A stretch of 43,782 nt of DNA from Candidatus Gastranaerophilales bacterium (GTDB lineage: Bacteria > Cyanobacteriota > Vampirovibrionia > Gastranaerophilales > Gastranaerophilaceae). The translations under genes were made by a program, and so were the position numbers. The notes beneath the pieces were generated by a model, which saw only the letters and a program-made list of their open reading frames with translations, did no database searches and was not told where the DNA came from. Within the stretch, counting starts at the first letter, position 1, and every line of letters begins with the position of its first letter. Shown piece after piece: positions 1 through 43,782 of this stretch. The stretch lies in contig CALUQI010000003.1 of NCBI GenBank assembly GCA_944322875.1, positions 1 to 43,782 on the forward strand. Direction: 5' to 3'.

Positions 1-528
1 ATAACAGGTCGCAAATGTGTATCAATGATATATGATACAGATGGCAAAGACGGAGAGAACGAATCAACGAAGGATGTTCGCGGGATAAATTCAATGTTAA
101 CAAGTTGTGCAGTGAAATCCGGAGACGTATGTTTTGGTACTCCGTTTAAGCCTGAGCCAATGTCATTAGAAGATTGTCAAAAAGAGTTAGCAGAAGGTAT
201 TTTAGGTATAAGTTCTTGTCCCTACGATGGGGATTATTGGGCAGGTGCTGTCAAAGAATGCGGAAAGATTGAGAATATGCCGAGCACTCAAGATTTATAT
301 CTATTAGCGAGCTACATATATAATCAGCCGATATCAACTGCTACGAGTGGTCTAAAGATGGATAGAGAGCGAGTTAATTCTTTAGGCTTTACTAATTTTG
401 TTTCAGGTTTTGATGTCTGGGCAAATAATGGGACTCATACTATAGTCTTTTCAAGTGGATCCGTTGCGTTGGGTTCTTCTTTGAGGAAGAGCAGTAGACC
501 TTTGGCAATTTGTAAGAGTGCCGACTAG
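1..528 (+). CDS. pseudopilin-like protein, C-terminal part (5' end outside window)
   Basis: The frame is open from base 1, so the gene enters from the left and the ATG at 25 is probably internal. The visible part starts with an Asp/Gly-rich stretch (YDTDGKDGEN) resembling the 'vDiNG.kGPN' segment of type II/IV pseudopilin-like proteins. It then has four or more cysteines that could form disulfides and a YWAGAVKECG...MPSTQDLYLLASYIYN region. A prepilin N-terminus cannot be checked because it lies outside the window. The likely role is an exported pilus or secretion-system subunit, or a surface protein using the prepilin peptidase route. A strong terminator follows 14 bases after the stop. The class is inferred from composition and motif layout; a plain secreted protein is the alternative. 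Confidence 0.55.
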   Translation: MTGRKCVSMIYDTDGKDGENESTKDVRGINSMLTSCAVKSGDVCFGTPFKPEPMSLEDCQKELAEGILGISSCPYDGDYWAGAVKECGKIENMPSTQDLYLLASYIYNQPISTATSGLKMDRERVNSLGFTNFVSGFDVWANNGTHTIVFSSGSVALGSSLRKSSRPLAICKSAD

Positions 529-541
529 TTTTTAAGTCAAT

Positions 542-570
542 AAGCCTCCATTCTTTTTGGAGGCTTTTTT
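542..570 (+). terminator. intrinsic terminator after the pseudopilin-like gene
   Basis: An 8-bp stem (AAGCCTCC at 542-549 with GGAGGCTT at 559-566) closes a 9-base loop and runs into six T residues. It sits just after the stop at 528 and separates that gene from the pxpA operon. Confidence 0.9.
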
Positions 571-632
571 AGTCATCTTTAAATTTGTAAATTAATATTA
601 TATAAAGATGTGGTTTTATCTTCTTTATGTTG

Positions 633-638
633 TATAAT
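633..638 (+). promoter_or_regulatory. putative -10 box of the pxpA-yvcK-panBC operon
   Basis: A perfect TATAAT lies 20 bases before the preferred pxpA start at 658, in the first gap after the upstream terminator. No convincing -35 is seen at the expected spacing, so this is a weak call supported mainly by position. Confidence 0.4.
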
Positions 639-657
639 TATCACAAAAGAAGAATTC

Positions 658-1461
658 ATGATGCAGAAAATACTTGATAAAAAACAGGTCAAAAATGTTG
701 ACTTTAATTGTGATTTAGCTCAAAGTTTCGGTGTATATCGAAGTGGTATTGAATACCAACTATTAGATTATGTAAGTTCGGTTAATATATCATGTGGATT
801 CCATGCAGGTGATCCGTTAAGTATAAAAGAGGCTCTGTTAAGGGCAAAAGATAAAAATGTTGTTGTCGGAGCTCACATAGGGTTTGATGATATTCAGGGA
901 TTTGGTTATCGGCCTATGGACTTGTCAGATGATGAGTTAGATGCAATTGTTACATACCAGGTTGGAGCTATTATGTCTTTTGCTAAGTCCTATGGATTGG
1001 AAATTGAGCATGTCAGACCTCATGGGGCTATGTATGTTATGGCTGCTAAAGATTTTCACTTTGCATCTGTTATTGCCGGTGCTATAAAAAAGTGTTCTGA
1101 TTGGCTTATATATTATGGTGCGTCCGGTGACGTCACTGCAAAAGTAGGAGAATATATTAATATTCCGGTTGCACATGAAATATGTTTGGAAAAGTCGTAT
1201 AATGTTGACGGTACTATTGATTTTTCAGCTCCTGATATTGAAAATACAAATGTTTCAATCAGTCGTTTAAAAGAACTTCTTAATAATTCACAGGTTATGA
1301 ATAATGAGTGTGGGAAAACCTTAGTTAATGTTGATACTATTCATTTTACAAACAGAATATCAAATGCGTTGGATTTGGTAACACAAGCACGTGAAATTAT
1401 TGTTCCTGTTTCTGTTAATTATAAAAATGCTTGTGCTTCAGGTTGGGTAGAAGAAGGATAA
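658..1461 (+). CDS. pxpA: 5-oxoprolinase subunit A (LamB/YcsF family)
   Basis: The protein has 267 residues and carries the LamB/YcsF signature close to its start: VDFNCDLAQSFG, NISCGFHAGDP, GAHIGFDDIQGFGYR and HVRPHGAMY. PxpA works with PxpB and PxpC in ATP-dependent opening of 5-oxoproline to glutamate. No pxpB or pxpC is next to it; the downstream genes are yvcK and panBC. I chose ATG 658 because the family begins within about 15 residues of the VDxNCD motif and AAAAGAAG precedes it; a GTG at 610 would add 16 unlikely residues that overlap the putative -10 box. The stop is one base from the yvcK start. The family is certain; the exact activity without B and C subunits nearby is less sure. 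Confidence 0.88.
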   Translation: MMQKILDKKQVKNVDFNCDLAQSFGVYRSGIEYQLLDYVSSVNISCGFHAGDPLSIKEALLRAKDKNVVVGAHIGFDDIQGFGYRPMDLSDDELDAIVTYQVGAIMSFAKSYGLEIEHVRPHGAMYVMAAKDFHFASVIAGAIKKCSDWLIYYGASGDVTAKVGEYINIPVAHEICLEKSYNVDGTIDFSAPDIENTNVSISRLKELLNNSQVMNNECGKTLVNVDTIHFTNRISNALDLVTQAREIIVPVSVNYKNACASGWVEEG

Positions 1462-1462
1462 T

Positions 1463-2824
1463 ATGAGAAAATTTACAGCAAATATGAGAATTCCGAAAGA
1501 TGCAGGCTGGTTAATTCCGGGTTTGCAAGTTAAAAGATGGTTTGCCCTAATATTCTTGGGTGCGTTGTTGATTACACTTGGTATTTTAATATTATTTGAT
1601 ATAAAACCTATTTTTTATACAATGCAGTTTATACGCGCTATTGCAAATAACGTGTCTACAGAATGGTTGGCATTCGCTTTTTGTATGTTTGGCGCAGCAA
1701 TGTTCTTTAAAGGATGGCAGAAAACTAACTTGTCAATATTGGATTTAGGTGATGATAAGGGTGATTATTCTATTTTAGAAAATCTTTATAGAAGAAGAAA
1801 ATTAAACCGAGGACCCAAAATAGTTGCAATAGGCGGTGGAACAGGGCTTTCTATGTTGTTAAAGGGGATAAAACATATAACGAACAATATAACTGCAGTA
1901 GTAACCGTCGGAGATGACGGCGGAAGCTCCGGAAGGCTCAGAGAAGAAATGGGAGTATTGCCTCCGGGTGATATTAGAAATTGTATTGCAGCTTTGGCGG
2001 ATGATGAGGATTTGGTAACCAAGCTTTTTCAATATCGCTTTAAAACCGGAGAAGGATTGGAAGGTCATAGCTTTGGAAACCTATTTTTGACAGCGCTCTG
2101 TGCTATAACAGGTGATATGGTAAGAGCGGTTAAAGAATCTTCAAATGTTTTGTCAATTCGCGGTCGGGTTTTGCCTTCGACTTTGGATGATATGAAACTT
2201 GTCGCTGAAATGGAAGATGGTCGGATTATCAACGGTGAATCTAATATTCCTGAAGCCCACGGACGAATTAAAAGGCTTTATACAGAGCCAAAACATTGTA
2301 AAGCCTTGGAAGATGTTATTACTGCAATTAAAAATGCTGAATTGATAATTTTAGGCCCTGGAAGCTTGTATACAAGCGTTATCCCTAATTTGTTGGTAGA
2401 TGAGATTTCTCAGGAAATTGCAAAGTCAAATGCCAAGAAGATTTATGTGTGTAATATTATGACTCAACCCGGAGAAACAGATGGTTATTCGGTTTCAGAT
2501 CATGTGAATGCGTTGATGCAGCATGCAGGTAGCAGAAGAATAATAGATGCTGTCTTGGTTAATGATTATTTGCCTTCCAACATGGCTGAAAAGTATCAAT
2601 TGGCAGGATCATTTCCTGTAAAACTTGACTGTGAAAATTTGAAAAAATTGGGTGTCACTTTATGCCCGAAAAAATTAATTGAAGATAGTAAAGAAGGTTT
2701 AGTACGGCACAGTTCACATCGTGTTGCCAGGGCTATCTTGTACTGGTATAAAAAAGTTCAGCGTGACGGTTGTGCTTGTTTTTCAATCTGTGAAGAAGAA
2801 AAACCGGAGTGTGATATATTATGA
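1463..2824 (+). CDS. yvcK: YvcK/CofD-like gluconeogenesis factor with N-terminal membrane anchor
   Basis: 453 residues. Residues about 25-46 and 68-84 are hydrophobic and likely cross the membrane. The soluble CofD-like domain follows, with the nucleotide-binding KIVAIGGGTGLS around residues 119-130, then VTVGDDGGSSGRLR, LPPGDIRNC and LGPGSLYTSVIPNL. YvcK proteins bind UDP-sugars and are needed for normal cell shape and growth on gluconeogenic carbon in Bacillus. The transmembrane N-terminus is absent from the Bacillus form but usual in cyanobacterial homologues, which supports the proposed lineage. An AGAAGGA ribosome site lies in the end of pxpA. The stop overlaps the panB start by ATGA, so translation is probably coupled. 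Confidence 0.9.
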   Translation: MRKFTANMRIPKDAGWLIPGLQVKRWFALIFLGALLITLGILILFDIKPIFYTMQFIRAIANNVSTEWLAFAFCMFGAAMFFKGWQKTNLSILDLGDDKGDYSILENLYRRRKLNRGPKIVAIGGGTGLSMLLKGIKHITNNITAVVTVGDDGGSSGRLREEMGVLPPGDIRNCIAALADDEDLVTKLFQYRFKTGEGLEGHSFGNLFLTALCAITGDMVRAVKESSNVLSIRGRVLPSTLDDMKLVAEMEDGRIINGESNIPEAHGRIKRLYTEPKHCKALEDVITAIKNAELIILGPGSLYTSVIPNLLVDEISQEIAKSNAKKIYVCNIMTQPGETDGYSVSDHVNALMQHAGSRRIIDAVLVNDYLPSNMAEKYQLAGSFPVKLDCENLKKLGVTLCPKKLIEDSKEGLVRHSSHRVARAILYWYKKVQRDGCACFSICEEEKPECDIL

Positions 2825-3675
2825 TAAAAAAAGTTAGTGTTAATACTCTTCAAAGATATAAAGATAATGGCGAAAAATTTTCAATGCTGACGGCATATGA
2901 TTATTCTACCGCCAAATACTTTGATGAGGCGGGAGTTGACGTTTTATTAGTTGGCGACAGTTTGGCAATGGTAATTCTGGGCTATGATTCAACAACAAAA
3001 GTCAGTTTTGATGAAATGGCTGTGTTTACAAAAGCTGTTTCCAGAGGAACAAGCCGTTCTCTAATTGTTGCTGATTTGCCTTTTATGTCCTATAACATAA
3101 GTCTTGAATCTGCGTTAACTAATGCCTGTAATATGATTAAGTATGGTGCAAATGCCGTAAAAATCGAAGGTTGCAGCGAACACATAGTTGATGTAGTTAG
3201 GCGTTGTGTAGAGTCGGGCGTTCCTGTAATGGGACATCTGGGATTTACTCCTCAATTTTTAAATACTATCGGCGGGTACAATATTCAAGGTAAATCTTAT
3301 GAATCCACTCTTGCTATTTTGTCTCAGGCTAAAAAGTTGGAGGCTGCTGGCGCTTTTGCTCTAGTATTAGAAATGGTTCCTGAAGAATGTGCAAAGTATA
3401 TTGATGAAAATATTAATATCCCCACAATTTCCTGTGGTGCCGGAAGATATTGTACAGGTCAGGTTTTGGTTTCAGACGATATGCTAGGTAAATATTCTGA
3501 TTTTAAACCAAAATTTGTGCGCAGATATGCTGATATGCGTTCTGTAATTACTGATAGCGCTAGACAGTATGATTATGATGTGAAAAATGGTTTGTTTCCG
3601 TCAGATGATGAAGTTTATAAACTATCAGAAGAAGAATTGAAACAGTTTAATTTTCGCGAAGGTGTCAAATGTTAA
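2821..3675 (+). CDS. panB: 3-methyl-2-oxobutanoate hydroxymethyltransferase
   Basis: 284 residues, the normal family length. PanB transfers a hydroxymethyl group from methylene-tetrahydrofolate to 2-oxoisovalerate, giving ketopantoate for pantothenate and CoA synthesis. Seen here are MLTAYDYSTAKYFDEAG, the metal-binding LLVGDSLAMV, PVMGHLGFTPQ with IGGYNIQGKS, and LVLEMVPEE carrying the catalytic glutamate. The start overlaps the yvcK stop and the end overlaps panC by 7 bases, so the genes form one translationally coupled unit. panE and panD are not in the window. Confidence 0.95.
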   Translation: MIKKVSVNTLQRYKDNGEKFSMLTAYDYSTAKYFDEAGVDVLLVGDSLAMVILGYDSTTKVSFDEMAVFTKAVSRGTSRSLIVADLPFMSYNISLESALTNACNMIKYGANAVKIEGCSEHIVDVVRRCVESGVPVMGHLGFTPQFLNTIGGYNIQGKSYESTLAILSQAKKLEAAGAFALVLEMVPEECAKYIDENINIPTISCGAGRYCTGQVLVSDDMLGKYSDFKPKFVRRYADMRSVITDSARQYDYDVKNGLFPSDDEVYKLSEEELKQFNFREGVKC

Positions 3676-4526
3676 TCCATACTATTGATGAAGTTCGTGA
3701 ACATGTTAAAAAATGGAAAAAAGAAGGGTTGTCCGTTGGTCTTGTCCCTACTATGGGTGCTTTGCACGATGGACACAAAAGCCTGATTGTCAATTCTGTT
3801 GAAAAATGCGATAAAACTGTTGTTTCTGTATTTGTTAATCCTATACAGTTTTGTCCGGGCGAAGATCTCGACAAGTACCCAAGAACATTGGAGGAAGATA
3901 ATAATCTTTGTGAAAATGCGGGTGTAGATATTGTTTTTGCACCTTCTCCAAAAGAAATGTATGGCGAAGGGCATATTCTCTCAAATGATTTTTTAACCTA
4001 TGTCATTCCTCCTTATTTTTATGTCGATAAATTGTGTGGTAAATCTCGTGTTGGACATTTTGATGGCGTATGTACCGTTGTTAATAAATTATTTAATATT
4101 GTTCAACCAGATTTCGCATTTTTTGGGCAAAAAGATGCTCAACAATTAATTATTATTAAAAAAATGGTAAATGATTTGAATATACCTGTAGAAATTGTTG
4201 CTTGCCCTATCGTTCGCGAAAAATCTGGTTTGGCCTTAAGTTCAAGAAATAAGTATTTATCTTGTACTGAAAAAGAAGAAGCTGTTGTTTTAAGTAAAAT
4301 TCTTTTTAATATTAAAGCTTGTTATAATACCGGAATTGTTGATATTGAGGCTTTGAAAGATACTGCATATTCTCTTTTAAATGAAAATCATGATTTGGAA
4401 TATTTAGAATTCAGAGATGAAAATGATCTTTCGGAGAAAGAAAAAGCTGATGAAAATACTAGAGTATTTATAGCTTTAAAGATAGGAAATGTGAGATTGA
4501 TTGATAATATTTCACTCAAGCATTAA
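3669..4526 (+). CDS. panC: pantothenate synthetase
   Basis: 285 residues. PanC condenses pantoate with beta-alanine using ATP through a pantoyl-adenylate. Motifs in order: VGLVPTMGALHDGHKSLI with the HIGH-like HDGH, VSVFVNPIQF, the GHFDGVCTVVNKLFN segment, FGQKDAQQL, and the KMSKS-like LALSSRNKYLS. It is the last gene of the pxpA-yvcK-panBC unit. Its 3' end overlaps the convergent RNase HIII gene by 4 bases, and no terminator is visible there, so the two transcripts probably run into each other. Confidence 0.95.
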   Translation: MLIHTIDEVREHVKKWKKEGLSVGLVPTMGALHDGHKSLIVNSVEKCDKTVVSVFVNPIQFCPGEDLDKYPRTLEEDNNLCENAGVDIVFAPSPKEMYGEGHILSNDFLTYVIPPYFYVDKLCGKSRVGHFDGVCTVVNKLFNIVQPDFAFFGQKDAQQLIIIKKMVNDLNIPVEIVACPIVREKSGLALSSRNKYLSCTEKEEAVVLSKILFNIKACYNTGIVDIEALKDTAYSLLNENHDLEYLEFRDENDLSEKEKADENTRVFIALKIGNVRLIDNISLKH

Positions 4527-5146
4527 ACTTCGTTGAATGTTTTGAAGTGTGTTTTGCAAACTTCTTTTAATCTGTCTTTTCCATATTTTTTGATGAAATC
4601 TTTTGCTGCATCTTTAACTTGTTGAGCACAACCTTTTGGGAACTTTAAGTCATATTTGAGTCCCATTTCTTCCATTTTTTTAACATAAGCGGCGCGCGCA
4701 AGAATCGATGCGGCTGCCACAGCAATATCACTTTCGGCCCTTACCATTTGTTTTAACTCAATGTTTCTGCCGTGTTTCATCAATGCTGATTGTATTAAAC
4801 TTTCATCTCCAAACTTGTCGGAAAGTGCATAATCACAATGGTTATTTTTACATATGTTTTCAATTACCCTTGCATGTCCCCAGGCTAGAAGTTTATTGAG
4901 ATTCTTTATGTTTGAGTAAAGTTCGTTATATTTTCCGTTAGAAATTGCAACTACACTATTTATTGCATTATTTCGAATTATTTTTTCCAGTTCCAGAATT
5001 TTTTTATCGGAAATTTTTTTACTGTCTTTTATCCCCAGTTCAGTAAATAATTTTTCAGACTTTTCATCAACCAGAACTCCCGCTATACAGAGTGGACCGA
5101 AAAAATCACCTTTACCGGATTCGTCTACACCTATGTGTGTCACCAT
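4523..5146 (-). CDS. rnhC: ribonuclease HIII-type enzyme lacking the N-terminal substrate-binding domain
   Basis: 207 residues. The start GVDESGKGDFFGPL is the RNase HIII form (G-K-G-D-F-F-G-P) of the first catalytic motif, not the RNase HII form. Later acidic residues (KDSKKISDKK, ALSDKFGD, RAESDIAVAAASILARAAY) complete the usual set for cleaving RNA in RNA-DNA hybrids. Classical RNase HIII is about 300 residues with a TBP-like N-terminal substrate-binding domain, and that domain is missing here. The start ATG overlaps the stop of the PBP gene by one base (TAATG), so the two are co-transcribed. A divergent RNase HII is the alternative name. Confidence 0.8.
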   Translation of the reverse strand: MVTHIGVDESGKGDFFGPLCIAGVLVDEKSEKLFTELGIKDSKKISDKKILELEKIIRNNAINSVVAISNGKYNELYSNIKNLNKLLAWGHARVIENICKNNHCDYALSDKFGDESLIQSALMKHGRNIELKQMVRAESDIAVAAASILARAAYVKKMEEMGLKYDLKFPKGCAQQVKDAAKDFIKKYGKDRLKEVCKTHFKTFNEV

Positions 5147-7284
5147 TAATGTAATCCCTCCGGTACTGCCATCGGAATTGGTGAAGGTGTAATTGTTTTT
5201 TGTTGAGGTGTACTTTTTGGTTGTGTTGTTTCTGTTTGGGTAACAGTTTGGTTTATACTTGATTTAACACTATTTAGTACATCTTTAGGATTAAGTGCGC
5301 CTTCTTCCGTGGATGGGGTATTTTCACTTGCTGAATTAGAAGTATTTTCTTCTTTAAGGATTTTTATATTGTCTGTGTTTAGCTTAAACGGTTCTAACAC
5401 AACTTCAGGATAATTAAATTCAGCTTTGCCGTAAGGTTCCGTTGCAATTTTCATTATATCTTTCCATATAATTGCAGGTACCGTGCCGCCTTGGATTGAT
5501 TTATTCATAACGGTGTTATCATCGCTTCCTACCCAAACTCCCGTTACTACGTTTGGAGTATATCCCACGAAATAAGCATCTTTGTTGTCGTCAGTTGTAC
5601 CTGTTTTTCCGGCAGCAGGTTTTCCTATGTTAGCAGCTGCCCCGGTACCATTCGTTATTACGGTTTTTAACATAGCCGTCATTTCAGCTGCTGTGTTGAG
5701 ACTTAATTGGTGTGATATTTTGGGTTTTGGTGCTTCATAAACAACTTTCCCTCTGGAAGTTTCGACTCTTTCAATTGCATAAGGCTGCACTACGTAACCA
5801 CCGTTGGCAAATGCTCCATATGCTCTTGTAAATTCAAAAAGTTTAACCCCATTAGATCCTAAAGCTATAGTATAATCATATTCCAACGGAGTCTCAATTC
5901 CGAGAACTCTTGCTGTTTGTATAACTGAGCGAATTCCTACCGATTGGATAATCCTTGCTGCTGCAACGTTAGAAGATACCATCAGAGCACTATAAACAGG
6001 AATCTTACCTCGATATTTATTGCCATAGTTATGTGGGGACCAATCTCCTATTGTTATCGGTAAATCATCTACAAAATCATTAGGATTAATACCTTTTTCA
6101 AGTGCTGCGGCATAAACAATAGGTTTAAATGCAGAACCCGGAGGACGTACAGCTTGTGTAACACGGTCATACTGACTTTTCGTGTAGTCTTTCCCGCCAA
6201 CATATACAAGGATTTTTCCATTTGTAGGATCAAATGAAAATACTGCAGCCTGTTTTGCATCACCTGTTAGTCCCCAATTCTTTAGGTCGCGGACTACAGC
6301 TTCGTTTGCTGCAACTTGTGCTTTTGAATCCAAGGTTGTTATTATTTTGTATCCGCCATGAATTATTTCTGTTTCATCAAAACCTAATTTTTGAAGTTCA
6401 TTCATAACATAATCACAAAAGTATGGGGCCTTGTTTGTTGTATAAAATTGGGGCATGTCATTTAAGACTACTTTAGCTTTTTTTGCTTCTTGGTACTCAG
6501 ACCTTGTTATGTAACGCATTTTATACATTCTATTCAGTACTTGATTGCGTCGTTTAATGGCTAAATCAAGGTTATTATACGGTGAGTATACTGATGGCGC
6601 TTGCGGTAAACCTGCTATTAAAGCTAACTCCGGAAGGGTACAGTCTTTTATATGTTTATTAAAGTATATCTTAGCAGCTCCTTCAACTCCGTATGCACCT
6701 GAACCCAAATATACATTATTTAAATACATTTCTAAAATTTGATCTTTTGAAATAGTCTTTTCTATACGAGCTGCTATTACAAGTTCCTTGATTTTTCTTG
6801 TGAAAGTTTTTTCGTTGGATAAAAATAAAATCCTCGCCAGTTGTTGTGTTATGGTACTTGCTCCTTGAACCACTCTTCCTGCAAGTACATTCTGCACCAT
6901 TGATCTTGCAAGTCCGAATATATCGTATCCGCTATGTTTATAAAAATTTTTATCTTCTGTCGCTATAATTGCTTCTTTTAACTCTTCGGGGACATCACTT
7001 AATTCTACTTTAGAAAAAGTATAAGCGGTAAATGTTTTTATGATTTCCCCGTCTGATGAATAAAATTTAGTTACTATATTAGGCTTAAATTCTTCAAGAT
7101 TTTTTATAGGAGGTTGCGCTGTTAAATACATTTGTAAAGATGCAAAACCCGCAAGTATGAATGCGGCAAATACTATAAATACAAACTTCATATTGGAGGT
7201 AAAGTCATTATCAATTTTTTTCTTTTTAATGTTTCTTCTTGCTATTTCTTTGTCCGATAAAGTTTTTTTGCGTTTTTTCACCAT
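5146..7284 (-). CDS. class A penicillin-binding protein (PBP1A family)
   Basis: 712 residues. A basic cytoplasmic tail (1-32) leads into one membrane segment (about 33-56). The GT51 glycosyltransferase domain has catalytic Glu110 in the TEDKNFYKHSGYD motif, GASTITQQLAR at 141-151 and EMYLNNVYLGSGAYG at 185-199. The transpeptidase domain has Ser384-x-x-Lys387 (PPGSAFKP), the S-x-N motif at 437-439 and KTG at 560-562. After about 640 the tail is Ser/Thr/Pro/Gln rich and probably disordered. The enzyme polymerises and cross-links peptidoglycan outside the inner membrane. Its ribosome site is AAAGGGGA. It is divergent from the Cys-cluster gene across a 44-base gap. Confidence 0.95.
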   Translation of the reverse strand: MVKKRKKTLSDKEIARRNIKKKKIDNDFTSNMKFVFIVFAAFILAGFASLQMYLTAQPPIKNLEEFKPNIVTKFYSSDGEIIKTFTAYTFSKVELSDVPEELKEAIIATEDKNFYKHSGYDIFGLARSMVQNVLAGRVVQGASTITQQLARILFLSNEKTFTRKIKELVIAARIEKTISKDQILEMYLNNVYLGSGAYGVEGAAKIYFNKHIKDCTLPELALIAGLPQAPSVYSPYNNLDLAIKRRNQVLNRMYKMRYITRSEYQEAKKAKVVLNDMPQFYTTNKAPYFCDYVMNELQKLGFDETEIIHGGYKIITTLDSKAQVAANEAVVRDLKNWGLTGDAKQAAVFSFDPTNGKILVYVGGKDYTKSQYDRVTQAVRPPGSAFKPIVYAAALEKGINPNDFVDDLPITIGDWSPHNYGNKYRGKIPVYSALMVSSNVAAARIIQSVGIRSVIQTARVLGIETPLEYDYTIALGSNGVKLFEFTRAYGAFANGGYVVQPYAIERVETSRGKVVYEAPKPKISHQLSLNTAAEMTAMLKTVITNGTGAAANIGKPAAGKTGTTDDNKDAYFVGYTPNVVTGVWVGSDDNTVMNKSIQGGTVPAIIWKDIMKIATEPYGKAEFNYPEVVLEPFKLNTDNIKILKEENTSNSASENTPSTEEGALNPKDVLNSVKSSINQTVTQTETTQPKSTPQQKTITPSPIPMAVPEGLH

Positions 7285-7328
7285 GTAAAAAATCCCCTTT
7301 ACTTGCTATTTTATTATAACATGTTAAT

Positions 7329-7742
7329 ATGTATAGACAATATATGAATAAAATAAAAGATTTTTTAGCAACATTAAAAAATGAATTCCTATCAAATTTT
7401 GTCCCACAGCGAGTTTTTTACGAGATTAGCGGTGAATGTAAAAAATGTGGTAAATGTTGTAATTATATGTATAGTGTGGATACTTATACCGAAAGAGAAT
7501 TCAAATTGATGCAATTTTTTTTCCCATCTTATAAAAGATTTTACATAAAAGGTAAAGATGAATTCGGTAATCTCATTTTTGCTTGCAAATTGGTCACACC
7601 TGACGGGCTTTGTTCTGATTATAAACACAGACCAAGAATGTGTAGAAATTATCCGGCGAAAAGAATTTTTTATCCGGGGAAACTCCACGAAGGCTGTGGA
7701 TATAAAGTTCACATCAAAACGTTTGAAGACTATTTGAATTGA
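7329..7742 (+). CDS. YkgJ-family cysteine cluster protein
   Basis: 137 residues with the CxxCxxCC cluster (CKKCGKCC) near residue 37, followed by a lone Cys before KLVTPDGLC, RPRMCRNYPAKR and GCGYKV. This is the YkgJ (zinc/iron-chelating domain) pattern, in which eight cysteines are thought to bind metal; the biochemical role of the family is not established. No Shine-Dalgarno sequence is visible before ATG 7329; ATG 7344 is an alternative start. A TATTAT lies 11 bases upstream, so the 5' leader would be very short. Confidence 0.8.
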   Translation: MYRQYMNKIKDFLATLKNEFLSNFVPQRVFYEISGECKKCGKCCNYMYSVDTYTEREFKLMQFFFPSYKRFYIKGKDEFGNLIFACKLVTPDGLCSDYKHRPRMCRNYPAKRIFYPGKLHEGCGYKVHIKTFEDYLN

Positions 7743-7784
7743 CTTATATTTTAGTGTGCAAAAAGTTTAATTAAGCATTGATTG

Positions 7785-7813
7785 TTGCCTAAATTACTTT
7801 TTTCCGATATTAT
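7785..7813 (+). promoter_or_regulatory. promoter of the polyprenyl synthase gene, predicted leaderless
   Basis: TTGCCT (7785-7790), a 17-base spacer and TATTAT (7808-7813) make a good sigma-70-type promoter. The box ends six bases before ATG 7820, so transcription should begin at or next to the start codon. No ribosome binding site is present. Confidence 0.65.
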
Positions 7814-7819
7814 ATTTTT

Positions 7820-8680
7820 ATGGAAAAAAAATACAAATCGATTTTAGATGTTGTAAGGGTAGATATAGAGAGGGTTAACAAGAATTTAGATTTTGATGTA
7901 GAATCACATGTATTTCTTTCAGATGAATTAAAGCCTTTTGTTTTATCCCCGTCAAAGCGCATAAGATCACTTGTTACAATACTTTATCTCAGAGCATTAA
8001 AGTTGTACCTTCTGCCTTCGCATTATGAACTTTTAGCAGCTGTGGAATTGATTCATAATGCTTCACTCATTCACGATGATGTTATTGATGAGGCAAGTTT
8101 GAGAAGGCATAAAAGAACTATAAATGATAAGTTTGGAAATCAGTTAGCAGTTGTTTCCGGTGATTTTCTTATAGGTGTTGCTTTAAAAAAAATTGTTAAA
8201 ATTGCATCATTAGAGATTATGGAAATTTTTGCTGATACTTTGCAAAGAATGTGTCTGGGGGAAATAAATCAATATTTTAACAGGTATAAAAAAAATAACA
8301 TTGATAGTTATATAGAGAAGACATCACAGAAAACAGCATCATTGTTTGTTTCAGCACTCAGGTCAGCAATTTTGCTTGCAGAAGGAGAATTTGATGAAAA
8401 ATCAAAAGAATTCGCTGAAACTTTTGGAATTGCGTTTCAAATTAGAGATGATTTGTTAAATGTGTTGGGCAGAGATAAATCAAAGCAGTCTTCTGATGTG
8501 GATAAGGGAATATATAATGCAGCAATAATGTTGTCAGCAGATAAAGCAGAAGGGATAAAAGAAACAAGATTATTATTGAATAATTATGTGAATTGTGCTA
8601 TGCATTGTATATCAGACTTAGAAGATAGTGTGTATAAAAAAGCTTTAATTGAGCTTTTGGAGTTGATAAAAAATGTTTAA
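7820..8680 (+). CDS. polyprenyl diphosphate synthase (long-chain type), with altered second Asp-rich motif
   Basis: 286 residues of the trans-prenyltransferase fold. The first Asp-rich motif is intact (LIHDDVIDEASLRR), but the second reads FQIRDDLLN rather than the usual DDxxD, and the early G-K-R-x-R-P element reads SKRIRSLV. These enzymes extend an allylic diphosphate with isopentenyl diphosphate. The lack of a bulky 'CMDND'-type motif fits a long-chain (quinone or carrier side chain) product, whereas the gene at 19291-20151 is the short-chain type. The predicted transcript starts at the ATG. The end overlaps lepB by 8 bases. Substrate and product length are inferred. Confidence 0.8.
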   Translation: MEKKYKSILDVVRVDIERVNKNLDFDVESHVFLSDELKPFVLSPSKRIRSLVTILYLRALKLYLLPSHYELLAAVELIHNASLIHDDVIDEASLRRHKRTINDKFGNQLAVVSGDFLIGVALKKIVKIASLEIMEIFADTLQRMCLGEINQYFNRYKKNNIDSYIEKTSQKTASLFVSALRSAILLAEGEFDEKSKEFAETFGIAFQIRDDLLNVLGRDKSKQSSDVDKGIYNAAIMLSADKAEGIKETRLLLNNYVNCAMHCISDLEDSVYKKALIELLELIKNV

Positions 8681-9302
8681 AGAGAATATAAAAAATTGGT
8701 ACAAGTTAAATCGTCCGGCAATAAAAGAAACTGTAGATACGATAGTATTTGTTATTGTAATGGTAATAATAATAAGATTTTTTGTGGGAGAAATACGTTG
8801 GATTCCATCAGGTTCAATGAAGCCTACGTTAGTTGAAGGTGACAGAATCTTCGTTGAACGATACTCAAGATTTTATAGAACTCCTGAACGCGGTGATATA
8901 ATGGTTTTTTATCCTCCTTTCACAGAGTTGAAAAATACTCCTTTGAAGTTATTTTCCAGATTAACCGGCTTTTTCTGTAAAGATATAGCTTATATTAAGC
9001 GTGTTATAGGTATGCCTGGCGATAAGTTGGAAATAAAAATTGATCAAGAAGGTAAGGGCACGGTGTATATAAATGACGTTCCCTTAGAAGAACCTTATGT
9101 AAGAAATGTATATGACTATTCTCCTTGCAGTGAAGCGATGTATTGCGGACCCTTTGTGATTCCCGAAGGTGAATATTTTATGATGGGCGACAATCGCGGA
9201 AATTCCCAAGACAGCCGGTATTGGGGAACTTTACCTGAAGACAGATTTGTAGGAAAAGCAATATTTTTATTTTGGCCGTTTAATAGGGTAAAAGTTTTAT
9301 AA
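8673..9302 (+). CDS. lepB: signal peptidase I
   Basis: 209 residues. One N-terminal membrane segment (about 21-39) is followed by the catalytic Ser48 in IPSGSMKPTL and the general base Lys109 in YIKRVIGMPGDKLEI, then GDNRGNSQDSRYWG. It cleaves signal peptides from exported proteins at the outer face of the cytoplasmic membrane. It overlaps the upstream prenyl synthase gene, so the two are co-transcribed. Its last bases overlap the convergent minus-strand gene ending at 9297. Confidence 0.95.
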   Translation: MFKENIKNWYKLNRPAIKETVDTIVFVIVMVIIIRFFVGEIRWIPSGSMKPTLVEGDRIFVERYSRFYRTPERGDIMVFYPPFTELKNTPLKLFSRLTGFFCKDIAYIKRVIGMPGDKLEIKIDQEGKGTVYINDVPLEEPYVRNVYDYSPCSEAMYCGPFVIPEGEYFMMGDNRGNSQDSRYWGTLPEDRFVGKAIFLFWPFNRVKVL

Positions 9303-9710
9303 AAGCATGTGATAATATTTCATATAATCGGCCATTATAACAGAACTGGTGGCATTGGCGATATTCGCTTTGAGTGTTTGCTCATTGTCGGTTTCAGTCA
9401 TTTTTTGAGGTTGTTCCGTTTGCATCTGTTGCTGTTGTTGTGTTTGTTCTATTTTGGAGTCTTCTATGTACTGTTCTACTGTTCGTCTGATTTCATCCCT
9501 TAAAGCTTTATCACCCGAATATGAGCCAGTAGATTTTACACCGGCTTCTTCAAGGTCACCAAGTATCTGACTCCATTCGTTGTAATTAGGAATGGAAACC
9601 CCTTGTGATGCCGCAGCAGATTTCATCTGTTCTAAATCGTCTATGCTATAAATTCTTTCAGCCATAATCTTGCCTGTTTTATACTCTTCTATAATATATA
9701 AGTATTTCAT
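9297..9710 (-). CDS. hypothetical protein with Gln-rich segment
   Basis: 137 residues with no recognised family. The N-terminal half looks folded (YIIEEYKTGKIMAERIYSIDD; an SIPNYNEWSQILGDLEEAG segment). A Gln-rich, probably disordered stretch follows (QTQQQQQMQTEQPQ, about residues 90-103), then a short C-terminal helix. There is no signal peptide or membrane segment. The start is uncertain: ATG 9710 has only a close GGGA, and Met16 (MAERIYS) is possible. The end overlaps lepB by 6 bases. The upstream side faces the infA promoter region. Confidence 0.6.
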   Translation of the reverse strand: MKYLYIIEEYKTGKIMAERIYSIDDLEQMKSAAASQGVSIPNYNEWSQILGDLEEAGVKSTGSYSGDKALRDEIRRTVEQYIEDSKIEQTQQQQQMQTEQPQKMTETDNEQTLKANIANATSSVIMADYMKYYHMLL

Positions 9711-9937
9711 TCCCGAATAATTTCAAAAAAATGCTGAAAGTTAACAATATTTAATATTTATTTTTGGTGTTTATAAAAAAATACAATAATAAAATATATT
9801 AAGAAAAATTTACAAACAGTCTGAAAGTTTTGTAAAATGGAACTTTTTTAATTCTTAATATACGTGAAAGAATGTTATTTTTAGAAAAAAACGTAAAATA
9901 ACAAATAAAATTTTTAATTAAAAGTCAATAATAATGC
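9711..9937. other. AT-rich gap between the orphan gene and the infA promoter
   Basis: About 230 very AT-rich bases without a convincing gene on either strand. They must hold the promoter of the minus-strand gene starting at 9710. Together with the infA promoter and leader (9938-10019) they form a 309-base gene-free stretch. I see no tRNA or long inverted repeat here. Confidence 0.6.
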
Positions 9938-9965
9938 TTGCAAACAAATATTTTGCAAATATAAT
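9938..9965 (+). promoter_or_regulatory. main promoter of the infA-rpsI ribosomal operon
   Basis: TTGCAA (9938-9943), a 16-base spacer and a perfect TATAAT (9960-9965). The -35 is part of TTGCAAA, which returns as the inverted copy TTTGCAA at 9952-9958 inside the spacer, so the promoter contains a dyad that a dimeric regulator could read. The start point should fall near 9972. Confidence 0.75.
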
Positions 9966-9973
9966 TTTCATAA

Positions 9974-9988
9974 GGGCATATTGTGCCC
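9974..9988 (+). promoter_or_regulatory. 5'-terminal hairpin of the infA mRNA
   Basis: GGGCA (9974-9978) pairs with TGCCC (9984-9988) over a 5-base loop. From the predicted start near 9972, the hairpin would form two or three bases from the 5' end, a position that commonly protects mRNA from 5'-end-dependent decay. The protection role is inferred. Confidence 0.45.
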
Positions 9989-10019
9989 CTAATTCACAAG
10001 TCGAAATAATGAGGAAAAC

Positions 10020-10235
10020 ATGTCAAAAGACGTAATAGAACTAGAAGGAACGATACTAGAAGCAATGCCAAACGCTATGTTCCGAGTCAAATTAGAAAAC
10101 GACCATGAAATTTTAGCACATATTTCGGGCAAAATAAGAAAGAATTTTATAAGAATTTTGCCTGGAGACAAAGTCAAAGTAGAAATGACTCCTTACGATT
10201 TATCAAGAGGACGTATAACCTTCAGATTAAAGTAA
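10020..10235 (+). CDS. infA: translation initiation factor IF-1
   Basis: 71 residues, the full family length. It is an OB-fold S1-like domain ([54 protein letters not shown] in consecutive parts) ending in [15 protein letters not shown]-1 binds the A site of the 30S subunit and helps IF-2 and IF-3 during initiation. It opens the operon; the ribosome site is GAGGAAAA. rpmJ follows after 34 bases, as in most bacteria. Confidence 0.97.
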
Positions 10236-10269
10236 ACATCTCACATAAAGACAAATAAAGGAAAACAAA

Positions 10270-10383
10270 ATGAAAGTAAGATCATCAGTAAAAAAGATTT
10301 GCGACAAATGCAAATGTATTAAAAGGAAAGGCAGAATAGCCGTAATTTGTGAAAACCCTAAACATAAACAAAGACAAGGTTAG
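10270..10383 (+). CDS. rpmJ: ribosomal protein bL36
   Basis: A 37-codon gene: [20 protein letters not shown], then [17 protein letters not shown]. It keeps the zinc ligands Cys-x-x-Cys, a third Cys and a His, so this is the zinc-binding (C+) form. AAAGGAAAAC precedes ATG 10270. The stop TAG is directly followed by the structured element at 10384-10502. Confidence 0.97.
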
Positions 10384-10502
10384 TTGGGCGCGTCTGATTT
10401 GTCAAGGACAAGCAGAAGTGTCGACAATCCGGCAAGGGTTTATGCAAGCCGAACTTACGGGAATCAGTAAGTGGAGAGGAAGTATTTAAGCCTCTTACCC
10501 AA
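10384..10502 (+). ncRNA. candidate structured mRNA leader of rpsM, with predicted pseudoknot
   Basis: The 205 bases between rpmJ and rpsM hold no gene but fold well. A closing helix pairs 10384-10388 (TTGGG) with 10498-10502 (CCCAA). Inside it, TTGTC 10399-10403 pairs with GACAA 10423-10427, stacked through an AAG bulge on GACA 10407-10410 with TGTC 10419-10422. CGGC 10430-10433 pairs with GCCG 10448-10451. ACTTAC 10453-10458 pairs with GTAAGT 10467-10472. GAGAGG 10474-10479 pairs with CCTCTT 10491-10496 (one G-U). The loop of the fourth helix contains AATCA 10462-10466, complementary to TGATT 10395-10399, which would make a pseudoknot. E. coli has an S4-binding pseudoknot leader (alpha operon) at this same place; likeness beyond position is not claimed. 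Confidence 0.6.
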
Positions 10503-10541
10503 AAAAATCTAACAACAAGTTTCAGATCAAGCCAAGCGTTA

Positions 10542-10565
10542 TTAGTCAAAGTGAGGTTTGATTAA
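10542..10565 (+). promoter_or_regulatory. hairpin just upstream of the rpsM ribosome site
   Basis: TTAGTCAAA (10542-10550) pairs with TTTGATTAA (10557-10565), nine pairs with one G-U, over the loop GTGAGG. It ends eight bases before the AAAAGGAG ribosome site of rpsM, so it may act together with the upstream fold to control ribosome entry. Confidence 0.55.
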
Positions 10566-10588
10566 AAGCCAAGAAAAGGAGAAAACAC

Positions 10589-10954
10589 ATGGCAAGACTA
10601 GCAGGGGTAGATTTACCTCGTAACAAAAGAATGATAGTAGCTTTAACGTACATATACGGTATAGGACCGACAAGAAGTGCAAAGATTCTTGAAGCTACAA
10701 AAATATCACCGGATTTAAGAACAGATGATTTAACAGAAGAAGATATCAAAAATCTTCGAAACGAATTATCTAATTATCACATAGAAGGTGATTTAAGACG
10801 TGAAGTGACAATGCACATAAAACGACTCCAAGAAATAGGTTCATACAGGGGTTTGCGTCACAAACGCAATCTTCCGGCGAGAGGTCAAAGGACCAAAACA
10901 AATGCCAGAACTCGTCGTGGTAAGAAAAACGGTGCAATAGCTAAGAAGAAATAA
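10589..10954 (+). CDS. rpsM: ribosomal protein uS13
   Basis: 121 residues. It starts [20 protein letters not shown] with the helix-two-turn-helix region ([14 protein letters not shown]) and ends with the basic tail ([20 protein letters not shown]). S13 sits in the 30S head and contacts tRNA and the B1 inter-subunit bridges. A strong AAAAGGAG lies before the ATG. The long structured leader upstream suggests this is the control point of the second part of the operon. Confidence 0.97.
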
Positions 10955-11023
10955 ACCAAAACAGAAAATTACAAAATAGCTAGTATCAAGCAAGAATAAT
11001 TAAAAAAGTAAAGGATAATTAAA

Positions 11024-11410
11024 ATGGCAAGACCAGTAAAAACAAAGAAAAAAGAAAAGAAAAATGTATTGCAAGGCGTTGTTCACATACAGTCGACCTT
11101 CAACAATACAATTGTAACTTCCACTGATACTCAAGGTAATGCTATTGCGTGGGCAACAGCAGGAGCCACAGGATTTAAGGGAGCAAGAAAGGGAACTCCG
11201 TTTGCCGCTCAATCAGCAGCAGAGCTTGTTGCCAAAAAATCAATAGATCAGGGTATGAAGAAAGTAGAAGTACACATCAAGGGACCGGGATCAGGTCGTG
11301 AAACAGCAATTAGAGCTATCCAAGCTGCAGGTTTGGAAATTACATTGATTAAAGATGTAACGCCAATTCCGCATAACGGCTGCAGACCTCCTAAGAAGAG
11401 ACGTGTATAG
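11024..11410 (+). CDS. rpsK: ribosomal protein uS11
   Basis: 128 residues. Characteristic segments are [58 protein letters not shown] and the C-terminal [18 protein letters not shown]. It is part of the 30S platform near the E site. The gene follows rpsM after 69 unremarkable AT-rich bases and has AAAGGA as ribosome site. Confidence 0.97.
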
Positions 11411-11446
11411 TTTTATAAAGCTGAAACAATCGTATAACAAATAAAA

Positions 11447-11491
11447 GCGAGGGCTTGCTTAAAGCCAAAGAGCAAACCATAGATGCCTCGC
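11447..11491 (+). promoter_or_regulatory. candidate rpsD leader hairpin
   Basis: GCGAGG (11447-11452) pairs with CCTCGC (11486-11491). Inside, GGCTT (11452-11456) can pair with AAGCC (11462-11466), or alternatively TTGCT (11456-11460) with AGCAA (11471-11475), so two folds compete. The outer stem ends 19 bases before rpsD. S4 often represses its own translation, so this is a plausible binding site. The base at 11452 is shared between the outer and inner stem. Confidence 0.45.
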
Positions 11492-11509
11492 AAAAGTAAA
11501 GGAGAAAAA

Positions 11510-12112
11510 ATGGCAAGATACACAGGACCTACAAATAAATTATTCCGTAATTACGGAGTGAAGGATTTGTCAAATAGGAAATTGACATCTTCAATGAGAC
11601 AGAGTGCTTCAGGTCAGCACGGTGCAGTCAGAAAAAAACTTTCTGAATACGCAATTCACTTGAATGAAAAACAAAAAATAAGACTTACATATTTGGTAAG
11701 TGAAAAACAGTTTGCAAAATACTATAACGAAGCTGCAAGAAGAAAAGGAGTAACAGGTACAATATTGTTGCAACTTTTGGAATCCAGATTGGACAATGTA
11801 TTATTCAGAGCAGGTTTCGGTATTACACGTAAACAAACAAGACAAATTGTTAATCACGGACACGTATTGGTTAATGGCAGAAAAGTAGATATTCCGTCAT
11901 ATTTAGTAAAAGCAGGTGACGTAATCACTGTAAAATCAAGAAGTGCACAATACCTTAAGAATGTATTGGAAATGATAGATATGGCTTGTGCTCCAGCTTG
12001 GATGACAATAGATAAAGATTCATTAAAAATAACATTCGACAGAATTCCGGAAAGAGAAGAACTTGATCCAGAAATCAAAGAACATCTTGTAATTGAATAC
12101 TATTCTAAATAG
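11510..12112 (+). CDS. rpsD: ribosomal protein uS4
   Basis: 200 residues. It has the N-terminal S4 region (MARYTGPTNKLFRNYGVKDL) without the zinc-binding cysteines, and the S4 RNA-binding domain (LESRLDNVLFRAGFGITRKQTRQIVNHGHVLVNG). It is a primary 16S rRNA binder that nucleates 30S assembly. ATG 11510 is chosen because AAAGGAGAAAAA precedes it and homologues start MARYxGP; an in-frame ATG at 11483 lies within a candidate leader hairpin and lacks a ribosome site. Confidence 0.97.
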   Translation: MARYTGPTNKLFRNYGVKDLSNRKLTSSMRQSASGQHGAVRKKLSEYAIHLNEKQKIRLTYLVSEKQFAKYYNEAARRKGVTGTILLQLLESRLDNVLFRAGFGITRKQTRQIVNHGHVLVNGRKVDIPSYLVKAGDVITVKSRSAQYLKNVLEMIDMACAPAWMTIDKDSLKITFDRIPEREELDPEIKEHLVIEYYSK

Positions 12113-12187
12113 TAGAGTTCGCAATTGAGCGAAAATCCACTGACGGAGAAATCCAAAAATAGTTATTATAAAACTAGGAGAAAACAA

Positions 12188-13156
12188 ATGGAATTAAAAA
12201 TTAAATGCGTTAATACAACAACAAGTTCAGACGGTTCACAATACGGTAAATTTGTAATAGAACCGTTAGAAAGAGGTTTTGGAACAACAATAGGTAATTC
12301 GCTAAGACGTGTACTTTTATCAAGCTTAGAAGGTACAGCGGTTACATCTGCAAGAATTGAAGGTATTACTCACGAATACACTGCAATTCCCGGAGTATTG
12401 GAAGATGTTATTGATGTAATGCTAAACCTCAAAGGATTAGTTGTAAAGACAGATTTCAAAGATGCTCAGCATTTACGAATTGATGTAGACCGTCCTGGTC
12501 CGGTTTTAGCAAGTGACATACAATTACCAGCAGGAGTAAAGGTTGTAAATCCGGATTGGTTAATTTGTACGGTTGCTGACGGCGGATCTTTCCATGCAGA
12601 TATAATTATAGAAACAGGTAAGGGATACATTGCAAATGATGTTCCAAGAGATGCAAAGGGTTTATCTGTTGATGTATTACCTATAGATGCGACATTCATG
12701 CCGATTAAACGAGTAAGTTACAATGTAGAGAATACTCGTGTAGGTGATATGATTGACTTTGATAAGTTAACATTGGAAATTTGGTCAAATGGATCAATTG
12801 ATGTAACTACAGCATTAAGTCAAGCTTCCAATTTATTAATTGACCACTTTATGCAAATTTCTTCAATCACAGGTCAACCGGTGATAACTCCTGTTGCCGC
12901 TATAGAAGAAACAGTGGAAGAAGATACAAATGTTCCTTCTATGACAATAGAAGAGTTGGAATTATCTGTAAGAGCTTATAATTGCTTAAAAAGAGCAAGC
13001 ATAAACTCTATGGCAGAACTGTTGAAAAAATCTGAACACGATTTGTTGAACATAAAGAATTTCGGCAAAAAGTCTTCTGATGAGGTAATTGAAAGACTTC
13101 ATCACTTCGGGTTGGAACTAGCTCCAAGTCCTGAATTCGAGGAAGAAATCGGTTAA
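12188..13156 (+). CDS. rpoA: RNA polymerase subunit alpha
   Basis: 322 residues. The alpha N-terminal domain has FVIEPLERGFGTTIGNSLRRVLLSSLEG, used for dimerisation and for binding beta and beta'. A linker of about 25 acidic residues leads to the C-terminal domain (IEELELSVRAYNCLKRASIN...KKSSDEVIERLHHFGLEL), which contacts UP elements and activators. ATG 12188 follows TAGGAGAAAACAA; the open frame continues upstream to a TTG at 12125, but this would add a non-homologous tail. A small hairpin (TTCGC 12118-12122 with GCGAA 12129-12133) lies in the gap after rpsD. Confidence 0.97.
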   Translation: MELKIKCVNTTTSSDGSQYGKFVIEPLERGFGTTIGNSLRRVLLSSLEGTAVTSARIEGITHEYTAIPGVLEDVIDVMLNLKGLVVKTDFKDAQHLRIDVDRPGPVLASDIQLPAGVKVVNPDWLICTVADGGSFHADIIIETGKGYIANDVPRDAKGLSVDVLPIDATFMPIKRVSYNVENTRVGDMIDFDKLTLEIWSNGSIDVTTALSQASNLLIDHFMQISSITGQPVITPVAAIEETVEEDTNVPSMTIEELELSVRAYNCLKRASINSMAELLKKSEHDLLNIKNFGKKSSDEVIERLHHFGLELAPSPEFEEEIG

Positions 13157-13171
13157 CGGATTTTGTGTTGA

Positions 13172-13249
13172 GTCAGTTAGACAGAATTGACGGACTTAAC
13201 AAGGTAAAAATGGCAATAGTTTAAAAGACGCAAGATAGCTGTTTTTACC
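13172..13249 (+). promoter_or_regulatory. two hairpins in the rplQ leader
   Basis: The 143-base gap before rplQ contains GTCAGTT (13172-13178) pairing with AATTGAC (13185-13191), and a longer stem of GGTAAAAATGGC (13203-13214) with GCTGTTTTTACC (13238-13249), 12 pairs including two G-U. No T-run follows, so it is not a standard terminator. It could be a protein-binding or processing site between rpoA and rplQ. Confidence 0.5.
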
Positions 13250-13299
13250 GAGAATAAATCAAGATAATTATTACATATTAATATAAGGAAAAGTAGAAA

Positions 13300-13728
13300 A
13301 TGAGACACCAAACCAAAAAACATACGCTAGGAAAAGCACAGGATCAAAGAGAAGCCTTGTTGCGCTCTTTGGCTACTGAGCTTTTTATGCATGGTGAAAT
13401 CAAAACAACAATGGCAAGAGCAAAAGCGTTAAAGCCATATGCTGAACAGACTATCACTTACGCTAAAAAAGGTGACTTAAACAGCCGTCGTCAAGCTGCT
13501 AAGTATATTTTCGATAAGGAAACCGGAAAATATATGGATTTGACTACCGGCGAAGTTTTTGATACACCTCAGACCGATAAGAAGTTAGCCGCAGAAACGG
13601 TTTTAAGAAAACTATTTGTAGTAATCGGTAAAAAATATTCGAATAGAGAAGGCGGATATACAAGGATTTATCGTTTACCACCAAGACGCGGTGATGCTTC
13701 AGAAATGGCATTAATTCAGTTGGTATAA
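13300..13728 (+). CDS. rplQ: ribosomal protein bL17 with an internal insertion
   Basis: 142 residues, against about 116-120 for E. coli-type L17. The conserved ends are clear: the QREALLRSLATELFMHGEIKTTMARAKALKPYAEQ start and the REGGYTRIYRLPPRRGDASEMALIQLV end. The extra residues lie in the middle (DKETGKYMDLTTGEVFDTPQ, about residues 71-90), between the RRQAAKYIF helix and VLRKLF. L17 surrounds the polypeptide exit on the 50S subunit. Its ribosome site is AAGGAAAA. truA follows after two bases. Confidence 0.95.
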   Translation: MRHQTKKHTLGKAQDQREALLRSLATELFMHGEIKTTMARAKALKPYAEQTITYAKKGDLNSRRQAAKYIFDKETGKYMDLTTGEVFDTPQTDKKLAAETVLRKLFVVIGKKYSNREGGYTRIYRLPPRRGDASEMALIQLV

Positions 13729-13730
13729 TA

Positions 13731-14525
13731 ATGCGTTATGCCTTAAAAGTCCAGTATATAGGTAAAAATTATGCAGGCAGCCAGTTACAAGCCGGAAGTT
13801 TGCTACCGACAATACAGGGCGAGCTCGAAAGAGCACTTAGTACATTGATAAAATGCGATAGCCGGTGTGAAGTTGATTCCAAAAATGAGTCACCGGTGAA
13901 TGCAGATAACAAGCGACCTATAAAGACAATCTTTTCCGGAAGAACCGATAAAGGTGTAAATTCTGTTGGTCAAGTTGTTCATTTTGACAGTAATAAACCT
14001 ATTGTTGCTTCAAAGTTTATGTACTCTCTGAATGAAATTTTGCCGGCTGATATATCGGTCACAGATTTGAAAGAAGTTGATTCGAGATTTCATGCTCAAA
14101 AATCCGCAAAGAAACGTCATTACGTTTATGAATTTATTAATCGAAAATGTAAAAATGCTTTTGATGGTGATTTGATGAGGATTAAGTATGAAATTGATAT
14201 AGACAGAATGCAAAAAGCACTAGACTATATAAAGGGTGAACACGATTTTTCAAGCTTTAAAAGTTCCGGAACGCTAAACCCAAGCACAGTTTGTTTTATA
14301 TACTCGGCAAATTGCCGAAAGGTCGACGACAAGGTGATTATAGATATTATAGGAAACAGGTTTTTGTATAATATGGTAAGAACCATTGTCGGAACCCTCT
14401 TAGAAATAGAGGGGCATAATTTGTGTCCTGAGCATATGAAAGATGTTTTGGATGCAAAGGACCGCCGTATGGCAGGTCAAAATGTCAGTCCTTATGGTCT
14501 GACACTGGTAGAAGTAATATATTAA
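13731..14525 (+). CDS. truA: tRNA pseudouridine(38-40) synthase
   Basis: 264 residues. The catalytic Asp lies in the FSGRTDKGVNSVGQVVHF motif. Other family features are the start YALKVQYIGKNYAGSQLQ, DFSSFKSSG, and FLYNMVRTIVGTLLEIEG. TruA makes pseudouridine at positions 38-40 in the anticodon stem-loop of tRNAs. A polar stretch before the catalytic motif (about residues 43-65) looks like a variable loop. The rplQ-truA-rplM-rpsI order is shared with cyanobacteria and Firmicutes. Confidence 0.95.
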   Translation: MRYALKVQYIGKNYAGSQLQAGSLLPTIQGELERALSTLIKCDSRCEVDSKNESPVNADNKRPIKTIFSGRTDKGVNSVGQVVHFDSNKPIVASKFMYSLNEILPADISVTDLKEVDSRFHAQKSAKKRHYVYEFINRKCKNAFDGDLMRIKYEIDIDRMQKALDYIKGEHDFSSFKSSGTLNPSTVCFIYSANCRKVDDKVIIDIIGNRFLYNMVRTIVGTLLEIEGHNLCPEHMKDVLDAKDRRMAGQNVSPYGLTLVEVIY

Positions 14526-14540
14526 ATTGGAGATATAAGC

Positions 14541-14978
14541 ATGAAAACTTATTCAGCAAAACCTCTGGAAGTTGAAAGAAAGTGGTATTTAATCGACGCA
14601 GAAGGAGAAATCCTTGGTAGATTAGCTACCCGAGTAGCCAATATTCTCAGAGGAAAAAACAAACCTGAATATACTCCTAACGTTGATACAGGCGACTTTG
14701 TAATTGTAATCAACGCAGATAAGGTTGTTGTTTCAGGAAATAAGGAAACAGATAAAATCTATTATCATCACACCGGTTATCCGGGTGGTTTAAAGGCAGC
14801 CAGCGTAAAAGAAGTACGCGAAAAGGATGCAAGAAAATTGATAGAAAAAGCAGTTAAAGGAATGCTTCAGCACAATACTCTTGGCGATACTCAGTTTACA
14901 AAATTGAAAGTATACAATGGTTCTGAACATCCGCACGCTGCTCAAAAACCAATAGTTTTAGAAAAGGAGGTTAAATAA
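14541..14978 (+). CDS. rplM: ribosomal protein uL13
   Basis: 145 residues. It shows [52 protein letters not shown] and the C-terminal [35 protein letters not shown] in consecutive parts. L13 is an early 50S assembly protein. The stop codon overlaps the rpsI start (TAATG), and AAAAGGAGG inside its 3' end serves rpsI. Confidence 0.97.
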
Positions 14979-15373
14979 TGGCTGATAAAGAAATTATGGC
15001 TACAGGACGTAGAAAGACCTCTATTGCAGTGGTTAAATTGGTTAAAGGCAAAGGCAGAATATTTGTAAATGGCAAGAAGTTAACCGACTATATTGGTAAC
15101 AGACCTGCTATAGAAATGTTAGTATACAGACCTTTAGTTTTAACTGATAACCAAGATAAGTATGATGTGAAAGTGAAAGCTGTTGGTGGCGGTGTTGTTG
15201 CACAATGTGGTGCTATCAGACACGGTATTGCAAGAGCATTAGTTAAGTCTAACGAAGAATATAGAAATGTATTGAGACTTGAAGGTTTGCTAACCCGTGA
15301 TCCGCGCGTTAAAGAACGTAAAAAATACGGTCGGAAACGTGCCAGAAAACGTTTTCAATTTTCAAAACGTTAA
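14978..15373 (+). CDS. rpsI: ribosomal protein uS9
   Basis: 131 residues. The N-terminal ATGRRKTSIAVVKLVKGKG and the C-terminal YGRKRARKRFQFSKR tail are diagnostic; the final KR reaches the P-site tRNA in known ribosomes. It is the last gene of the operon and is followed by a terminator. rpmE, which follows rpsI in many cyanobacteria, is not here; the next gene is on the opposite strand. Confidence 0.97.
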   Translation: MADKEIMATGRRKTSIAVVKLVKGKGRIFVNGKKLTDYIGNRPAIEMLVYRPLVLTDNQDKYDVKVKAVGGGVVAQCGAIRHGIARALVKSNEEYRNVLRLEGLLTRDPRVKERKKYGRKRARKRFQFSKR

Positions 15374-15386
15374 TCCATTTATATAT

Positions 15387-15412
15387 AAAGACCACTTTAA
15401 GTGGTCTTTTTT
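15387..15412. terminator. terminator between rpsI and the SNF2 gene, probably bidirectional
   Basis: AAAGACCAC (15387-15395) pairs with GTGGTCTTT (15401-15409) over TTTAA, followed by three more T on the plus strand. On the minus strand the stem is followed by a weaker T/A tract, so it may also end transcription of the convergent ATPase gene. Confidence 0.85.
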
Positions 15413-15431
15413 ATTTACTAATAAAAAATTA

Positions 15432-18400
15432 TTAATCAACGGAGAATATTTCTTTTATATCTTCCATAGTAAGTGATTTGGTTATGTTTCTGTCAACCGA
15501 AATTACACTGTCAACCAGATTACGTTTAATTGTTTTAAGTTTTTGAATCTTTTCTTCAACAGTATTTTTAGTAATAAGTCTGTAAACAAAAACTTTTTTA
15601 GTCTGTCCTATTCTGTATGCACGATCGGTAGCTTGATCTTCAACTGCCGGATTCCACCAAGGATCGTAGTGGATTACATAATCGGCACCTGTTAGATTCA
15701 AACCAGTACCACCGGCTTTCAGGCTTATTAAGAATATTGGAATTGAAGGTGTTGAGTTGAATCGTTCAACCGCAGCCTGACGGTCTTTAGTTTTCCCTGT
15801 CAGGTATTCATAATCAATTCCTTCGCGTTCAAGCCAAGCTTTTACTATGTCTAACATGTCAACAAATTGGCTGAACAATAAAACTCTATGACCTTCTGAA
15901 ATGATTTCTTCAAGCATAGCCTTAAGTTTTTCAAATTTACCTGAAGATATAATGTTCTTGATATTATTTTTGTCGTACAACCGCGGATGGCAACATATTT
16001 GTCGCAGCCTAAGCAGTGCTGAGAATATCGAAAGCCTGCTTTTTTCCAGTCCGTTTTGCTCAATGCTCTTAAATAATTCTTCTTTTGTACTGTCAAGAAC
16101 TTGTAAATAAAAGTCACGTTGCTCGTCTGTTAGTTCGCAATATGCAATGTTTTCTACCTTATCAGGCAGGTCTTTTGCGACATCACGTTTCATACGGCGA
16201 AGTATAAACGGATATATTTGTAATTTTAATCGTTTTTCAACTGTTTTGTCTTGACGTTCCATTATAGGATTAACGTACCTGTAGTTAAAATCGGCCACAC
16301 TGAATAAAAATCCAGGCATTAAAAAGTCGAATACAGACCAAAGTTCTTCAAGTTTGTTTTCTATCGGAGTACCGGAAAGTGCCAGTTTATGTTGTGATTG
16401 AAGCTTTTTAACAGCTTGTGCCGTTTGTGACATTGCGTTTTTTATATTTTGAGATTCGTCAAGTATTATATATCGAAAATTAATATTTTTAAGTTTTTCT
16501 ACATCACGTCTTATTAGTGCATAGCTTGTGATTACCACATCGTAATTCGGAATCTCCTTAAACAATTGTTTTCTATCGGTTCCGGAAAGTTTTAAACAGC
16601 TTAATGTCGGTGCAAATTTTTGGATTTCAGACTCCCAATTGAATACGACTGTTGTGGGACATATGACAAGTGTTGGCATAGGCCCGTCTTCTTCTTTGGC
16701 TTTTTGCACTGCAGTTAGTGCCTGTAGAGTTTTTCCCAACCCCATATCATCAGCCAAAATTCCGTTAAGCCCATATTTATACATGAACCAAAGCCAGCCA
16801 AAGCCCTTAATTTGATATTCTCTGAATTCAGCATTTATGCCTTGCGGTAATTTTAAATCTTCAGAAGTTGAAAATGTTGACATTTGTTCCCAGAATTTTT
16901 CAAAGTCATTGCTCAGTATAAGTTCTAATCCAAGATTTTTAAGCTCATTTATTAATCCTGCACGATATGTCTTAACTGTAAACCTGTTATCCGGTGTTCT
17001 GTATACATCAAAGGAATTAAATGCACGCATCATTGCGTATATATTTTGAGCCGGGTATTCAACAAAGCCTAGACTTCTTATTCTTGCATATTTCTCACCA
17101 CTTTGGATTGTGTCATAAATATCATCAAAGTTGATTATCTCATCTCCTACTTTGCCGAAAATATGTATTTCAAAACTGTCTTGGACTTCTTCACTAAATT
17201 TTATTTCTGCACAAAGTTTAAATGGTTCATCAAGTAATTTAAAGAAGTTCATGTCATCTTTTTCTTCAAATTTCCATCCTTCACCGGCTTGTTTTATGTA
17301 ATAGTTGTAAAAATCTATTGCATTTTCTTTTTCCAAGGCTAAGTTGTTTGTTTGCATTGGCACAAATTTGCATGCTAAAAGCATATTGTATGCTTCAATT
17401 TCATGTTTGTAGTTGCGTTTAACCCAATATATTAAATCTTCATCAGTTTTTTTAATTGTTATGTAAGGTGATTTTTCACTTGCCGTTTTGGAAAACGGGA
17501 CTTTGACACCGTCATATTCAAATTCTAAAGTCGCTTTTAATGATTGGTCATAATCAATTCCCATTGTTACAATATTTAGCGGAGGACGTTCTTCCAGCAT
17601 TAATTTCGATATATTATCGGCTATTTTGACGTCCATTATTTCTCTCAGTTTAGGCAATTCTTCATAAATAAATTTCCCGCCTTCAGCATCTTTTAAGTCA
17701 GTAAATGATGATTTCAAAAGATTTTGCGGAATTGATTGCATTGCAATATTAGTCGGAAAAATTAAGTTTTTATACCTTCCCCATTTAAGATGTCTTGAAA
17801 AATATCTTACTTCCTCAAAAGGATAAACGTCATCTTTATCGGGTCTTTGCCATTCCAGTGACAACAAGATAGTTCCAGCCTGTGAGCTATTTACATATAG
17901 AACAAGGTTCCATTCTTTTTCTGTAAATTTCAGTCTTTGTTTTGTTTTTTCATCCAAAACCTCGTCAGCGTATGAAAGCAGATTAAACATTGGTCCAAAT
18001 TTTGTTATTGGAATATCATACCAACCTGCCTTTTTGTCTTGTCTGGAAATTTTCAATAGCTCCTTAAGTATATTTATTTCAACTTTTTGGGTATTGTTTA
18101 GTTCAAAACTTTTGTCTTGCTTTTGTGCTTCAATTAGGTTTCTTAAAATTGGTTCAATTTGCCTTACAACTTTACCGGTTTCCCTCGACATGACCAGAAT
18201 AGAGAAAAAATTAGCTTTTCTTTTAGAGTTGAAATGAAATATATAATCTCCTTTTGGAGGTTCTTTTAATGCAGTGTTTTCATCGGGGAAATTGGGTTCA
18301 ATTCCATATTTAGTTTCAAGCCAGTCCTCATATGCGTGCTCATCAATAGCCTTAAGTCCGACAGCTACAGCGTGTTTGCACCATTCTTCTTTTAATGGGC

Positions 18401-18611
18401 AATTGCATCTGGCTGTTACACCGTTTTTTTTGAATATTAGATCGGTATTATAATGATCTTGAAAGTTCCCCTTCACTTTCCCCATATAAAAGTTTTTTTC
18501 AGGATAAGTGTCAAACACCATATCTTTCAAGTGGTATTCGTAACCTCTGCGCCAACTGCCAGCACTTGCATGATCTTTTATAAATTTATAGTTAAATTCC
18601 TCAACACCCAT
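15432..18611 (-). CDS. SNF2-family DNA translocase with N-terminal SWIM zinc finger
   Basis: 1059 residues. Residues 69-80 form a SWIM zinc finger (C-x-C ... C-x-H in RCNCPLKEEWCKH). A long middle region of beta-rich sequence follows, of the kind found in bacterial SNF2 proteins. The ATPase begins at about 600: LADDMGLGKTLQ (Walker A, about residue 626), ILDESQN (DExx box), ALSGTPIENKLEELWSVF, then the C-terminal lobe with LLFSQFVDML, LISLKAGGTGLNLT and the arginine-finger region DRAYRIGQTKKVFVYRL. Proteins of this type (RapA/HepA relatives) move on DNA and displace bound proteins such as stalled RNA polymerase. It is a single gene with its own promoter 80 bases upstream. The SD is distant (AAGGAAG 11 bases before ATG), so the start is moderately sure. 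Confidence 0.9.
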   Translation of the reverse strand: MGVEEFNYKFIKDHASAGSWRRGYEYHLKDMVFDTYPEKNFYMGKVKGNFQDHYNTDLIFKKNGVTARCNCPLKEEWCKHAVAVGLKAIDEHAYEDWLETKYGIEPNFPDENTALKEPPKGDYIFHFNSKRKANFFSILVMSRETGKVVRQIEPILRNLIEAQKQDKSFELNNTQKVEINILKELLKISRQDKKAGWYDIPITKFGPMFNLLSYADEVLDEKTKQRLKFTEKEWNLVLYVNSSQAGTILLSLEWQRPDKDDVYPFEEVRYFSRHLKWGRYKNLIFPTNIAMQSIPQNLLKSSFTDLKDAEGGKFIYEELPKLREIMDVKIADNISKLMLEERPPLNIVTMGIDYDQSLKATLEFEYDGVKVPFSKTASEKSPYITIKKTDEDLIYWVKRNYKHEIEAYNMLLACKFVPMQTNNLALEKENAIDFYNYYIKQAGEGWKFEEKDDMNFFKLLDEPFKLCAEIKFSEEVQDSFEIHIFGKVGDEIINFDDIYDTIQSGEKYARIRSLGFVEYPAQNIYAMMRAFNSFDVYRTPDNRFTVKTYRAGLINELKNLGLELILSNDFEKFWEQMSTFSTSEDLKLPQGINAEFREYQIKGFGWLWFMYKYGLNGILADDMGLGKTLQALTAVQKAKEEDGPMPTLVICPTTVVFNWESEIQKFAPTLSCLKLSGTDRKQLFKEIPNYDVVITSYALIRRDVEKLKNINFRYIILDESQNIKNAMSQTAQAVKKLQSQHKLALSGTPIENKLEELWSVFDFLMPGFLFSVADFNYRYVNPIMERQDKTVEKRLKLQIYPFILRRMKRDVAKDLPDKVENIAYCELTDEQRDFYLQVLDSTKEELFKSIEQNGLEKSRLSIFSALLRLRQICCHPRLYDKNNIKNIISSGKFEKLKAMLEEIISEGHRVLLFSQFVDMLDIVKAWLEREGIDYEYLTGKTKDRQAAVERFNSTPSIPIFLISLKAGGTGLNLTGADYVIHYDPWWNPAVEDQATDRAYRIGQTKKVFVYRLITKNTVEEKIQKLKTIKRNLVDSVISVDRNITKSLTMEDIKEIFSVD

Positions 18612-18690
18612 CTGTGGAGTATAATCTTCCTTTTCTTTAAGGGTATAACGTCGGATATAAGTTAGAAACTTACAAGCCCCTACAGTTTAC

Positions 18691-18718
18691 ATTATACATA
18701 AAAAGATGAAAAGTGCAA
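18691..18718 (-). promoter_or_regulatory. promoter of the SWIM/SNF2 gene
   Basis: On the minus strand TTGCAC (18713-18718) is followed by 16 bases and TATAAT (18691-18696). The spacing and -35 are the same as in the HU promoter at 24103-24130. The leader would be about 73 nt long. Confidence 0.7.
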
Positions 18719-18722
18719 GCAT

Positions 18723-19181
18723 TTATTTTAGAAGAAAACTATGGAATAAAAAGGCAAATAATATTCCAAACAATGCTCCAAAAAATACTTCCAACGGGGT
18801 ATGACCCAATAGCTCCTTGAGTTTTCCTCCAAAAGCCTGCAAGTCGTGTTTGTAAAAATCATCCATCATTTTATTTAAACAAGCTGCTGTTTTACCAGCT
18901 GCTCTTCTAAGACCAGCTGCATCATACATTACTATTAATGCATAACCGAATGCTACGGCAAATATTGGAGAATCAAAACCAGAAATTATACCAACTGATG
19001 TACTCAAACTCATGACTCCAGCTGAGTGTGAGCTTGGCATTCCGCCTGTTGTTGTAAATATCTTAAAATTAATTTTTCTTGATTTTATGGTAAATATAAT
19101 AAATTTTATTAATTGTGCAGCAAAAGCAGCAATAAGACCTGTTAATATGATTTCATAGCCAGTGTTTAAAATACATTTCAT
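18723..19181 (-). CDS. divergent PAP2 family membrane protein
   Basis: 152 residues with four or more hydrophobic segments. TGGMPSSHSAGVMSLSTSVG carries the Ser-His-Ser core of the divergent PAP2 (DUF212) family, and a later YDAAGLRRAAGKTAACLN matches the conserved YDA-x-GVRR element. The C-terminus has LGHTPLEVFFGALFG. Homologues are widespread in cyanobacteria and plastids. Lipid or prenyl phosphatase activity is assumed from the fold but not proven. Ribosome site AAGGATAA. Confidence 0.88.
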   Translation of the reverse strand: MKCILNTGYEIILTGLIAAFAAQLIKFIIFTIKSRKINFKIFTTTGGMPSSHSAGVMSLSTSVGIISGFDSPIFAVAFGYALIVMYDAAGLRRAAGKTAACLNKMMDDFYKHDLQAFGGKLKELLGHTPLEVFFGALFGILFAFLFHSFLLK

Positions 19182-19213
19182 CAGTTTATCCTTAAAATTC
19201 CTATCATTTCCTT

Positions 19214-19243
19214 ATTGTACCATAAGAAGTTTTTTTTTGTAAA
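19214..19243 (-). promoter_or_regulatory. putative promoter of the PAP2-like gene
   Basis: On the minus strand TTTACA (19238-19243), an 18-base spacer and TACAAT (19214-19219) with an upstream TGG (extended -10 form). It lies 33 bases before the start codon in the gap after ispA. Confidence 0.4.
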
Positions 19244-19290
19244 TATTTTGTTTGGATGATTCTGGTTTTCTGTTTTTAATACGGGAGAGG

Positions 19291-20151
19291 TTATTTTTTT
19301 ATTTTTGTCAGGATTTGTTCAAAAATCTCTGATTTTATATTGCTATTTTTTAAAATACACATGCATTCATTAATAAGGTCGTTAAGATATAGTTTTGATT
19401 CCTCAATATTGTACAGACTTGTGTAAGTTAATTTACCTGCTTCTTTATCTTTTCCTAGTGTTTTGCCTAATTCTTCAAATGTTGAAGTTTCATCAAGTAT
19501 ATCATCAGCAATTTGAAATGCAAATCCTAGTTTTTGTGCAAATTCAGTTATGCAGTTAAGTTGTTTTTCGTTTGCATCTGCAATTATAGCTCCTGTTCTC
19601 ATTGATAGTTTAAAAAGATCTGCCGTTTTATGTGTATGGATGTATTTCAGTACTTCTTGCGGATTTTCCGGTGGAGTTTTTTCGGATTCTATATCTACAA
19701 CTTGACCTGCAATAACACCGTATGCACCGGCATATTTAAAATATTCTTCTAAAAGTCTGATTATTTTTTCAGATCCTAAATTCTTAGAATACTTGGTTAT
19801 GACTTGAGGAGCAAATGTCAAGAGTGCATCACCGGCTAATACAGCTGTAGCTTCCCCAAATACTTTGTGATTGGTTAATTGCCCCCTTCTGTAATTATCG
19901 TTATCCATGCACGGTAAATCATCATGTATAAGTGTTTGTGCGTGAAGCATTTCAATTGCACAAGCTGTAGGAATAGCATTTGTTATCTCCCCACCAAAAA
20001 GTCGGCAAGTTTCAAGACACATTATTGGACGTAGTCTTTTCCCTGGTAATAATACAGTGTATCTCATTGATTGGAAAAGCTTTTCAGGAAATACTATTTC
20101 AAGGTATTTGTCTAAGTTTTTGTTTATAATATCAATATATTTATTCATCAT
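19291..20151 (-). CDS. ispA: short-chain polyprenyl diphosphate synthase (farnesyl/geranylgeranyl type)
   Basis: 286 residues. The first Asp-rich motif has the two-residue insertion of type II FPP/GGPP synthases (LIHDDLPCMDNDNYRRG). The second is intact (FQIADDILDE), with LPGKRLRP near the start and GKDKEAGKLTY near the end. It condenses IPP with DMAPP or longer allylic substrates to C15 or C20, feeding the longer-chain enzyme at 7820-8680. Its start lies inside the last codons of rsgA (11-base overlap), so the two are co-transcribed. The choice between C15 and C20 product is not decided from sequence. Confidence 0.9.
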   Translation of the reverse strand: MMNKYIDIINKNLDKYLEIVFPEKLFQSMRYTVLLPGKRLRPIMCLETCRLFGGEITNAIPTACAIEMLHAQTLIHDDLPCMDNDNYRRGQLTNHKVFGEATAVLAGDALLTFAPQVITKYSKNLGSEKIIRLLEEYFKYAGAYGVIAGQVVDIESEKTPPENPQEVLKYIHTHKTADLFKLSMRTGAIIADANEKQLNCITEFAQKLGFAFQIADDILDETSTFEELGKTLGKDKEAGKLTYTSLYNIEESKLYLNDLINECMCILKNSNIKSEIFEQILTKIKK

Positions 20152-21136
20152 TTTCTAATTCCTTATATAAAAGTTGTTTTAAATTATTTCTGGCAAGTTG
20201 TCTTTTTTTGCTGCTAATCTTAACTATTTCTTTTTTATTGACCATTTTTTTTGTTTGTTCTGTTTTTGCACCTTCTTGTTTTAATTTGTTTTTGAATTCG
20301 TTTGCCTCGTTAATAAAAGTAAGGTAACTTTCATACCTTGAAATGTCAATTTTGTCAAGATTTGCAAGAACAGCACACCCGTCTTCGTTTTGATGCAGGC
20401 AATTGCTATATTTGCAAAAATTTCTAAATAATGCTATATCGGTGAATAATAAATCAATATCTTCCGGTAATATAAAATCAAATCGTACATTGCTAAAACC
20501 TGGTGTATCTAATATTTTTAACGAATTATCTATTTTTATTATCTCGCAATGTCTTGTGGTGTGCGTTCCTCTACCGATTTTTTCACTGACTCGTTTTGTA
20601 CGCAGATTCAGTTTCGGATCAAGTGTGTTGATTAAACTTGATTTACCTGCACCTGAACTCCCGCATAGTACACTTGTTTTGTTATTTAATAGTTTTTTAA
20701 ATTCTTTTATCCCCTTGTGTTCCTTCGCTGATGTGAAAATAATTTCATATCCCATAGGTTTGTATATATCCAAAATTTTATCCTTTGTATGCTTACCGCA
20801 TTCAAGGTCGCTTTTATTAAAACAGAGTATCGCATCTATATTGTGATATTTTGCAAGTGCAATATATCTGTTAAGTTGAGTAAGATTTAAATCGGGTTCT
20901 TTGAGTGCAGAAACTATTATGACTTGGTCTATATTGGCAACACTAGGTCGGGATAAAAAATTTTTACGTTCGATGATTGCCTCTATCACTCCGTTGCTAA
21001 ATTCTACAAAATCGCCCACAAGAATTTTTTCTTTTCTCTTTTTCAGTACCTCACGGACTTTACACTCGTGTTGGTGTTTTCCGTCGTCAATGTAGTAAAA
21101 ATCAGAATGTATTTTGTAAATTTGTCCCTCTGTCAT
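20141..21136 (-). CDS. rsgA: ribosome small subunit-dependent GTPase
   Basis: 331 residues. An OB-like N-terminal domain is followed by the circularly permuted GTPase: CFNKSDL (G4), the P-loop GSSGAGKSSLIN (G1), and ILDTPGFSNV (G3). A zinc knuckle (FCKYSNCLHQNEDGCAV) comes next and a Lys-rich tail of about 50 residues ends the protein. RsgA monitors late 30S maturation and is stimulated by the subunit. A TAAAAT box lies nine bases before the ATG with no ribosome site, so the leader would be two or three bases long. Confidence 0.93.
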   Translation of the reverse strand: MTEGQIYKIHSDFYYIDDGKHQHECKVREVLKKRKEKILVGDFVEFSNGVIEAIIERKNFLSRPSVANIDQVIIVSALKEPDLNLTQLNRYIALAKYHNIDAILCFNKSDLECGKHTKDKILDIYKPMGYEIIFTSAKEHKGIKEFKKLLNNKTSVLCGSSGAGKSSLINTLDPKLNLRTKRVSEKIGRGTHTTRHCEIIKIDNSLKILDTPGFSNVRFDFILPEDIDLLFTDIALFRNFCKYSNCLHQNEDGCAVLANLDKIDISRYESYLTFINEANEFKNKLKQEGAKTEQTKKMVNKKEIVKISSKKRQLARNNLKQLLYKELENDE

Positions 21137-21145
21137 TTCGCATTA

Positions 21146-21174
21146 ATTTTATCATAAAAAATGAATTCTGTCTG
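21146..21174 (-). promoter_or_regulatory. putative rsgA-ispA promoter, nearly leaderless
   Basis: On the minus strand CAGACA (21169-21174) lies 17 bases before TAAAAT (21146-21151), which ends nine bases from the rsgA start codon. Transcription would begin about three bases before the ATG. It matches the -10 well and the -35 only in part. Confidence 0.45.
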
Positions 21175-21231
21175 GTAAAGAATATGACATTTTTTTAAAA
21201 TTTTTAAATTTTATCAATTTGTTAAGTGAGT

Positions 21232-21259
21232 TTGAAATTTTATATTTTTATGGTATTAT
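21232..21259 (+). promoter_or_regulatory. promoter of efp-accB-accC
   Basis: TTGAAA (21232-21237), 16 bases, TATTAT (21254-21259) preceded by TGG (extended -10). The leader of about 40 bases ends in AAAGGGGAAAAAT before ATG 21305. Confidence 0.65.
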
Positions 21260-21304
21260 CGGTATATTCAAAAAGATATATCATTTTAAGTAAAGGGGAA
21301 AAAT

Positions 21305-21862
21305 ATGATTTCAGTAAACGACTTAAAAACGGGCTTGACTTTGGAATTAGATAATGGTCTATGGTCAGTAGTCGAGTTTTTACATGTTAAGCCGGGAAAA
21401 GGAGCCGCTTTTGTAAGGTCAAAACTCAAGAACGTAGAAACCGGTCAGGTTGTTGAAAAAACATTCAGAGCAGGCGAAAAAGTTGCAAAAGCAATGCTTG
21501 ACAGACGTGAAATGCAGTACCTGTACAAAGAAGGTAAAGAGTTTGTGATGATGGATATGGAATCTTACGAACAATTGCAGTTGACCGAAGATCAAGTTGG
21601 TGCTGGAATCAAGTATTTGAAAGAAAACATGGTAGTTCAGGTTCTTATGCATGATACAAGAATAATCGGAGTGGATATTCCGGCTCACGTTGAATTAGAA
21701 GTAGTAGATACACCTCCAGCGGAAAAGGGTAATACAGCTCAGGGTGGTACAAAACCTGCGACATTGGAAACGGGAGCTGTCGTGAATGTTCCGTTTTTTG
21801 TTGCTAATGGCGATAAGATCCGTGTTGATACTAGAACAAATGAATATCTTGACAGAGTATAG
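21305..21862 (+). CDS. efp: elongation factor P
   Basis: 185 residues, full length, with the three EF-P domains. The tip loop reads [11 protein letters not shown] with Lys32 as the expected modification site; C-terminal [17 protein letters not shown] is the EF-P signature. EF-P relieves ribosomes stalled at polyproline. No EpmA- or EarP-type modifier is in the window. The efp-accB neighbourhood is conserved in cyanobacteria. A strong AAAGGGG ribosome site is present. Confidence 0.97.
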
Positions 21863-21883
21863 TTAATGAAAGGTATGTAAAAT

Positions 21884-22333
21884 ATGAAATTTGATACAGA
21901 ATATATAGAAAAATTAGCCGATATAATTGCAGATAAAGGGTTAACAGAAATATCTTTAGAAGATGGCAACCAAGCAATTACAATAAGAAAAGAATTATAT
22001 ACCGGAACAGTTTCAGCTGTTTTACCTCAGGGAGCAGTTCAATCTGCTGCTACTGCCCCATCGGCTCAATCAACGGCTCCAAAAACCGAAGTTAAAAAGG
22101 GACAGCCGGTAACTTCTCCTATGGTAGGAACATTTTACAAATCACCTTCTCCTGATGCTAAGCCATTTGTTGAAGTTGGTCAAATTGTATCAAAAGGCGA
22201 TGTTGTATGTATAGTTGAGGCTATGAAACTTATGAATGAGATAGAATCTGAAGTTTCGGGCAAGGTATTGGAAATTTGTGTTGAAGACGGTCAACCTGTA
22301 GAGTTTGGTCAAGTTTTGATGTATATAGAATAG
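21884..22333 (+). CDS. accB: biotin carboxyl carrier protein of acetyl-CoA carboxylase
   Basis: 149 residues. An N-terminal dimer-type helix region, a linker rich in Ala, Pro, Ser and Gln (about 48-70), then the biotinyl domain with [19 protein letters not shown] and Lys115 in [12 protein letters not shown] as the biotin attachment site. It carries carboxybiotin between AccC and the carboxyltransferase in the first step of fatty acid synthesis. It lies 21 bases after efp and 49 before accC. Confidence 0.96.
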
Positions 22334-22382
22334 TTTTATAGGTGTGATGATCCTATCTCACTTGTAATTTAAGGAAATATGT

Positions 22383-23735
22383 ATGTTTAGAAAAGTATTG
22401 ATAGCAAATCGTGGTGAAATTGCGGTTAGAATTATAAGAGCTTGCAGGGAAATAGGTATTCCTACTGTAGCTATATATTCTCAAGCCGATGCTAATTCAC
22501 TTCATGTAAGATTAGCAACTGAGGCTTATTGTATAGGCCCAGCCCAAAGTTCACAAAGTTATTTGAGTATTCCGGCAATTATATCAGCAGCATTGGTATC
22601 AGGTGCTGATGCGATACATCCCGGTTACGGTTTCATGTCTGAGCGTGCTGATTTCGCCGAAATCTGCGCAAAGCATAATATAAAATTTATTGGGCCTACT
22701 CCTGAAGCTATGCATAAAATGGGTGATAAGGCAACAGCAAGAAAGACTATGATTGAAAATGACGTACCTGTGACCCCTGGTACTGGTATTTTAAAGACTC
22801 CTGAAGAAGTTAAAGAATTCGCCAGAAAAGCCGGTTATCCTATTATTCTAAAAGCTACGGCTGGTGGTGGCGGAAAAGGAATGAGAATTGTCAGAAATGA
22901 TGATGAAGTCGAAACTAATATGAATTTGTGCCAATCAGAAGCACAAAATTTCTTCGGAAACCCTGATGTCTACGCTGAAAAATACCTTGAAAATCCAAGA
23001 CATATTGAGGTCCAAATTCTTGCAGATCAATACGGTAACGTTGTTCACCTTGGTGAACGTGATTGTTCAATTCAACGAAGACATCAAAAATTAATTGAGG
23101 AAGCACCTTCTCCTGCTATTAATGAAGATACTCGTCGAGAAATGGGTGCTGCTGCCGTCAGAGCTGCTAAGGCAATTAATTATGAAGGTGCTGGTACCTG
23201 TGAATTTTTGTTGGACCACGACGGAAAATGGTATTTTATGGAAATGAATACTCGTATTCAGGTTGAACATTGCGTAACTGAAATGATTTCTAATGTGGAT
23301 TTAGTGAGAGAACAAATCATGGTTGCGGCCGGTGAAAAACTGGATTTTACACAGGATGAAATTATTTTAAGAGGTCATGCGATTGAATGTCGTATAAATG
23401 CCGAAAATCCTGAAAAGGACTTTATGCCAAATCCAGGTAAAATTACCGGATATGTTACTCCCGGTGGTTTTGGGGTTAGAGTTGATTCTCACGTGTATCA
23501 GGACTATTCTATTCCGCCTTATTATGATTCCATGATAGGCAAACTTATTTGCTGGGGTAGAACTAGAAATGAGGCAAGAAGAAGGATGTACAGAGCGTTG
23601 AAAGAATACGTTGTTACCGGTATTGAAACCACTATCCCTTTTCATCAGGATATTGTTGAAGATGAAGTGTTTATTAGTGGTAATTTTAATACGGGCTTTA
23701 TTGAAGACTATTATAAACGAAAAGAGAAAAACTAA
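22383..23735 (+). CDS. accC: biotin carboxylase subunit of acetyl-CoA carboxylase
   Basis: 450 residues, the normal length. It shows [35 protein letters not shown], the glycine-rich ATP loop [44 protein letters not shown] and [15 protein letters not shown]. It carboxylates biotin on AccB using ATP and bicarbonate. accA and accD are not in the window. The operon ends in a strong hairpin at 23749-23779. Confidence 0.97.
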
Positions 23736-23748
23736 ATTTTTTATAATA

Positions 23749-23779
23749 AAAAAGAGGTACTTTTAAAGTACCTCTTTTT
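23749..23779. terminator. bidirectional terminator between accC and the HU gene
   Basis: AAAAAGAGGTAC (23749-23760) pairs with GTACCTCTTTTT (23768-23779) over TTTTAAA. A/T runs flank both sides, so it can end both converging transcripts. Confidence 0.9.
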
Positions 23780-23792
23780 ATGGTGTCAAAAT

Positions 23793-24071
23793 CTACTTGC
23801 CGTTAACAATAGTTTTGAATTTCTTACCAGCAGAAAAAGCAGGAACTGTTTTAGCTGCAATCTTAAGTTCTTTACCTGTTTGAGGGTTTCTGCCAATTCT
23901 TGCGGCTCTTTTACGAGATTCAAAAGTACCGAAACCAACTAATGTAACTTTCTTTCCTTTAGCAACTGTTTTTTGGATTGTGTCAACCCAAGCACTTAAT
24001 ACTTCAGATGCTTCTTTTTGTGTTACATTTGCCTTCTTGGCAATTTCTTGTACTAATTCTTCTTTGTTCAT
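23793..24071 (-). CDS. hupB: HU-type nucleoid-associated DNA-binding protein
   Basis: 92 residues from MNKEELVQEIAKKANVTQKE. The DNA-binding arm reads VTLVGFGTFESRKRAARIGRNPQTG and the end is AFSAGKKFKTIVNGK. HU dimers bend and compact DNA. Start 24071 is chosen because AAAAGGAG stands just before it and HU proteins begin MNK; an in-frame ATG at 24122 would add 17 residues and lies upstream of the -10 box. The gene is single, with its own promoter and terminator. Confidence 0.96.
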   Translation of the reverse strand: MNKEELVQEIAKKANVTQKEASEVLSAWVDTIQKTVAKGKKVTLVGFGTFESRKRAARIGRNPQTGKELKIAAKTVPAFSAGKKFKTIVNGK

Positions 24072-24102
24072 AAAAAAACTCCTTTTTATTGTGTACATGC
24101 AT

Positions 24103-24130
24103 ATTATATAAGAACTTTTCATTGGTGCAA
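24103..24130 (-). promoter_or_regulatory. promoter of the HU gene
   Basis: On the minus strand TTGCAC (24125-24130), 16 bases, TATAAT (24103-24108). Start of transcription is expected near 24096, giving a leader of about 25 nt with AAAAGGAG. Confidence 0.75.
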
Positions 24131-24152
24131 GTAGTTTACATTATTTAATCAT

Positions 24153-24176
24153 TTAACTTTTATTAATAAAAGTTAA
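24153..24176. repeat. 24-base perfect palindrome between HU and the giant gene
   Basis: Each half is TTAACTTTTATT, giving a perfect 24-base dyad with no spacer, centred between 24164 and 24165. It is 23 bases upstream of the HU -35 box and 78 bases before the start of the giant gene. It could be an operator for either gene. It has no GC-rich core, so a terminator is unlikely. Confidence 0.7.
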
Positions 24177-24253
24177 TATATGTATATAAATATCAAAGTT
24201 TTGGACTTGAAATTTCGTATAACAATATAACGCAGGTTAGTGGAAAGTTTATT

Positions 24254-27200
24254 ATGTCTGAATTTGAGATTTCAAAAACAAATATAGAACAGTTCAGAAA
24301 AAATAATCCTGAATATAAGACTGCTGCTGACAGCGTCATTATTTCAATAATGACTCAAGAAAAAAGGTCAGTTTCAGATATGAATAACTCAATATACTCA
24401 AATAATTCTGAAATAGTTATTGATGACAAGGGTATAATACTAGAAAAAAATTGCGGAGAGAGTGTAAGTGTTTCCAATCCGGTTATAGTTAATTTAGAAG
24501 GAAAATCATATAATTTAAATGATATTTTATCGCAAAGAGTTAATAAAGTGCCTGAGGATTTAGATAAAGCGAAAAGTTCTGATGGATTTATAGGTACTGT
24601 TTGGGGAGGATTCAAAAATCTTACAGGAATCGGTGATAGTTCAGATAAAGTACTTGAAAAACAAAAGAATGAAAAAAATTTATTGATTCAATTCAATACG
24701 AACGAACAAACCAGAAATGAGTCATTTAAGGCTTTAACCGGCGAAGATTATACACCTGAAAATTTAGAGAAATTTGTAAAAGGCGAGCTGCTTTTATCTT
24801 CTGAAAAAGCTTTATGGGGTTACATTGAAGGGCAAGAAATGGCATTGGATGTTTCGGCTGATATGATATCAGGAATAGCTGCATTGGGGATATATACTTT
24901 GGCTGTAGCAGCAGCTCCGTTAACCGGTGGAGCTTCCATAGCTTTGGGTGTTGCAGCAGCTGCCGGTTCAGGTGCTTTAATTAAAACGTCTTTAAAATAT
25001 GTTGATGCCAAGACAGGAAATAGAAATTACGATACGGATAATTTAGTCAAAGATCTTTCCACAGGTGCTTTTTCGGGTGTATTAGCTCCTGTAACAGGTG
25101 GTCTGGGTGGTGCTGTAGGTAAAACTGTTGCAACTAAATTGGGTGTTCAAACTGTGAAGCAAGTTGGAAAAGAATTGGTTGCTGATGCTGCAGAAACTGG
25201 AGTAAAACAAGGTTTAAAATCTATACTGACTAATCCTACAGGTTATGAGTATGTCGGAGGAAATGTTTTAAAACGCGGCTTGGCATTAGGAACAGAAATG
25301 ACAGTTGATGGTGCTATCTCAGGAGCCGCAGATAATGCATTCAGAACAGGATATGATGGTGGTGATATTCAAGAAGTGGGAGAAGCTGCTTTGGAAGGCT
25401 TTGTTGCCGGAACAATTATGTCTCCACTTATTGGCGGTGGTATTAAAGTTGTTGGTAAGGGCGCACATAAAATCCTAAATAAAAAGAATAATGTTGACGT
25501 AAAGTTTGATGAGGTACCTTTAAAGGAGAAATTTGATGATATATATTCAAAGATAAGTTCATTAGCAGATGAAGATGATTCATTCAAACCTATACTGAAT
25601 TCCATAAATGAAGAAAATGTGAGTTTGGCGGAAGCATTATGTTCCGACGAAAAATTTCCTAAAGATTTAATCGCTAATATATTACATAATACAAATTCTC
25701 AAAAATTATCATTGGCAAAGAAACTTTGTTTTGATAAAGATTTCCCTAAAAGTTATATTGCTAATATATTATACAATTTATATCCGGATAAATTATCATT
25801 TGTCGAGAAGCTATGTTTTGATAAGAAATTTCCAGTAGCTTATATTGAGAGAGTTGCCTGGAATCTTAATGATATTAATAAACCTTTAGCAAATAAAATA
25901 TGTTTCGATAAAAATTTTAATAAAGAGTATGTTTCTCAAATATTACATGAAACAAGACAGGATACGTACGATCTTGCAACAAAATTGTGTTCAAGTAAAG
26001 ATTTCCCTCAAGAAATCATCGCCGTGGTATTAAGCAATACTAATAAAGTGAACGCTGAACTTACACAACAATTGTGCTTTGATAAAGATTTTCCTAAATA
26101 TCTTATAAGTAAGATAATTTCAACTGCTGATGAAAATAATATAGGTTTTCTAAAAGAATTATGTTTGAATAAAAATTTCCCAAAAGAGTATATCTATGAT
26201 GTAATGAAATATTCTAATAATGTAAATTTTAAATTAGCCAAAAATTTATGTATGGATAATGATTTCCCTAAAGAATGTGTTGTAGATATACTAAGGTACG
26301 TAATTAATGAAGATAATTTGTATATTGCAAGTAAACTATGTTTGAACAAAGATTTCCCTAAAAAAGAAATTCCGAGTATTATATTTTATTCAAGACCAAA
26401 AACTTTTGAATTAATTGAAAAGCTATCGTCTGATAAAGATTTTCCTAAAGAATTTATCGCTGAGATATTACGTAATACAAATGAATCAAATTTTTCACTA
26501 GCGAATAAGCTTTGTTCAGATAAAAATTTCCCTAAAGAACACATTGCCGATGTATTGTTGGGGGTTAAACCGGAAACTATAGATTTTATCTCGGAATTAA
26601 TTAATACGGATTTCCCAAAAGATAAAATCCATTTAATATCGTATAATACAAATAAAGAAAATCTTTCGTTTGCAAAACAGTTATGTTTTGATAAAGATTT
26701 TCCTAAAGAGTACGTCGGTGATATATTGAATGCGGCCAAACATGATCCGCCTGCATTTGTTACAGATTTGTGCTTTAATATAAAAGATTTCCCGAGACAA
26801 TATATCAAAGACATTGTGAAATATATTAATGATACGAATTTAGATTTCGCTAAAGATTTGTGTCTGGATACATCTTTCCCGAAAGAATATATCGGAAGTA
26901 TATTGAAATCAGTAAAACAATCTAATCTTTCATTTGCAAAAAAATTGTGCTCTAAAAAGGATTTTCCAAAAGAATATGCTGCAAATATATTGACCCATAC
27001 CAGAGAAAGTAATATTGATTTTACAAAAATGTTGTGTTCGGTTGATGATTTTCCAAAAGAACATATAGGTAAAATATTAAAATTTATTTGTAAAGATAAT
27101 TATTCATTGGCTAAAAAAATGTGCTTAGACAAAAATTTTCCTAAAGAACACATAGCAAATATATTATCTTCTATAAGTAATGAAAAAGCATTATTGCTAG

Positions 27201-29359
27201 CGAAGAAATTGTGTTTTGATAAGAATTTCCCGAAAGAACAAATAGCTAATATTTTGAATTATGTTAATGATTTATCATTTTCGTTAGCAAACAAATTGTG
27301 TTCTGACAAAAACTTTCCTAAAGGACAAATTCCAAAAATATTATTGCGTATTGATGAATCAAACCTTAAACTGGCAGAAAAATTATGCTCAGATAAAAAA
27401 GTTTCTCCTGAGTTAATTAGCAATATTTTAGAAATTAATTCGTTTACTAATCAATATAAGAATCTTGCAAGTCTAAAATATGCTCAGAAATTAGAATTGT
27501 ATGATTATATTTCCAAGCTTGAGCAAAATGATAGGTATGTTTGCGAAAAATATAACTTGAATATAAATAAAATTTTTGAAGAATTATCTTTAGTGCTTAG
27601 ACAAAAAAGAAATGTTATAAATACTACTTCTGAAAAACAAAAATTGTTTTTCTCTAATATATTGTCAAACAATAATTCAGATGCACTAAAAATATTAAGA
27701 AAATTTGATTTTGGGCAGTATGAAAAAAAAGGTTTACCTTTAAAGTATTCTCGTTCTGAGTTTATCAAAAATATAGATAATCTTCTTTTACAATTGCCTT
27801 CATCAGAACAAAATAAATTATTAAAACATTTCGGATTTGAAAAAAATCAGATGGATTACGATGGTTTAGCCAATAATAGTAATTATGAAGAAATGGGTTC
27901 ATCCGATTTAGTAAAACAAATCGCAGAAAAAATAAAATTAGAAATTGAACATTTTACTATTCAAAATGAAGTAATTACAGGGGATGCAAAAGTCGATGAA
28001 TTACTTACAAGTTTAGTACAAGGATTCCCTGAATTTACTTTATCTATTGGGAAAGCGCAACATGCAACTCATTCCTATAGTGTAGATATTCATACATTGA
28101 AAGTCCTTCAAAATGCGTTAAATGATCCAGCATATAAAGAACTTAATAATCAAGATAAAACTATACTCAAAAGTGCCATATTATTGCATGATTTAGGTAA
28201 AAAAGGCGGCATAATAGATACAGGACATCAAAATTTAAGTGCAGATTATGCATATTCTATTCTTCAAAAATATTCTTTCCCAAAAAATATAAAAGCTCGT
28301 ATTGTTGATATTGTAGAAAATCACCATTGGTTTGAGGGTTACAACAAGGGTAGTTTAACTAGTGAAGATATAGCTGTATATTCAAGGAGACCAAATGATT
28401 TTAAAATATTTACCATCTTGTCAAAAGCTGATTTGGAAAGCGTTAATAACGACTTCTACTTAAAGGTATCAGGTACAAAAAATAAGGCTGAGTTTGATAA
28501 ATTTATTTCCGATAAAACAAAAAATATTCAAGCCGATTTAAAAAGAATATATTCAAGGTCAAACTTGGTTTTTGATACTAAGTTTGTCAAAAAAGGTTCT
28601 TTATTCCCCCAAAAAATCGTTAATATAGACGGAAATCAGCTATCTTTAAGAGTTTTAGATATGAATGAGTTACCGGACGATTTTGATATGCAAGTTTTTG
28701 GTTTTACTCCGGGTGTTAAGAAAAAGGATGTTAGGTTTATAGTCCATATGACAGAACCTAACAGTACAAATCTGCAGATAGTGAATATTTTGACAGATAA
28801 TCCTTTGAATGCCAGTACTTGGTCTGCAAGTTTGGTAAAACCGTCTGAGAATGCTACTTATTTGCAGCGAAAGTTTGGTTTTATTTTTGATGTTGATCAG
28901 GCTAATATTTCAGAAACATACTATAGAAATACAGTTTCCGGAATTGAAAAGGATTTTGAAAAATTTAAAACTACTTTATTTGATTCTTTTGATATTACAA
29001 GAACTTATGTTAAAGAAAAATTCTTGGAAAGATTAGAACAAAAAGGTATAAATTTATCAGATGAACAATATGCAATTCTCTCAGAAAAACTTTTGGGTAA
29101 AAGATATATTACACAAATTAACGAGGATGTTGTTATTGACGGAAAGAAAATCAAAGCGTCTGATATAGTTGAATGTCTGGAATATTCCAGAGATAAATTA
29201 TTCTATGATAAAAAATTCCATTCTGAAATAGTTTGTATTAACCCTAGAGTAATTGGTATGATAGCTAAAGTGGATAATTTAGAGGAATGTCCACAGGAAT
29301 TTTTGCAATTTGCCAGCGATAATAACATCCCCATAGTCTTAATGAGTGATTCTCAATGA
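24254..29359 (+). CDS. giant protein with Gly/Ala-rich membrane module, 21 helical repeats and HD domain
   Basis: 1701 residues, no known family for the whole. There is no signal peptide. Residues 1-190 are polar. Residues about 195-415 are Gly/Ala-rich and hydrophobic (GIYTLAVAAAPLTGGASIAL; GGLGGAVGKTVATKLG; AGTIMSPLIGGGIKVVG), resembling membrane-inserting modules of large effector or toxin-like proteins. Residues 458-1068 hold 21 tandem 29-residue repeats, predicted two-helix units that should stack into a solenoid. Residues about 1265-1400 form an HD domain: His1273, the HD pair His1312-Asp1313 in LLHDLGKKGG, VENHHW at 1355-1359 and Asp1393 in SKADLESVN; all expected metal ligands are present, so phosphohydrolase activity is plausible. 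The last 300 residues are unassigned. The gene is alone between HU and a GT2. The ribosome site is weak. Confidence 0.8.
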   Translation: MSEFEISKTNIEQFRKNNPEYKTAADSVIISIMTQEKRSVSDMNNSIYSNNSEIVIDDKGIILEKNCGESVSVSNPVIVNLEGKSYNLNDILSQRVNKVPEDLDKAKSSDGFIGTVWGGFKNLTGIGDSSDKVLEKQKNEKNLLIQFNTNEQTRNESFKALTGEDYTPENLEKFVKGELLLSSEKALWGYIEGQEMALDVSADMISGIAALGIYTLAVAAAPLTGGASIALGVAAAAGSGALIKTSLKYVDAKTGNRNYDTDNLVKDLSTGAFSGVLAPVTGGLGGAVGKTVATKLGVQTVKQVGKELVADAAETGVKQGLKSILTNPTGYEYVGGNVLKRGLALGTEMTVDGAISGAADNAFRTGYDGGDIQEVGEAALEGFVAGTIMSPLIGGGIKVVGKGAHKILNKKNNVDVKFDEVPLKEKFDDIYSKISSLADEDDSFKPILNSINEENVSLAEALCSDEKFPKDLIANILHNTNSQKLSLAKKLCFDKDFPKSYIANILYNLYPDKLSFVEKLCFDKKFPVAYIERVAWNLNDINKPLANKICFDKNFNKEYVSQILHETRQDTYDLATKLCSSKDFPQEIIAVVLSNTNKVNAELTQQLCFDKDFPKYLISKIISTADENNIGFLKELCLNKNFPKEYIYDVMKYSNNVNFKLAKNLCMDNDFPKECVVDILRYVINEDNLYIASKLCLNKDFPKKEIPSIIFYSRPKTFELIEKLSSDKDFPKEFIAEILRNTNESNFSLANKLCSDKNFPKEHIADVLLGVKPETIDFISELINTDFPKDKIHLISYNTNKENLSFAKQLCFDKDFPKEYVGDILNAAKHDPPAFVTDLCFNIKDFPRQYIKDIVKYINDTNLDFAKDLCLDTSFPKEYIGSILKSVKQSNLSFAKKLCSKKDFPKEYAANILTHTRESNIDFTKMLCSVDDFPKEHIGKILKFICKDNYSLAKKMCLDKNFPKEHIANILSSISNEKALLLAKKLCFDKNFPKEQIANILNYVNDLSFSLANKLCSDKNFPKGQIPKILLRIDESNLKLAEKLCSDKKVSPELISNILEINSFTNQYKNLASLKYAQKLELYDYISKLEQNDRYVCEKYNLNINKIFEELSLVLRQKRNVINTTSEKQKLFFSNILSNNNSDALKILRKFDFGQYEKKGLPLKYSRSEFIKNIDNLLLQLPSSEQNKLLKHFGFEKNQMDYDGLANNSNYEEMGSSDLVKQIAEKIKLEIEHFTIQNEVITGDAKVDELLTSLVQGFPEFTLSIGKAQHATHSYSVDIHTLKVLQNALNDPAYKELNNQDKTILKSAILLHDLGKKGGIIDTGHQNLSADYAYSILQKYSFPKNIKARIVDIVENHHWFEGYNKGSLTSEDIAVYSRRPNDFKIFTILSKADLESVNNDFYLKVSGTKNKAEFDKFISDKTKNIQADLKRIYSRSNLVFDTKFVKKGSLFPQKIVNIDGNQLSLRVLDMNELPDDFDMQVFGFTPGVKKKDVRFIVHMTEPNSTNLQIVNILTDNPLNASTWSASLVKPSENATYLQRKFGFIFDVDQANISETYYRNTVSGIEKDFEKFKTTLFDSFDITRTYVKEKFLERLEQKGINLSDEQYAILSEKLLGKRYITQINEDVVIDGKKIKASDIVECLEYSRDKLFYDKKFHSEIVCINPRVIGMIAKVDNLEECPQEFLQFASDNNIPIVLMSDSQ
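25625..27457 (+). repeat. 21 tandem 87-base coding repeats (29 residues each)
   Basis: Repeat units begin at residue 458 and run without interruption to 1068. The core is [LF]A.KLC.DK.FPKEYI, followed by A.IL and about nine variable residues ending in N.. . Sixteen or more copies keep the Cys at position 6 and nearly all keep Phe-Pro at 11-12. Most are exactly 29 residues; units 8, 14 and 18 have 30 and unit 12 has 28. DNA copies are diverged, so this is an old array, not a recent expansion. Confidence 0.92.
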
Positions 29360-29466
29360 TATGGCGGTAATTAAAACTGCTATTTGTATACAAAAAGTAA
29401 TAAATATCTCGAAATAAAGCATTTTTTTTTGTTTTTTGGTAAAATGTTAATTGGTTGGATGGAATC

Positions 29467-30840
29467 ATGAAAGAAAGAGTATTACTTTTTATAATAGTTT
29501 TCGGGTTGGGGGTATTCATATATATCTTCCAAAGTTATTTTAATACAGTTTGGGGATTGGCATTTTTAATAGCAGCAATGACGATTTACGCTTTGTGTAC
29601 TAATCTTGCTTATAAAATCAAGAGTAGAAAGATGCAAAAGTATCCTTTGGTAGTAAATGATGATTTTAAACCTTTTGTATCAATAATGATTCCGGCACAT
29701 AACGAGGAAACTGTAATTGCTCAAACAGTTGAAAATGTTGCAAAACTGGATTATGAATCATTTGAGATTATTGTAATAGATGATAGAAGTACGGATAGTA
29801 CAGCCTCTGTCATTAAAGATTTGGAAAATAAGTATGATAATGTATTTGCATTAATCCGTCCCAAAGAAGCTTTTCCAGGAAAATCCGCTGTATTAAATGA
29901 TGCCCTTAAATATGCAAAAGGTGAAGCAATTTTAGTTTTTGATGCTGATGCGAGAGTCGAAAGTGATTTTTTAAGTAAGCTTATTCCTAATTTGGAACCC
30001 AAAGATGTTGGTGCTGTTCAAGCAAGAAAAGTTATTCGGAACAAAGATGAAAATCTTCTTACAAGGTGTCAAAATAATGAAATGACTTTGGATACGCACT
30101 TTCAGATAGGTCGTGATTCAGTTAAGGGTGCTGTTGAGCTTCGTGGTAATGGCGAATTAATAAAACGGGAAGCAATCGACGATATAGGTGGATGGAACAA
30201 TAATACTATTACTGATGACTTGGATATGTCAACCAGATTACATATAAAAGGTTGGGATGTCAGATTTTGCAAGGATGCTATCGTATATGAAGAAGGTATT
30301 ATATACCTTCTACCATTATACAGACAAAGACGTCGTTGGTTAGAAGGGACCATAAGAAGATATCTTGAATATGCCGGTGATATACTAACTTCTAAAGATA
30401 TGCCTCTTAGAGTTAGTTTAGATTTGGTTGCTTATATTTCACAGTTTATTATGCCGGCATGGTTTTTAATGGAGTTATTAATTAGAGGGTTTAAAGTGCT
30501 GGCAAAAGATGCACCGCCGCATATGTTATATTCATCATTGATTATTGGTTGCATTATAGGTATAGGTTTTTTTGTGGCTGCACGCTATAGCCTTAGAAGA
30601 TATGGTAACCTCTCGCGTCTTGATGCATTTAATCAAGCCTTTGAAACTTCAATTTATTTGTTTATTATTTGGTTCCCCTTGGTTTTGTTTATAGGATTTA
30701 AGATACTTTTCTTGAAAAAAGATATGAATTGGGGAAAAACAGCTCACGGACTCGTTCAGAGAGAACATGCAATTCAAAAAGCTAAAGAAAAAATTAAGCT
30801 TGCTAAAGAAGAACTTAAAAAATTATTACTTACTAAATAG
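29467..30840 (+). CDS. membrane-bound processive glycosyltransferase, family 2
   Basis: 457 residues. Two N-terminal membrane segments are followed by a GT2 domain: SIMIPAHNEETV, VIDDRSTDST, FDADARVESD, then TDDLDMSTRL and the QRRRWLEG motif (Q-x-x-R-W) typical of processive synthases such as PgaC, hyaluronan synthase and cellulose synthase. Three or so further membrane helices and a Lys-rich amphipathic tail end the protein. There is no PilZ domain. It probably makes or exports a beta-linked surface polysaccharide; the sugar is unknown. ATG 29467 is preferred over a TTG at 29455. A TAAAAT lies about 20 bases upstream. apt follows after 12 bases. Confidence 0.88.
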   Translation: MKERVLLFIIVFGLGVFIYIFQSYFNTVWGLAFLIAAMTIYALCTNLAYKIKSRKMQKYPLVVNDDFKPFVSIMIPAHNEETVIAQTVENVAKLDYESFEIIVIDDRSTDSTASVIKDLENKYDNVFALIRPKEAFPGKSAVLNDALKYAKGEAILVFDADARVESDFLSKLIPNLEPKDVGAVQARKVIRNKDENLLTRCQNNEMTLDTHFQIGRDSVKGAVELRGNGELIKREAIDDIGGWNNNTITDDLDMSTRLHIKGWDVRFCKDAIVYEEGIIYLLPLYRQRRRWLEGTIRRYLEYAGDILTSKDMPLRVSLDLVAYISQFIMPAWFLMELLIRGFKVLAKDAPPHMLYSSLIIGCIIGIGFFVAARYSLRRYGNLSRLDAFNQAFETSIYLFIIWFPLVLFIGFKILFLKKDMNWGKTAHGLVQREHAIQKAKEKIKLAKEELKKLLLTK

Positions 30841-30852
30841 GAGAAAATATTG

Positions 30853-31389
30853 ATGACGACAATTGATGTAGTAACAAATGTTAAAGAGAAAATTCGTTCG
30901 GTTAAGGATTTTCCTAAACCTGGTATTATATTTCGTGACATTACAACAGCATTAAAGGATTCAAATACCTTGCAGGAAATGATTGATTATCTTTGTGAAC
31001 AATTTAAAGATCAAAAGATAGATTATATAGCCGGAATAGAAAGTAGAGGTTTTATATTCGGTATGCCAATGGCTTATAAGCTTAAGGCAGGTTTCGTCCC
31101 TATTAGAAAGCCTAATAAATTACCTGCTGAAACAATTTCGCAAGAATACGCGTTGGAATATGGTACAGATAAAATAGAAGTTCATACTGATGCTATAAAA
31201 GAAGGTGATAATGTTCTCATAGTTGATGATTTGCTTGCTACAGGCGGTACAGCTGAGGCTGCTTGCAAACTTATCAAAAAGACAGGAGGTAATCTTGTTG
31301 GTATAGCCTTTTTAATTGAACTTGAAGATTTGAAAGGTAGGGAAAAATTTGATAAAGACTTGAAGATAGTTTCTATGCTTAAATATTAA
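30853..31389 (+). CDS. apt: adenine phosphoribosyltransferase
   Basis: 178 residues. Motifs: VKDFPKPGIIFRDITT, GIESRGFIFGMPMAYKL, FVPIRKPNKLPAET, and the PRPP-binding loop VLIVDDLLATGGTAEAA. It salvages adenine to AMP. ATG 30853 follows TAGGAGAAAATATTG. It is probably co-transcribed with the GT2 gene. Its 3' end overlaps the convergent folP by 11 bases. Confidence 0.95.
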   Translation: MTTIDVVTNVKEKIRSVKDFPKPGIIFRDITTALKDSNTLQEMIDYLCEQFKDQKIDYIAGIESRGFIFGMPMAYKLKAGFVPIRKPNKLPAETISQEYALEYGTDKIEVHTDAIKEGDNVLIVDDLLATGGTAEAACKLIKKTGGNLVGIAFLIELEDLKGREKFDKDLKIVSMLKY

Positions 31390-32518
31390 GAATTTCAAGT
31401 AATTTTTTATGCATTTTAACATTGTGGACTCTTATGTAGTCCACTTTTTTATTTATGGCTAGCGTATTTAATGCAGTTGTATAGATATCCTTATCTTGAT
31501 TATCAGAATCTGTTATGTTTAAAAAACTTTTTCTCGAAATCCCCAACATTACCGGACATCCTAGACTGTATAATTCTTCTATTCTTTTTATTATTTCAAA
31601 ATTATCTTCTCTTGTTTTGCCGAAACCTATACCAGGATCAATTATTATATTTTCAATTTTTATACCATTTATTTTCGCTAAATTTACTTTTTTGTGCAAA
31701 CTCAGATAAATTTCGTCTAAAAGATTTTCGTATGTCGGATTTATTTGCATGTTTTCAGGTGTACCTTTTGAGTGCTGAATTATAACTTTAGCATTGTAAG
31801 ATGCAATAACTTCGGGCATTTTATAATCATTGTCAAATCCGGAAACATCATTTATTATTGAAGCTCCTAATTTTAGACATTCTTCAGCAACAATTGAACT
31901 TCTGGTATCGATGCTTATTGGTATTTTTATGTTGTTTTTATTTATGTATTCTAAAATAGGTATTAAATGCTTTAATTGTTCGTCACTAGATATATTCTTT
32001 GAAAATGGTCTTGTAGATTCAGCTCCCACGTCTATTATATCTGCCCCATCAATTATCATGTCATTCAAGTGCCTAATAGCTTTTTCGTAATCATAAAATT
32101 GATTACCATCTGAAAATGAATCTGTTGTTAAATTTAAAATCCCAACTATTTGGGTTTTAGTAATTTTTTTTTGTTGTATAAATTTGTCGATTTCTTGAGC
32201 TAACGTCTTTAGACCAAATGGTTGTGAGGATAGCTTATTGCTGATTTTTTGCAGTTGGGAGATACTTCCACCTACGATGCAATCAGTTGTTTCGATTTTT
32301 CCTGTTATTGTTTCCCGATGTGTTGCACAATCTGCACCGACGGACAAAGCTGTCTGTTTTAGTATGTTGGCTTGTGCTGTTGTTAAAGAAAAAAACTTGA
32401 TATTTTTATACTCAAATTTTTTACAGGCTTTCGGGGCATATGATTTATCAAATCCTATGCCAATTATTTCTTTTAATACATCATCTGTTATTATTTCCTT
32501 GAAAACAAAATCGTGCAT
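31379..32518 (-). CDS. folP: dihydropteroate synthase with N-terminal extra domain
   Basis: 379 residues, about 100 longer than E. coli FolP. The DHPS barrel starts near residue 122: QIVGILNLTTDSFSDG, IIDVGAESTRP, ISIDTRSSIVAEE, IINDVSGF, IIDPGIGFGKT and LGISRKSF. It joins p-aminobenzoate to the pterin diphosphate in folate synthesis. The N-terminal part (QANILKQTALSVGADCATHRE; SSQPFGLKTLAQEID) matches the extension known in Helicobacter-type and other bacterial DHPS. The start codon sits at the edge of a 13-bp hairpin, with a stop just upstream in frame and no ribosome site. Confidence 0.93.
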   Translation of the reverse strand: MHDFVFKEIITDDVLKEIIGIGFDKSYAPKACKKFEYKNIKFFSLTTAQANILKQTALSVGADCATHRETITGKIETTDCIVGGSISQLQKISNKLSSQPFGLKTLAQEIDKFIQQKKITKTQIVGILNLTTDSFSDGNQFYDYEKAIRHLNDMIIDGADIIDVGAESTRPFSKNISSDEQLKHLIPILEYINKNNIKIPISIDTRSSIVAEECLKLGASIINDVSGFDNDYKMPEVIASYNAKVIIQHSKGTPENMQINPTYENLLDEIYLSLHKKVNLAKINGIKIENIIIDPGIGFGKTREDNFEIIKRIEELYSLGCPVMLGISRKSFLNITDSDNQDKDIYTTALNTLAINKKVDYIRVHNVKMHKKLLEILNI

Positions 32519-32543
32519 AACCGAAGTTTAGCACGATTTTGTT
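32504..32543. promoter_or_regulatory. 13-bp hairpin spanning the folP start
   Basis: AACAAAATCGTGC (32504-32516) pairs perfectly with GCACGATTTTGTT (32531-32543) over a 14-base loop. In the minus-strand transcript the AUG of folP straddles loop and 3' arm, and codons 2-5 form that arm. On the plus strand the stem is followed by TTTTT, so it could also be a terminator for transcripts running antisense to folP. Confidence 0.8.
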
Positions 32544-32562
32544 TTTTTAACAATCATTTATA

Positions 32563-33015
32563 TCAGTTGTTGGTAAGACTGCTGAAAGTGTTGCTCATTT
32601 CTCCAATTCCAGAAATGAATACAAAACCAGCGGTGACACCTCCAAGTACTCCAGAAAACTTAGCAAATGCCTTACTTTCAAATATTGGTTTCATCCACTT
32701 TGCAACTTTAAGAGATTTGCCCCACTTTATGATAGCCTCTTTATAAGCTTTTGCATTGGATAGTGCTTTACCATAAAGCGATTTTGTTTGTGCTCCAATA
32801 TTAGCGGCCTGCTTTATTGCATCAGTGGTTTTACCGGAAAGTTGTGCAACATCTTCTATTTTTCCGGTTAATTTAAAACGCTTAAAGGCATTGACTCCAT
32901 ACTTAGCAGTTCCTACAGTAGCTCCGGTACCTACACCAATCTCTGTTGCCCTGATATGGTCGTTATCTTTATTATTATTCCCTGTAAATTTTACGCTGTT
33001 TACTTGTAATGGCAT
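32563..33015 (-). CDS. hypothetical protein with short N-terminal VNSVKFTG motif and Gly-rich C-terminal helix
   Basis: 150 residues, no family recognised. It starts MPLQVNSVKFTGNN, continues with a Gly/Ala-rich stretch (GVGTGATVGTAKYGVNAF), an amphipathic Lys-rich middle, and ends in a hydrophobic FSGVLGGVTAGFVFISGIGE followed by a polar tail. The layout matches the neighbour at 33018-33707 (polar start, helical basic middle, SGGVTGG-type hydrophobic end). Two bases separate them, so they form an operon and may interact or be duplicates. Membrane association through the C-terminal segment is likely. Confidence 0.65.
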   Translation of the reverse strand: MPLQVNSVKFTGNNNKDNDHIRATEIGVGTGATVGTAKYGVNAFKRFKLTGKIEDVAQLSGKTTDAIKQAANIGAQTKSLYGKALSNAKAYKEAIIKWGKSLKVAKWMKPIFESKAFAKFSGVLGGVTAGFVFISGIGEMSNTFSSLTNN

Positions 33016-33017
33016 GA

Positions 33018-33707
33018 TTATTGTCCCTTGCTTACTTCTTGCAATGCTGTTACTCCGCCGGTAACTCCTCCACTAACTGCAAATAAGTTAACAGCTCCAT
33101 TTTCAGCATTTTGTACTGTCATGTACTTCATTACCTTTTGTTTTAAATTTGATATTTTTGATGATATATTTTTTACTATTTTATTTTCTTTAAATCTACT
33201 TATTAGACTGGAAACTAAAGTGCCAATTTTAGAATTTGCATATCTTGCTTTGATAGAGTTTGTTTTGGTTGATAACTCTTTTACTAATGCTGAATCCTTT
33301 ACCTGGTCAATAACATTGCCGACTTTAGTGCCTATATTTTTTACGGATGATTTGTTAAGACCGGCTTTCGCATAATTTACACCTTTTCTTATTATCTTAG
33401 CAACACCTTGTGCACCATACTTCATGCTGACAAAACCTAAAGCACTTCCTATACCTACTGAAACAATTTTACCAAATGTTCTTATTGGTTTAGGTACATC
33501 TACATTTTCTATAACTGCATTTATTTCATCCAGTTGACGTTCTAAATTTGTTTTGTCTTTTGAGTATTCATCCTTGCCATAAAAATAATCTTCGTCATTG
33601 AAAGATTCAACTGGTTCATACCCAACATCAGTAACTCTGCTGCCATAACCGTTACCGGAAGTAAATCCCGGTTGTTTCGTTAAATTTATTGATTGTACGT
33701 TTAACAT
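33018..33707 (-). CDS. hypothetical protein related in layout to its downstream neighbour
   Basis: 229 residues, no family recognised. It begins MLNVQSINLTKQPGFTSGNG, then an acidic linker with Tyr/Asp (YEPVESFNDEDYFYGKDEYS), a hydrophobic Gly-rich helix (FGKIVSVGIGSALGFVSMKY), a long Lys/Ser-rich helical region and a C-terminal FAVSGGVTGGVTALQEVSKG. Start 33707 follows AAAGGAGAAAAT; an ATG at 33737 lacks a ribosome site. It is the first gene of a two-gene unit with 32563-33015. Confidence 0.65.
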   Translation of the reverse strand: MLNVQSINLTKQPGFTSGNGYGSRVTDVGYEPVESFNDEDYFYGKDEYSKDKTNLERQLDEINAVIENVDVPKPIRTFGKIVSVGIGSALGFVSMKYGAQGVAKIIRKGVNYAKAGLNKSSVKNIGTKVGNVIDQVKDSALVKELSTKTNSIKARYANSKIGTLVSSLISRFKENKIVKNISSKISNLKQKVMKYMTVQNAENGAVNLFAVSGGVTGGVTALQEVSKGQ

Positions 33708-33820
33708 ATTTTCTCCTTTGCAGTCAAACAAAATCATCTAAAATTTTTTTTTTGCTACAATGTATTTATTTCGTTAATAAAATTTTACAATCTGTCAGTG
33801 CCATTATTACACATTTTTAC

Positions 33821-34747
33821 TCAATTGTAAATATATTTCAACCCTTGATATGAATTTCTCTTAATAAATTCTTTATCAATTTTGTTTAGGCAATCAAACT
33901 TCGCTCCAAGCCAAAGAGGGGCAATTAATTCAGTTTTTAAACCGTTACCTGCCAGTCTGTGAATTGTTGTTTGGGGTGGTAAATATTCTAAAAAATCACA
34001 TACACAATTAACATATTCATCTTCATCCATAAATTTGACTTCCCCATCTTGATACATTTGGGCAAGTTTTGTGTTTTTTAAAGCACAAAGCATATGTATT
34101 TTTACTCCGTCAATACCTAATTCGCCAAGTTTTTGGGCTGTTTCCATTATTTCTTCATGAGTTTCCCACATGCCTATTATAACGTGGACGCATACATTTA
34201 TTCCTCTTTCTTTTGTCTTTTCGTAGGCTTTTAAAAAACAGTCATAATCGTGTCCGCGGTTGATAAATTTTAATGTTTTATCATGTATTGACTGCAACCC
34301 ATATTCTATCCAGGTGTAATAATCATTTTTGTAGGTCGATATCAAGTCAAGTTTTTCGTTGTCAACGCAATCAGGACGCGTTCCTATTGATATTCCTACA
34401 ATTTTATCATTTTTTAATGCATTATTATATATTTTTTCAAGTTCTTTTACAGGTTTGTACGTATTACTGTATGCTTGAAAATACGACATGAATTTTTCAG
34501 CTTTAAAACGTTCAGAGAGGTTTTTTATTCCAACTTCTACTTGCTGGGCTATAGGTAGAATGTTAGAATGGGCCTTTGAAAAACTGCCACCTTCATCACA
34601 AAATATACAACCTCCGGTTGAAATTGTGCCGTCTCTGTTTGGACAAGAAAAACCGGCATCTAATGTTATTTTGTAAACTTTTACCCCAAATTTATTCTTT
34701 AGATGTGCACTGTACTGATTGTATCGTTTATCAGTATTGTTAAACAT
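33821..34747 (-). CDS. radical SAM protein of the YhcC/TIGR01212 family
   Basis: 308 residues. The sequence KITLDAGFSCPNRDGTISTGGCIFCDEGGSF gives the three cysteines (C-x8-C-x2-C spacing) of this family's iron-sulfur cluster, unlike the usual CxxxCxxC. Further marks are GISIGTRPDCV, YGLQSIHDKTL and GLDGVKIHMLC-like GIDGVKIHMLCAL. These proteins are predicted SAM-dependent enzymes; no substrate is established for this subgroup that I can name. It is followed upstream by a zinc-ribbon gene after one base. Confidence 0.9.
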   Translation of the reverse strand: MFNNTDKRYNQYSAHLKNKFGVKVYKITLDAGFSCPNRDGTISTGGCIFCDEGGSFSKAHSNILPIAQQVEVGIKNLSERFKAEKFMSYFQAYSNTYKPVKELEKIYNNALKNDKIVGISIGTRPDCVDNEKLDLISTYKNDYYTWIEYGLQSIHDKTLKFINRGHDYDCFLKAYEKTKERGINVCVHVIIGMWETHEEIMETAQKLGELGIDGVKIHMLCALKNTKLAQMYQDGEVKFMDEDEYVNCVCDFLEYLPPQTTIHRLAGNGLKTELIAPLWLGAKFDCLNKIDKEFIKRNSYQGLKYIYN

Positions 34748-34748
34748 T

Positions 34749-34919
34749 TTATGAATTTTCGTTTGCTTCGTTAACTATCGGATAAACATAATGTTCACCA
34801 CAATTCGGGCATACAACTTCCTGCTGTTTGCCTTCTTCCAATTGGGCGACTTCAAATAATGTTTTGCATCCTGACTGTACGCACCTGATAGCCCAGGTTG
34901 GTCTTATCAATCTTGCCAT
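34749..34919 (-). CDS. small zinc-ribbon protein
   Basis: 56 residues beginning MARLIRPTWAIRCVQSGCKT. Two cysteine pairs (C-x4-C and C-x2-C in VVCPNCGEHYV) make a zinc ribbon. It probably binds nucleic acid or a protein. ATG 34919 follows AGAGGAAA; a longer frame to 35102 has no ribosome site and overlaps the divergent gene. The stop is one base from the YhcC-type gene, so both are one unit. Confidence 0.8.
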   Translation of the reverse strand: MARLIRPTWAIRCVQSGCKTLFEVAQLEEGKQQEVVCPNCGEHYVYPIVNEANENS

Positions 34920-35040
34920 AAATATTTCCTCTCTTTTTTTCCTATATTTTAACATTGAACTTATGTTTGTGCAAGTATTAATTACCGGAGTAATGTGAAA
35001 ATCTTTTATTAGAGTTAGACTGTTTCTAAAAGGAGATATG

Positions 35041-35331
35041 ATGAAAAATACTTTTATATTTTTATCTGTAATAACAGTCTTTATTCTGGCTGCTGTTGAC
35101 ATGAAAGAAAGATTAAAAGAACTTGATAATATTGCTATAAAAACTCCCGCACAGGTTGAAGTAAATCAGGGTATACTTGAACAAAGAAAATTTCAAGATA
35201 GAAATTCTAATCAGAATGATTATTCTAAACAACAGCAAAATCCGAACAATTCTTTTAATAATATTCTTAAGCAGCAACAAAACAATAATTTGCCGCAAAC
35301 TAAACAAAACAATCCGTTACAAAAAAATTAA
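35041..35331 (+). CDS. small membrane-anchored or secreted Gln/Asn-rich protein
   Basis: 96 residues. A hydrophobic N-terminal segment (TFIFLSVITVFILAAV) is followed by a charged helix and then a Gln/Asn-rich tail (about 50-96) that is likely disordered. No family is recognised. Two adjacent ATGs (35038, 35041) follow AAAAGGAGAT; the second has the better spacing. Its 3' end overlaps the convergent gene by 4 bases. Confidence 0.6.
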   Translation: MKNTFIFLSVITVFILAAVDMKERLKELDNIAIKTPAQVEVNQGILEQRKFQDRNSNQNDYSKQQQNPNNSFNNILKQQQNNNLPQTKQNNPLQKN

Positions 35332-36122
35332 AAATTATATATTGTATCGCTTTGAATTTCGCCGTAGTCTTCTGCAGACTTTTGCTTGTTAGCATTATTT
35401 TCTAGTGGATTTGTAACAAAAGATGATGCTGGGGTTTGTTTTGTTTCTATAATCGGTTTAGTCACTTTAGGATAAAATCTCAAAATTACATTTTGAGAGA
35501 TGTTTTTTGCCAAGATATCTTTCGAGTAAAATCTTATTTTTTCAAGTTGTGAAAATGCTTGTGCAGTATTTGCAGCCCAAAAATGCTCCTGATTGTCACC
35601 TAATTCTCGTTTATATTTCCCGTTCCACATAATGATGTCATTTACATTGTCTGTCAGTAATGCTGTTGTGGTAAGAGTAAATTTACTGGCTGCTTCAAAT
35701 GCACTCATCACCTCCATAACCTCCCAAACATTTCTGCCGGTTGAATTGCTGATTATATTGGACGATATTATAAGAACCGATTTTGCATTAAATATTTTTG
35801 ATACATCATCTAATGCTTTAAAATCGACCATGCCATTTTTTTTGTACCTTTCAAGTGCTGTATTAAGTGAGTTTTTTATGGGTTGATTCTGTGATAATTT
35901 CTTCCTTACTGTATACAAATCAGGTGAAGTGATAAGTGAACTTTCATTAAAGTTTTTTATGACATCTTCGGCAAATATTTCAGATACTTCCGGAAAACAA
36001 TAGTAATTATTACATACAGAAAATATTTCCGTTGGAATGACCAAAACTCGAAATGGTTCTGCACTTGCGCAATTCCCTGCGAAGAAAAACAGTAAAATCA
36101 AAATTTTAGTTAAAATTTTCAT
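35328..36122 (-). CDS. exported protein, possibly CsgG/LpoB-like fold
   Basis: 264 residues with a clear signal peptide (MKILTKILILLFFFAGNCASA, cut after Ala). The mature part starts EPFRVLVIPTE, then has alternating strands and helices, including a SVLIISSNIIS strand and a WNGKYKREL turn. The order resembles CsgG/LpoB-like periplasmic domains (an early 'vlviP' strand, central helix pair), but this is only a guess. The Pro/Thr-rich C-terminus looks flexible. TATAAT ends six bases before ATG 36122, with TGG before it, so the mRNA is predicted leaderless; an in-frame ATG at 36149 would overlap that box. Confidence 0.7.
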   Translation of the reverse strand: MKILTKILILLFFFAGNCASAEPFRVLVIPTEIFSVCNNYYCFPEVSEIFAEDVIKNFNESSLITSPDLYTVRKKLSQNQPIKNSLNTALERYKKNGMVDFKALDDVSKIFNAKSVLIISSNIISNSTGRNVWEVMEVMSAFEAASKFTLTTTALLTDNVNDIIMWNGKYKRELGDNQEHFWAANTAQAFSQLEKIRFYSKDILAKNISQNVILRFYPKVTKPIIETKQTPASSFVTNPLENNANKQKSAEDYGEIQSDTIYNF

Positions 36123-36128
36123 AACAGA

Positions 36129-36137
36129 ATTATACCA
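36129..36137 (-). promoter_or_regulatory. extended -10 promoter of a predicted leaderless gene
   Basis: On the minus strand TGGTATAAT (36129-36137) ends six bases before the ATG at 36122, which puts the expected start point on the A of the start codon. A -35 is not clear, as is usual for extended -10 promoters. Confidence 0.55.
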
Positions 36138-36208
36138 TGTATTTTTCATCCGTGTAATGGATTTAAAACATTTCTAATTTATGTAAAATATCTGAAGGAG
36201 AATTTGTT

Positions 36209-36592
36209 ATGGATTATAATGTTTTAATGCAGAAAGCGATTGAAGTCTCGAAGAGAGCATATATACCATATTCGGACTTTCCTGTAGGAGCTTGTGTATT
36301 AACAGTAAATGATAAGATGTATACGGGCTGTAATTTCGAAAATGCAAGTCTGGGATTAACAATATGTGCCGAAAGAAATGCTATAGGTTCTGCTGTCGCC
36401 GATGGTGAAAAATGTATTAAGGCTATAGCGATATATTCTCCCAAAATGGATGTGTGTTATCCTTGTGGTGCATGTCGTCAGGTTTTGCACGAATTTAGAT
36501 CTGAAAAAGGAATAGATGTTGTTTTGAAAGATAATGATAAGCTTATTGTGTACAAACTTGAGGAACTTTTGCCCGGAGGGTTTAGTTTGTAA
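36209..36592 (+). CDS. cdd: cytidine deaminase
   Basis: 127 residues, the short tetrameric type. Zinc ligands are Cys53 in TICAERNA (with catalytic Glu55) and Cys86 and Cys89 in PCGACRQVL. YIPYSDFPVGACV and CNFENASLGLT complete the family pattern. It converts cytidine and deoxycytidine to uridine forms for salvage. The ribosome site is GAAGGAGAA. The stop overlaps the next start (TAATG). Confidence 0.95.
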   Translation: MDYNVLMQKAIEVSKRAYIPYSDFPVGACVLTVNDKMYTGCNFENASLGLTICAERNAIGSAVADGEKCIKAIAIYSPKMDVCYPCGACRQVLHEFRSEKGIDVVLKDNDKLIVYKLEELLPGGFSL

Positions 36593-36807
36593 TGTATTTT
36601 ATTGAACTTTTAGTAAAAAAGTTTAAGAGAAAAAATAACAATATTGATTCTTACGACCCTTTTGCTGTGGATGATGTCGGGGAAGAAAAATGTGAACATA
36701 TTTTTATGCCTATTGATAGTTCAGGTGAAGTTTTGTCATGTAGAAATTGTGGATTTACTGTTAATCGTAAAGATTTGAAAGATATAAATTTTTTTCGCCA
36801 TAATTAA
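36592..36807 (+). CDS. small putative zinc-binding protein
   Basis: 71 residues, unrecognised. A basic N-terminus (LLVKKFKRKNN) leads to a CEH...C-x2-C set (KCEHIFMPID, VLSCRNCGFTV), which fits one zinc site. The start overlaps the cdd stop by one base, so it is co-translated with cdd; a functional link is not shown. Confidence 0.65.
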   Translation: MYFIELLVKKFKRKNNNIDSYDPFAVDDVGEEKCEHIFMPIDSSGEVLSCRNCGFTVNRKDLKDINFFRHN

Positions 36808-36870
36808 TGTCCACAAGGTTAATATAAAATTTTTAGACTTATTGTATACTCTCATTCGGAGGGTTAAATT

Positions 36871-37167
36871 ATGTCTAAAAATTTAAGCGATGCGATACTA
36901 AATATTATGAAAGAAAATGCTGCACAGCATATAGCAATCTTTACAAATCATCTTAAAATCGATGGTACTATCCATGAGTTTAAAGGTAAATGCGCGGATT
37001 GCCATGATTGTATAATCGCGTTAAAAAATGTTACTTTATGCAGACTGGAAGATTATTGTACTTGCAGCAGCGACGATTGTGAATGCCACGATTATGTGTG
37101 CTTTAGATATGACTGGATTAATATTAATATATCAGAAATAGTTGCTTTTAGTATTCTGTCTGATTAG
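36871..37167 (+). CDS. small Cys-rich hypothetical protein
   Basis: 98 residues. An N-terminal helix (LSDAILNIMKENAAQHIAIF) and strand region are followed by a Cys cluster (KGKCADCHDCI, YCTCSSDDCECHDYVCF) with nine cysteines in all, suggesting metal binding. No family is recognised. It has its own good ribosome site (GGAGGG) and a TATACT about 20 bases upstream. Its last 20 bases overlap the convergent HD-GYP gene. Confidence 0.65.
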   Translation: MSKNLSDAILNIMKENAAQHIAIFTNHLKIDGTIHEFKGKCADCHDCIIALKNVTLCRLEDYCTCSSDDCECHDYVCFRYDWININISEIVAFSILSD

Positions 37168-38392
37168 TTACTTTAGAAATTGATTCAACTACAATTGGAT
37201 CCCATTTCCGGTCTGACTTCATAATATTAATTGCTTGTTGGCTACTCATAGCCTTTCTGTATGGTCTGTCAGATATCATTGCACTATATGCGTCTGCAGC
37301 TGCTATTATACGTGAGCCTAAAGGTATTGATTGTCCTTTGAGACCTTCTGGTTTGCCGCTTCCGTCATATCGTTCTGTCTGACAATTTACATATGGAACA
37401 ACTTCTGATAAAAAGTTTATATTCATTAGGAGGTTCACGCCCGTGTTTATGTGTTGTTGTACCTCTTTCAGCTCTTTTTCTGAAAGTTTTCCATTATTCG
37501 CGAATACTCTTTCAGGCAGAGTTATTTTCCCAATATTTTGAAGCAGTGCGGCATAATATATTAAGTCTGTTGTTTTCTCGTTTAATCCCAAATCTTTGCA
37601 TATTAATTTTGCTAAGTTGGCGGTGTTTTGTGAATGTGAAACTCGATATTGACCTTTTGTGTCGACCGCTTTTGCTAGTTCGACTACAAAGTTTTGTTGA
37701 TAATCGCATAAATCCCCTATTAATGCGGTCAATTCTGCTCTTAAGTGTTGCATCTGCGATAGTGATATGTCTGATTGCTCTATGAGGTTTGTTACCTCAT
37801 CTATTTGACTCTGCATTTCTATTGAAGTGCCAAAAAGCTGTGCTATACTTATTACAAGCTTTAGATAATCCTTGTTGAGAATTTTGTTATCTGCTGTTTG
37901 TATTGTGATTATGCCAGTTACCTCATTTGAGGTTCGCATTGCTATGTAAGTTATTTCTTGCTCAAATATGTAATCTTTTCCTCCAAAGTTTACCTGAATT
38001 TCTCTTTCTGAAATATTATTTGTTGAACCTGCAAGAATCATTTTGCTTTGCTTTGGCATGTATATGCTACATGATTTTGCATCTACCATTTGTTTTATTG
38101 TGTTTGCTATTGATGTGTATATTGCTTGTTCTTTATCTGGATCAAAATTTAAAACACGTAGTGTTTTTTGGTAGGAGTAGATTAATATAAGTTCTTTTAA
38201 TTGCTCTTTTAGGCTTGATTTCTTGTCTTTGGTGCTCGTGCTTATTTTTTTTGCAAGATCTTCTGATATCAAATGCTCCGATACGAAATCTCCTATGTTA
38301 AGCGCAAATATCTCTTCTAATGGATCTCCGTCAACCAAATATTCTGATTGCCCAAATAGTGACACACCATTTCTAGTTTCATCTTTCTTCAT
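37148..38392 (-). CDS. GAF-HD-GYP protein with degenerate catalytic site
   Basis: 414 residues. Residues about 95-205 look like a GAF domain (IANTIKQMVDAKSCSIYMPK; ITIQTADNKILNKDYLKLV), followed by a coiled-coil (205-235) and an HD-GYP domain from about 240. Canonical HD-GYP proteins hydrolyse c-di-GMP. Here the HD dyad reads QN (YYAALLQNIGKITLP, about 285), the HHH before E is CQT (YVNCQTERYDGSG) and GYP is GKP, while the first His (VSHSQN), a later His (VQQHINTG) and RPYRKAMS remain. Catalysis is therefore unlikely and a binding or scaffold role is inferred. Start Met at 38392 has the proper distance to AAAAGGAA; 38398 is the alternative. Confidence 0.88.
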   Translation of the reverse strand: MKKDETRNGVSLFGQSEYLVDGDPLEEIFALNIGDFVSEHLISEDLAKKISTSTKDKKSSLKEQLKELILIYSYQKTLRVLNFDPDKEQAIYTSIANTIKQMVDAKSCSIYMPKQSKMILAGSTNNISEREIQVNFGGKDYIFEQEITYIAMRTSNEVTGIITIQTADNKILNKDYLKLVISIAQLFGTSIEMQSQIDEVTNLIEQSDISLSQMQHLRAELTALIGDLCDYQQNFVVELAKAVDTKGQYRVSHSQNTANLAKLICKDLGLNEKTTDLIYYAALLQNIGKITLPERVFANNGKLSEKELKEVQQHINTGVNLLMNINFLSEVVPYVNCQTERYDGSGKPEGLKGQSIPLGSRIIAAADAYSAMISDRPYRKAMSSQQAINIMKSDRKWDPIVVESISKVTNQTEY

Positions 38393-38463
38393 CAACATTT
38401 CCTTTTTTTACATGCTTTTATTTTCTTTTACGGCACAATTAATATAAAACTTTAATATTTTTT

Positions 38464-38492
38464 TTGGAAGTACTACTTTAGTATGGTATAAT
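38464..38492 (+). promoter_or_regulatory. promoter of the GT2-GT8 pair
   Basis: TTGGAA (38464-38469), 17 bases, TATAAT (38487-38492) with TGG before it (extended -10). The leader is about 12 bases and includes AGGAGAAATT before ATG 38510. Confidence 0.65.
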
Positions 38493-38509
38493 TGTCCTCA
38501 GGAGAAATT

Positions 38510-39361
38510 ATGACTAAAATAAGTATTATTATTCCCGTTTATAACTGTGAAAAATATGTCGCAAAATGTGTTGATAGTTTGTTAAGACAAACCTTGAATG
38601 ACATAGAAATAATCTTGATTAATGATGGTTCTACTGATAATTCACTTGGCATCTTGAAACAATATAATGATAATCGTATTAAAATAATAACTAAAGCCAA
38701 TGGCGGTCAATCTTCTGCAAGAAATGTAGGTATGGAAATTGCTAAAGGAGAATATATAGGTTTTGTAGATAGTGATGATTGGGTCGCTCCTGATTATTAC
38801 GAAAAATTGTATAATACTGCGATTAAGTACCATGCTGACATTGCAATGTCAGATTTTGTGAGAATAGGTGTGCGAAAATATAAAGTTAGACTAAATATTA
38901 CTGAAGAAAAAGTTTATGAACGCATTGAAAATAAAATTAAAGCAGCAAATGCACTTAAAGAAGGTTGTGTTTGGAATAAAATTTACAAACGGAATATTTT
39001 GTCAAATTTAAGGTTTTGTGAAGGTATGTTTTTTGAGGATGGACCTTTTACCTTACGTGCCTTATACGCTTGTAATAAATTGGTAACTGTTCCTGGAACT
39101 TTGTATTTCTATTTCCAAAACCCTCTGTCTACCGTGAAAACTATGGATAGAAAGAAAAGGTTAGATAAACAAAAAAGTAAAGCAGATATGCTTGAGTTCA
39201 TAAAGTTAAATAATATAAACATTGAGGATAAGTCTTATTGGGCTGTTTATAAAACCTATACTTTATTCAATATTGTCCTATTGACTTTGCAAAAAAGTAT
39301 AAATACCAAACGTTTTATGTTATTTGGAGTTATTCCATTATGGCAGGTGGCTTATGACTAA
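38510..39361 (+). CDS. glycosyltransferase family 2 (GT-A fold)
   Basis: 283 residues, soluble. ISIIIPVYNCEKYVAKCVDSLLRQ, ILINDGSTDNS, GGQSSARNVGME and FVDSDDW are the standard nucleotide-sugar and metal-binding parts of a GT-A enzyme. C-terminal FEDGPFTLRALYAC fits family members that add single sugars to cell-surface glycans. It overlaps the following GT8 gene by 8 bases, so they probably act on the same glycan. Confidence 0.9.
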   Translation: MTKISIIIPVYNCEKYVAKCVDSLLRQTLNDIEIILINDGSTDNSLGILKQYNDNRIKIITKANGGQSSARNVGMEIAKGEYIGFVDSDDWVAPDYYEKLYNTAIKYHADIAMSDFVRIGVRKYKVRLNITEEKVYERIENKIKAANALKEGCVWNKIYKRNILSNLRFCEGMFFEDGPFTLRALYACNKLVTVPGTLYFYFQNPLSTVKTMDRKKRLDKQKSKADMLEFIKLNNINIEDKSYWAVYKTYTLFNIVLLTLQKSINTKRFMLFGVIPLWQVAYD

Positions 39362-40280
39362 AATTTCAATTTGCTTTTCTTCTGATAATAATTATGCTCA
39401 GCATCTTTGCGTTACTTTGGCTTCAGTTTTGGTTAATAAGTTGCCTTCTGATGAGATTGTTGTATACGTTTTGGATGGCGGAATCTCTCAATATAATAAG
39501 TCTAAAATCCTTGATTTGCAAACTAAATTTGATTTCGAGATAAATTTTATAGCTATTGATAAAAACTTACATGATAAGTTCCCTCAAGGTAAAAAGAATC
39601 ATGTAACTTTGGCGACATATTATAGACTGCTTTTACCTGAGTTGTGTCCTTGCGTTGATAAGCTTCTTTATCTTGATGTCGATATCATTGTTAATTCAAG
39701 CTTAAGTGATTTGTTTAATATTGAACTTGGAAAATATTATTTTGCCGGTGTGAAGGATTCTGAAGAATTAATTAATGCTGAAAGGTTAAACTTGCTAAAG
39801 TATTGTAACGCAGGTGTGTTACTTATTAATTTAAAAAAATGGCGTGAGGATGATGTTACTCATAAGTTTTTTGCTTGGATGCATGAAAATCAGAACAAGA
39901 TTCTGCTTCACGACCAAGACGTAATAAATTGCGTGTTGCAAGATGCTATACTTGTTTTAGATAATATTTGGAATGTTCAAGTTTCTAAATATCAAACCTC
40001 TAAAGAGTTTGTGATGATTTTACCTGATGCTAAGATAATTCATTATATCGGAAAGCATAAGCCTTGGCATACTAATTTTAAACAAATTGCTAAAAAACAG
40101 TATTTCGCTTGTCTAAAATTTACTGCTTGGAAATGGTTTATTATGAAATATTACTCTGTATTGATCCTGAAATTACCAATACTTTTGCTTGACAGAATCT
40201 CCCATAATGTTTTTTCAATTGAAAAACAAAATGGAATAAAATATCTTATTCTATTCGGACTCAAAATTAGTATCCGATAG
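39354..40280 (+). CDS. glycosyltransferase family 8
   Basis: 308 residues. The start ISICFSSDNNYAQHLCVTLASVLVN, the DxD-type YLDVDIIVNSSLSDLF, the CNAGVLLINLKKW and HDQDVINCVL segments and HYIGKHKPWH are the LgtC/GspA-like GT8 set, which transfers glucose or galactose to lipopolysaccharide or other acceptors with retention. ATG 39354 is preferred (MTKISICF); an ATG at 39324 lies within the previous gene. The C-terminal basic helix may touch the membrane. The end overlaps the ftsL-like gene by 14 bases. Confidence 0.9.
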   Translation: MTKISICFSSDNNYAQHLCVTLASVLVNKLPSDEIVVYVLDGGISQYNKSKILDLQTKFDFEINFIAIDKNLHDKFPQGKKNHVTLATYYRLLLPELCPCVDKLLYLDVDIIVNSSLSDLFNIELGKYYFAGVKDSEELINAERLNLLKYCNAGVLLINLKKWREDDVTHKFFAWMHENQNKILLHDQDVINCVLQDAILVLDNIWNVQVSKYQTSKEFVMILPDAKIIHYIGKHKPWHTNFKQIAKKQYFACLKFTAWKWFIMKYYSVLILKLPILLLDRISHNVFSIEKQNGIKYLILFGLKISIR

Positions 40281-40776
40281 CCCACTTGAAAGGTGCTGAA
40301 GAAATACGTCTTGTGTCTACTGCCTCATTAGTCTGTACTGCAGGTATTTCAATAACTTTTTCCGCCTTTTGAAGTAAATTGAGTTGCATCATCTTGTTAT
40401 CAACATTATTAAATGATTTGAGACGGTCAAGATTGTTCTGTAATTCTGAATTTTCATCATTGATTGAAATAATCTGACGGTTTAGTGTGTTAAGTGTAAG
40501 TTCATTACACATAACAAAATAATAACTTATGAAAGTGGTTACTATAGCCAAGAATAAAAGACCACATAATGATTTGTTAACTTTTCTTATCGCCATATCT
40601 TTCACCGTACTTTCTTTATAAAAATAACCTTCTATTACGGGTGCTTCCTCAATAGGATTTTGGACATAATTACCATAATACTCGTTGTTTTGGGTTGTTG
40701 TGCTTTCCCCCTGCCCAGACTGATAAGAATAATTTAACTTATGTGCTTTTGCCGTTTGCAACTTTTTCTTCCCCAA
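40267..40776 (-). CDS. ftsL: FtsL-like cell division protein
   Basis: 169 residues. A polar N-terminus rich in Gln, Asn and Tyr (1-75) is followed by a membrane segment (LLFLAIVTTFISYYFV, about 92-107) and a coiled-coil of about 45 residues. This single-pass layout directly after rsmH is the usual place and form of FtsL, which with FtsB and FtsQ recruits and activates the septal synthase. Sequence similarity in FtsL is always low, so the call rests on layout and position. The N-terminal part is longer than in E. coli FtsL. Confidence 0.7.
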   Translation of the reverse strand: MGKKKLQTAKAHKLNYSYQSGQGESTTTQNNEYYGNYVQNPIEEAPVIEGYFYKESTVKDMAIRKVNKSLCGLLFLAIVTTFISYYFVMCNELTLNTLNRQIISINDENSELQNNLDRLKSFNNVDNKMMQLNLLQKAEKVIEIPAVQTNEAVDTRRISSAPFKWAIGY

Positions 40777-40788
40777 CTAAAAAATGTT

Positions 40789-41724
40789 TTACCTTCTTAT
40801 GCATCTTGCAACTCTCAATTTCGCACTTCTTGAAGGTGGATTTTCTTCAATTTCTTCACGACTCGCCAGTATAGGTTTCTTATTCACTATCTCCAATATT
40901 GGAGGCGGACAATTGCATATCATTTGTGTCCTATCACAATGGCATCGCTGCGAATTGTATTTGAATAAGTGTTTCACTATTCTATCTTCTAGTGAATGAA
41001 AACTTATCACACTTATTATAGCACCAAACTCCAATAAATCCAACACATCATTTAATGTATTTTTAACATTTTGTAACTCATTATTTACTTCTATTCGTAT
41101 AGCTTGAAATACTCTTGTAGCCGGGTGAATGTTTGTTTTTATTTTGGGTGTACAGTTGATAATTATGTCGGCTAGTTCAAGGGTTGTTTTAATTGCTTTT
41201 ATTTTTCTTTTCTCACAAATTGATTTGGCTATTCTCTTTGAAAAATGTTCTTCTCCATAGTCGGAAAATATCTTCACAAGTTCACTTTCACTGTAATCAT
41301 TGACTACATCATATGCCGTAAGATCGTTATCTTTGTCGAAACGCATATCTAAAGGAGCATCTTTTAAAAACGAAAAACCTCGTTCTTGTTTTGTTAATTG
41401 GTGATAAGAAGCGCCAAGATCAAATAATACCCCTCCTGTTATCTTTTTTATACCCAGTTTATTCAGTTCAGTTTTTATATTTGTATAAGAGTCTTTTATT
41501 ATTGTTATGTTATTGTATTGTGCAAGTCGTTTAGTTGATGCACTGATTGCGTCTTCGTCAATATCAAATGCTATTAGTTTCCCGTTTGGAGATATCCTTT
41601 CTAAAATTAGTTCGCTATGTCCACCCCCGCCAAGTGTGCAATCAACGTATGTAAGTCCGTCTTTGCATTCTAATGCGTCAACAGCTTCATTTCTCATAAC
41701 TGTATAATGTTTAAATTCTTCCAT
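40789..41724 (-). CDS. rsmH: 16S rRNA (cytosine(1402)-N4)-methyltransferase
   Basis: 311 residues. It starts HYTVMRNEAVDAL and carries the SAM-binding YVDCTLGGGGHSELIL, FDIDEDAISAS, GVLFDLGASYHQL, ERGFSFLKDAPLDMRFD and VISFHSLEDRIVKHLFK. It methylates C1402 in the decoding centre. It precedes the ftsL-like gene by 12 bases, a remnant of the dcw cluster; mraZ, pbp2/3 and mur genes are not in the window. Confidence 0.96.
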   Translation of the reverse strand: MEEFKHYTVMRNEAVDALECKDGLTYVDCTLGGGGHSELILERISPNGKLIAFDIDEDAISASTKRLAQYNNITIIKDSYTNIKTELNKLGIKKITGGVLFDLGASYHQLTKQERGFSFLKDAPLDMRFDKDNDLTAYDVVNDYSESELVKIFSDYGEEHFSKRIAKSICEKRKIKAIKTTLELADIIINCTPKIKTNIHPATRVFQAIRIEVNNELQNVKNTLNDVLDLLEFGAIISVISFHSLEDRIVKHLFKYNSQRCHCDRTQMICNCPPPILEIVNKKPILASREEIEENPPSRSAKLRVARCIRR

Positions 41725-41739
41725 ACCTCAATTTTATCA

Positions 41740-41985
41740 TCAAAATATGAAACCGCCAAGCCCGTAGTTGTCATATATCTCTATAAATTTGTCATATGTG
41801 AAACTTGTTATTTTTGTATAATCATTTTGATCTATTATTTTTATAATTTGTTTTATTTCTGCGATTCTTTTATTTCTTAAGCGCGCAAGTATATTCTCCA
41901 TCACGTCACCTGAGTTTATTTCCTCACTGCTGGGATGGTCTATACAACTCATAAGTAGTATAAGTATGTTCTTCTTAAATTCCAT
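41740..41985 (-). CDS. tiny hypothetical protein, paralogue of the next gene
   Basis: 81 residues, unrecognised. The middle is a helical basic part (MENILARLRNKRIAEIKQII). The end, FTYDKFIEIYDNYGLGGFIF, nearly repeats the end of the protein encoded at 42076-42285 (YDKFLEIFDKDGLEGF). It lies 15 bases before rsmH on the same strand. There is a modest GAAG ribosome site. There is no signal peptide. Confidence 0.6.
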   Translation of the reverse strand: MEFKKNILILLMSCIDHPSSEEINSGDVMENILARLRNKRIAEIKQIIKIIDQNDYTKITSFTYDKFIEIYDNYGLGGFIF

Positions 41986-42075
41986 TTCTTTTTCTTCATT
42001 AGGTGCAGATACTTTTTATGCAGGGAAAACTGTTTTGAAAATTTAGTTAAAAATAGTTTATTTTAAACTTTGTTT

Positions 42076-42285
42076 TTAAAATCCCTCGAGTCCATCTTTA
42101 TCAAATATTTCTAAAAATTTGTCATAGTCATAGGAAATTTCTTGTTGACCGCTTATTATCTTAATTTCAGGTTTTGAATTTTCTAAAAAATCCAGTAACA
42201 TTCCATCAACATCTTCAAATGAGTTAAGAAAATCTATCACATCTGAGTAAGTTGTATCGTTTGTTATTTTGTTTTCCGTATTCAT
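42076..42285 (-). CDS. tiny acidic hypothetical protein, paralogue of its neighbour
   Basis: 69 residues, very acidic (SFEDVDGMLLDFLENSKPE). It ends in SYDYDKFLEIFDKDGLEGF, sharing YDKF[IL]EI[YF]D..GL.GF with the 81-residue neighbour. The shared tail also suggests a short helix with Asp-rich loop, but no metal-binding EF-hand loop of proper length is seen. The ribosome site is CGGAGG. It lies directly after the gltX terminator. Confidence 0.6.
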   Translation of the reverse strand: MNTENKITNDTTYSDVIDFLNSFEDVDGMLLDFLENSKPEIKIISGQQEISYDYDKFLEIFDKDGLEGF

Positions 42286-42313
42286 ATAAACCTCCGTTCA
42301 TTTTTTGTTACGG

Positions 42314-42353
42314 AAAAAACCTCATAAAACTTTGTGATTTTATGAGGTTTTTT
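42314..42353 (-). terminator. strong terminator after gltX
   Basis: Perfect 16-base arms (42314-42329 and 42338-42353; core AAAACCTCATAAAA) close an 8-base loop and end in a T run in the minus direction. The plus-strand side is also T-rich, so it works in either direction. It separates gltX from the small genes and rsmH. Confidence 0.93.
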
Positions 42354-42373
42354 AATGAAACTTTACAAATTTG

Positions 42374-43782
42374 TTATTTTATTGCTTTTTTTATTCTGTA
42401 TAATGTTTTGTCTTTGCCAAGTATTGCTAAAATGGCTGTCATATCAGCTCCGCAAGTCCTTCCGGTAACGGCAGCTCTTATAGCCCACATTGTAACTTTG
42501 GGTTTTATTCCTTTTTCTTTATATTGTGCTCGGAAAGCTTCAAGTTTCTCGTGTAAATTCTCCTCTGAAAATTCCCATGATTCTGCTTGTTTTAGAAATT
42601 CATTAAGTACATCTTGAGCTATTTCTGTATCCAGTACCTCAGTTTGTGCTTTAGCCTCAATATCAACATCTGTTCCAAAGAAATAAGGTACGGCATCTGT
42701 TATGTCTGACAATAGTGTTAAAGGTTCTTTTGTAACTTCAACCATTCTTGTGTACTGTGCGTCGGTTAACTCTGACAAATTGTATTTTGTAAGATATGGT
42801 TTTAAACGTGTTTTTAAATCTTCTATGTCAAGCATTTTTATATAATGGCTGTTCATCCAATTTAATTTATCATATTCAAAAATGGAATTTGACGATGATA
42901 TTTCATTGATTCTAAAGTCATTAGCTATTTCATTTACAGATTTAATTTCCTGCCCGTCAGACGGTGACCAGCCCAGAAGTGCAACAAAGTTTATTAAAGC
43001 TTCTGTTAAATAACCCTTTTCAACAAATTCGGATACTGCCGTAGCACCGTGTCTTTTTGAAAGTTTACTGCGATCAGGTGCAAGTATCATCCCTAAATGT
43101 CCAAATTTTGGCACTTCTGCACCTAGTGCTTCAAATATTAGAATTTGTTTAAATGTATTTGATATGTGATCTTCACCTCTAATTACATGCGTTATGTTCA
43201 TAAGCATATCGTCTATTACGACCGCAAAATTATACGTTGGAGATCCGTTCGATTTCATTATTACAAAGTCACCCAATAAGTCGGTGTTCATGTGTAGTTG
43301 ACCTTTTACTAAATCATCAAAATATAACATGGACGAATCGTGAAATGCTTTTTGTGCCTTTGCTATGTTGAATCTTATCGCTGGTTTTCTTCCCTCAGAA
43401 CGAAGTTTTGCCTTTTCTTCTTCGGTTAAATTTTCACATTTTTTAGTATATACATAGGGTTTTTTATTTTCTGCAGCTTGTTGCTTCTCTGCTTCAAGTT
43501 CTTCAGGAGTACAAAAACATTCGTACGCATAACCCTTGTCCAAAAGCTCTTGTACATACTTGGGGTAAATGTCAAATCTTTCAGATTGTGTATAAGGTCC
43601 GTATGGGCCTCCAATATCAGGACCTTCGTCCCAGTCTAAACCTAATGCCTTCAAACTGTCAAAAATATTGTCTATGTACTCTTGACTGGTTCTTTCTGCA
43701 TCCGTGTCTTCAATTCTTAGTACAAATTTCCCGTTATTTTTTTTTGCAAATTAATTGTTTAAAAGCGCTGTTCTTGCTGTTC
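42374..43782 (-). CDS. gltX: glutamyl-tRNA synthetase, N-terminal end outside window; in-frame stop near the edge
   Basis: The visible protein includes RIEDTD (at about 43700), LGLDWDEGPD, YTQSERFDIY, a catalytic-core ADRSKLSKRHG-type loop (DRSKLSKRHGATAV, the KMSKS equivalent), and the anticodon-binding C-terminal domain. It charges tRNA-Glu (and possibly tRNA-Gln in organisms with GatCAB). Reading upstream of RIEDTD in frame gives KKNNGKFVL, then FA, a TAA codon (43751-43753), NNL and LATRAT in reverse reading order, i.e. TARTALLNN-stop-FAKKNNGK. The family reads TARTALFNxLFAKK here, so a single TTA to TAA change or a base error explains the stop. The HIGH motif lies beyond the window. Confidence 0.85.

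Follow-up and report, generated by a model that had tools for sequence, protein, structure and literature searches.

A gene in the 43,782-nucleotide stretch of Candidatus Gastranaerophilales DNA analysed here (all of which is referred to as the window) encodes an HD-GYP protein that lacks the metal-binding HD dyad and, judging from the residues at its active site, is almost certainly catalytically dead. The Gastranaerophilales are uncultured, gut-associated bacteria, an order related to the cyanobacteria. HD-GYP proteins without enzymatic activity are mostly encountered singly, as oddities; in this case the dead form makes up an orthologous family that most of the genomes examined carry, and it appears to have been dead before the order split from two other families of its class. 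By analogy with DvhD of Desulfovibrio vulgaris we are inclined, with modest confidence, to regard the protein as a soluble, GAF-coupled c-di-GMP receptor. It probably senses c-di-GMP rather than cutting it, because the ligands have been lost and yet nearly all close relatives keep the protein.

Gene organization and domain layout

The gene lies at 37148–38392 on the reverse strand and encodes, from the preferred start, 414 residues, in which a conserved N-terminal segment is followed by a GAF and an HD-GYP domain. The open reading frame, from the first ATG (38398), covers 37148–38398 and 416 residues. We prefer the start at its third codon (38392), which the sequence-only reading had also used, because a Shine-Dalgarno-like AAAGG (38401–38405, reverse strand, recognized by eye) stands 8 nt before it as against 2 nt before the upstream ATG, and because the majority of same-genus orthologues begin with MKK or MKN.

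The HD-GYP domain (residues about 236–410; 37169–37693, reverse strand) is recognized by Pfam, by PDB matches and in the structure model, with HD_5 (PF13487) scoring 137.3 bits against a cut-off of 27.2; HDOD is not a better match, at 24.6 bits. Assignment of the GAF-like domain (residues about 90–200; 37799–38131, reverse strand) draws on Pfam together with the model and fold search. In the window protein GAF_3 stays below its cut-off (20.9 of 27 bits), and the presence of a GAF domain, which the sequence-only reading had proposed, gains its support from the 22 of 31 aligned orthologues in which Pfam GAF is recognized with E no higher than 1. HD and GAF are the only domains found, Pfam giving no match to dCache or PAS in the window protein or the orthologues checked, and neither a membrane anchor nor an output domain was found for the family.

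The N-terminal segment (residues 19–75; 38174–38344, reverse strand) is conserved, with the pattern DPLEEIFALN.GDF..EHLIS.DL..KI, and this conservation extends outside the order. Part of it, LGDF..EHLIS, resembled the LG..L...GL of the c-di-GMP-binding MshEN motif, but none of eight pieces matches MshEN at E up to 10, and the profile is able to find true MshEN matches elsewhere in the genome. A weak resemblance to BrxL_N is seen in six of the eight pieces (best E 0.0016, under cut-off), but only 4 of 31 full-length orthologues match it at E up to 1 and the genome has no BrxL_N match.

An AlphaFold model of the protein (mean pLDDT 68.5, pTM 0.71) folds the GAF domain and most of the HD-GYP domain with confidence. 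Confidence is poor at residues 1–56, 326–344 and 348–357, and the last two of these regions hold Q340, T341 and the GKP motif described below. A Foldseek search places PmGH first (E 2.9e-9) and DvhD second (E 2.0e-6), with a probability of 1.00 to 4MCW, 9RBZ and 4R8Z, although this gives the fold class only, because the TM-scores by query length are low (0.32–0.34). By sequence the closest PDB entry is 5Z7C, a 3'3'-cGAMP phosphodiesterase (E 4.5e-29; best hit of a profile match, E 5.1e-41), with DvhD next. That 5Z7C precedes DvhD by sequence and that the active PmGH is the best fold match both count against a c-di-GMP receptor.

Loss of the metal site

We mapped the metal site on PmGH of Persephonella marina (PDB 4MCW, 4MDZ and 4ME4), which has the same GAF plus HD-GYP layout, taking its ligands and mutants as reported (PMC4159591). 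PmGH differs in having eight iron ligands and in cutting c-di-GMP (PMC4159591), whereas the window protein is without H221, D222, H276, H277 and E185. In place of the H221-D222 dyad it has Q287-N288 (37535–37540), and H276-H277 are replaced by Q340-T341 (37376–37381); three ligands are kept, H255 for H189 (37634–37636), H316 for H250 (37451–37453) and D369 for D305 (37292–37294), all of these positions being on the reverse strand. K291, the equivalent of K225, is also kept. The proposed general acid, D183, is replaced by G249, and E185 by Y251, a Tyr shared with 14 of 16 canonical paralogues. Alanine at any one of H221, D222, H276, H277 or D183 is reported to abolish PmGH activity essentially (PMC4159591), and all five are changed in the window protein.

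The sequence-only reading had listed several replacements as hits on metal ligands, and the letters that it quoted (LLQNIGK, NCQTERYDGSGKPEGL and ADAYSAMISDRPYR) are all present in the protein. The exchange of HD for QN is indeed a ligand loss. That of HHH for CQT is one at Q340 and T341, but C339 occupies no ligand position because the canonical motif is HHE. The remaining two changes are present but must be read differently. GKP does replace GYP (37349–37357, reverse strand), but the family shows no conservation at the Tyr position, the Tyr is no ligand, and the Y285A mutant of PmGH is reported to show no substantial decrease in activity (PMC4159591). Similarly, the second Asp of the D-x-x-D element (D308 in PmGH) is not a ligand, although D308A is reported to harm the enzyme (PMC4159591), and the Ser found there in the window protein is not diagnostic because 14 of 16 canonical paralogues of the class have His at this position. 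The PmGH ligands and mutants, together with the canonical paralogues, rule out both as ligand losses. The fold and the RPYR segment were correctly described as kept; neither R378 nor R381 varies in any of the 113 orthologues.

Conservation and age of the loss

Distinct orthologues, 113 including the window's own, were obtained from 135 open reading frames scoring above 300 bits in 147 loci, by collapsing those with identical last 300 residues; two pieces of a broken frame (L067) and six paralogue rows (four distinct) fell under the score and were left out. The sequence-only reading had looked to orthologues for the same losses, and none keeps the dyad: Asn stands at the position of D222 in all 113. 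At H221 the residues are Q (98), H (9), L (4) and R (2), so that some proteins keep HN; at H276 they are Q (78), H (28), K (5), R (1) and N (1); and H277 is replaced by K (75), T (26), R (7) or S (5) and is never His. The position of the GYP Tyr, K349 in the window protein, has no Tyr in any of the 113 and Glu in 41. The recurrence of the losses in so many distinct orthologues (113) excludes chance or sequencing error, the latter as had been anticipated.

The retained residues could conceivably support a residual hydrolase working with fewer metals on H255, H316, D369 and K291, whose equivalents are kept in 112, 106, 113 and 104 of the 113 orthologues, respectively. In favour, RpfG is reported as likely to work with fewer ligands than PmGH (PMC4159591). 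RpfG retains its HD dyad, and this counts against such an enzyme. The change of every one of the five positions at which alanine inactivates PmGH makes residual hydrolysis highly improbable.

An open, full-length orthologue is present in 54 of the 59 relatives' genomes. Of the others, G056 has an orthologue (L067) broken by a run of N, G044 has an N-terminal fragment where a contig stops, and G036, G054 and G058 showed paralogues but no orthologue. Among the nearest relatives with a name (80 loci kept from 489 relatives), most are labelled Candidatus Gastranaerophilales or Melainabacteria and a few are named otherwise. A class-wide search gave matches at E 1e-60 in 206 of 289 genomes, 13 of them outside the order and belonging to two other families; at the scale of the phylum 152 of 339 genomes match, each within the window's order.

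Selection on the family is strongly purifying. From 219 close pairs at 80–98.5% identity, 127 with dS under 1.5 were retained, and their median dN/dS is 0.077 (range 0.013–0.139). Together with the open frames in 54 of 59 genomes, this allows gene decay, and likewise errors of sequencing or assembly, to be practically dismissed, the one orthologue in 59 genomes that would fit such an account being the frame in G056 interrupted by N.

All 13 relatives outside the order also lack both the H and the D of the dyad, having mostly GS instead, with S at the Asn position in 8 of the 11 counted. In a 43-row tree, 25 degenerate and 18 canonical rows are separated by a branch with 100/98 support; the degenerate side includes a distant protein from a third family (L174), whose placement is unsure owing to its long branch, and the canonical side includes a protein of the window's own genome (L002). 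Since degenerate and canonical forms fall on opposite sides of a supported branch, the simplest reading is a single, ancient loss before the lineages parted, making the degenerate metal site old and lineage-wide. The loss of the dyad described in the sequence-only reading is thus real, but it is ancestral to the whole lineage and not an event in this protein. The L174 protein itself (genome G064, 519 residues) has LFSQVGK for LLHDIGK, with the same SQ as DvhD, and keeps GYP.

The c-di-GMP setting of the genome

The genome has five HD_5 matches, and of the four other than the window protein three have an intact HD dyad and one has YD. Seven GGDEF matches are found, three with an exact GG[DE]EF, along with three MshEN and two PilZ matches, one of the latter with a stop inside it, and no match to EAL. 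Such GGDEF and potentially active HD-GYP genes are what the sequence-only reading had proposed to look for. With seven GGDEF matches, three of them exact, c-di-GMP is probably made, and the gene content points to a likely c-di-GMP network in this organism. The L002 protein (G000:C14, 634 residues) combines GGDEF with HD-GYP and has LLYDIGN for LLHDIGK, with HHE and GYP kept, which makes it another altered HD-GYP protein of this genome besides the window protein.

Comparison with DvhD and the putative nucleotide pocket

Inactive HD-GYP proteins are already known as a kind, because three have been described: DvhD, PA2572 and Bd1817. DvhD (DVU1020; PDB 9RBZ and 9RC0) has SQ for HD and MN for HH, and its HD-GYP domain is reported to show neither metal density nor c-di-GMP hydrolysis (PMC13090378). 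Its PAS/HD-GYP portion nevertheless binds c-di-GMP with a Kd of about 99 nM and its dimer changes upon binding, while the R650A and Y652A/R653A mutants are less well stabilized by the nucleotide (PMC13090378). The window protein resembles DvhD in the HD-GYP fold and in the loss of HD and HH. It differs in architecture, DvhD being described as a membrane protein with periplasmic dCache and PAS that controls a protease, in place of which there are here a GAF domain and the N-terminal segment; in Pfam searches the window protein does not show the transmembrane dCache-PAS-HD-GYP layout of DvhD and Lap-type adhesin control. It also lacks the GYP Tyr and K582, both kept in DvhD, and c-di-GMP binding has been measured for DvhD alone.

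Most of the DvhD-type contacts are retained. At six of the nine canonical-site positions the window protein has the DvhD residue (Y251, L305, M374, R378, Y380 and R381), a seventh is a conservative change (D396 for E668), and the two that differ, K582 and the GYP Tyr, are reported phosphate contacts in DvhD (PMC13090378). At the bridging site all three residues agree (K248, P295 and R297), although the third (R569 in DvhD) varies in the family. RPYR (residues 378–381; 37256–37267, reverse strand) corresponds to the c-di-GMP-contacting R650, Y652 and R653, and K248 and Y251 (37646–37657, reverse strand) match K520 of the bridging site and Y523 of the canonical site. D396 (37211–37213, reverse strand) aligns with the guanine-reading E668, an equivalence that depends on where a small gap is placed; at this position the 113 orthologues have E (97), D (15) or N (1) and the outside relatives E in 11 of the 11 counted, whereas 13 of 16 canonical paralogues have Gly. 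As a set, the nine contacts show no higher conservation than domain positions drawn at random (4919 of 20000 draws as low), while a set of seven chosen post hoc does (408 of 20000 draws). Because canonical paralogues, too, typically carry five of the six kept residues, the retention of these reflects an absence of loss rather than a gained function, and this counts against a receptor.

The receptor that we favour would work as follows. The HD-GYP fold, probably dimeric, would hold c-di-GMP in the former active-site cleft, where the RPYR segment, Y251 and L305 would grip it and no metal would be present for cutting. Binding may shift the helix joining the HD-GYP and GAF domains, and c-di-GMP would then decide, jointly with another cue perceived through the GAF domain, whether the N-terminal segment engages a partner.

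An alternative that we consider somewhat unlikely is a protein-interaction scaffold that binds no nucleotide, in which the HD-GYP domain offers a surface on which other proteins, GGDEF proteins for example, can dock, and GAF is the sensor. Bd1817 of Bdellovibrio (PDB 3TM8/3TMB; rank 9 in the fold search) offers a precedent that also counts against the receptor, being inactive and without detectable c-di-GMP binding, although it differs from the window protein in keeping a binuclear iron centre and in having a lid fixed closed (PMC4159591, PMC3774798). Complexes of HD-GYP with GGDEF are reported for RpfG, but these are said to require the GYP motif (PMC4159591), which our family lacks. The missing GYP Tyr and K582 contacts would also suit a scaffold, and the N-terminal segment, conserved but modelled with little confidence before residue 57, would be in keeping with a role in binding. 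Arguing the other way are the invariance of R378 and R381 and the presence of Y380 in 107 of 113 orthologues, though no catalysis needs them, and the conserved acidic residue at the guanine-reading position.

It is decidedly less probable that the protein is a receptor for another ligand (3'3'-cGAMP, c-di-AMP, pGpG or GMP), which would be newly contacted by the universal Asn. The closest PDB sequence, V-cGAP3 of Vibrio (5Z7C), acts on 3'3'-cGAMP, but its matched half retains the HD and HHE motifs that the window protein lacks; DvhD is also reported to bind cGAMP, with an affinity some five times lower than for c-di-GMP (PMC13090378). The Asn is fixed in the orthologues with no drift, yet the prevalence of Ser there outside the order argues that it is not needed family-wide, and the GGDEF proteins of the genome carry the usual signatures.

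PA2572 of Pseudomonas aeruginosa (YN-GYP) likewise has Asn for the Asp of HD and is reported to be inactive on c-di-GMP; it has a REC domain in place of GAF (PMC3411652, PMC3774798). Our literature searches found no paper on Gastranaerophilales together with HD-GYP or on HD-GYP together with pseudoenzyme, and for Melainabacteria and c-di-GMP nothing related by title. What is new is a soluble, GAF-linked, lineage-wide degenerate HD-GYP family.

A broader proposal, which we put forward tentatively, is that this class-level non-catalytic family, carried by almost every Gastranaerophilales genome and by members of two other families of the class, may be a core cytoplasmic GAF-coupled c-di-GMP receptor that evolved independently of DvhD, with the GYP Tyr dispensable and an acidic base-reading residue fixed. 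If c-di-GMP is bound, conversion of an HD-GYP enzyme to a receptor has occurred more than once. The family provides a concrete protein with which to test the role of c-di-GMP in these bacteria, and comparison with the solved DvhD structure names the candidate residues.

Gene neighbours

In 56 of 117 loci of the window's family, rsmH and a short single-helix gene lie upstream on the same strand. We call the short gene FtsL-like, a label of our own, as it has no Pfam match. Where the HD-GYP gene is directly adjacent (28 loci) the gap is 96–339 bp, and in relatives outside the order the neighbours differ, with no partner gene conserved across orders. These wide gaps and differing neighbours argue against a conserved operon partner and leave cell division as a lead only.

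Elsewhere in the window, a 1701-residue protein (24254–29359, forward strand) has weak HD-type matches (CCA transferase, GlnD and Cas3 HD), all far below cut-off. Convergent with the HD-GYP gene is a gene for a 98-residue Cys-rich protein (36871–37167, forward strand), the family of which occurs at 60 of 117 loci, usually in this convergent position; the protein matches DUF6897 only below cut-off. Two glycosyltransferase genes (families 2 and 8; 38492–40280, forward strand) lie between the HD-GYP and FtsL-like genes, a pair that is present in some same-genus loci and absent from others.
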